Source: a virus. Taken from it: a stretch of 35,693 nt of DNA. The stretch spans positions 1 through 35,693 of the IMG/VR virus record IMGVR_UViG_3300025276_000084, one strand, 5' to 3'. The notes beneath the pieces were generated by a model, which searched no databases, was not told the DNA's origin, and saw nothing but the letters and a program-made list of their open reading frames with translations. A program made the translations under genes and the position numbers. This document shows, one piece after another, positions 1 to 35,693 of this stretch (its first letter is position 1; each line of letters begins with the position of its first letter).

Positions 1-133
1 ATTTTTATGAAGGCATAGGGGGGCGGGGGGCCGGCTCATCGCGAGCGGGGTTGGAATGCTGTGGGCGTATGTATGTTCGGGGGTACTGGTAGCCGCACCC
101 CGCGATCTAATGGCATAGGGGGGGGGTCTGGCG
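1..133. repeat. Left copy of the genome-end direct repeat
   Basis: Bases 1-126 match 35562-35687 exactly; after a run of nine G the left copy has one extra T, and the following CTGGCG matches to the window end. This is what a circular genome, or one with terminal redundancy, gives when linearised. Inside the copy, GGCATAGGGGGG occurs at 12-23 and again at 112-123. The sequence alone does not separate an assembly overlap from a physical terminal repeat. Confidence 0.9.
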
Positions 134-220
134 CGGGCATTGGTTCGATGCCTACAGCAGGCACCAAACCGCTACCAAATAATGCAATGATTACAGCACG
201 TTAGCAGTATGTGCAAAAAT

Positions 221-256
221 GTGGACCGCTTTGTGGACCGCTTTGTGGACCGCTTT
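221..256. repeat. Three perfect tandem copies of a 12-bp unit
   Basis: GTGGACCGCTTT is repeated head to tail at 221-232, 233-244 and 245-256 with no mismatch. It sits in non-coding DNA next to a second tandem repeat. Such short tandem arrays are typical of protein-binding sites at origins or packaging sites, but the binding protein is unknown. Confidence 0.9.
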
Positions 257-265
257 TGCATAATG

Positions 266-308
266 CTGCACCTGCATCAGTCCAGTTTCTGCACCTGCAT
301 CAGTCCAG
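266..308. repeat. Two direct copies of a 20-bp sequence, period 23
   Basis: CTGCACCTGCATCAGTCCAG occurs at 266-285 and 289-308, identical, with three bases between. It follows directly after the 12-mer array and is part of the same repeat-rich non-coding block. Confidence 0.9.
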
Positions 309-347
309 ATGTTGACAAAAGTATGAACATGGCTCATCCTACGCGCG

Positions 348-420
348 AAGCTGCGGCTCGGCCGGTATGCCCGCCGCGCCCGCTCCAGCGTTACGCTGAC
401 GTACTGTCGAGCCGCAGCTT
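348..420. repeat. 13-bp inverted repeat at the end of the replication operon
   Basis: AAGCTGCGGCTCG (348-360) and CGAGCCGCAGCTT (408-420) are perfect reverse complements around 47 bases. A smaller palindrome, CAGCG-TTA-CGCTG (386-398), is nested inside. The right arm overlaps the stop codon of the minus-strand gene ending at 419, so in the mRNA the hairpin begins at the stop. No U-tract follows, so it is not a simple intrinsic terminator. It could be a 3'-end stabilising structure or a cruciform. Confidence 0.75.
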
Positions 421-598
421 AGTTCATTCTAGCCTTATAAGTCAGCGACTGCAGCGCCAGTGCCAGCCCCACGACGACCTCCTGTCGCGTGATGCCATCG
501 TCTTCCAGCATCTCAGCCACCTCAATCATTGCGTCCGCTATTTCCTCGGCTAACTCACGATCAACGCCGCTGCCGTCAATGTAGATGTCAGTCGTCAT
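419..598 (-). CDS. Small acidic helical protein, unknown (59 aa)
   Basis: This is the last gene of the left minus-strand operon. The chosen ATG at 598 has GAGG eight bases upstream; a GTG at 667 in the same frame would add 23 residues and overlap the preceding gene, and it cannot be excluded. The protein begins MTTDIYIDGSG and is then mostly predicted helix, rich in Glu, Asp and Ala (roughly residues 13-50), ending with a short basic tail. It has no cysteines, no membrane segment and no recognised motif. Its stop overlaps the 13-bp inverted repeat. It may be a small regulatory or inhibitor protein, but only its position with replication genes supports that. Function unknown. Confidence 0.55.
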   Translation of the reverse strand: MTTDIYIDGSGVDRELAEEIADAMIEVAEMLEDDGITRQEVVVGLALALQSLTYKARMN

Positions 599-653
599 GG
601 TCCAGCCCTCGGTTGCAGTTGCGCCAGCACGCTCGCATGCGGGCCGACGCAGG

Positions 654-1262
654 TCAATGAATGTCACCGCCGTCCCACTGGATCATGCCGCCGCTGCCTT
701 GTCGTATTGCCACGACGCGCGCATCTGGGAACGACGCCGTCACCTCCGACATCATGTCCTCCAGCCGCCCACTCAGGGCCGCCGCGGCGTCTGACATATG
801 CCACACCACCCAGCTTGGATGTTGACGCCTGACGGCCCGCATATCGCCGCTGGCAATGAATGCGTACACAGTGTCGCCGCGCTGCACCAGGTGGCCGTCG
901 ATCTCTGGCGGCTTATGCCCAGCAGCCAGCGCCGTCTGCGCCATGACTTCGAGCGCCTTGCACAGGCTGGCCGACGTGGCCGCGACCTGGTCGTGGTCTT
1001 CTGCAATCATCTGCCCGTCCAGCTCGTTCTTGAGTTGCTGATAGCGCACGGCGAACGCGGGCGGCACGCAGCCGACCAGCGTGTCACCCCAGACGCTGAC
1101 CGACGCTTGAGACGCGGCAACGTAAGGCGCGACCGCCGCAGCCACCAGATGGCTGTACGGCTTGTCGTAGCTTGAGTTTGAGCCAACCTTGAACGTACCC
1201 CGTTCAGCCATCGCCTTCTTTGCTGCCGCCGACTTTGGTGCGGCCTTTCTTGGTTTAGCCAT
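654..1262 (-). CDS. Unknown protein with a basic N-terminus (202 aa)
   Basis: Function not recognised. The N-terminal 25 residues are rich in Lys, Ala and Pro (MAKPRKAAPKSAAAKK), a tail that could contact DNA or RNA. The rest looks like a mixed alpha/beta soluble domain with several Val/Ala-rich stretches and no membrane segment. The ATG at 1262 is preceded by GGGGA nine bases away; a GTG two codons upstream is an alternative. It lies just downstream, in the sense of transcription, of the iteron-like cluster and a 10-bp inverted repeat, so those elements form its upstream region. Placement beside the putative origin suggests a replication-linked job, which is inference only. The gene is real on length, coding character and ribosome site. 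Confidence 0.7.
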   Translation of the reverse strand: MAKPRKAAPKSAAAKKAMAERGTFKVGSNSSYDKPYSHLVAAAVAPYVAASQASVSVWGDTLVGCVPPAFAVRYQQLKNELDGQMIAEDHDQVAATSASLCKALEVMAQTALAAGHKPPEIDGHLVQRGDTVYAFIASGDMRAVRRQHPSWVVWHMSDAAAALSGRLEDMMSEVTASFPDARVVAIRQGSGGMIQWDGGDIH

Positions 1263-1297
1263 TGCCACTGATCCCCACTAAATTTGTCCCATGTTGA

Positions 1298-1329
1298 AAT
1301 ACGGAAAGCCCTATAGGCATTTCCGTATT
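1298..1329. promoter_or_regulatory. Inverted repeat upstream of the 202-aa gene
   Basis: AATACGGAAA (1298-1307) and TTTCCGTATT (1320-1329) are perfect complements. The spacer holds a further GCC-CTATA-GGC palindrome, so the element can form a long near-continuous stem. It lies 36 bases upstream of the minus-strand ATG at 1262, between that gene and the iteron-like cluster. It is a candidate operator or structured leader. Confidence 0.55.
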
Positions 1330-1331
1330 AA

Positions 1332-1498
1332 TCATACAACTGTTCGACCGTATGATTTGTGTATGATTTTGTATGATTTTGTATGAAAAGTGTCCGTAAG
1401 CCATTGATAACAAACAATACCCACTTTTCATACAAATCATACAACTTGACCCACCAGAAAACGTCCGAAAAACGCTTTTCATACAACTTTTCATACAA
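1332..1498. repeat. Iteron-like cluster (TCATACAA), candidate replication origin
   Basis: The octamer TCATACAA occurs exactly at 1332, 1428, 1437, 1479 and 1491 on the plus strand and as TTGTATGA at 1369 and 1379. Near matches lie at 1348 and 1359. The longer unit CTTTTCATACAA is found at 1424, 1475 and 1487, and inverted at 1379-1390. The block is AT-rich against its surroundings and non-coding. It lies directly downstream of the primase-helicase gene. Repeated short sites next to a replication gene are the hallmark of iteron origins in plasmids and phages; an operator array for a repressor is the main alternative. Confidence 0.65.
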
Positions 1499-1661
1499 CT
1501 TTTACCGCCTCAAACTTGATTAAAATCCAATTGCATCGTCTCCTGTTTCGTTAAGGGGTACTAACTTCGGGAGCTTTTCCCCCCGTTAAGCGCGCAAACT
1601 TGATTGTTAGGCACTTAATTCCTGAAACAATCCAAATTAAACCTTTCAGGCATTGCCGCCG
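1499..1661. other. AT-rich remainder of the putative origin region
   Basis: No gene is supported between the iteron-like block and the stop of the primase-helicase gene. CAAACTTGATT is repeated directly at 1511-1521 and 1595-1605, and CGTTAAG at 1549 and 1584. Such a stretch could be an origin unwinding element, which is inference from position and composition. Confidence 0.5.
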
Positions 1662-3929
1662 TCATTTCGACGTCCGGCCCTCCTTCGCCGCGATCCAGCA
1701 CATGCCCTCGTTCTGCACGACGTATCCCATCGACAGCAATCCACTGACGGCGCTGCTGTATGCGCTGCGCGGGTTGACCGACGACATCTTGCCAGTGGCA
1801 AAGTCGCGCAGCCTGTCCTCTGGCACGCACCAATATTCGCCAATCTCCGGCCAGCCTGGCCCGCCGGGGTTTGATCTGCCGACGCCGTCAGCGCGTAGCT
1901 GCTTGAACGCCTTGACGATGACCTTCTGATTTGCGCCAGCGGGCCGCTTTTGATCCTTGTCGGCAATGTCTTCGTCGCTTGCCGCCGTGATCGTGCAGGT
2001 CGTCACGTCGTCGCCGTCCTCATCGCAGCCCAGCGTGTGGATTTTTAGCTGAAAGTTAAACGGCGGCTGCGGCTCAAGATCGCGTTGCTTGGTGGCTGTT
2101 GCCGTCCGTATGTTGCCGCTGACCGTCAGCTCTATCTCCGTGTCAGTGGCGGCGCGCAACGAACTATGCCCACGCGCGCCTTTCGCGCTGTCCTTGCCAC
2201 TGTGGTGGACGACCATGATGTGCGCGCCCGACGCATTGCGCAGCACGTCGCAGTTGGAGATGAACGACGTCATGTCAACGCTGCCATTCTCGTCGCCACC
2301 GGCCAGCGCCCTAGACAGCGTGTCCACGACGATCATGCACGGTGGCGCGCCGCATGTCTGCTCAATCTCGGCGCACAGCTCCAACAAGCCAGCGAGGTCG
2401 GCGGCAGGGTCCAGCAGGTTGACCGGCGACGGCCTGACTGCCAATTGCACGTCATCCAGGCTGTACTGCTTGCGCAGCGCCATCACGCGGTTGTTGAATG
2501 CAATCCCGCCTTCGGTCGCCAGATATAGCACCGGCCCGCCGCGCGTCTTGCAATCCTGCCATTCGATCTTTGCTGCGACTGTAAACGCCATGTCGAGCGC
2601 GAAAAACGATTTGCCGACGTTGCTTGGCCCGTAGACGACTGACATCTGCCCAGCGCCCAGCCAATTTTTGACCAGATACGCCGACTTCAACATTGGCCGG
2701 GCGTCCCTTGCCCAGAATATTTCGTTGCGTTTGGCGCGCTCAGTCGCCTCGCCGATCTGAAATTCCACTGGCGCTTGCATTTCTGCGGGCGCAGACGTCG
2801 GGATAATGTCAAAGTCATCGACGTCATCCGGCTGCATGTGATCGTGCTGGCTCGCGCTTTGCATGATGCTGTCGCGGATGTCGTTGCCGCTCGGCTTAAT
2901 CTCCGCCCCATAAGCCCGCACTGCGTCCGTAAAGTTGCCGCCGTGGCTGTAGAACACGTATAAGTCGAAGGCGTCGCCCCAGCAGAAGTCTGCCGACGAC
3001 GTGCCGACGCCAGCAGCCAAGTCGCTGCCCGACATGCTGACCCAGTGCGTGCCGAAGTCTTTGACGGGGAAACTGCCGGTCGTCGATTGCGGCGACTTGT
3101 AGCTGTCTGATTGGCCCTGCCGCTCGTATCCGTATTCGACGAACAGGTCGCCGATTGTGTGCGCGTCGTTGAATACGTCAATCGGGTCCACATTGTCTGG
3201 ATACTGTGCGCGCTTTTCCGCTCTGGCCGCTATCCGCTTCGCGCGGTCAAATGCCGCCTTCGCCTCGGCAATGGCTGCATTCTTTCGGCGAAATTCAACC
3301 TCGGCCCAGATCGCGCTGTCCTTTGCGACCATGTAGCCGCCGCCGCGATGCTTTTCCGACTCATAGAACAGCGGCTCGCCACTGTCGTCGCGTTTCGCTG
3401 GCGGAACATTCGGCAGGAATATCGGCTGGCCGGTGCGTGCCAATGTACTGTCGGGCGTAATATTGTAATCCCGGCGCAGCATGTCAAACAGCGCCAACTG
3501 CGCGTCGGCATATTCTTCGCCGGTCAGCGGCTCGGACAGCGGGATTAGCACCCGCCATTTTTTGTTTTCTTGCGTGGCGCTGGACGACGTATATGTCAAC
3601 GTCATCGCGCCGCCAGTCACGCCGTCGATTGCGTACCGGATCGCGTCGATGTCTGGGTTGCCTTCGTCGATGTCGATGGCCAGCATCCAGTATTCGCCAC
3701 GCTCGCGCTGTGCTGCGTGGTTCCGGCCATCGTGGCCCTTGTAGGTGGACGGAATGATGAACGCGGCGTCAGTCTTTTCCGTAGCTTGCGGCGCGTCAAC
3801 CATCGCGGCTATCTCGCGCAGCGTAATGCCACCGTATTCTGTGGCTGCGTTATTGATGCGGGTGTCTCCCGATCCGTGCGCAATCAGCAGCGTTTGCTTG
3901 CCCATGTCACTGTTTTTTGTTAACGTCAT
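1662..3929 (-). CDS. Bifunctional primase-helicase (AEP-like N-terminus plus RepA/AAA_25 ATPase)
   Basis: A 755-residue replication protein. The N-terminal third resembles the archaeo-eukaryotic primase-like domains of phage and plasmid initiators: AIDIDEG with D86 and D88 as likely metal ligands, followed by an S-rich stretch and KWRVLIPLS (124-132). The C-terminal third is a RecA-fold helicase: Walker A GPSNVGKS (434-441), Walker B CMIVVDT (531-537) and a VVHHSGKD motif (573-580), as in the RepA/AAA_25 family. A Lys/Arg/Ala-rich helical linker lies near 215-242. The ATG has AAGGAAG eight bases upstream. No DNA polymerase gene was found, so this enzyme probably unwinds and primes DNA for host polymerase. 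It sits between the SSB gene and the iteron-like cluster. The ATPase part is firm; the primase assignment is likely. Confidence 0.85.
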   Translation of the reverse strand: MTLTKNSDMGKQTLLIAHGSGDTRINNAATEYGGITLREIAAMVDAPQATEKTDAAFIIPSTYKGHDGRNHAAQRERGEYWMLAIDIDEGNPDIDAIRYAIDGVTGGAMTLTYTSSSATQENKKWRVLIPLSEPLTGEEYADAQLALFDMLRRDYNITPDSTLARTGQPIFLPNVPPAKRDDSGEPLFYESEKHRGGGYMVAKDSAIWAEVEFRRKNAAIAEAKAAFDRAKRIAARAEKRAQYPDNVDPIDVFNDAHTIGDLFVEYGYERQGQSDSYKSPQSTTGSFPVKDFGTHWVSMSGSDLAAGVGTSSADFCWGDAFDLYVFYSHGGNFTDAVRAYGAEIKPSGNDIRDSIMQSASQHDHMQPDDVDDFDIIPTSAPAEMQAPVEFQIGEATERAKRNEIFWARDARPMLKSAYLVKNWLGAGQMSVVYGPSNVGKSFFALDMAFTVAAKIEWQDCKTRGGPVLYLATEGGIAFNNRVMALRKQYSLDDVQLAVRPSPVNLLDPAADLAGLLELCAEIEQTCGAPPCMIVVDTLSRALAGGDENGSVDMTSFISNCDVLRNASGAHIMVVHHSGKDSAKGARGHSSLRAATDTEIELTVSGNIRTATATKQRDLEPQPPFNFQLKIHTLGCDEDGDDVTTCTITAASDEDIADKDQKRPAGANQKVIVKAFKQLRADGVGRSNPGGPGWPEIGEYWCVPEDRLRDFATGKMSSVNPRSAYSSAVSGLLSMGYVVQNEGMCWIAAKEGRTSK

Positions 3930-3974
3930 CTTGCGGACTTCCTTTTCGCCAAGTTTTGTTCGTTTCTCCCAACT

Positions 3975-4010
3975 CCCCCGCAGCTTTAAAAGGCTGCGGG
4001 GGTTTTCTTT
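3975..4010 (+). terminator. Strong hairpin with a T-tract on the plus strand
   Basis: CCCCCGCAGC (3975-3984) and GCTGCGGGGG (3993-4002) form a perfect 10-bp stem with an 8-base loop, followed on the plus strand by TTTTCTTT. This is a textbook intrinsic terminator, but it faces against the flanking minus-strand genes. In the minus-strand mRNA it lies between the SSB stop and the primase-helicase start with the A-tract upstream. It may block antisense transcription or act as an intercistronic stabilising hairpin. Confidence 0.6.
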
Positions 4011-4012
4011 GC

Positions 4013-4663
4013 TTAGAACGGGATGTCGTCCATTGCCAGATCATTGGCTGCAGACTTCGGAATGTCAGCGAACGGATCACCCGCAGCCGCCACGCCAAAA
4101 TCATTCAAATCTGGGTCTTGGATTTTGCCGACTGGCGCAATGGTGTCGAAATCATCCAGCCCGCTGGACCCGCCGTAAACCGCATTTACCACTTGGACCA
4201 CATCAATCAACAGCGAGATACCGCCTTCCCCGGAAGGGCTCGTCACAGGATACGCTGTCACTTTAATATTGCCCGTTGATCCGCCCCAGATGTGTACGTC
4301 TTCAAGCGGCTCTTTCAATCCGTTGATAACTTTTGGCTTCGGGTTTTCTTCGCCCTGACCGTTGACGCCATTGCGCTTCGCCGAAAAGCTAAACGATCCG
4401 TCGTCTAGTTTCTTCATGCCGAATATTTTTGCAAACGGGGCTTTCGTGGTGCAACTCTCGTAATGCTGCTTTAACTCAGTCTGCAGCTTTCTTGCTGCGT
4501 CCGCATTCATAGTCCAGCCAACGCTGTACGCTGCGCCCTGTGCGCGGGGGTTGCACTCCTCTGAGCGGTTTTCCGCCGTGTTAAATTTATACGTCGCCCC
4601 TAGCTTGGGAAACTTAAACTCAACATCTCGGATCATAATGCCCTTGAAATCAGTATTTGCCAT
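4013..4663 (-). CDS. Single-stranded DNA-binding protein (DUF2815 / gp2.5-like)
   Basis: A 216-residue protein with the features of phage SSBs of the DUF2815 or T7 gp2.5 type. It has a beta-rich body with conserved aromatic and basic positions (for example KFPKLGATYKF near 17-27 and SVGWTM near 47-52). The C-terminal region is acidic and disordered and ends exactly in DDIPF (212-216), the tip that bacterial SSBs use to recruit partner proteins. It would coat single-stranded DNA during replication and recombination and could dock the host machinery that binds the SSB tip. It lies between the exonuclease and primase-helicase genes, a usual pairing. A strong hairpin follows its stop codon. Confidence 0.8.
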   Translation of the reverse strand: MANTDFKGIMIRDVEFKFPKLGATYKFNTAENRSEECNPRAQGAAYSVGWTMNADAARKLQTELKQHYESCTTKAPFAKIFGMKKLDDGSFSFSAKRNGVNGQGEENPKPKVINGLKEPLEDVHIWGGSTGNIKVTAYPVTSPSGEGGISLLIDVVQVVNAVYGGSSGLDDFDTIAPVGKIQDPDLNDFGVAAAGDPFADIPKSAANDLAMDDIPF

Positions 4664-4675
4664 TGTTGTCTCTCC

Positions 4676-5479
4676 TTAAAAGTCGTCTGTTGAGGCTGCA
4701 TCTTGTGCCAGCCAAGGTGGGATATCAACCGCGTTGATACCAATCGAATAGCCAGTCTCCCAGACTTGGGTGTCATTGGCCGTCTTAATATCGCGCAGGG
4801 CTTTGTGCATTTGCACGTCGGCCCACTCGATATATTCCTTTGTCAGCTCGCAGACGTTTACTGCGAACGGCGCTGTCTTTTCTACAAACACGAATACAAA
4901 CCTGTCCGCCTTGTGGCCCGCATTCTGCATCACGTACATGTACCACGATGCCTGCAGCGCATAATTATATTTGCGAATATCTGCTTCGACGTCTTTCGGT
5001 GCGCTGGACTGGCACGTTTTAATGTCAAATATCACGCCAGATTTTTCGTCGTAGCTGTCTGGTCGGCACTTGATGTCCAAGCCAGTCATCGGACACTTGG
5101 CGAAGAAGCTGGCCTCGTTGACGGTGTCAGGCCCAGCCATCTTAGCGCCGACCGGGTGAAACATGACGCTGTCTGCCACGTTGCGGGCGAGGTCATAGTC
5201 GCCAGCGGTTAGCAGTAGGTGGCCGTGCGCCTCGGCCTCCGCAAATGCGTCAGACCATTGCTTACCGCGACGATCTGCGCCGCCCCTGACAGTATTCTCG
5301 CCATCTTCAAGGCACATGTCGTGGACTGCCGTGCCAATTGCCATCGCAATAGTCGGCTTGAACGCGGCGCGGTGCTTCCAGTGCGCCAGCGACTTGCCGT
5401 GAACGGCCTTCACGTCCGACGACGAGATCGCCTCGGTCGCGTGATATTGCGCGTTCGACATTTTGTCTGCGGTTATCAT
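4676..5479 (-). CDS. PD-(D/E)XK exonuclease (RecE / PDDEXK_12-like)
   Basis: 267 residues with the motif order of phage recombination exonucleases. The GTAVHDMCLE helix has H53, then come E122 (NEASFF), D141 in CRPDSY, the FDIKT core with D152 and K154, and YALQASWY with Q176. These match the catalytic layout of RecE/DUF3799 nucleases. The likely role is 5'-3' resection of double-stranded DNA for annealing, with the adjacent SSB covering the product. No separate annealing protein was recognised. The start overlaps the end of the RuvC-like gene by four bases, which suggests translational coupling. Confidence 0.8.
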   Translation of the reverse strand: MITADKMSNAQYHATEAISSSDVKAVHGKSLAHWKHRAAFKPTIAMAIGTAVHDMCLEDGENTVRGGADRRGKQWSDAFAEAEAHGHLLLTAGDYDLARNVADSVMFHPVGAKMAGPDTVNEASFFAKCPMTGLDIKCRPDSYDEKSGVIFDIKTCQSSAPKDVEADIRKYNYALQASWYMYVMQNAGHKADRFVFVFVEKTAPFAVNVCELTKEYIEWADVQMHKALRDIKTANDTQVWETGYSIGINAVDIPPWLAQDAASTDDF

Positions 5480-5946
5480 ATCAGTTTTTCCTTTCCATAT
5501 AATGCGATCAGGCAGGCTTCCGCTCTGCCATCATCTTTGACCCGCGCAAACTGCGGCGCGATCTGCGGGAACCGTTGCGATGCAACAGACCGTGATACAC
5601 CCTTGTCGCGGGATAGAGTAAAGTGGCCCTTCCAGCGCCGTGGCGTGACAAAGTGAACCGGCAAGCCCTGCGCCGCAATGGCCATTGTCAGTTGCCCAAA
5701 ACCCTCGCCGAACCGGAAAGTTGAGCTAACGCCCTGGCCCGGCATTGCGCCCACTTGCTCAATAACAGCCATGTGAGGCGTGTCGTCTTCGCGCCCCAGT
5801 AAATCGAGGACGCCGTGCAGGTTCAAGATTGTTTTGCCTTTAGCCGACTTCATCACTGGCATGTCGTGAACCTCAATCAAATTGAGGCTTGGCCTGTAGA
5901 TCGAAATCGCGCCGGTAAAGCCTGGGTCAATTCCAAAAATAACCAT
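5476..5946 (-). CDS. RuvC-like Holliday junction resolvase
   Basis: A 156-residue RNase H-fold nuclease of the RuvC type. It opens with FGIDPGFTGA, where D7 is the first catalytic acid. E63 lies in AVIEQVGAMPGQG, and D138, D139 and E143 lie in the KDDGRAEACLIALYG helix, giving the usual D-E-D/E set. Size and motif order fit phage RuvC-like resolvases, which cut four-way junctions and branched DNA before packaging. The ATG overlaps the stop of the RHH gene as ATGA, so the two are translationally coupled. It is the second gene of the minus-strand replication operon. Confidence 0.85.
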   Translation of the reverse strand: MVIFGIDPGFTGAISIYRPSLNLIEVHDMPVMKSAKGKTILNLHGVLDLLGREDDTPHMAVIEQVGAMPGQGVSSTFRFGEGFGQLTMAIAAQGLPVHFVTPRRWKGHFTLSRDKGVSRSVASQRFPQIAPQFARVKDDGRAEACLIALYGKEKLI

Positions 5947-6074
5947 CAGGACTGCTCCGCCTCTTTGATTGCAGCCATGCGGACAAACGCGGTAAACGTC
6001 ATCCCCAGACTATTCGCTGCGGCCTTGATGACCGCCGCATGTTCCTCGGAAAAATGGATCAACTTGGGTTTCAT
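5946..6074 (-). CDS. Mini ribbon-helix-helix (CopG/Arc-type) regulator (42 aa)
   Basis: The open frame is longer, but the ATG at 6074 has AAAGGAGA six bases upstream, a near-ideal ribosome site, and gives a 42-residue protein. It has the RHH plan: a short basic beta strand (MKPKLIHFS, residues 1-9), helix 1 (about 10-22), a turn with G24, and helix 2 (about 27-40). RHH dimers insert the paired strands into the DNA major groove at inverted or tandem sites. It is the first gene of the minus-strand replication operon, and a 13-bp inverted repeat lies 45 bases upstream, between this operon and the divergent plus-strand operon. Autoregulation, with control of the divergent genes, is the likely role. 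Confidence 0.7.
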   Translation of the reverse strand: MKPKLIHFSEEHAAVIKAAANSLGMTFTAFVRMAAIKEAEQS

Positions 6075-6118
6075 GGTCGTTCTCCTTTTGTGTACGGCAT
6101 CAATAGCGTATAAAAATA

Positions 6119-6153
6119 ATATAGTAAAGATGCGAAGTATATCTTTACTATAT
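6119..6153. promoter_or_regulatory. 13-bp inverted-repeat operator in the divergent control region
   Basis: ATATAGTAAAGAT (6119-6131) and ATCTTTACTATAT (6141-6153) are perfect reverse complements around nine bases. The site lies in the AT-rich gap between the start of the minus-strand operon (6074) and the plus-strand operon (6213). Each arm contains TTTACT, one on each strand, resembling -35 elements. The best candidate ligand is the RHH protein encoded next door. Confidence 0.65.
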
Positions 6154-6172
6154 CGCAGACTGACGTTAGAAA
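6144..6172 (+). promoter_or_regulatory. Candidate promoter for the plus-strand small-gene island
   Basis: TTTACT (6144-6149) and TAGAAA (6167-6172) each match the sigma-70 consensus at four of six positions with a 17-base spacer. The -35 lies inside the right operator arm, so bound regulator would block it. The first gene begins 41 bases downstream. It is weak on sequence alone. Confidence 0.35.
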
Positions 6173-6212
6173 GGACATACGAACAATTTAACAAGCAAAT
6201 AGGAAATACAAA

Positions 6213-6488
6213 ATGACAACCATCACCCTCAAAACTGAATCAACCCTAGACTGCCTACGCGTAAACGGTCGCTTGGTTAATTGCCGCCCGCGCATTGATT
6301 GGATCAAGAAATCATACGCTGGCGAGTGGGTCGGTGAAGCTGGTGGTGAGCCATTCGTTATCATTGGCGGCAAAGCAAGTGGAGGTGCTGCAAACGAGTG
6401 GTTAACCCAGTGGGGTCCAGCAGCGGGTGACACCTACATGCGAGCTAATTCAGCAATGGCAGCGGTCAAGCTAATCGAAAACGCCTAA
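6213..6488 (+). CDS. Unknown small protein, first of the island (91 aa)
   Basis: Function not recognised. It is the first gene of the plus-strand operon, with AGGAAA six bases before the ATG. The leader AGCAAATAGGAAATACAAA directly before its ATG recurs exactly before the gene at 6808. The protein is a compact, probably alpha/beta domain. It has a beta-rich N-terminus (MTTITLKTESTLDCLRVNG), a Trp-containing middle (DWIKKSYAGEW), a Gly-rich turn (IIGGKASGGAANEW) and a C-terminal helix (AMAAVKLIENA). There is no signal peptide or membrane segment. Being first behind the divergent operator, it is probably made early. Host takeover or anti-defence roles are possible but unsupported. Confidence 0.65.
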   Translation: MTTITLKTESTLDCLRVNGRLVNCRPRIDWIKKSYAGEWVGEAGGEPFVIIGGKASGGAANEWLTQWGPAAGDTYMRANSAMAAVKLIENA

Positions 6489-6544
6489 CCCAAACGGGGG
6501 CCACAGCGCCCCCCCCCACCCAACCTAACCAAAGGAAATACAAA
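6486..6544 (+). repeat. Intercistronic linker copy 1: stem-loop plus ribosome site
   Basis: Stop codon TAA, then GGGGGC (6496-6501) and GCCCCC (6508-6513) as hairpin arms, then ACCCAACCTAACC and AAAGGAAATACAAA up to the next ATG. The same arrangement recurs at 6752-6807 and 7081-7136. This copy has a nine-C run and a slightly longer loop. No U-tract follows the stem. Confidence 0.8.
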
Positions 6545-6754
6545 ATGACACGTTACACAGAAATCCAAACCAAAGCGCGCCAATCTGGTATCGACACCGT
6601 TCGGGACAACCACGGCACGCCGCGTGGGTATTGGATCACACAGGCTGATGGCAACCCGCTGTGGCCAGACGATAGCTTCACGACATCCCTTGATGAATTG
6701 GCATCTATGGTCAGCGAACACATTCGCACGCTGCAAATGTCCCGCCAAGCATAA
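6545..6754 (+). CDS. Unknown small protein (69 aa)
   Basis: Function not recognised. It lies between two copies of the stem-loop linker, with AGGAAA before the ATG. The 69 residues start with a probable helix (TRYTEIQTKARQSG), then a short beta-like region with aromatic and Pro residues (GYWITQADGNPLWPDD), and end in an amphipathic helix (LDELASMVSEHIRTLQM). It is soluble, without cysteines. Size and context match early phage proteins that bind and modulate a host factor, but this one cannot be assigned. Confidence 0.65.
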   Translation: MTRYTEIQTKARQSGIDTVRDNHGTPRGYWITQADGNPLWPDDSFTTSLDELASMVSEHIRTLQMSRQA

Positions 6755-6807
6755 CTCAACGGGGGCCACGCGCCCCCACCCACCACTTAGCAAATAGGAA
6801 ATACAAA
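6752..6807 (+). repeat. Intercistronic linker copy 2: stem-loop plus ribosome site
   Basis: After the TAA, GGGGGC (6761-6766) and GCCCCC (6772-6777) form a hairpin with a five-base loop. The leader AGCAAATAGGAAATACAAA, identical to the one before 6213, leads to the ATG at 6808. The hairpin is nearly identical to copies 1 and 3. Confidence 0.8.
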
Positions 6808-7083
6808 ATGACCAACGCAAACCTCACAACAAACCAAACCTCCGCAATGCACTGGCTCATCAAATCTTGCTGCGGCAACATGGGCGGCAAAAACCTTGCT
6901 GATCTGCAATGCGATCCGTTTACTTGGGTTGAGGCTTCAGACCTAGAAAATGCTGGTTGGGGTCGGAAAAACGCTGAAGGCACATTCGGATCGCTCGTTG
7001 CTGCTGGTCTGGTTTGCGATGCAGACGACGGCTTGTTTACCCTCACCGACGATTGGGACTTGCTGGCCACCTTTCACGAATAA
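6808..7083 (+). CDS. Unknown small protein, possible winged-helix fold (91 aa)
   Basis: Function not recognised. The 91 residues read as a likely small helical domain with a beta wing near the end. Helix 1 is near SAMHWLIKSCCGN, a second helical stretch is around VEASDLENAGWGRKNAEGTFGSLVAAG, and a short hairpin (LVCDADDGLFTLTDDW) follows. That order resembles a winged-helix DNA-binding domain, but no family can be named by eye. It contains a CC pair and a third Cys. AGGAAA lies six bases before the ATG in a leader identical to that of the first island gene. A stem-loop linker lies on each side. Confidence 0.6.
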   Translation: MTNANLTTNQTSAMHWLIKSCCGNMGGKNLADLQCDPFTWVEASDLENAGWGRKNAEGTFGSLVAAGLVCDADDGLFTLTDDWDLLATFHE

Positions 7084-7136
7084 CTCAAACGGGGGCCACG
7101 CGCCCCCACCCAACCTAATCAAAAGGAAATATTATC
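7081..7136 (+). repeat. Intercistronic linker copy 3: stem-loop plus ribosome site
   Basis: TAA, then GGGGGC (7091-7096) and GCCCCC (7102-7107), then ACCCAACCTAATC and AAAAGGAAAT before the ATG at 7137. The hairpin and spacing are as in copy 2, while the last bases before the ATG differ (ATTATC in place of ACAAA). Confidence 0.8.
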
Positions 7137-7337
7137 ATGGCCGACATTGAAATTGAAACATCCGAGCAGGCGCTGACGTTGGCGCTGAAGCTGGCGATCC
7201 AAGCGCCGACCGACGAACAGCACAAGCTGGCGACCGACATGGCAATCAGCATCGCGCACGGCATGTCCCCAGACACTGTACGAATTTGCAAGCTGGCCGC
7301 GATGGCCGCCGTTGAATATGAGGACACATTCAAATGA
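7137..7337 (+). CDS. Unknown small helical protein (66 aa)
   Basis: Function not recognised. The sequence is almost entirely predicted helix and acidic at the N-terminus (MADIEIETSEQALTLALKL), with an HKLATDMAISIAHGMSPDTVRICKLAAMAAVEYED segment forming one or two more helices. It is probably a small soluble helical bundle. The ribosome site AAAAGGAAAT lies before the ATG in the third linker copy. From here on the genes switch from linker-separated to overlapping: its stop shares ATGA with the next start at 7334. Confidence 0.65.
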   Translation: MADIEIETSEQALTLALKLAIQAPTDEQHKLATDMAISIAHGMSPDTVRICKLAAMAAVEYEDTFK

Positions 7338-7423
7338 AAAACCTGATTGGCGACATCATCGGCGGCATCAGCCTATTTGTTATGCTGGCCGTCTTACTGG
7401 CTCTTGCGGGGGCATCGTTATGA
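7334..7423 (+). CDS. 29-residue single-pass membrane protein
   Basis: A very short gene supported by four-base ATGA overlaps at both ends (7334-7337 with the gene before and 7420-7423 with the gene after), which fixes the frame. The product begins MKNLIGDIIGGISLFVMLAV and is hydrophobic from about residue 4 to the end, long enough for one membrane span with a short N-terminal polar part carrying one Lys and one Asp. Tiny membrane proteins in early phage operons can act in superinfection exclusion or lysis control; nothing in this sequence decides between them. Confidence 0.6.
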   Translation: MKNLIGDIIGGISLFVMLAVLLALAGASL

Positions 7424-7737
7424 AATCTAATTTCAACGCCCCGCAGCCCGCAACGCTGAAGCGGTTCCACTGCCGCGCCGTGCAGGCAGGCACCGGCAGC
7501 GATCTTTACTACGAGGCCGACACAATGGAAGAACTGCAGGTCATGCTTTACGGCTCCGCATACCCAGCAGAACGCGCCAGCGTGCAGACATACGACAACA
7601 GCGAAAGGCTCAGAACGAATGAGATTATTCAAGATATTGCCCGATATGGGGCGGTTCTTTGCGGGGCCGTCCACGACATCCCGCTCGACGAAATCTACGC
7701 AATCAAATCCAAATCAGAAAGTGACCAAAATGTTTGA
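7420..7737 (+). CDS. Unknown small protein (105 aa)
   Basis: Function not recognised. The frame extends upstream, but the ATG at 7420 overlaps the preceding stop as ATGA and is the natural start. The 105-residue product has a beta-rich first half (KRFHCRAVQAGTGSDLYYEADTMEELQVMLYG), an acidic helix with aromatic residues, and a C-terminal helical part (EIIQDIARYGAVLCGAVHDIPLDEIYAIK). It looks like a small alpha/beta fold, with two Cys and no membrane segment. Its last eight bases overlap the next gene. Confidence 0.65.
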   Translation: MKSNFNAPQPATLKRFHCRAVQAGTGSDLYYEADTMEELQVMLYGSAYPAERASVQTYDNSERLRTNEIIQDIARYGAVLCGAVHDIPLDEIYAIKSKSESDQNV

Positions 7738-8326
7738 CAACAACCAAGAGACCACAACGACAACTTTGACAGTTACAAATCGGACGATCAATGAAAGCTG
7801 TTTCGGCATTGAAATCGGCTCAGGATTTACCGTATACATCCCCGCATCAATATCAATTCGCGCCAATCTTTCTGCGGGCGACCTGCTGACTGCCGACGTA
7901 ATCCCAAATCCCGTAGAAGGTAGCCGCGAGCGCACGCCGTATATGGCCGTCAACGTCGCGCCGTGGGTTGCTACATCCGCTACATCCGCTACACCTGCTA
8001 CACAGGAGCCGGAAGCCTCGGAGCAATTTGACGGCATCTCCGCCGAAGAAGCCCGTGAGTTTACGCAGAAACTGATACTTGATGGCGACTGCTGGAACAA
8101 CCGAGACGTGTTTTGCGAGTTGATGGATAACCCCGAAGCCGTTAGGGATGACAACACTATAGCATATAACGCAATTGGTCACGAAATGCGGCGCATTTTT
8201 AATGCGGGAAAATGCTCAAAATTTGTTTTATTTCGGAAGTCATCGCAAACCAAGGCGTCGGCGGAGTGGTTCACGTGCCGCCCAGACAAATGCGAGCCAA
8301 TGTCATGGAGCGAAAATGATGCTTGA
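7730..8326 (+). CDS. Unknown two-domain protein with a slippage-prone linker (198 aa)
   Basis: The ATG at 7730 overlaps the previous gene by eight bases and follows a weak AG-rich stretch. The N-terminal part (about 1-80) is beta-rich (FGIEIGSGFTVYIPASISIRANLSAGDLLTADVI) and reads like a small barrel, possibly OB-type. A linker of four nine-base units encodes ATS-ATS-ATP-ATQ near residue 82. The C-terminal half has a helix-rich domain with DNRDVFCELMD-like character and three Cys (CSKFV, WFTCRPDKC). A nucleic-acid-binding role is plausible for a barrel plus helical domain, but no family is recognised. Confidence 0.65.
   Translation: MFDNNQETTTTTLTVTNRTINESCFGIEIGSGFTVYIPASISIRANLSAGDLLTADVIPNPVEGSRERTPYMAVNVAPWVATSATSATPATQEPEASEQFDGISAEEAREFTQKLILDGDCWNNRDVFCELMDNPEAVRDDNTIAYNAIGHEMRRIFNAGKCSKFVLFRKSSQTKASAEWFTCRPDKCEPMSWSENDA
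7970..8005 (+). repeat. Four tandem nine-base units inside the 198-aa gene
   Basis: GCTACATCC at 7970-7978 and 7979-7987, then GCTACACCT and GCTACACAG to 8005. The units are in frame and encode Ala-Thr-Ser/Pro/Gln steps. Copy number can change by slippage without breaking the frame. Confidence 0.85.
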
Positions 8327-8612
8327 TAATCACAAAACAAAAGGCCCAGCGCCAGCGGCGCGGCCACACACGACACTGCGCAAATTGCAGCAACAGAACC
8401 GCCAGTTTCTGACAATCGGTTCGCTCGGCACGGACGTGGCTTGCAAGTTGCCCGACGCGGTGTCGGAATGGCTAATCAGTGAAACACTAAAGCTGCCAGC
8501 TTTGGGCGGTGCAAAACTGCCTGCAGTAGCCTCGCTGATCGCCCTTTTGTGCATTGATGCCTACCACGACGACCTTGATGACCGCATGGCATCGAAAGGA
8601 AAGCGCAGATGA
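8316..8612 (+). CDS. Unknown small protein (98 aa)
   Basis: Function not recognised. Two ATGs in a row (8316 and 8319) follow GGAG by five and eight bases; the second has the better spacing, and the difference is one residue. The start overlaps the previous gene. The N-terminal third is basic and Pro/Ala-rich. The middle has a helical region (LPDAVSEWLISETLKLPALGGAKLPAVASLIALLCIDAYHDDLDDR) whose hydrophobic part is too interrupted to be a clear membrane span, and the end is basic (KGKRR). Its stop overlaps the next start as ATGA. Confidence 0.65.
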   Translation: MMLDNHKTKGPAPAARPHTTLRKLQQQNRQFLTIGSLGTDVACKLPDAVSEWLISETLKLPALGGAKLPAVASLIALLCIDAYHDDLDDRMASKGKRR

Positions 8613-9004
8613 CAACTCGGCTACAAACAATCACCGCCAACGCATTCAGGCTGACGTCGATGGCCACGGCAAACGAGGCCCACATCGGGCGCGCAATCCG
8701 CCGCCATGAGCTGGCAGACGACCACCGCCCGCGCATGCCAAAGACGCCAGACAGGACGGAGGTTGAGCGCGAGGGGCTGCAGCGCGTCTCAGATGCCGCC
8801 GTGCTGGAATTTCTGCGGACATGCCCCGACGGCGTGTCAACAATGCGCGCAATCCAAGACGGGCTGACCGGGGTCGTGCGCCCGGCGTCGGTTCAGAACG
8901 CCCTGCGAAACATGAACGGCGCGGCTGGCTTTATCCGCAAACACGTTTCCAGCACTGGCAATCGCAACTGGTACGAACTGACGGACAAGGGCCGCAGATC
9001 GTGA
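8609..9004 (+). CDS. Winged-helix-like DNA-binding protein (131 aa)
   Basis: The N-terminal half is basic and helical. The C-terminal half (about 60-131) has the pattern of a winged helix: VSDAAVLEFLRTCPDG as helix 1, VSTMRAIQDGLTG as helix 2, VRPASVQNALRNMNGA as the recognition helix, and a two-strand wing (FIRKHVSSTGNRNWYELTDKGR) ending in the TDKGR seen in many PadR/MarR-like wings. It may regulate phage or host transcription. It overlaps the previous gene as ATGA, and the next GTG start overlaps its stop. The fold call is by eye and no family name is claimed. Confidence 0.65.
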   Translation: MTTRLQTITANAFRLTSMATANEAHIGRAIRRHELADDHRPRMPKTPDRTEVEREGLQRVSDAAVLEFLRTCPDGVSTMRAIQDGLTGVVRPASVQNALRNMNGAAGFIRKHVSSTGNRNWYELTDKGRRS

Positions 9005-9177
9005 GTAAAAAACAAAACTTCCGTTGCCCTGATTGCTGGCGCGTTTATCCAAACGCCGAAGCAGTAGAACGGCACCGAGTAAAAATGAGGGGCCGCTGCA
9101 TCGACAGCGCGCCCGCCTACGTTGCAAACAGAATTAAACACGAACGGGCAAAGTATGCCGCAGGGGATGACCAATGA
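9001..9177 (+). CDS. Small C2HC zinc-finger protein (58 aa)
   Basis: It begins at a GTG (9001) that overlaps the preceding stop; an AAGGG lies nine bases upstream. The 58-residue product carries a zinc-finger layout: C9-x2-C12, twelve residues, H25, seven residues, C33, with aromatic W13 and Y16 and a basic helix (AVERHRVKMRGR) holding the His. That resembles a C2H2/C2HC finger with Cys replacing the last His. The tail is basic. It likely binds nucleic acid or a protein partner. Its stop overlaps the next ATG as ATGA. Confidence 0.65.
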   Translation: MSKKQNFRCPDCWRVYPNAEAVERHRVKMRGRCIDSAPAYVANRIKHERAKYAAGDDQ

Positions 9178-9392
9178 CAACGTTTTTCACACTATTATTG
9201 ATCCATATCGGCGCGACAACGTACACTGTCACGCTACCGTCGCAGGCGGAATGCTCGGATGCGCTGTTGGTGATAAGCGATGCGCGCCACGAACTGTCTG
9301 ACATGGGCGACAAGGGCGAGGTCTGGGCGCAATGCCACCGAACAAATCTGCTGTCAGCGTCCATGCGACCCAGAGCGCGAGGAGATTTGTGA
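9174..9392 (+). CDS. Small protein with a possible signal or membrane segment (72 aa)
   Basis: Function not recognised. The first 13 residues (MTTFFTLLLIHIG) are hydrophobic, resembling a short signal or anchor but without an N-terminal basic charge. The rest is soluble, with two Cys (27 and 54) that could form a disulfide in the periplasm, and an Arg-rich end. If exported it could act at the cell envelope, for example in superinfection exclusion; this is speculation from topology only. ATGA overlap upstream and a one-base overlap downstream place it in the operon. Confidence 0.55.
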   Translation: MTTFFTLLLIHIGATTYTVTLPSQAECSDALLVISDARHELSDMGDKGEVWAQCHRTNLLSASMRPRARGDL

Positions 9393-9538
9393 TGGCCAAT
9401 GATCTGGTGAAGCGATTGCGTAACGTGCAGTTCTGGCAGGCAGAATGCGATATGCGAATGCAAGCCGCCGCCCGCATCGAAGATTTGGAAAAACGCTTGA
9501 AGGCAGCAATTGATGACGCGAAAGAAGCCGAGGCATAA
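9392..9538 (+). CDS. Small coiled-coil protein (48 aa)
   Basis: The ATG at 9392 shares a base with the previous stop and has GGAGA six to seven bases upstream. The 48-residue product is one long charged helix (NDLVKRLRNVQF to EKRLKAAIDDAKEAEA) with heptad-like hydrophobic spacing. Such short coiled-coil proteins are frequent in phage genomes and mostly uncharacterised. It is the last of the tightly overlapped genes; a 142-base gap follows. Confidence 0.6.
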   Translation: MANDLVKRLRNVQFWQAECDMRMQAAARIEDLEKRLKAAIDDAKEAEA

Positions 9539-9680
9539 CATTTGAAATCGTGTGGGGCGGGCGGGCTTAGAAATCGGACTGTAGCGCAGTAACCAGCAAG
9601 CGCACCAACATCAACCAAGGTTGAGATATTCGCCCCACGTCAACCCAATACCAACAACGCAAAATGAGGAACAGCACAAA
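9539..9680. other. Structured intergenic gap inside the island
   Basis: No gene or tRNA is seen. GTGGGGCG (9552-9559) pairs with CGCCCCAC (9631-9638), and CAACC-AA-GGTTG (9612-9623) is a small palindrome. It is the longest gap in the plus-strand operon and could hold an internal promoter or an RNA structure for the last gene. Confidence 0.4.
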
Positions 9681-9956
9681 ATGGACAGATCAACAGTTTT
9701 AAAGCAAGCCGAGCAATGCGTCACCCATGATCGCGCCGCGACACATGGCGACGCAGAAGACAGCTTCGCTAGCATCGCGGCGCTGTGGGAATGGTGGATG
9801 ATCCACCGCGACGACGGCCCGCTGGACGCATACGATGTGGCAATGATGATGTCGTTGTTCAAGCACGCCCGCGCAGCGTCAAACAAAGAACACAGCGACA
9901 ACTTTGTGGATGCGTGTGGATATCTGGCATTGGCATCAGAAATGACCTACAGCTAA
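9681..9956 (+). CDS. DUF6378-type phage protein (91 aa)
   Basis: The frame opens earlier, but the ATG at 9681 follows GAGGAA by nine bases and starts the conserved part. The pattern THGDAEDSFASIAALWEWW, DAYDVAMMMSLFKHAR and HSDNFVDACGYLAL matches the phage DUF6378 family as I know it: an H/Y-GD turn followed by three helices with invariant DV, K-AR and DN..D..GY. The biochemical role of the family is unknown. It is the last gene of the island, and its 3' end overlaps the convergent nuclease gene by 21 bases. Confidence 0.7.
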   Translation: MDRSTVLKQAEQCVTHDRAATHGDAEDSFASIAALWEWWMIHRDDGPLDAYDVAMMMSLFKHARAASNKEHSDNFVDACGYLALASEMTYS

Positions 9957-10310
9957 CTCTCGCAACGACGCAGATTGGGCGGCGGGCGTAAAGTCTGCCG
10001 TCCGGAGCGTCATGTGCTTGCAGTTTAGTCTGGCATCGTCGCCGCGCATAAATAAAACCAGACCGAGCGGCAGCGCGTAAAGGCCCCACCAGTCGGCTTT
10101 TGACGCGCCGACATTAAACCGCACGCGGCCCGTGTGCGAAATTGTGGCGCATGTTTTAACCTCGACCGACGCCAGCGTGCCGTCAGGCCGCAGCGCAATC
10201 ACGTCAAACCGTCCGTCCGATCTAGTGGCCTCGCAGTTCGCACGCTCTAACAAGTGGCAGACGAAAAACTCGCCCGCGCGCCCGATGTTGGTAGCGCGGC
10301 GGGCAATCAT
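9936..10310 (-). CDS. PD-(D/E)XK endonuclease-like protein (124 aa)
   Basis: A small nuclease-fold protein. N8 and GRAGEFF give E14, RFDVIAL gives D36 and ASVEVKT gives E50 and K52, the E-D-ExK layout of Hjc-type and related PD-(D/E)XK nucleases. It is shorter than most archaeal Hjc resolvases only by its tail. It may debranch DNA before packaging or degrade host DNA; a RuvC-like resolvase is also encoded, so the roles may be split. It is the last gene of the leftward late operon. Its start overlaps the Rz1 stop as ATGA, and its 3' end overlaps the convergent island gene. Confidence 0.7.
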   Translation of the reverse strand: MIARRATNIGRAGEFFVCHLLERANCEATRSDGRFDVIALRPDGTLASVEVKTCATISHTGRVRFNVGASKADWWGLYALPLGLVLFMRGDDARLNCKHMTLRTADFTPAAQSASLRELAVGHF

Positions 10311-10516
10311 TTACAGAATTGATCCCAGGTTTCGTTGTTGACCACAATGCCAACTAGCAGCCCGCGATCCTGGGCCATCAGCGTGTCGATGGTTTGCTGG
10401 CTTTCAAACTGCAATGGCCGAGCCAGATCGCAATAGTTACCGTTTGTCGGCGTCTGGGCGCAGCCACTTAGCAGCACGCTCCCCAAGGCCAACGTCGCCC
10501 AATGTCTCGATTTCAT
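10307..10516 (-). CDS. Rz1-like outer-membrane spanin lipoprotein (69 aa)
   Basis: It has a short basic N-terminus, a hydrophobic stretch and a lipobox (LLSGC, C19 lipidated), so it is an exported lipoprotein with a mature part of 51 residues. The mature part has two further Cys and the NYCDLARPLQFESQ and NNETWDQFC character seen in small phage lipoproteins beside lysis genes. Its first 80 bases lie inside the Rz-like gene in another frame, the classic overlapped spanin arrangement. With Rz it would fuse the inner and outer membranes in the last lysis step, which implies a Gram-negative host. Confidence 0.75.
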   Translation of the reverse strand: MKSRHWATLALGSVLLSGCAQTPTNGNYCDLARPLQFESQQTIDTLMAQDRGLLVGIVVNNETWDQFCK

Positions 10517-10676
10517 GGTCGATCTCCATTTTGCGCAGTGCTGCGTCCAATCTATCAGACGCGATCCGCTTGTCTAGCTCTGCTAATTTTGCGTCAGCGT
10601 ATACCGACCGCCAGCGCAACAGGCCAGCGACGAAGGCCAGCCCGACAAATATGTATAATTGCAGGCGCATGGTCAT
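10437..10676 (-). CDS. Rz-like inner-membrane spanin (79 aa)
   Basis: The ATG at 10676 overlaps the endolysin stop as ATGA; an in-frame GTG upstream is less likely. Residues about 4-22 (RLQLYIFVGLAFVAGLLRW) form one membrane span. The rest is a charged helical region (DAKLAELDKRIASDRLDAALRKMEIDHEIETL) with coiled-coil character reaching into the periplasm. This is the plan of an i-spanin, although it is shorter than lambda Rz. The Rz1 gene starts inside it, and the endolysin lies directly upstream in the same operon. Confidence 0.7.
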   Translation of the reverse strand: MTMRLQLYIFVGLAFVAGLLRWRSVYADAKLAELDKRIASDRLDAALRKMEIDHEIETLGDVGLGERAAKWLRPDADKR

Positions 10677-11296
10677 CGGTCGCCACCTGCCCACTTTCGC
10701 AGCCGCTCGCGCATAATCCAGATGCCAGCCAGCACGGCCACGCCAGCAAAGGCCAGCACAATGTACTGCGCCACGCTGTCGAGCGCTGACAGGGCCGCCA
10801 CGGCGCTACCTGCGCCAGAAGCCACTGTGACCGCCGACGCGCGCACCGTGCCGCTCTGTGTTACGCTGGAGCGTCCCTGTGCGGGCAGCTCTGACGTAGA
10901 CCACTTGCTGTTGTCGTAAACGCGGCGATCCAATTCAAAATGCGGGCCGTCCTTGAATGAAGTCCAGTCGCCGCCCCACACAATCGGGACGCCCTCTTTC
11001 TTCGCTGCCGTCTTAACCGCTGGCCCAAGCTGGTCATACAGCGGCCAAGCAAACTCGCCCCTGCCCGTGGTCGGGTCAATCGGCAGCAGGTCCACTGCGT
11101 GTCCAGTCAGGTGGCGGCTGTTCATTGTCTGAGATGCGCCGGACGCGACCAGTTGCTCTTGCCGTTTCCTAGTGCGCAAGCCCTCAATCACAGCAAAATC
11201 CAGCGGGCCGTCTTGCAGTGCGCGGTCAATGACGCGGCGCAGGTCGGGGTGAACGCCGTTCAAGCTAGTCAGGCTTCTTTGCGAATATGATCTCAT
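10673..11296 (-). CDS. Endolysin: M15-family peptidase with a C-terminal membrane segment (207 aa)
   Basis: Residues about 10-130 are a VanY/M15-type zinc peptidase that cuts peptidoglycan cross-bridges. It shows SRHLTGHAVDL with H62 and D69 as zinc ligands, VWGGDWTSF (106-114) and GPHFEL with H119 as the third ligand. A Ser/Thr/Gly/Ala linker (about 138-165) leads to a hydrophobic helix (YIVLAFAGVAVLAGIWIM, about 177-194) and a basic tail (RERLRKWAGGDR). The C-terminal anchor is unusual for a soluble endolysin and may tether it in the membrane or give holin-like activity. AAGGTAT precedes the ATG. Spanin genes follow at once. Confidence 0.85.
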   Translation of the reverse strand: MRSYSQRSLTSLNGVHPDLRRVIDRALQDGPLDFAVIEGLRTRKRQEQLVASGASQTMNSRHLTGHAVDLLPIDPTTGRGEFAWPLYDQLGPAVKTAAKKEGVPIVWGGDWTSFKDGPHFELDRRVYDNSKWSTSELPAQGRSSVTQSGTVRASAVTVASGAGSAVAALSALDSVAQYIVLAFAGVAVLAGIWIMRERLRKWAGGDR

Positions 11297-11305
11297 GTCG
11301 ATACC

Positions 11306-11449
11306 TTACTTTGTAAATGCGTCATTCAGCAAGATGATTTCAAGGCGCTGCACCTGAAGCTGAAGCTCATTTGTCGTGCTAATATTCCACGACAACAGGG
11401 CAACTATAACGCTGACAAGCGCACCAAATACTACTTTATTTTCAGTCAT
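11306..11449 (-). CDS. Tiny membrane protein, candidate holin or holin partner (47 aa)
   Basis: The ATG at 11449 follows GGAGGG by five bases and overlaps the preceding stop as TAATG; the longer frame upstream is a shadow. After a short polar start (MTENK) there is one membrane span (VVFGALVSVIVALLSWNI, about 6-23), then a polar helix with leucine spacing (ELQLQVQRLEIILLND). A single span plus a coiled-coil tail beside an endolysin fits a pinholin- or antiholin-like protein, but also other small membrane proteins. Confidence 0.6.
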   Translation of the reverse strand: MTENKVVFGALVSVIVALLSWNISTTNELQLQVQRLEIILLNDAFTK

Positions 11450-11721
11450 TAAAGCCCTCCCTTGAACGCAAACGTGACGACCGCCGCAAGCACGATCCAA
11501 AAACAACGCTCCGCAAATCGCAGGCTTGCGCCGTTTGATCCGACGTTGCCTTCCAGCTTGACCAAACGATTGGATTGATCGCTCTGCTGGTCATCTAAGG
11601 TCTGCATCCGCCTAAACAGGGTGATCATTCGCTCGTCCAGGCGGGCCAACGCGACGAGCGCCTCCCCCACGCTGTCAAGCTTTGCCTCAATCCGCTCCAA
11701 GCGACCATGATCTTCGGCCAT
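11449..11721 (-). CDS. Coiled-coil protein with a C-terminal membrane anchor (90 aa)
   Basis: The ATG at 11721 overlaps the stop of the upstream gene as ATGA. Residues 1-62 form charged heptad-like helices (RLERIEAKLDSVGEALVALARLDERM), and the C-terminus is a membrane span (CFWIVLAAVVTFAFKGGL). Tail-anchored coiled-coil proteins of this type are common in phage lysis cassettes and are often annotated as putative holins. It is coupled to the tiny membrane protein that follows and lies just before the endolysin, which supports a lysis-timing role. Confidence 0.65.
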   Translation of the reverse strand: MAEDHGRLERIEAKLDSVGEALVALARLDERMITLFRRMQTLDDQQSDQSNRLVKLEGNVGSNGASLRFAERCFWIVLAAVVTFAFKGGL

Positions 11722-12056
11722 CACAGCCAAACCCTTGATGGCGTTGCTGGCGAAGGGTCTACAGTGTAAACCACCAGCGCCTCTGCGTCGGCCCGCCTGC
11801 CGTCACCTGACAGTCGCAGGTTGACGTGCCAGCCATCTAAGGCAACCATCTCAGGATACTCCATACCATCGTCACCTGAGATGATAACGCCTGTAGGCTC
11901 CTGTAAGACCCCTACTACGTCGATAGCGTAGTCTGCGGTGTTACTCACCAACCCACCTTCATCATCGTAAAAGGCGGACAACACTGATGGCATAGACGCC
12001 TCAGATGCCAACTTGAGATAAAAGTCAGTCTTTGGTGCTTCTACTTCTTCTATCAT
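11721..12056 (-). CDS. Conserved phage protein next to a fibre gene, unknown (111 aa)
   Basis: Function not recognised. The protein has the look of small phage proteins encoded beside tail fibres: KTDFYLKLASEASMPSVLSAFYDDEGG, ADYAIDVVGVLQEPTG and YPEMVALDGWHVNLRL. It is likely an all-beta soluble domain with an Asp/Glu-rich surface. It overlaps the fibre gene upstream and the membrane-protein gene downstream as ATGA, so it is [12 protein letters not shown] with both. A fibre assembly factor or small tail component is the best guess. Confidence 0.65.
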   Translation of the reverse strand: MIEEVEAPKTDFYLKLASEASMPSVLSAFYDDEGGLVSNTADYAIDVVGVLQEPTGVIISGDDGMEYPEMVALDGWHVNLRLSGDGRRADAEALVVYTVDPSPATPSRVWL

Positions 12057-13489
12057 GTTGATGCCTCCGCAATGCCAGCGTCTGTGATGTCATCTGACCA
12101 CATACGGAACTCTCCGATTATACCCATGAAGTCGAAACCAAGGTTTAAGTCAGTAGATGACAGGTTTGGCAGGGCTGTAGGGGTTGTGTTGGCTGTTAGT
12201 GCTGTACCATCTATAGCTCCGTTGAGGAACGTAGAGCCGTGACGTGATGCAAAGTTAAACGGTACGTTGGTGTCAGGAGAGTATGAAGTATTAGGTCCAG
12301 TTACAGCGTCTAACACATTGCCGCTTTCTTGCACCCAATAAATCGCCCCTGTTCTTGCTTGGTATGTCGAAAGCATTGAGTAAATATTGTTGGAATTGTC
12401 TAAATGCCAGCTAAAGAATTTACCATTATCACCATCAGTATCAGCATAAGTCATCTTACCAGCCATCTGGATAGACATGTTAGTAGAACTATACGGTAGG
12501 TTAGCCGCAGGGACTGTTAGCAAGTCAGCAGCACGGGTGGCTGTAGCACCTGATGTTGGGATGTAGCTCGATGGGGTTGAGCCTAGTTCAGCCTGTGCGC
12601 CATAGACTAAGATACCAGATGTACCGTCAGCACTAAACTCCTTAAAGCCGTAAGAGCCAGTAGTATACGTCCCTGTGTCAACAGGACCTACAATGTAAAA
12701 CTGCTCACCAGCACCACTGATGGTAACTCGAAAGTAAGAGCCTACAGCCTCGACTGTACATGTCTTATCTGTTTGTGTACCCCGACTGTAGGTTGCTGTT
12801 TTAGTGCCGTTAGACAAATCAATAACAACAGCATAGTAATTGAGTGCGCCATCACTTCCAACACAAACTGTAGCAAAGCCGTAACCCGCAGCGGCCACAT
12901 AAACAGAGAAGGAGTGACTGCCACTCACGGACTGAAGGTTTTTCTCAACGTAAGTAAAGTGACGATTGAAGGAAGTAGTAGCAACAACTTTGTTTGCGTT
13001 AGAAGTCCCGTCAGGAGACACCGCAGCATTTGCGCTGTTAGAAGATGCAACGACTCCCCATTCCGCAGCAGTTAGGTCGTTTGAGTTTTCAATAAGGTTA
13101 GTCCGAGCTTCACTCTCATGGAGGATGCCCTCGTTAACCCAAGCAGAGCCATTGTAGATGTGGTGGCCTACACGGGGCACGTCATTGCCTACCGTTACAA
13201 GAGTACCAGTGCTATCCACCATAGTGGCATTAGATGCACGGCTGTGAGTAACGGCTGAGGCTAGTGTGGAATCTTCTGAACCCTTACGGTAGTAGTTTTC
13301 CTTAAAGTCAAACACCAAGGCTGGATCAAAACCATTGACTGCGTATCCGGCCAGCGAGGCAATCCATGCGTTGATCTTTGCGATCCCGGCGGCAAGAATC
13401 CACTTTGGGCTGACCTCGTTCGGACTCAGTGCAATGTTGTATCGGCGCTGATACCAGCGGTGCGTTGGGGTGTTTAACTCGTCGGCCAT
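12053..13489 (-). CDS. Tail fibre or virion lectin with ConA/LamG-like domains (478 aa)
   Basis: Residues 1-60 start with a basic, aromatic segment (HRWYQRRYNIALSPNEVSPKW) that may dock to the virion. The middle (about 70-320) holds the motif set of phage carbohydrate-binding structural proteins: VTHSRASNATMVDSTG, PRVGHHIYNG, ESEARTNLIENS and YIPTSGATATRAAD. The C-terminal 150 residues look like a concanavalin/laminin-G lectin ending in GIIGEFRMWSDDITDAGIAE. It would bind surface sugars of the host. The gene is AT-rich compared with its neighbours (24 of 60 G+C at 12421-12480 and at 12781-12840, against 34 of 60 in a portal sample), which suggests recent exchange. Confidence 0.75.
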   Translation of the reverse strand: MADELNTPTHRWYQRRYNIALSPNEVSPKWILAAGIAKINAWIASLAGYAVNGFDPALVFDFKENYYRKGSEDSTLASAVTHSRASNATMVDSTGTLVTVGNDVPRVGHHIYNGSAWVNEGILHESEARTNLIENSNDLTAAEWGVVASSNSANAAVSPDGTSNANKVVATTSFNRHFTYVEKNLQSVSGSHSFSVYVAAAGYGFATVCVGSDGALNYYAVVIDLSNGTKTATYSRGTQTDKTCTVEAVGSYFRVTISGAGEQFYIVGPVDTGTYTTGSYGFKEFSADGTSGILVYGAQAELGSTPSSYIPTSGATATRAADLLTVPAANLPYSSTNMSIQMAGKMTYADTDGDNGKFFSWHLDNSNNIYSMLSTYQARTGAIYWVQESGNVLDAVTGPNTSYSPDTNVPFNFASRHGSTFLNGAIDGTALTANTTPTALPNLSSTDLNLGFDFMGIIGEFRMWSDDITDAGIAEAST

Positions 13490-13490
13490 T

Positions 13491-13781
13491 CTAAAATCCC
13501 TTCACGCGCAATTTTGCAAAATCGCCATCCAGCAGCTTGGTCTTAACATACTCGTTAAACGCCTTCGTGCCAACGCCAGCGCCGCATTCCTTTGACCATT
13601 GCTCGGCAACGACCAGAGGAATACGGCCCGCCAAACGAAACGCGGCGTCGCCGTGCTTGCTGGGGGCTGTCAGGCTCAATTCGTGGTTTGCGTCGATCAG
13701 GCTCTTCACGTCCTGCGAGCGGTTGACGACCAAGTTGCCGTCTTGCTCGTACATCGTTTCCTTGACGTCGTAATGTGACAA
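13491..13781 (-). CDS. Conserved phage protein downstream of the capsid gene, TTG start (96 aa)
   Basis: Function not recognised. The best start is a TTG at 13781, one base after the previous stop, with GGAG seven bases upstream; the open frame above it overlaps the neighbour and lacks a site. The product begins M-SHYDVKETMYEQDGNLVV and continues with RSQDVKSLIDANHEL, IPLVVAEQWSKECG and FNEYVKTKLLDGDFAKLRV. I recall this overall pattern in small proteins encoded near capsid genes in many podoviruses. A minor head or completion role fits the place. Confidence 0.7.
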   Translation of the reverse strand: MSHYDVKETMYEQDGNLVVNRSQDVKSLIDANHELSLTAPSKHGDAAFRLAGRIPLVVAEQWSKECGAGVGTKAFNEYVKTKLLDGDFAKLRVKGF

Positions 13782-13782
13782 G

Positions 13783-13968
13783 TTATTTCTCCATCTTTTT
13801 GCGTGGCTTGACGCGAGGCTTCGGCGCTGGCTTCGGCGCGACCTCAAGCATCTCAGCCCAACCCTTGCCGACCAAATGGTCAGCCTTTTCCTGTGTCACG
13901 CTAATGACGGCACCACGGCAGCGGTCAGGCTGCGGGAGGCGGTCAGTGGTAATTTTAATTTCGGCCAT
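13783..13968 (-). CDS. Small basic-tailed protein downstream of the capsid gene (61 aa)
   Basis: Function not recognised. Residues 1-42 look like a small beta/alpha domain (MAEIKITTDRL, AVISVTQEKADHLVGKGWAEML). The last 18 are a Lys/Pro/Arg tail (PKPAPKPRVKPRKKMEK) that could bind DNA inside the head or hold partners. GGAGAG lies before the ATG. The position directly after the capsid gene suggests a head protein. Confidence 0.6.
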   Translation of the reverse strand: MAEIKITTDRLPQPDRCRGAVISVTQEKADHLVGKGWAEMLEVAPKPAPKPRVKPRKKMEK

Positions 13969-13989
13969 GTGTTCTCTCCATTAAGTGCT

Positions 13990-14015
13990 GGGCGCGCCAG
14001 ATAACCGGCACGCCC
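13990..14015. other. Stem-loop after the capsid gene
   Basis: GGGCGCGCC (13990-13998) and GGCACGCCC (14007-14015) form a nine-pair stem with one mismatch on DNA (a wobble pair in the minus-strand RNA) and an 8-base loop, just behind the capsid stop. No U-tract follows in the direction of the capsid mRNA; a T-rich stretch follows on the plus strand. It could stabilise the capsid mRNA 3' end or reduce read-through. Confidence 0.5.
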
Positions 14016-14027
14016 AATTTGTTTAGA

Positions 14028-15038
14028 TTACAGGGAGCCGTCGATGTCGGCGATGATCCCGTGCGCGCTTTCCTGGTCTACCTGAAGCCCCCACTCGCAG
14101 GCGATCAAACGGCGGTCAGAGTGACCAGTTTTTGCCAACGGTGTTTGCTTCATGTTCTGCAGGAAGCAGACCTTTGCATACTCTGGGTCAAGGACGAACA
14201 CGTCGCGACCGGCGACTGTCTGCGAGTTTGCTGTCCGCGTCTCAAGGAAACGTGACGGCATGATGGTCAAGGTGCCAAAATCGCTGACGTAAACGTCAAT
14301 CGCAGCAACCAGCTCTTTCTTGCCAGTCATGTCCTGATACTTAGTGGCCGATCCGGTAAACGCCGAAGAAATCTTCTGCTTCACTGCGGAGCCACACAAT
14401 ACGATGCTTGGCTCTGCGCCAGCATCCCAGCAAGACGCGATCACGCCCTTGAGCATTGCTTCGGTCAGCGCACGAACGGAACCGTCAGTTGCCGCTGCGT
14501 TCGGGAAACCTGCAGTGGTGCCGGACAGTGTTGGGTTGGCGCCATCGACTGTGCCAGTTGAGCGGTCAACATTGGAACGCAACCAAGCTGGAAGGCCAGC
14601 AGTCACGCGCGCCTCGTCAGCGCCACCGGCGTCGGCGGCAATATTTGAGACCAACATTACCTCCATATCGCGCTTGATTTCCTTCAGTTTGAAGGCTGTC
14701 TGCTGCGCAATGGTCTGTACGTTACCAGCGCCATTGACGGCGTCGTTTGTTGTGCTAACGTCGACGACTTTGTCGGAGATGGTTGAGTAGTTACCCATGC
14801 GCTTTGAGTTTGTTGGCGCAGAGTTGCCTGGCGCAGCTTCGCCTTCCTTGACGCGGTTAGCGGCAGGGTTTGCGAGGTCCACGGTGTTCCACTCATAGTA
14901 CGTGCTGGAAATAGACTTGCGTCCAAGTGCAGCCTGAACCGGAGTTTCGGTGCTTGAAATGGAAATGTACGCATCCTGAAGGTCTTCGCGGATGTTGGTC
15001 GAATTGTACGTTTGATTTGTGTTTGCAGTAACGCCCAT
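14028..15038 (-). CDS. Major capsid protein, SU10/DUF5309 type (336 aa)
   Basis: It forms the icosahedral shell. The sequence matches the phage SU10-like major capsid family (DUF5309): NTNQTYNSTNIREDLQDAYISISSTETPVQAALG at the N-terminus, the SSTYYEWNTVDLANPAANRVKEGE stretch, DKVVDVSTTNDAVNGAGN, and the spine-like KLKEIKRDMEVMLVSN. The C-terminal part holds LTIMPSRFLE, VFVLDPEYAKVCFLQNMKQTPLAKTG and EWGLQVDQESAHGII. Family members are about 330-350 residues with an HK97-like fold. AGGAGA precedes the ATG. The scaffold gene is directly upstream, and a stem-loop follows the stop. Confidence 0.85.
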   Translation of the reverse strand: MGVTANTNQTYNSTNIREDLQDAYISISSTETPVQAALGRKSISSTYYEWNTVDLANPAANRVKEGEAAPGNSAPTNSKRMGNYSTISDKVVDVSTTNDAVNGAGNVQTIAQQTAFKLKEIKRDMEVMLVSNIAADAGGADEARVTAGLPAWLRSNVDRSTGTVDGANPTLSGTTAGFPNAAATDGSVRALTEAMLKGVIASCWDAGAEPSIVLCGSAVKQKISSAFTGSATKYQDMTGKKELVAAIDVYVSDFGTLTIMPSRFLETRTANSQTVAGRDVFVLDPEYAKVCFLQNMKQTPLAKTGHSDRRLIACEWGLQVDQESAHGIIADIDGSL

Positions 15039-15062
15039 TGGGTGTCTCCTTGCGGTGTGGGT

Positions 15063-16049
15063 TTAGGTCAGTAGCCAGGCTGCGACATCTTTGTCCTTAC
15101 CTGTCCGTCTCATCTGAGCGGCGGTGTCTTTGGCCTTGCGGGCGTTAGTCGTCCGCTCGTTGCGCTTGACGCCGGGTTTAACTACGGCTCGGATGCCTTC
15201 TGCCTTTTGCTTAACTTGGCCTTTGGCTTCTTGCATCTGTCGCCATTGCATCGCGTCGTGTAGCGCTGCAACGTATCGACCGTCGGCTTGTCCCATGATT
15301 TCCTGCGGATCAAATCCGTAGTAATTCACGCCAGCTTGCACCATTTTATCCCGGTAAGCGGGTGCCTGTTTAGGGTCCGCTAGTTGTGGGATGCGTTGGT
15401 GCAGCACTTCCATCTGGCTCGCCAAATATTGGCTGTGCCGCTGGCTTTCCTCCGCCTGCTGACGCTGTTCCATCTGATTGATGACTTGCGCCTGCTGCTG
15501 ATACTCTGCAAGGTTTTCATCGTACTTAATGCGTTCAGACATATAGCCGATGGGGTCTTGCTCAAAGAGGTCTTTGGACGGTGGCTTTGGGGGTGTTAGC
15601 GCCTGCCCTTGCTCTGCCTTCTGGCGGAGGTCGGACAAGAATTGCCGCTCTTGCTGCATGGAACCGTATTCGTCCTGCATCTGCTTCTTAGCTGACGCAA
15701 GTTGATCCATTCCCTGCTGAATGTATGTCTGCCCTGAATAGCCACGGGTCAGCTCGTCGAGTGTCACTTGCTGTGTCTTGCCATCCACCTTGACGGTGTA
15801 CATGCTAGGTGCAAGCTCCTCTTGTGCCTCCTCGACTTCCTCTTGGTCGTCATACTCGTCGTCCGGCGCATCATCTGCGTCGGTCGCGTAATCCTCATCG
15901 TCAGCCTCGTCAGCCTCCAATTCGGGTTCGTCTGCCGCTGTGTCTTCTTCGTTTTCGTCGGCTAGCGATACTTCACTTTCTTCAAGTGGGGTATCGATAA
16001 TCGACGCCGCAACGGCCTCTATTGAGCCGGGGTCAGGCGTGTTGTCCAC
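15063..16049 (-). CDS. Scaffolding protein (328 aa)
   Basis: The start is a GTG at 16049 with AAGGATC six bases upstream, overlapping the end of the previous gene by 17 bases. Residues 20-85 are extremely acidic (runs of Asp and Glu with few basic residues). The middle (about 95-240) is Gln/Lys/Glu-rich coiled coil (ASAKKQMQDEYGSMQQERQF, QAQVINQMEQRQQAEESQRH), and the end is basic (VKRNERTTNARKAKD). An acidic N-terminus, helical middle and basic C-terminus directly before a capsid gene are characteristic of internal scaffolds, which guide shell assembly and leave. No protease domain is seen. Confidence 0.8.
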   Translation of the reverse strand: MDNTPDPGSIEAVAASIIDTPLEESEVSLADENEEDTAADEPELEADEADDEDYATDADDAPDDEYDDQEEVEEAQEELAPSMYTVKVDGKTQQVTLDELTRGYSGQTYIQQGMDQLASAKKQMQDEYGSMQQERQFLSDLRQKAEQGQALTPPKPPSKDLFEQDPIGYMSERIKYDENLAEYQQQAQVINQMEQRQQAEESQRHSQYLASQMEVLHQRIPQLADPKQAPAYRDKMVQAGVNYYGFDPQEIMGQADGRYVAALHDAMQWRQMQEAKGQVKQKAEGIRAVVKPGVKRNERTTNARKAKDTAAQMRRTGKDKDVAAWLLT

Positions 16050-16287
16050 GTTGCCGATCCTTCTGTTTTCGCTCTAGGAGTCTGCCGTCGTCTACAAACG
16101 ATTGCAGTTGCCCCTGTACGAGCGTGAGCGACCGGACAGCCCGGTGCGCTTCCATGATTTCCTCTGGTGTTGAACTATGTTCAAGAAACACGTCAACGTG
16201 GTATCCTTTTACCACACTAATGGCCTCCATGAACACCAAATCTTGAAGAATACTCGCCGCCCTGCTGGCCTTTGCGTTCGCGTCCAT
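16033..16287 (-). CDS. Small protein between portal and scaffold genes (84 aa)
   Basis: Function not recognised. The 84-residue product is mostly helix (SRAASILQDLVFMEAISVVKGY, PEEIMEAHRAVRSLTLVQGQLQSFVDDGRLLERK) with a basic tail. GGAGAA lies five bases before the ATG, and its end overlaps the GTG start of the scaffold gene by 17 bases, so the two are coupled. A small head-assembly helper is the likeliest role. Confidence 0.65.
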   Translation of the reverse strand: MDANAKASRAASILQDLVFMEAISVVKGYHVDVFLEHSSTPEEIMEAHRAVRSLTLVQGQLQSFVDDGRLLERKQKDRQRGQHA

Positions 16288-16299
16288 CAGTATTCTCCG

Positions 16300-18489
16300 T
16301 TATCTCTGTTGCTGCATCATCATGCGCTGGCGTTCTTGTTCCGCGCGGATTTGCTGCTCGTTGACTTGCAGGCCGAATTTGCCTTCGATTTCCGCATTCT
16401 TCTGTATCATGTCTTGATACATTTTATCGCGGTCAAAGTCATCTTTCATCAGCGCCTTCTGCGCGTCAAGCTGTATCCGCATCGCGTCGCTTTGCGCCTT
16501 GGTCTGCGACTTTAGCTGCTCGGCTTGCATGAATGCCATCGCCTGCGCGTCTTGCGGGCCTTGCTGTTGCTGCATTTGGGCCTGCTGTTGCCGCTGCATG
16601 GCAAGTTGCTGCTCGTATTCTGCCGTAATTGGCTTAAAGAACCGCTCGCTGTTGCGGATGCCGACCGACGCCATCATGTCGGCGACTGTGTTGCGGATGT
16701 TGACGAGGGACACGACGCCGTTCTCTGGTCCGTATTCTCCGTAAACCTGCATTTGTAGCCCAAGCACCTCGCGGTACGCGGCGGTTTTCTCTTCCTCGCG
16801 GCCAGTGCCAAGGCCCACGTTGATGGACAAATTCATCGCGGTGTCCCATGACCGCACATCAACTTCAACGTATTCGCCGTTCAGTCTCATGAACTGCGCC
16901 GCGTCGGCGTGCTTGACGACCAGCGCCAGCATTAGCTTGAACAGGCGTCGCATGCCGCCTTCGGCAAGGTTACGCGCCATTACCTCAGTCTGCCCCGCAG
17001 CGGCCTGCACAGTGGCTGTGACGGCGGCTCTGGTGGTTGACTGTAGTGCGTCGGGGTCCAAGCCCATTGACGCGCGGCTGACGCCCGTCTTCGTCTCAAT
17101 TGTGCTGTCGAGATACTGCATCGCCGACAGTGTCTGCCCAGCGGCAAACGGCACGGCCAGCGGGATGACAGCCCCAGGCTGGCGCATACGAATTATGCCG
17201 CCGATTTCGTTTGAATTTAGCGCGTCGTCCATGTTGACTTGGCCCTCGACCACGCCAATGCGGGGCGAATTGGTCATCGCCACGTTGTCTAGGATGCCAC
17301 GCAGGACGCTAGTGGATGCGTCTTGGTCTTCCATGATTAGGTCGGCCACACTGGTGCCGAAGAAGGTGTGCGGCTCTGGCGACACCTCAAAGATGGCAAA
17401 CGGGATTTGGTCGCACGCCTCGACAGACAGAACCTTGTAAGCGCCGCCGCCAAGTATGAAGTGGTGCAGGATCGGCACGCCCGTACCATCGACGTCCATC
17501 CGCATGTAGGCGTCTGTAACCATGACCTTGCGCATTGACGGATCGGCAGAGTTTTCGTCGTCGTCGTAATTTGTCGAGTATCCGCGTCGCTCGTCGTCTT
17601 CTAACTGCGCGGTCGAGTTGCTGCTGTCAGTGCTGCCGCCAAGGTCGGCGACGTCATCAAACTCAAAGCCCATTTCGACAAGATCGCCGACGCGCATGTC
17701 AGTGCGGTGGCCGCAGACGTAGCAGTCGTCAATTGAGCGCGCGTTGCTGTCGATAAAGAAGTCCTCTGGAGGAACGGACACGACGCACAAGTCGCCAGTG
17801 CTGGCCCGGCGCATGATCTTTATGTCGTGCGTGCGCGTCTCGGTCTCTGGCATCTGCATGCCGTCAATCTCGCCGCCCGATTGCTCGACTGTCTCAGAGT
17901 GTTCCAGAACTTCAATGTCTTGGTCGATCATAATCGCCATGTATTGATTGTCGCTCAATCCGGTAAACGTGTGGATTTCCGATTTGTCGTAGTCTTCGTA
18001 GTAAACCTTTAGAATGCCTGTCTTCTTGACCAATGCATCGTGAAACACGTCAGACAGCAGCTTGAAGCCGTTAAGCTCCTCTAGCTTATAGTGCATGTAC
18101 GCGGTGGCCTGTTCGGCCATCTGCACGTCTTCTGGGCCGCGCGGGACGTACTCAACGTAGCGTCCAGACGACAGGAAGATACGCATCAACGACGGCTTGA
18201 TTGATCGAATGGTGTCGCGGACCTTCGTGGCGACGACCTTGCTGCGCCCGTCTTCATGGCCCAAGTCAGTCTTGCCCTCAAAATACCGCTGCGCCCGAAG
18301 GCGATCCTCCGATATGTCGCTTTCAATGAAGTCAATTGCGTCGCCAATCGCAGTGCTGATTATGCCCTCAATCTGGTCACTGGTAAGCGGCTGCGGGCCA
18401 TCGTCAATGTCGTCGTCGATATCGTCTTCGACTTCAATGTCGATGATGTCACGAATTTCATCTTCGTTGATCTTGTAATCGTTTTTCAT
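16300..18489 (-). CDS. Portal protein, P22-like podovirus type (729 aa)
   Basis: It would form the dodecameric ring at the head vertex through which DNA enters and leaves. The sequence has the portal pattern of large podovirus portals. The acidic N-terminus (IDIEVEDDIDDDIDDG) is followed by the clip/wing region with DISEDRLRAQRYFEGK and SRASMGLDPDALQSTTRAAVTATVQAAAGQTEVMARNLAEG, which is typical of this family. The C-terminal barrel-like tail (about 625-729) is Gln-rich (QQLAMQRQQQAQMQQQQ, then QMRIQLDAQKAL-like helices). The length fits P22-type portals. It sits between the ejection-protein genes and the scaffold gene. Confidence 0.85.
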   Translation of the reverse strand: MKNDYKINEDEIRDIIDIEVEDDIDDDIDDGPQPLTSDQIEGIISTAIGDAIDFIESDISEDRLRAQRYFEGKTDLGHEDGRSKVVATKVRDTIRSIKPSLMRIFLSSGRYVEYVPRGPEDVQMAEQATAYMHYKLEELNGFKLLSDVFHDALVKKTGILKVYYEDYDKSEIHTFTGLSDNQYMAIMIDQDIEVLEHSETVEQSGGEIDGMQMPETETRTHDIKIMRRASTGDLCVVSVPPEDFFIDSNARSIDDCYVCGHRTDMRVGDLVEMGFEFDDVADLGGSTDSSNSTAQLEDDERRGYSTNYDDDENSADPSMRKVMVTDAYMRMDVDGTGVPILHHFILGGGAYKVLSVEACDQIPFAIFEVSPEPHTFFGTSVADLIMEDQDASTSVLRGILDNVAMTNSPRIGVVEGQVNMDDALNSNEIGGIIRMRQPGAVIPLAVPFAAGQTLSAMQYLDSTIETKTGVSRASMGLDPDALQSTTRAAVTATVQAAAGQTEVMARNLAEGGMRRLFKLMLALVVKHADAAQFMRLNGEYVEVDVRSWDTAMNLSINVGLGTGREEEKTAAYREVLGLQMQVYGEYGPENGVVSLVNIRNTVADMMASVGIRNSERFFKPITAEYEQQLAMQRQQQAQMQQQQGPQDAQAMAFMQAEQLKSQTKAQSDAMRIQLDAQKALMKDDFDRDKMYQDMIQKNAEIEGKFGLQVNEQQIRAEQERQRMMMQQQR

Positions 18490-18497
18490 CGTGATCC

Positions 18498-21257
18498 CTA
18501 TCGGCCTGTCGTTTCATCTATTGTCATTCGCAGCGGGTTGTATGGCCTTTGCTGATTTTCAAGGCGCGTTGCTTCCGTTGCCGCGCCCCGTGCCGCCGCG
18601 CCGCCCAGTCCGCCAGCCAATGCGGCTGACATAGTCCTTGCAAGTTGATCGGTCTGCGACGCGGTCAACTCCTGCCCCTGCATGGCTTTATTCAACACAG
18701 CCAATGCCACACGCGCGTCGTCGCCACGCGCCTGTGTCAACGCCCTCGCAATGTCGCCGTATATAGCCTGTCGTCGCGTTGCTGTATACTCATCAGTTTG
18801 CCCCGTGACAGCTTGAATTAGCCGCTTTGTGGTGTTTATAGGCTCGCCGCGTGCCGCCTCGGAAATAATGCCGCCGCTTGAAATTTCACCAACCGTTCTA
18901 TCAATTGCGCCGCGCCCAAATGTTTTGCTATTCATAGCCATTGCCGCGCGTACCGTTGCCGACTGGGCGGCCTCATCAAGTTGCGCAAATAAAGCCTCCG
19001 CTTCGTCGCCAAGGATCAATGCCATTTTCGTTCTTGCGCTGTCGCTACTCATAGATGAAAGAGCGGATAATGCCTGCCGGGCATCCATATTTGGGTCTGA
19101 CGGAATAGCACGAACATTCGCAACAATCTCATCAATTTGACCGCGCAACCCTGATTGCGCTGCATAAATCTCTGGGGGTGACGCCCGCCTTGCAAATTCG
19201 CTCACTTCGTCCCGCGACGTGTTTGGCTGCAATATCTTAGTGCCAAATTTAACCGCGTTTGCGCGCGATATGGGGTCTGACGCCACATTCAAGGCATTCC
19301 CATATTCTGGGACCGCCTCTTTCAGCAAGTCGCGAGTTTCAGTCGCCCGCTGACCAGCCAGCCGACCAAAGTCTGTCTGACCGCCCAAAACCCCTTGCCC
19401 GTCGTTGGTGCGATAAATCTCGTCAAGCGAACGCTTAATCTGGTCAACGTCACTAACTGTCTGGACGGGGTACGGATTAGACGGCGCTGGCGGCGCGTTT
19501 GGCAGATCGCGTTGAGCCGCATCAGCAGCGCCAAGCGCCTCGCGCCTTGCAATATATTCCGGCTCAAGGCTAAGTAGCTCAAGATAGTCCGCCCTGTCAC
19601 CGGCATTGCCAACCGAATTAATCGGAACGCCACGCCCCTCACTTGCCAGTGCAGTGTAAATGTCTTCCGGGTCAGCATATCTGTCACTGGGCGAAAGGCC
19701 GTCAAACAACTCATCTGCAACGAGGTTATCAACCTCCTTCATTCCGCCAACCTTAAACAACGCGGGGTGAGTTTGACTTGTTACGCCGCGCCGACGCAAT
19801 TCCTCGGCAGCCACGCCAGTTGGATCAATCCCACCCATTCTCTTTATTTGCGCCGTAAACGGCTTCTTAGAGCCGCCGCTTGACGCATTCAATGCCTCAA
19901 AGAAGTCGGAGACCTCTTTTGCCTCAGCCTCCTGCGCGGCATTCCTGCCCGCCTGACCGCTTGGAAATGTTATTTCCGGCGCAAAATCATCGGAATAATC
20001 TGGGAAAGTGCTGGAAGCTCTGGCACCCATTCGTGCATTTCTTGCCGCACGAGTCAAAACTTCTGGCGGTGTTGTCTCAAGCAAGGCCCGCAACTCCGCC
20101 CCAGCAGGCGAAAACCAATCTATTTCTTTACCAAACGCCGCGTCGTATGCTGCCTGACGCTCGGCAGCAGAACCTTGGATAATGCCCCTGCGCAGTGCCT
20201 CTGGATCATCAGCTTCACCCAATGCTCGGTTAAGCGCGGCAATTACGTTTGTCCCGCTTCGCGTCATTCTGTCTTTGATTGCGTCGCGAACCGTTGCCCC
20301 CGCATTGCCGCCCGATTGCCCCGCAGCGTCAAGTAGCGCTTGAGCCGCTGGGCCAGCATCAGCAAGCATTGCCTCGCTACCAGCGCGGTCAAGCGCCGCA
20401 ACTGCCGCCTGCATGTCGCCACCCTCGTCAAATGTATTTCTAATCACCTTGGCCGCGTCTTTAGATACGCCCAATAATTTAGCTATCTGGTCAACGTCAC
20501 TGCGGCGGAACCGACCTATCAAGTTTGATGCCGCTTCGGCAACAATTGGCGTCGCGCCGCCGATGGCAGTGCCAAATGCCGCGCCAACTGCCGCGCCCTG
20601 GCCCGCCGATTGCGCACGCGTTTCCGGCGTGGTTCCTTCGCCGTAGCCATAAATCGCACCGGTGCCTGCGCCAGCCGCTGCACCAGCGCCAGCCGCTCTG
20701 GCAACCTGTGACGCTCTGCGCCCCGACCCTGTAACATTTGCAAGCAATCCAGCCGCCTTAAATGGTGCCGCAGCCGCTAAAATTGCCGCCTCAGTCAAGC
20801 CACCGGCAAGATTAAGCCCCAAAGTCTGTCCTGGATGTTGTCGCTGCATTGCGCCGGATAATGCCCGCGCGTCAAGTTTAGCGCCTTCGCCAAGAACCGC
20901 GCCCAGCCCCTCATCTAAATAAGAGCCAGCAATTGAACCGCGAAGAACCTCGCCCGCACGCGCTAAATATGGGCGCTGCGCCAGCACTCCTTGGTCAATT
21001 GACCGTTTAGAAATATCGCCTGCTGTCATGCCCGCCAATGCGTCTTTGATATCCGCGGAGTCGCTTGTGCTAAATCCTGGACTAACAAGATATTTCTGCC
21101 CGCTTGATGTCTCAAATACCCGCGTATCGCCATTCCGGCCAATAATTCGTGGCATTGTCTGCCAATTGGCTCGCGCTGTCGTTAGCGCATCATCTTTATT
21201 TGCCGCAGATACCTCGACTTCATAGCCGCCTGGCGTCATTATTTGGAATTTGCCCAT
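18498..21257 (-). CDS. Large internal virion (ejection) protein (919 aa)
   Basis: Not assigned by motif, but its composition fits a DNA-ejection protein. A short beta domain at the N-terminus (FQIMTPGGYEVEVSAANKDDALTTARANW) is followed by long Ala/Gly-rich helical segments (about 130-240, with glycine-zipper stretches such as AGAGAAAGAGTGAIYGYG and AVGAAFGTAIGGA). Such segments can insert in membranes. Very long helical regions then run to residue 919. It begins one base inside the transglycosylase stop (TAATG) and precedes the portal gene. The large protein paired with a murein-cutting partner parallels P22 gp20/gp16 or T7 gp15/gp16. Confidence 0.7.
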   Translation of the reverse strand: MGKFQIMTPGGYEVEVSAANKDDALTTARANWQTMPRIIGRNGDTRVFETSSGQKYLVSPGFSTSDSADIKDALAGMTAGDISKRSIDQGVLAQRPYLARAGEVLRGSIAGSYLDEGLGAVLGEGAKLDARALSGAMQRQHPGQTLGLNLAGGLTEAAILAAAAPFKAAGLLANVTGSGRRASQVARAAGAGAAAGAGTGAIYGYGEGTTPETRAQSAGQGAAVGAAFGTAIGGATPIVAEAASNLIGRFRRSDVDQIAKLLGVSKDAAKVIRNTFDEGGDMQAAVAALDRAGSEAMLADAGPAAQALLDAAGQSGGNAGATVRDAIKDRMTRSGTNVIAALNRALGEADDPEALRRGIIQGSAAERQAAYDAAFGKEIDWFSPAGAELRALLETTPPEVLTRAARNARMGARASSTFPDYSDDFAPEITFPSGQAGRNAAQEAEAKEVSDFFEALNASSGGSKKPFTAQIKRMGGIDPTGVAAEELRRRGVTSQTHPALFKVGGMKEVDNLVADELFDGLSPSDRYADPEDIYTALASEGRGVPINSVGNAGDRADYLELLSLEPEYIARREALGAADAAQRDLPNAPPAPSNPYPVQTVSDVDQIKRSLDEIYRTNDGQGVLGGQTDFGRLAGQRATETRDLLKEAVPEYGNALNVASDPISRANAVKFGTKILQPNTSRDEVSEFARRASPPEIYAAQSGLRGQIDEIVANVRAIPSDPNMDARQALSALSSMSSDSARTKMALILGDEAEALFAQLDEAAQSATVRAAMAMNSKTFGRGAIDRTVGEISSGGIISEAARGEPINTTKRLIQAVTGQTDEYTATRRQAIYGDIARALTQARGDDARVALAVLNKAMQGQELTASQTDQLARTMSAALAGGLGGAAARGAATEATRLENQQRPYNPLRMTIDETTGR

Positions 21258-22756
21258 TAGTCAGTCTGCCCTGTTACGCTGAAACCGTCGCCTGCGGGTA
21301 ATCCTTGCCCGCCGCCGTAATAAAACGAGCTTGCGATTGGGTCGTTTTCAATTTTAGTCATAATGCGTTTAATGTCGAGCAAGTTGGCACGCAAAACCTT
21401 TGGTTCTGTGTCTTGCTTGATCGCACCAAGGGTGCCGATCAGCAAATTAAGCTCTTGCGTGTTAATCGCGCCAAGAGCGCCGCCCGTTTTGGACTCATCA
21501 CGCATTTGTTGCAACCTTTCAAAACCGATCTGGCCTTGTAAGCCCTCCAGTGTATTACTGAAAGTTACAGCCTCTTGGTTCAAGCCAAATTGAGCCAGAC
21601 GATTGCCCACAACGCCCGCCTCTGGAAGGTCAAATGTGCTGGCAGAGTCAATCATGTCAACAAGCCTATCGACGTCACGCCCCACGATGAAATTGCGGGT
21701 TTCGTCTGTTGTGCTTCCTGCTGCATCCCGCGCAGCTTGCGCCCTCGCCGCTTCCGCTTCCGCTACCGCTACAGGCCCGCCGGGGATGACGCTCGCCTCA
21801 CCCGTGATGACGTCAAGGCGATACCCCGGTGCCAAGCCAGCCTTTGCGCCATAAAGGTAATTTCCGCCCCCGACGTCTCCGGTGTTAATTGTGGTTCCGC
21901 TGCGGCTCATTGCCAAAAACTCTTTCGCTGCCTCCGGTCCATCCGACGCAAGAATGCGCTGATATTCGGCATAATTCTGCATTGCCGCAGTGCTGTTATC
22001 TTTCGGCTTCGCTAGTAATTGCGCAGCCGCGTCTTGGGCGCTAATCATGCCCTTTTCAACCATGCTCGCCAAGTCAGCGCGGCCATTGGCCCGGAGATAC
22101 TCGACTGTTTTGTTTCGTGTTTGATTCGTCTGACGCTCTTGACGGTTTGCCCTGACGTTGGCGGCAAGGTTTTGATCCGGTCGCAACGTGAGGCTGTTGA
22201 AGCCAACGGCCAGCTTGCCCATCGTGTCCTTGAAGTCATCGCGCTGGTAGAATGGCAGCGCCGTGTCGCCTTGCGCGTTGCGGTCCTGCTTCTGTATTCC
22301 TAGCGCGCCGAGGATGCCTTGGCGCTGTGTCGGTTGCATAGCCATCCGCTGGCCTCCTGTGTTTGATTGTCGTCCAAGCGCGGCCATCGCGTCTGCGCCG
22401 GTGCCAAGGATAGTTGACACGTAATTTTGCGTTTCTTTGAACGGTGGAATGCCGCCGTACTTGCGCACATTGCTGGGGCCAGCGTTGTATGCGGCCAATG
22501 CCAGCTCTGGCGTGCCAAAGGCGTCAAGTTGCTGCCGAAGATAACGTGCGCCGCCAGTCAGGTTTTGCACGGGGTCATTAGGGTCAACCCCAAGGTCGCG
22601 CGCCGTTCCAGGCATCAACTGAGCCAAGCCCATTGCGCCAGCCTCGCTTACCGCGTTTGGCCGAAAGCGGCTTTCCTGATTAACCAGCCGCAAGAATAGG
22701 TCGGTCGGCACGCCCTCTTGCTGCGCTATCTGTGATGCCAGCGCGCGGTAGTCCAT
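21257..22756 (-). CDS. Virion-associated lytic transglycosylase (SLT) (499 aa)
   Basis: Residues 5-115 are a soluble lytic transglycosylase domain: catalytic E28 in [11 protein letters not shown], then [12 protein letters not shown] (42-51) and [17 protein letters not shown] (86-102), the usual ES-GLAQ-AYNAG order. The remaining 380 residues are helical and Gln/Ala-rich, with an acidic Ala run ([19 protein letters not shown]). It would open the murein layer locally as DNA is ejected into the cell, rather than lyse cells at the end; the M15 endolysin serves that. It overlaps the previous and following genes as TAATG. Confidence 0.85.
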
Positions 22757-23487
22757 TACGAGGCCATCCCTGCCGCCGCAGTTAAATACTCAAACAGGCC
22801 GGGCTGGCGCGTGTCAGTTGACGTCGCCCCAGTTGGCGAACCGGACGCCAAGGCGGTAAAGGCGTTTAGCCTGTTGTATGGGTCATCTTGCTGACGCATA
22901 AACTCGCCGTAATCGCCAGCCAACTGCGCGCCCTGCAACGCCGTGTCAGTCGCGCCAACGCCGGACAATCCAGCAGCGCCAGCGCCAAGTGCGCCCTGTT
23001 GCTGCTGAATTTGCGCCATTGTCTGCGCCTGCGCCTGACCGTAGCCCTGCTGCATCATCTGGGCGATTAGCTGGTTTTGGTTGGCAAGGTTGCCAGTGTC
23101 AAATTCAGCCTCGTATACGGCGCGGCGACCACCGCCACCAAATGCGCCAGAGCCAATCATGTTGGCTTCGCTCGCAGTGCGCGCCTGTTCCTGTTGCCGA
23201 CCCATGCGGGCAAGCGACGTGTCAATCACGTTAGATTGATATGGGTTCATGTTTGCTTGCGTGCGCGCAGCGTAATCTTGTGGCGTCATCTGGCCCATTT
23301 GGGCGATGTCGCCGTATAGCTGGCCAGCTTGCGTGGTGTAATCGCTCATGCCCGGCGCAAACGACCCCGTGTATGGGGTAAACTCAGTGTTTGCCAAGGC
23401 TGTCGCCGCCGGGGCCGCAAACTCGTTGTAAGCCTCGACGCCCGGCCCAGTCGATGCCTGTGTCGTTGTGCTTTTACCTTGTCCCAT
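22756..23487 (-). CDS. Small Gln/Ala/Gly-rich internal virion protein (243 aa)
   Basis: Function inferred from place and composition. The 243 residues are rich in Ala, Gly, Gln and Thr: [54 protein letters not shown]. This resembles small ejection proteins or tail-associated helical proteins of podoviruses. It has no enzyme motif. It is coupled to the transglycosylase gene (TAATG) and overlaps the GNAT-like gene by 14 bases, so the ejection set appears to be made as one block. Confidence 0.65.
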
Positions 23488-23917
23488 CGTTTAGCTCCAT
23501 TTCGTAGGCCACATGAACGGGCCGAAAGTTGTATTTTCCTGCCATCTTTGACCAGCCGCGCCGGGCTTTGGTCTCAATAGCGTCATATCCGGCGGCCCTT
23601 GCCACCCTCGCCAGTTCGCCGACGGCATCCTCTGCCCAGTCCTCCGCAGCGTCTCCGCCCAGCAACTCAATACACAAAACCTTGCGGCGCGGGTACTGGT
23701 CTTCGCTGGTAGTCATCGCCGCGCGGGGCTTTGACCCCACCATAATTAACCATAACACTGCCTTGCCGTTTGCAATTGCATCCTTGACGTCGTCCAGCCC
23801 ATACTGGCTGTCGTATCGCTTGCGCGCCAGCTCAATCATTGGTGAGGCCACCGGCCACCACTTGTCCAACTCGCTGATCGGCACGTAAGATAATGTGACC
23901 TTATCATTTTTGCCCAT
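23474..23917 (-). CDS. GNAT-like acetyltransferase-fold protein in the virion cluster (147 aa)
   Basis: ATG at 23917 is chosen; a GTG at 23926 overlapping the previous stop (GTGA) is nearly as good. The sequence reads like a degenerate GNAT domain: a helix-rich start (WWPVASPMIELARKRYD), AIANGKAVLWLIMVG as a strand pair, the central KVLCIELLGGDAAEDWAEDAVGELARVARAAGYDAIE, and RRGWSKMAGKYNFRPVHVAYEMEL, like the GW..l.k.GF..... end of GNATs. The acetyl-CoA loop (Q/RxxGxG/A) is not evident. It lies between a tail protein and ejection proteins. It may be a structural or assembly protein that reuses the fold rather than an enzyme. Confidence 0.5.
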   Translation of the reverse strand: MGKNDKVTLSYVPISELDKWWPVASPMIELARKRYDSQYGLDDVKDAIANGKAVLWLIMVGSKPRAAMTTSEDQYPRRKVLCIELLGGDAAEDWAEDAVGELARVARAAGYDAIETKARRGWSKMAGKYNFRPVHVAYEMELNDGTR

Positions 23918-23922
23918 ATATG

Positions 23923-24576
23923 TCACCCATGCACCCTGATTATAGACAATGTAGCAGCGGGAGCCGCAGGCGCAAACGCAGACGCCGCCGTGGCTTCAAG
24001 ATGTCCGGCTGTATTGGACACAGCCCACATGGCCTCAAGGTAGTCTCCGGCGGCAACGTCAAAGAACGCCGTGCGACCAGACAGGGTCGTCGCGCCGTTC
24101 TGGTGCAGCGCGTTCCTGACCGTCGCACCGGCGACGTCTGTGCCGTTAATGCGTGGCCAAAAGTAAAAGTTGACTGTGCTGCCCGACGTGCTGCTAGTCT
24201 GCGCCGCAAACGAGACGGAATAGTGTCCAGCCTCCGCGAACACAATGCGCGATGTGGGCGACCCAAGCGAAATGAATTGACCGGTATTGAGCGTGAACGT
24301 CAGCGGGTATGCCGTGTTTATTGCTGCCGCCGTGACGTCAGACGTGATGGATAGCTGCGCGTCGCCACCCTCGACGACGACCTGCCGGAACGCGCCGCTC
24401 TTGGACACAACTGGGTAAGATGCGGTCTCGTTCCAGAGCAGCGTGCCATTTTGGGCGGCAGTCTCATTGCCAGTAAACCACTGCAAGTTGGGCAGCGACT
24501 GGCCCAACCACGTAGTCAGTTGTCGGCCCCAAGTCTTCCAGTCTGGGCCAAAGGGTGGCGGTGCGCGTCCGCTCAT
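23923..24576 (-). CDS. Beta-sandwich virion protein (C1q/TNF-like), tail component (217 aa)
   Basis: Residues 1-35 are a Pro/Trp-rich arm (PPPFGPDWKTWGRQLTTWLGQSLPNLQW) that could anchor it to a partner. The remaining region is beta-rich and reads like the jelly-roll of phage C1q/TNF-like domains: YPLTFTLNTGQF, SRIVFAEAGHYSVSFAAQTSS, VNFYFWPRINGTDV, TAFFDVAAGDYLEAMWAVSN. Such domains trimerise on fibres or decorate virions. It shares ATGA with the preceding nozzle-like gene. The domain name is tentative, while the virion role is likely. Confidence 0.6.
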   Translation of the reverse strand: MSGRAPPPFGPDWKTWGRQLTTWLGQSLPNLQWFTGNETAAQNGTLLWNETASYPVVSKSGAFRQVVVEGGDAQLSITSDVTAAAINTAYPLTFTLNTGQFISLGSPTSRIVFAEAGHYSVSFAAQTSSTSGSTVNFYFWPRINGTDVAGATVRNALHQNGATTLSGRTAFFDVAAGDYLEAMWAVSNTAGHLEATAASAFAPAAPAATLSIIRVHG

Positions 24577-26051
24577 CTGCGGCCACCCGCCTTGGCGTCA
24601 AATCTAAACTTGCCGACGCGCCAGTCACCGTCAACTGCGTCAACCCTCATGCGGATTTGTCGGCCCTGAAACCGGACACTGGTCGGTTCTGTCAGCGTAT
24701 ATGGCCCGTGTGATGCCTCCGCAGAGTTTGGATAGCTGCGCGTCTTGAACGTAGTCGTGACGCTGCCAAGTGACAGCTCGTCCGGGATTAAGTTGGTGAC
24801 GACGGCGAGGTTGTCGCCCGCGCCGATCTTAAACGGCCCAGATTGAGCGTAGACAGTCTGGGCCTCATAGTTGAACCCAGTTTCGTGGTTGTATATCCGG
24901 CCAGCGTCGCTCGCCATAATCGGCGCGCGGAATACGCCACGATCAACCCCGGCGGTGCGTGGCAGTTTGCCAATCAGCCAGTGGTTGTCGTGGTAATCAT
25001 ATGCCACGTAGCTGTCGATCTCGGTCGCGTCGGCGCTGCAATAGAACCACCAGACCTCACCGTTTTGGCCGTTCGGCACACCCCAGCTCTTGCTGATCTG
25101 GGCGGGGTTCATGTCACTGAATACCGCGTCAAATACGTCGCACGGAACCTCTGATACAGTTGACCCATCGTATCTAAAGAAATTCTGCTGGCCCATCCAG
25201 AAAACTCCGGCGGGCGTGTCCACGACCACCTTACGAGCAACTGCGCCACAAGCCGCGCCAACGCGCTCAAATTGGTAAATAAATGGGGGGCCTTGGTATA
25301 CCGCACGGTGTGCGTCTTGATCGGTTACGATAATTGTCTGGCCCTGTGCCGCGACGGCAGCCATGATCTGGCCGCTGGTCTGCAACGTCACGTCGCCCGC
25401 CTGATTGGTGCTGGATGGGGTCCACTGCGTGTTATTTTCAAAGTCGCACCAAGCAACTTTATTTTTAACGCCGCCAGCGCCCAGTGCAAAGATAAACCGC
25501 TCGCCAGTCACGACCAGCCCACTGCAATTGATGGGCGAGTTTGCAATCTGCGCGGCTGGTGTGCCGGTGTTTAATTGCCACTCGTACAATTTGCCGTCGG
25601 CATTGCTGCAGGCTACCAAATACTGGCCATAGCTGTCCATTGACCACGTTGTGGCTTCGCCGTAATTGCCGCTGTCGGGTCTGGTTTGTCCATAGAATGA
25701 TGTACCGTATGGCCCGCCGCCGTAGCCGGTGTTTACCGACGCCGTTTCGGCTCCAGACGTAAATCCTGCGGGCGTGATGTCGAACGTACCTCCGCCGGAT
25801 GTCGTCGCGTACAACTTGTTGTACGTCCCTGCGGCAATCCAACGGTTGGTCGTGTTGTCCTGCCACGCCAGCATCCCACGCGGCGGCGCTGCGTATTCCA
25901 CGTCGCCCGTGCGGTCCACCCAGCCGCCGACGGGGCGCATTGAACCCTCATGCCAACGCACAAGACTACCGTCGTGCCAGCGTCCTTCGGACTGCAAGTC
26001 AGTGCCGTGATTTCGGAATCCCGATGGCGGCGTTAATTCGACTAGCGGCAT
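24573..26051 (-). CDS. Tail nozzle or stabilisation protein, beta-propeller-like (492 aa)
   Basis: The ATG at 26051 follows AGGAT by six bases; the frame above it is a shadow of the adhesin gene. The 492 residues look like a repeated beta-blade protein: WHDGSLVRWHEGSMRPVGGW, GMLAWQDNTTNRWIAAGTYNKLY, QYLVACSNADGKLYEW, FIFALGAGGVKNKVAWCDF, FYCSADATEIDSYVAYDYHDNHWLIGKL. This pattern fits the hub/nozzle proteins that close podovirus heads after packaging (P22 gp10-like DNA stabilisation proteins). It shares four bases with the next gene (ATGA). No catalytic motif is seen. Confidence 0.7.
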   Translation of the reverse strand: MPLVELTPPSGFRNHGTDLQSEGRWHDGSLVRWHEGSMRPVGGWVDRTGDVEYAAPPRGMLAWQDNTTNRWIAAGTYNKLYATTSGGGTFDITPAGFTSGAETASVNTGYGGGPYGTSFYGQTRPDSGNYGEATTWSMDSYGQYLVACSNADGKLYEWQLNTGTPAAQIANSPINCSGLVVTGERFIFALGAGGVKNKVAWCDFENNTQWTPSSTNQAGDVTLQTSGQIMAAVAAQGQTIIVTDQDAHRAVYQGPPFIYQFERVGAACGAVARKVVVDTPAGVFWMGQQNFFRYDGSTVSEVPCDVFDAVFSDMNPAQISKSWGVPNGQNGEVWWFYCSADATEIDSYVAYDYHDNHWLIGKLPRTAGVDRGVFRAPIMASDAGRIYNHETGFNYEAQTVYAQSGPFKIGAGDNLAVVTNLIPDELSLGSVTTTFKTRSYPNSAEASHGPYTLTEPTSVRFQGRQIRMRVDAVDGDWRVGKFRFDAKAGGRR

Positions 26052-26061
26052 GGTGTGATCC

Positions 26062-27033
26062 TTAAATTTCGTACACGATATAGACGAGGCCGTGGCCGCC
26101 GCGTCCGCTAGTATGTGTTCCGCGAGACGCGCCACCAGAGCCAGCGGCGAACGTAGCATCTAAAGAGTTGCCGATACGCGATCCTTCTGTGCCGTCTAGC
26201 GTTGTGTTGGTGGCGCTAAGTAAAGCGGCTTGTGCGCGCCCTATCTGGTAGGTGGATAGGTAGGTCGGCCAAGTCCCGTTATCACTAACCTTTGCGCCCT
26301 CAGAGGTCTGAAAGTTTCCTGTGTTGGCACTCGTCCCTGACTTTTCATCAATTACGGGGCAACCTCCGCCAGACGAGCTAGATGCCTCAGTCCCAGCATT
26401 ATCAGAAACGGATGACCCTGAGTCGCCCCCATTTTTATTTAGCACGTTACCGCCAGAACCGGCACCGCCAAGCGCGCCAGCACTAAAGTTGTAATCTGTA
26501 CCTACGTTTGATGTCTCGGAAGCCCTGCCACCTTGTCCGCCTTCGCAAGACATTGTCAGACCTGATCCCGTAAATGTAGTCGCAGTGCCGTCGTTCCCAA
26601 ACTGAAAATGGTTATACGGACTTTGGACCCCCGCACCGCCAACACCGATGACGACTGTCGTGCTTCCGGCAGCGGACGCCGCAATCTTAGAATATGCGTA
26701 TCCGCCCGCACCGCCGCCTGACGCCGAGCAGTTTCCTGCGGGGTTGAATAGGCCCGATGCGGTATCTGGCTCAGCTGACCCGCCCGATCCGCCTGCGCCA
26801 AAACAGAATATGTGGATAAAGCTCGCCAAGTTTGGCTTTGGCGTCCACGTCTGGCTGCTGGTCAAAGTCTCCGAAACGAGAAACTGTTTCCCGCGCAGGT
26901 TGTCCATAGAAATTGCGCCAGACGCCGGTATCCCAGACGCGAGGTCGTAGTATTCGTTAAGGCCAATGGCATGCGCCCCGCCAAATTCGTTCTGAACGTC
27001 TTGCAGCGTTATAATGCCGGTCGGGGTTGTCAT
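26062..27033 (-). CDS. Glycine-rich receptor-binding adhesin (323 aa)
   Basis: Residues 1-52 (TTPTGIITLQDVQNEFGG to SMDNLRGKQF) form the short attachment domain often seen at the start of phage Gly-rich tail proteins. The rest is built of Gly/Ser-rich loops (FGAGGSGGSAEP, SASGGGAGGYAYSKI, GGAGSGGNVLNKNGGDSGSS, GSGGASRGTHTSGRGGHG) between short strands and ends in LVYIVYEI. This resembles polyglycine-II-type adhesins such as T4-like gp38, whose variable loops set host range. It follows the 128-aa fibre gene with no gap. Confidence 0.7.
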   Translation of the reverse strand: MTTPTGIITLQDVQNEFGGAHAIGLNEYYDLASGIPASGAISMDNLRGKQFLVSETLTSSQTWTPKPNLASFIHIFCFGAGGSGGSAEPDTASGLFNPAGNCSASGGGAGGYAYSKIAASAAGSTTVVIGVGGAGVQSPYNHFQFGNDGTATTFTGSGLTMSCEGGQGGRASETSNVGTDYNFSAGALGGAGSGGNVLNKNGGDSGSSVSDNAGTEASSSSGGGCPVIDEKSGTSANTGNFQTSEGAKVSDNGTWPTYLSTYQIGRAQAALLSATNTTLDGTEGSRIGNSLDATFAAGSGGASRGTHTSGRGGHGLVYIVYEI

Positions 27034-27420
27034 TTAGGCACTCCCGTAGGCGGTCACGTTACCTTCTACCGTTAAATTGCCGGACGAGTCCAACTTCATG
27101 CGGTCAGTGCCATCGTAGGCAAATTTTAGGTCAGTGCCAGACTGCGTGACAGTCCAGTTTGCGCCAATGCCAACGGTTCCCGTGAAGTCAGGGCTGGCCA
27201 GAGGTGCTTTAGCATTTAGCTGCGTCTGGATTGCGGACGTCACGCCGTCGGTGTAGTTCAACTCAGCCGTCGATGCGGTCAGCCCGTCCAGCTTGGCCAG
27301 CTCCGCGCTATCAAGCGAGCCGATGAATGCGCCAATGTTTGTCCAATTGGTATTGAGCGTTGCCCCCCAAGTGTCCTCGCTGCCGTTTACAACGGGTAGG
27401 CTATATACAAAAGTGGTCAT
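27034..27420 (-). CDS. Short fibre protein (128 aa)
   Basis: A fibre-like protein. The N-terminal part SLPVVNGSEDTWGATLNTNWTNIGAFIGSLD is a recurrent start in phage fibre proteins. It is followed by the trimeric-fibre repeat LAKLDGLTASTAELNYTDGVTSAIQTQLNAKAPLASPDFTGTV and a beta-rich end with LKFAYDGTDRMKLDSSGNLTVEGNVTAYG. The middle motif (L..LT.....LNyTdGVTs.iQtQl..K) is familiar from many marine phage fibres. It abuts the genes on both sides and probably works with the adhesin. Confidence 0.75.
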   Translation of the reverse strand: MTTFVYSLPVVNGSEDTWGATLNTNWTNIGAFIGSLDSAELAKLDGLTASTAELNYTDGVTSAIQTQLNAKAPLASPDFTGTVGIGANWTVTQSGTDLKFAYDGTDRMKLDSSGNLTVEGNVTAYGSA

Positions 27421-28002
27421 TTACTGTTCCGTCCAATTGTCTGCGGCAACTGCCGCTGGTGTCCAAGTGTCGTCCGCCGTCGCCGCTGGCGTCCAAGTCT
27501 CTGCGGCAATGGCCGCTGGTGTCCAAGTGTCACTCGCTACCGATGCGGGCGTCCAGTTTTCTGGCGTGATCGGCTGCGGTTCCCACTTATATCGCGCATT
27601 TGCTTGCACTATAGCATGAATTGACGCAGCCGCGCCAGCCGACAAAATAAGGTGTACGCGGGCCGTCATAGTCGCCGTCACGGCGGCGGCGGCGCGCGCA
27701 ACTTGAATAGTGCTGGCCGCCGCCGAAGCCGTGGCCGTTATCTGAGATGCACCCGCAGACGCGCGGACGCGGAGCGTGTCAGCGGAAGCCGCCGCAGACG
27801 CCGCAGACGCCGCAATCGCCAAACGGGCGCGGGTGGTGTTGGCTGACGTCGTGGCCAGCACGGCGGCGGACGCAGACGCAACACGGACGGCAGTCGCGGC
27901 CGCGACTGCCGTGGCCGTGGCAAAGATTGCGACTGCGGCGTTGCGCCACTTAGCGCCACTGGCGGCGAGCGGCGATGACGCTAGTGGGGTAAAGCCCAAC
28001 AT
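27421..28002 (-). CDS. Ala-rich structural protein with WTPAA decapeptide repeats (193 aa)
   Basis: Residues 1-145 are strongly Ala-rich with Thr, Val and Arg, likely long helix (ASASAAVLATTSANTTRARLA). The C-terminal 45 residues consist of a ten-residue unit repeated four and a half times: NWTPASVASD, TWTPAAIAAE, TWTPAATADD, TWTPAAVAAD, NWTEQ. The DNA repeats with the same 30-base period. It lies between a small conserved gene and the short fibre gene. A structural spacer or fibre-attachment protein is likely; no enzyme motif is present. Confidence 0.65.
   Translation of the reverse strand: MLGFTPLASSPLAASGAKWRNAAVAIFATATAVAAATAVRVASASAAVLATTSANTTRARLAIAASAASAAASADTLRVRASAGASQITATASAAASTIQVARAAAAVTATMTARVHLILSAGAAASIHAIVQANARYKWEPQPITPENWTPASVASDTWTPAAIAAETWTPAATADDTWTPAAVAADNWTEQ
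27430..27558 (-). repeat. 30-bp-period coding repeat (WTPAA units)
   Basis: Four full and one partial in-frame units of 30 bases encode the decapeptide repeat of the 193-aa protein. GCCGCTGGTGTCCAAGTGTC occurs at 27451-27470 and again near 27509 on the plus strand. Confidence 0.85.
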
Positions 28003-28005
28003 AGC

Positions 28006-28263
28006 TTACTCTTCCTGTGCTTGGGCCGCACGTTGTAAATCGAAAGCAGCTTTAACGCTAGGGGTGTGTACTGCACTAGCGATAGCTTGTACTTCTGCGC
28101 TCTCACCTGTGATGTCAGCGTCTGGTGCTACTACATGGCGTGAGAAGCTACGGCTGATCTCTACGCCATCGCGCTTGATAACCGTAGCTGTCCTCACTTG
28201 GATGTTCTTGAACTCGCCTACGATCTCGATCTTGTCTTGGATGGTTTCTTCTGTAAGTGCCAT
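28006..28263 (-). CDS. Conserved small phage protein by the fibre genes (85 aa)
   Basis: Function unknown. GGAGGCC lies three bases before the ATG. The sequence MALTEETIQDKIEIVGEF, KNIQVRTATVIKRDGVEISRSFSRHVVAPDADITGE and VQAIASAVHTPSVKAAF resembles a conserved family of about 80 residues found in many marine and cyanophage genomes near tail fibres. It probably has a beta-rich N-terminal half and a helical end, and could be a fibre-associated or assembly protein. It is less GC-rich than the virion genes nearby. Confidence 0.7.
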   Translation of the reverse strand: MALTEETIQDKIEIVGEFKNIQVRTATVIKRDGVEISRSFSRHVVAPDADITGESAEVQAIASAVHTPSVKAAFDLQRAAQAQEE

Positions 28264-28274
28264 GATGGCCTCCT

Positions 28275-30149
28275 TTAGGTCACTGAGTAGGTTATGCTTC
28301 CGTAAAAGTCAGCCGCTGCTGATGTGCAGTCTTGGACTTTTTTAATGACAGAATTTGCACCACTCACATTGTTTCTCAAGCGCAAAAATGTTTGATTTGT
28401 AACCGCTTCCATGTACGCACCTGTGCTACTTGTGACGCTATGTGCTTGGAGGCTGCCAATTGCACGTTTTGTCGAGTTTACTGTGAAGGGCAGCCCTGTG
28501 ACCCTTAAAAAGTCCGATGCCGTAAGACCCGTTGTGTCAATGTTCGTAATAGCAAAGGCCACAACAACCACATTACCTATCTTAGTGTAGGTGCCTGTCC
28601 CTGTGGTGCTTGATGCGTTGGAAGAACTATCCTCAAAGCCGACTGTATAAGTGCCTTCTTCATAGTCGTCTAACCGATTGGCTGTGGCCTCCCCACCAAG
28701 GAAAATGCCTGTTTGGGCCACAATTGCCCCGTTCACCTCTAACGCTTGTGAAGGGTTCGCCTCGTTAATACCAACGCGACCATTAGAAACGAACTTTACA
28801 AACTCGGTTGCTGACCCTCCGCCGTAACCTTGGAATATAAACGACCCATTGGATGCTCCGTTCCTAGCTCTGAAATATGTTGCCCCACCCGATACGATTA
28901 TTTGCGTCTGCTGGTCTGTTCCGTCAGTATCGTTCATAAAGATAGTTGGATTAGGACCAGTGAGGAACAAGTCATCTCCGATAGTAACGTCCTCTGAGAT
29001 GTCGAGCCTCCCAGTGACCGAGGTTAAGCCTGACGACCAGCAGACCAATTGATTGGCCCCGTCTACCTTCAGGTGGACAGATGAGTTGGCCAGCACGTTA
29101 GTTGGGTCGGCGTCGAGTGTGATGTCGCCAGCGCCAGTGGCGTCAATCTTAGCTACATTCACAGCAGTGCTGGTATTGAACGTCATGCCGCCAGTAGTTG
29201 TCGCGTTAAGACCAGTGAAGGTCAGTGGCTGGTCGTTTCCGATGACATCTGCGCCTGTAAAAGTGCCGCTGCCAGTAGCTGTGATATTACCTGTGACTGA
29301 CAGCTTCTCTAATGGGTTGTTTGTGCCAATACCAAAGTTGCCTGAAGCATTAAATCGTGCGAACTCATTAGCTACTGAACCGCCCAAACCCCGAATGATT
29401 AATTGCCCATCAACAGCCCCGTTGCGAGTCTCTAAGTAAGTGGCCCCACTTACATTTCGCAGGACGGTGTACTCACTAACAGTATCGTTGTCAGTTAGGG
29501 TTATTGTTGGACTAGGACCAGTGAGGAACAAGTCATCCCCGATATTCACATCGCCAGCAAGGGTCAGGCTAGAAGCCGAAGCATCCCAGATAAAGTCTTC
29601 AGCCGAACCAGCAGCGTCATAGAAAACGATATCGCCGTTAGCTTTAACCTTCAAACGGTTTGTCCCCGAAGCACCGCCATAACCTTGCAAGGTGATAATA
29701 CCATCTGCCGCATCGTCGCGCGAACGGATAAGCATGTTGTTGCCAGCTTGAACAATGTGCGACTTCTGTTCTGTTCCGTCCGTGTCAACCAGCGTAAACA
29801 AGGGCTGTGTATCGGATAAAGTAAGATCAACAAATGTAGGGCTGGTATTAGGCTGAACAATGTCCGCCGCCGCCGCCGTGATAAACACCAGAGCGCCCCC
29901 CGTGAGTGACAGGAGTGATCCTGTGCTGCTCTCGGTCAGCGTGCGCGTCAAAGTCGCCCCAGACGCCGTATACGTGCCAGTGCCGATCTCCCATGCCGAG
30001 CCATCCTCAATTGTGTAGCGGACGACGTCGGCGTTTGACACGCCTGCGTCGGCAAATGTCTGGTAGCCGACGTCGGCAGCGCCCAGCGTGATGGTTCCAG
30101 TGCCAGTGGTGGCCGTGGCTACTTTGGCTCTGTTTGCGAGGGTTACCAT
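28275..30149 (-). CDS. Long tail fibre with internal repeats (624 aa)
   Basis: Residues 1-100 ([25 protein letters not shown] to [13 protein letters not shown]) form the N-terminal domain common to phage fibres. The shaft has about three copies of a unit of 60-70 residues with the pattern D-DGT-Q, YL/FRARNGA..G, IIRG/FQGYGG and (R)[13 protein letters not shown]. The tip begins [17 protein letters not shown], a motif widely seen in cyanophage and marine fibre ends. The gene is AT-richer than the portal (27 of 60 G+C in 28381-28440). It probably binds the receptor. AAGGAC precedes the ATG. Confidence 0.8.
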
Positions 30150-30158
30150 GATCTGTCC

Positions 30159-30530
30159 TTAACTTAGTGTGACGTCAACTTCGCCGACTGGGAAGCGCAG
30201 GATGTCGTCAACGCCAATGGCCTTGGATGTCGTCAGTGCCGCGTATGCGATCTGGTTGCCGGTCGTGGCCGCGTCAAAGATTGCGACGTGGCTGATCGTT
30301 CCCCAACTGGCAGTAGCCACGGGAAATTCAACTGCGCCAGAGTTGGTCGCAGTGTCGCCAGTTACAGTGAATGTGACCGCCTTGCGCGTGTAGCCGCTGC
30401 CGCTGATTTCTGTGCCGCTGGATGGGTCAGCCGTAAACAGCCCCAGATACCACGCCGTTGGCCGCGTCACGCTGTCGGCGTTGAATGCATATTTCAGCAC
30501 GATTGTTTCGTAAGTGTTCGAAAATGGCAT
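30159..30530 (-). CDS. Small beta-rich tail protein (123 aa)
   Basis: The 123 residues (NTYETIVLKYAFNADSVTRPTAWYLGLFTADPSS, GSGYTRKAVTFTVTGD, ISHVAIFDAATTGNQIAYAALT) form a conserved phage family with a small beta-rich fold that lies next to fibre genes. I recognise the pattern from structural clusters but cannot assign a fixed role. One base separates it from the adaptor gene upstream and nine from the long fibre gene. It may join fibre and tail. Confidence 0.65.
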   Translation of the reverse strand: MPFSNTYETIVLKYAFNADSVTRPTAWYLGLFTADPSSGTEISGSGYTRKAVTFTVTGDTATNSGAVEFPVATASWGTISHVAIFDAATTGNQIAYAALTTSKAIGVDDILRFPVGEVDVTLS

Positions 30531-30531
30531 G

Positions 30532-31152
30532 TCAGTAACTCCGAATTTTCACGCGAAGGCCAGAGCCTCCAAATTTTGCCCGCTCGCCGTCGGCAATAAT
30601 GCCCGCAACCGCGCCATCATACATCGACTTCCACAAGCCGACGCGCTCGTCGTCTTTCAGATACGGCGCAGCTTGCAGCAATGTACCATACAGATACGCG
30701 TCTGGGTAGTATGTCAGCAGCCAGTTGCCGGCGTTGCTGTCGCTAAGTGCTGGCACACGGGCGACGTATGCCAATTCCAGCGTGTAGTTGTCACCCGGCG
30801 TCGGGAATACTTCAATTTCGCCCGCAGTCAGCGCGTAGTAGCGGGGGCGGCCAGTGTTGTTGGCTGCCAGTGACCGCATGTCAACAATGTCGGCTTGGCT
30901 GGCCAGCTCAAGCTCAAACGTCGTGCCGCTCGTTAGCGACAGCCGAATCGGCTGCAGGAAGTCTGCTGGCAGCGCGCTGTATTGGCTGTCGAGCGTCGCA
31001 GTGGATCGCCTTTCCATGCGCCAGTGACGCGCCTGCCGATTTAGGCCAGCCTCCGCCAGCGAAATGAACGACGGCAGCACCGCAGTCAGGTCGTCGCGCA
31101 GTAGCCAGTCAGCGACCGCGCTCTTTAGCTCAGTGTACGTTGTGATTGGCAT
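30532..31152 (-). CDS. Head-tail adaptor (connector) protein (206 aa)
   Basis: The sequence has the plan of podovirus adaptor/gatekeeper proteins: a helical start (TYTELKSAVADWLLRDDLTAVLPSFISLAEAGLNRQARHWRMERRS), a beta region with ALPADFLQPIRLSL and GRPRYYALTAGEIEVFPTP, and a helical end (LLTYYPDAYLYGTLLQAAPYLKDDERVGLWKSMYDGAVAGI). These patterns recur in short-tailed phage adaptors that bind the portal and receive the nozzle. The length fits. It lies between the 606-aa unknown and the fibre cluster. Confidence 0.75.
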   Translation of the reverse strand: MPITTYTELKSAVADWLLRDDLTAVLPSFISLAEAGLNRQARHWRMERRSTATLDSQYSALPADFLQPIRLSLTSGTTFELELASQADIVDMRSLAANNTGRPRYYALTAGEIEVFPTPGDNYTLELAYVARVPALSDSNAGNWLLTYYPDAYLYGTLLQAAPYLKDDERVGLWKSMYDGAVAGIIADGERAKFGGSGLRVKIRSY

Positions 31153-31191
31153 GTGGGCCTCTTTGCGTTGCGTTTGTCATTGATACCACGT

Positions 31192-33012
31192 TTATATGTC
31201 TGAGAGTAGGCCGGGGCGCTGTGTGGGCTGATTAGCCGCCGAAAGGCCAGCAGATGTTGCCATTGCCGCGATTACCCACGTCGGCGCGTTTGCTTTGCGG
31301 GCGGCCTCGACCATTGCGCCTGTGACTTTGCCGCCAGACAGAATATCTCGCGCATACCGCAATGCGTCACCGCGACCGCCGCGCTTTTCTATTTCCAAAA
31401 ATGTGTCAACAGTCTCAACTGCCAAGTCGTCAATTGTTTGCTTGGCCCTCTTGGGACTCATCTCGTAAGCCTTGTAGTCGGCGCTGTTCATCAACAGCCC
31501 GCCGCCAGTGCCTTTGGCTCGCTGGGCCTCTGCTAAATCGCGGTATAAAAGGTTAGCTGGAATGCCGCGTGACCCCTCAATAAACGTGTCAGCTTGGCCG
31601 ACTTTGCCGATCCCAGTGTCATATGTGGTGCTTTGAGCGGGTGTCGTTGGGTATAGTCCGCGCTCAAGGTCTGGCGTAAAGCCTCGGTAGCCAACCGTTC
31701 CCCAGTCCATGCCAATCTGATTTGGGTCCGCCGCGGCAAGTCGAGCGTCTGAAACGCGAGGCACGCCCATTTTTTGGAATGCGTCGGTGTCCATCCCCTT
31801 TAAAAAGTATGCACGCTGCGTACCTGTCGGTATCGCGTCAATATACGCACTTACCGCGTTCGGGTCCGCAACAGTTCCAAAATTAGTGAACGGAAAACTT
31901 TTAACGCTTTTTGTTTTTTGCTTTCCAGTTTTTGGATTCATAACAGGGTTACCATTATCGTCAAAAACTTTAACTGTCTTAGGAACGCCAATCTTTCTGA
32001 TTGCCTCGTCAACTTTTGTCACGTTTGACGCCGCGATTGGGGCACTCTTAAACATCTCGCCAAATATATTGCCTTGGTGGCGCGCAAAGTCTCCCGATTG
32101 CTCGCCCATCATAAAGCTCATGTAATATGGGTCGCGCGTTGTGGGCCTTCCAGCCTCCGTGGCCTTGCTCGACGTCGCACTAGATGCGCCAGCGTAACCT
32201 TGCCCCGGAACGTCAATGTATTGAAACCCTGCCTTTGACGCGACTTCGTTTGGCAACACCTTGCCATCAACTGAAATGACTGTGTGACGACCCGTTTGAT
32301 CCCCGACAATAGCCATCACGTCACGGCCAAGGAGCGGCGCAATAGATTGCTGCACTCTTGGCGGCACAATTTCATCAGACAAGTAACCTGCGCTTTGATG
32401 CTCTGGCAAGGCGCGTGATTGCAGCGGGGTAATTTTTGTAAAATTACCAGCAGGCGGCAAATCCTCCACTCCCATTACAGATTTTGAACTTGGAATGTTT
32501 GATATTCGGCTGGCCACGGCAGCGCCATCCCGCTGATACGGCACTCTGGTATCAACCGCAGGGGCGACTGCGCCGCTACGCATGTCAAACGGTGCCATCA
32601 GTGGGTTGCTGTATAGCGTACCCATGTCGCCGGGCTGGTTCAGTCGGCTGACGACGTCTTGATATGCGCGCGATATGGGGCCTGCCAAGGCATTGCCGGT
32701 GCCAGTCACCGTCTCGACGACGGCCTTCGCCGCGGGAGCGCCAAATCGGGCGGCAATGCCAGCTGGAGCCAATACGCCGACGCCTTCCAAGGCCGCCTCA
32801 CCGTAATTACCGCGACCGGCGGCATCCATAGAACGCAACGTGCCGGACACGGGGCTGACCATGTCAACGAGCTGACCTGCTGATCTAGTGCGATCCGGGA
32901 CGCCAGTTGGGCCAAGGTAATAATCTGCGCTGTCGCCAATGCTGCCAAGCAGGCCGTTTAACCACGCACGGCGGTTCTGGCCCGCGTTTGGTGAGTTGAA
33001 ATAATCAGCCAT
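31192..33012 (-). CDS. Large uncharacterised virion-associated protein (606 aa)
   Basis: Function not recognised. It is a 606-residue, mostly helical and Ala/Gly-rich protein: an N-terminal helical part (GNYGEAALEGVGVLAPAGIAARFGAPAAKAVVE), a central region with beta elements (GRDVMAIVGDQTGRHTVISVDGKVLP), a Lys-rich insertion (NPVMNPKTGKQKTKSVKSF) and an end with ATSAGLSAANQPTQRPG. Size and composition resemble polyvalent proteins or ejected proteins that enter the cell with the DNA. The gene begins one base into the preceding stop (TAATG). No toxin or enzyme motif could be fixed. Confidence 0.6.
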   Translation of the reverse strand: MADYFNSPNAGQNRRAWLNGLLGSIGDSADYYLGPTGVPDRTRSAGQLVDMVSPVSGTLRSMDAAGRGNYGEAALEGVGVLAPAGIAARFGAPAAKAVVETVTGTGNALAGPISRAYQDVVSRLNQPGDMGTLYSNPLMAPFDMRSGAVAPAVDTRVPYQRDGAAVASRISNIPSSKSVMGVEDLPPAGNFTKITPLQSRALPEHQSAGYLSDEIVPPRVQQSIAPLLGRDVMAIVGDQTGRHTVISVDGKVLPNEVASKAGFQYIDVPGQGYAGASSATSSKATEAGRPTTRDPYYMSFMMGEQSGDFARHQGNIFGEMFKSAPIAASNVTKVDEAIRKIGVPKTVKVFDDNGNPVMNPKTGKQKTKSVKSFPFTNFGTVADPNAVSAYIDAIPTGTQRAYFLKGMDTDAFQKMGVPRVSDARLAAADPNQIGMDWGTVGYRGFTPDLERGLYPTTPAQSTTYDTGIGKVGQADTFIEGSRGIPANLLYRDLAEAQRAKGTGGGLLMNSADYKAYEMSPKRAKQTIDDLAVETVDTFLEIEKRGGRGDALRYARDILSGGKVTGAMVEAARKANAPTWVIAAMATSAGLSAANQPTQRPGLLSDI

Positions 33013-33581
33013 TAGCGCGGGCCGTAGTACGGCTGCGTCATGTAATTAGGCTGGAGACCTTGCTGCTGCAGCCGCATCATCATGTCGCCGAAGTCTGTCA
33101 TCGGGTATGTGCTAATAGGTGCAGGCCCGCCCACTGCATTTGTCGGACGCGCCATTGGTCTGACTTGACCTATTGTAGGCTGTGGCGCCTGTGGTGGCGT
33201 AATGCCAGCCATGATGGCCTCAAGCACGCCGGGTAGCGCCTCGCGTTGGCGTTCGGCGTAACCCAGTGGACGAATGCCCGCACGGTTCATCAGGCCGCCA
33301 GCAAGGCGACCGTACATGTTGCCGCCCTCAAATCGGTTGCCTGACGTATTAAACCCGCCGCCATCAACCATATCGCGCGCAAACCCCATTGGGCCGGTTC
33401 GCATGTCTGGCTCGCCGCGATCACGGGAGCCGCTTGGCCGGAATACGGTGTTCGCTGCAGACGAAACAATGCCGCCGCCCTCAAAGCGTGGGCCAGACTG
33501 TCCAGAGCCGCCGCCGTCAAACATATCTCGCAGCGCCGATACAGATTTGCCGTCGTCGCCGTCGTATCCAAAGCCGAACAT
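33012..33581 (-). CDS. Gly/Pro/Met-rich unknown protein with a duplicated motif (189 aa)
   Basis: The ATG at 33581 follows GGAG by six bases; an in-frame TTG four codons upstream is the alternative. The sequence carries an internal duplication: DMFDGGGSGQSGPRFEGG (19-36) and DMVDGGGFNTSGNRFEGG (70-87). The C-terminal half is Pro-, Met- and Gln-rich (PPQAPQPTIGQVRPMARP, MMRLQQQGLQPNYMTQPYYGPR), probably disordered. It is coupled to the 606-aa gene that follows, so the pair may function together in the virion. Family not recognised. Confidence 0.6.
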   Translation of the reverse strand: MFGFGYDGDDGKSVSALRDMFDGGGSGQSGPRFEGGGIVSSAANTVFRPSGSRDRGEPDMRTGPMGFARDMVDGGGFNTSGNRFEGGNMYGRLAGGLMNRAGIRPLGYAERQREALPGVLEAIMAGITPPQAPQPTIGQVRPMARPTNAVGGPAPISTYPMTDFGDMMMRLQQQGLQPNYMTQPYYGPR

Positions 33582-33647
33582 GGGTGTCTCCAAAAATATT
33601 GCGTCTATTTAACGAAACCATACACGAATTAAGCCTTCGCGGCAACG

Positions 33648-35054
33648 TCAGGCGATGCCCTTTAGATTTCGCCGAACAGGTTGCGCCCACTGGCCAGATT
33701 TGCCGCCCATCGCCGTGATCGCGTCGGCAGCCAACGTCAAGCAGACGGCGTCGGCGAGGTCGGGCGACGACAGCCCGCGCCGACGCATCTCGTCCTTGCT
33801 CTCGGCCTTCATCTTGCCATTGCTTGCGAAACTGTAGCGGATCGCGGTCAACTCGGCGATCAGTTGGTCGTCGTTCGGCAGCTTGGACCCGCGCTGCTCA
33901 AGCCAGCCGCGCATCTTAAACCACAATTCGGCGCGCAAGTTGGTATACATCTCGCCCATCGACGGGCTTTCGGCCACGTTCACGCCCCGCACCGGCAAAT
34001 TCAACTCCCGCAGGCGGTCAACGACGCCAGAACCCATGCCGATCACGTCAACAAGTATCTGCTGTGGCCGCAAGTGCGCCGGAAGGCCGTCATACTCAGC
34101 CTTAACTCGGCCCACGGTCTGCATTAGGTCAAGTCCCTGCCAACTGCTGACTTCGTGGATGACTTCGCCGCGCTTCTTCGCCAGCGCCGTCTTGTCTGAT
34201 CCAAATCGAGCCACATCCAGACCCCAGACCGCCGCAGCGTTGTCGTCAATCTCAATATCACGGTGAATGGCGCTCTCAGCAAGATGAAACGGAATAATCG
34301 TGTCGTCATCAGCCAGAGGAAATTCGCCCAAAACGCGGATTCGGAAGGCATTGCTATCTTCGCCGTATCTGAGTTTCATTTCCTCGACAAAGTCATCACT
34401 GACCAACGGGCTGGATACGCACGACCAGCGCCGTGTCCAGTAGCTGCCAGCGAGCCGCGTCTGGCTCTCAAAAAACGTGCCGCTTGATCGCGTCGGGTTG
34501 GACAGCATGATCGTGACGGCGTTGTGGCCAGACATTGAACCGGCGGCAGCCTCGAAAACCTTTTCAGGCACACCAGACGCCTCGTCAACGACCAGCATCA
34601 CGTTGTCAGAGTGAACCCCGGCCAGTGCCTCCGGCGTCTCAGCCCGCGACGTCCGCGCGGAGATAAATGCCTCGGACGGGGCAGCCGCAAGCTCAATCCG
34701 GTCAGACTTGACCGTCAACATCTGGTTAATGGCGGGCGGCAATTCGTTGACCCAGCGCTTCAACTCAGCAAACAGCGCGTCAAATAGCTGGCCAGACGTC
34801 GGCGCGGTCACGACGACCTTGTTGGGAAAGCGCAACAGCATAAACCAAAGCATCGCCCATGACGCCGCCGTAGACTTGCCCGTGCCGTGGCCAGAGCGAA
34901 TGCTGATCTTGCGCTCTCCGCCGGCCAGTGCCTCCAGAAATTCAATCTGATACGGCAGAGGCTCAACGCCCAGCATCTCGCGCACAAATTTGACGGGGTC
35001 GCTGTAATACGCCCGCGCAAATTCTTCCAGCGGGTTCGCGTCAGTCTTCGTCAT
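33648..35054 (-). CDS. terL: Terminase large subunit (468 aa)
   Basis: This is the packaging motor and nuclease. The ATPase part has an adenine-binding PYQIEFL (34-40), Walker A SGHGTGKS (54-61), Walker B VMLVVDEAS (152-160, with D157 and E158) and a coupling motif SNPTR (185-189). The RNase H-type nuclease follows with D280 (WGLDVARFGSDKT), D336 (ILVDVIGMGSGVVDRL) and D432/D435 (SPDLADAVCL). The ATG at 35054 has GGAG seven bases upstream; a TTG two codons earlier is possible. It overlaps the small-subunit gene by 14 bases. Whether packaging is headful, cos or terminal-repeat type cannot be told from the protein alone. Confidence 0.95.
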   Translation of the reverse strand: MTKTDANPLEEFARAYYSDPVKFVREMLGVEPLPYQIEFLEALAGGERKISIRSGHGTGKSTAASWAMLWFMLLRFPNKVVVTAPTSGQLFDALFAELKRWVNELPPAINQMLTVKSDRIELAAAPSEAFISARTSRAETPEALAGVHSDNVMLVVDEASGVPEKVFEAAAGSMSGHNAVTIMLSNPTRSSGTFFESQTRLAGSYWTRRWSCVSSPLVSDDFVEEMKLRYGEDSNAFRIRVLGEFPLADDDTIIPFHLAESAIHRDIEIDDNAAAVWGLDVARFGSDKTALAKKRGEVIHEVSSWQGLDLMQTVGRVKAEYDGLPAHLRPQQILVDVIGMGSGVVDRLRELNLPVRGVNVAESPSMGEMYTNLRAELWFKMRGWLEQRGSKLPNDDQLIAELTAIRYSFASNGKMKAESKDEMRRRGLSSPDLADAVCLTLAADAITAMGGKSGQWAQPVRRNLKGIA

Positions 35055-35514
35055 GTTCAATCTCCGCCGCGACTGGCGTCACATTCAGCATCTCGCGGCT
35101 AATTTTCTTCAACGCGCCCAAATGAAGCTCGCCGATGTTGACGACAATTTCATCCTTCTTCTGCGCGAAGCGATCCGGGTTGTTCAAGGCTGTAAGCCAT
35201 TTGCGTACATTAACGCGCTCCTTGGCAAGTTGCACGTCCTGCGACGACAGCTCAGGCTTGTCCGTCAGGTCATCCAAGATGCCCATGCTGTCTTCGGCCA
35301 TCAGGTCAGCCTGAATGTGGCGCGCCTCATGCAACGCCGCCCGGTATTCTGGCGTGCCATTGATGATGCGGGACGTGAACGACGGGCTGTATCCCACGAT
35401 AACTGCCAGCGCCTTCATCGTGCCGCCGCCGCCGATATGCTCAATCAGGTAGTCAGTGCCGCCCAAGTCGGTCATCTTTTTCAACAATATCTTGCGCGCT
35501 GGTCTGCCGGGCAT
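35041..35514 (-). CDS. Terminase small subunit (157 aa)
   Basis: It is the first gene of the late operon, directly upstream of and overlapping the large subunit. Residues 1-14 are basic (MPGRPARKILLKKM). Residues 15-60 contain a helix-turn-helix for DNA recognition (TMKALAVIVGYSPSFTSRIINGTPEY). The middle is a charged helical assembly region (RHIQADLMAEDSMGILDDL, AKERVNVRKWLTALNNPDRF), followed by a short acidic end. The size and order match small terminases, which find the packaging site and load the large subunit. AGGA lies six bases before the ATG. The adjacent repeat-rich DNA is a candidate target. Confidence 0.75.
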   Translation of the reverse strand: MPGRPARKILLKKMTDLGGTDYLIEHIGGGGTMKALAVIVGYSPSFTSRIINGTPEYRAALHEARHIQADLMAEDSMGILDDLTDKPELSSQDVQLAKERVNVRKWLTALNNPDRFAQKKDEIVVNIGELHLGALKKISREMLNVTPVAAEIEHDED

Positions 35515-35561
35515 GTGCGATCCTGTCCAGATTATGTAAAATTTTTTTGACTATAGCGCGG
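35515..35561 (-). promoter_or_regulatory. AT-rich region before the terminase operon, possible promoter
   Basis: On the minus strand this holds TATAGT (35555-35550, five of six matches to a -10) followed by an A/T-rich tract and CATAAT (35536-35531). No good -35 is seen at 17 bases. In the circular genome the G/C-rich repeat region lies upstream. It is the only sizeable gap before the long virion operon, so a late promoter is expected here. Confidence 0.3.
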
Positions 35562-35693
35562 ATTTTTATGAAGGCATAGGGGGGCGGGGGGCCGGCTCAT
35601 CGCGAGCGGGGTTGGAATGCTGTGGGCGTATGTATGTTCGGGGGTACTGGTAGCCGCACCCCGCGATCTAATGGCATAGGGGGGGGGCTGGCG
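35562..35693. repeat. Right copy of the genome-end direct repeat
   Basis: This matches 1-133 except for one missing T after the nine-G run (35679-35687). It marks the point where the circular or terminally redundant genome was cut for display. Confidence 0.9.

Follow-up and report, generated by a model that had tools for sequence, protein, structure and literature searches.

In T4-type phages, promoter-early stem-loops (PeSLs), in work attributed to Arbiol et al. 2010 and Comeau et al. 2014, are repeated elements located between small early genes and are said to mediate modular shuffling. A second system comes from cluster K mycobacteriophages, where the SAS (GGGATAGGAGCCC) is a repeated ribosome-site sequence beside start codons. 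According to the part of the description drawn on here (PMC3203893), about half of the copies are immediately preceded by an inverted repeat, with 17-bp ESAS arms that match imperfectly, and the elements accompany genes of different families in non-structural regions. The same part of that account calls the association between ESAS and gene stable and does not describe shuffling at the sites.

Here we describe an array of small genes joined by repeated linkers in a 35,693-base virus record from IMG/VR, the whole of which we call the window. The source is a marine-type bacterial virus. Its terminase and portal are similar to the corresponding proteins of alphaproteobacterial phages (54 and 38 per cent, respectively, to Sinorhizobium phage phiM5), and the portal also has 47 per cent identity to that of an Octadecabacter virus; judged by their sequences, these nearest matches point to alphaproteobacterial phages. 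A genome search found no relative of the exonuclease, so this protein does not fix the host. We found no linker match among 50,697 records of named phages, and no match there to the wider region around the linkers either.

Linkers and genes of the array

A leftward block of the window codes for a resolvase like RuvC, a protein like exonuclease VIII, and an ssDNA-annealing protein. Between this block and the rightward row of small genes stand a ribbon-helix-helix-like gene and a perfect dyad that is a probable operator (Table 1). The nearest relative, L245 (IMGVR_UViG_3300037344_000003), has the same junction motif and encodes a protein identical to the ribbon-helix-helix-like one. The corresponding L245 sites are 4300-4330 and 4925-4960, and the right half of the dyad is duplicated together with the leader inside the L245 array.

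Table 1. Features of the small-gene array and its left flank, in window positions.
Feature	Position	Strand	Remarks
Recombination genes: ssDNA-annealing protein, exonuclease VIII-like protein	4013-4663, 4676-5479	-	phrog_112, E 2.9e-9; phrog_412, E 1.1e-64
Ribbon-helix-helix-like protein, 42 aa, divergent, left border	5946-6074	-	weak TacA1/NikA-like match, E 0.0008, below curated cut-off
Perfect 13-bp dyad ATATAGTAAAGAT-9-ATCTTTACTATAT, probable operator, divergent promoter region	6119-6153	.	adjoins ribbon-helix-helix gene
First-gene leader AGCAAATAGGAAATACAAAATG	6194-6215	+	same sequence as second half of J2
Cassette gene A, 91 aa	6213-6488	+	relative in Dinoroseobacter phage R5C, 46 per cent, without hairpin
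Linker J1: stop, hairpin 6496-6513 (GGGGGC-CACAGC-GCCCCC), C/A spacer, ribosome site	6486-6544	+	
Cassette gene B, 69 aa	6545-6754	+	no database relative found
Linker J2: hairpin linker (hairpin 6761-6777) plus first-gene leader (6789-6810)	6752-6807	+	chimaera
Cassette gene C, 91 aa	6808-7083	+	relatives in L266-L270, hairpin after all
Linker J3: stop, hairpin 7091-7107, spacer, GGAAATATTATC ribosome site	7081-7136	+	
Cassette gene D, 66 aa	7137-7337	+	missing from L245; D-like domain in L249
Tiny conserved hydrophobic ORF, 29 aa, right array border	7334-7423	+	

The three junctions J1, J2, and J3 each run from a stop codon through a GGGGGC hairpin and a C/A-rich spacer to a GGAAATA ribosome site, and all are covered by one 48-nt direct repeat family. 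The hairpins of J2 and J3 are both GGGGGC-CACGC-GCCCCC; that of J1 has the loop CACAGC. The window contains three matches to the hairpin pattern where 0.5 are expected, a number reached in none of 100 shuffles; the common build described in the first-pass annotation is borne out. The leader AAAGGAAATACAAAATG likewise has three matches (0.06 expected). Folding of each linker into the hairpin yields roughly -14 to -15 kcal/mol, with z values of -2.1 to -2.7. The same annotation had called the ribosome sites near-identical, and this stood only in part: GGAAATA is present at all three, but J3 diverges from the others beyond it, and the second half of J2 is not generic linker but repeats 22 nt of first-gene leader without a mismatch.

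No sigma-70-like promoter was found at the junctions with a consensus scan, which is weak for this host, and no Rfam covariance model matched the linker at gathering score. On the - strand (7085-7113 and 6496-6513), flanks that consist nearly entirely of C and A allow G-U pairs to lengthen the hairpin stem, probably an effect of composition.

The proteins between the linkers had been described as unrelated, and we agree: there is no significant similarity among them, the sole match being A against B (E 0.03-0.04 over 24 aa). None of the genes at 6213, 6545, 6808, and 7137 has a Pfam or PHROG match. An AlphaFold model of gene C had a pLDDT of 46 and was set aside.

Gene exchange at the linkers

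L245 is collinear with the window at 1844-6217 (78 per cent DNA identity by blastn) and again at 7321-9008 (74 per cent). Between these flanks, it carries three ORFs (163, 58, and 81 aa) that are unrelated to the four of the window. All three L245 junctions nevertheless have the hairpin linker, with a TTCG loop in two cases and CACGC in one, and their linker DNA is 81-95 per cent identical to that of the window. The promoter-side leader occurs twice in L245, one copy being directly joined to a hairpin linker. The last hairpin linker of L245 abuts the tiny border ORF, in the place that gene D occupies in the window. ORFs similar to this border ORF lie 3' of the hairpin in two other contigs (L048 and L267) and downstream in a third (L272). 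A relative of gene D (45 per cent) is located inside a longer ORF of L249 (5296-5463, minus strand), a syntenic contig without hairpin linkers.

Junction J2 preserves one such joint. Its second half and the first 14 nt of gene C are identical over 33 nt to the first-gene leader plus the start of an unrelated gene in L245. By this match, J2 together with the opening 14 nt of gene C is chimaeric, and its source can be traced to a first-gene leader. The identity reaches 14 nt into gene C, and its N-terminus therefore has three residues more than in its relatives.

A further case came from searching for relatives of the L245 gene rC. The whole of L272, a 12.3-kb contig with a different backbone, was compared with 20 kb of the L245 record, and the two share a 339-bp linker-gene-linker block with 95.6 per cent identity. 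The block extends from one hairpin to the ribosome site that comes next; beyond it and the other linkers, there is no DNA match between the two. The J3 leader of the window is also present in L272, where it precedes a different gene.

Gene gain or loss is clean in a third, independent phage group (L009, L013, L021, L064, and L086). L009 has one gene between two hairpin linkers. The gene is missing from L064, with the joint at the hairpin and 24 bp common to both flanks, and from L021, with the joint at the ribosome site and ATG. Across 55 distinct junctions, one upstream family precedes several downstream families, and vice versa. Many of the contigs were collected by the hairpin search itself, and several are short metagenomic fragments. 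Metagenomic chimaeras are possible, but they do not easily explain a block that is 95.6 per cent identical rather than fully so, or joints repeated in separate samples.

The hairpin also accompanied genes in loci that were found by protein search and not by hairpin search. In each of the five relatives of gene C (L266-L270, 63-70 per cent identity), the stop codon is directly followed by the hairpin, in different neighbourhoods, and it takes a CACGC, TACG, or G-U wobble form, the wobble preserving the stem in L266. L267 has a leader of its own, AAACAAAGGAATAACACAATG, repeated before two genes (2980-3000 and after 3264). To judge from these sequences, it looks as though leaders become adapted to the phage in which they reside and hairpins move with the genes. 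Some of the rC relatives in L273-L279 lack the hairpin, as does the relative of gene A in phage R5C, so hairpins are not obligatory.

The proposal that small genes are exchanged as cassettes, with the linkers as recombination joints, had come with a test, namely whether the pattern flanks different genes in relatives. It does, and on these alignments exchanges took place at the linkers; the cassette reading is strongly supported. The window also shares positions 9547-10713 with L288 (14028-15194) at 94 per cent identity in surroundings of 74-81 per cent, which on this pattern is a further recent exchange.

The hairpin across viral contigs

The 17-nt hairpin is found in many unrelated viral contigs, with one to three copies per record. 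On the CACGC strand, exact GGGGGCCACGCGCCCCC sites follow a stop codon at a distance of 4-12 nt in forty-one of forty-nine distinct cases, compared with 3/49 on the other strand and 6 per cent of random positions. CACGC outnumbers the other CACNC loops by forty-eight to seven. With any loop allowed, TTCG is the commonest and CACGC is absent from the sample, so we rejected CACGC as a universal loop. In a set of 1096 ORF ends, from loci mostly obtained by protein search and not by hairpin search, twenty-three have a strong stop-proximal hairpin, fourteen of them with the GGGGGC stem. No GGGGGCCACGCGCCCCCACCC was found in 84,980 bacterial genomes; since only about 0.1 would be expected by chance, this absence shows only a lack of spread.

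The first-pass annotation had held that its cassette and RNA ideas would weaken if relatives always kept the same genes between the linkers and the hairpin arms showed no compensatory changes. The genes do differ, but no compensatory changes were seen, the stem being nearly constant and most of the variation falling in the loop.

Two other elements were seen. In viral contigs L123-L241, GGGGGC-TTCG-GCCCCC is common a few bases past stops, often with a T-rich tail, and these hairpins look like ordinary terminators. A second palindrome of the AACGCTAACGGCGTTAGCGTT type occurs in L008, L059, L089, and L277-L284, either after the hairpin or without it, and sometimes precedes a TTCG terminator.

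Explanations and relation to known systems

We consider it probable that the array of small early genes is variable and that the linkers are its recombination joints, with short-homology recombination, possibly by a RecE-like exonuclease and annealing protein, and with a possible role for the hairpin in mRNA. A cassette would be an ORF with its own stop-proximal hairpin, and the remaining half of the joint would come from the ribosome-site leader. Since all junctions end alike in this hairpin and ribosome site, homologous recombination between two linkers, whether they lie within a genome or in different genomes, would add, remove, or replace a complete translatable gene. The longest exact stretch shared between linkers is 42 nt, which exceeds the 23-27 bp required by Red-beta (PMC3945230), and an exonuclease/annealing pair is adjacent; from this we infer short-homology annealing by the pair encoded 0.7-2.2 kb to the left, a candidate catalyst by proximity only. 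In the mRNA, the hairpin could protect the upstream gene at its 3' end, or could stop ribosome run-on so that the cassettes would be independent of one another. Such 3' protection or translational insulation, inferred from the position and strand of the hairpin, is plausible, and in these sequences the stop-proximal placement and strand specificity are consistent with an RNA insulator or a protector of the 3' end. Against the joints as such, phages generally have mosaic joints between genes, and breakpoints could come to lie there through selection for intact genes, without special linkers.

The linker may instead be kept mainly as an mRNA element (a 3' stabilizer, processing block, or translation insulator), with its use as a joint a by-product of repetition. 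We give this a real chance, though a minority one. The constant distance of 4-12 nt from the stop and the strand-specific loop speak for it, as do a stem that is kept while the loop changes among TTCG, CACGC, CACAGC, and TACG in otherwise similar linkers, the G-U wobble in L266, and the separate terminators that come after the hairpin at operon ends. However, the sequence as well as the structure is nearly invariant, and there is no Rfam family. The missing stem covariation lends no support to a purely structural role.

It is unlikely that the hairpins are weak or attenuating intrinsic terminators, with the gene differences due to ordinary mosaicism and the linkers to duplication of one spacer. 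Stop-proximal TTCG-loop GGGGGC hairpins, often with T-rich tails, are indeed common in viral contigs, and T-rich sequence lies 3' of the CACGC hairpin in one group. The window copies, however, have no U-tract, and no terminator-like site was called on the + strand at the three junctions; we therefore rejected a normal intrinsic terminator there, as the annotation had done. In L059 and L086, the CACGC hairpin is followed by a separate TTCG-loop, T-tailed hairpin, and this arrangement at operon ends of the L009/L059 group means that the terminator at those ends is not the CACGC hairpin. The hairpin is also used internally, before genes, and a linker-bounded cassette block occurs between otherwise unmatched genomes.

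That the hairpin is a DNA binding site for a regulator or for a packaging or replication protein is very improbable: a palindrome repeated in a phage genome would suit such a site, but the copies are mostly at gene junctions, in a single strand orientation directly after stops, and only one to three per record. Integron-like cassettes, mobilized at their hairpins by a site-specific recombinase, are scarcely credible, since the array of gene plus hairpin resembles a row of attC cassettes but the perfect GC stem has no visible attC layout, the joints are at the ribosome site as well as at the hairpin, and no PF00589 recombinase is present in the window record, which may be incomplete.

A wider reading can be put forward tentatively: GGGGGCCACGCGCCCCC may be an adapter common to unrelated, mostly uncultured phages, a stop-proximal RNA insulator so nearly identical among them that small genes can pass between lineages that share no other DNA, and the hairpins may mark a common pool of small accessory (possibly anti-host) genes. 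A hairpin scan would then list candidate small accessory genes of uncultured phages. How phages exchange such genes precisely is a standing question, and the joints here are visible, repeated, and testable.

Among known systems, intrinsic terminators need a U-tract after the GC hairpin, which the window linkers lack, and integrons a tyrosine recombinase of the integron kind, for which no PF00589 match was found in this possibly incomplete record. Phage Rad52-like recombination also exchanges genes at short stretches of identity (PMC3945230), but that work concerns lambdoid phages and longer homologies, whereas here repeated intergenic linkers would provide the homology. As in the part of the cluster K description drawn on here, an inverted repeat lies upstream of a repeated ribosome-site sequence; unlike there, the leader is AGGAAATACAAAATG and not GGGATAGGAGCCC, and in place of the ESAS arms there is a perfect G/C hairpin of 6 bp that is anchored to the preceding stop codon. 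Like T4 PeSLs, the linkers are repeated stem-loops between small genes that are shuffled between copies. PeSLs carry an early promoter, while these linkers carry a ribosome site and no promoter that our weak consensus scan could detect, although one L245 copy of the leader and promoter does come after a hairpin. They also belong to other phages, have another sequence, and are tied by their hairpin to the upstream stop codon. The linkers thus act like T4 PeSLs and cluster K ESAS, yet are neither.
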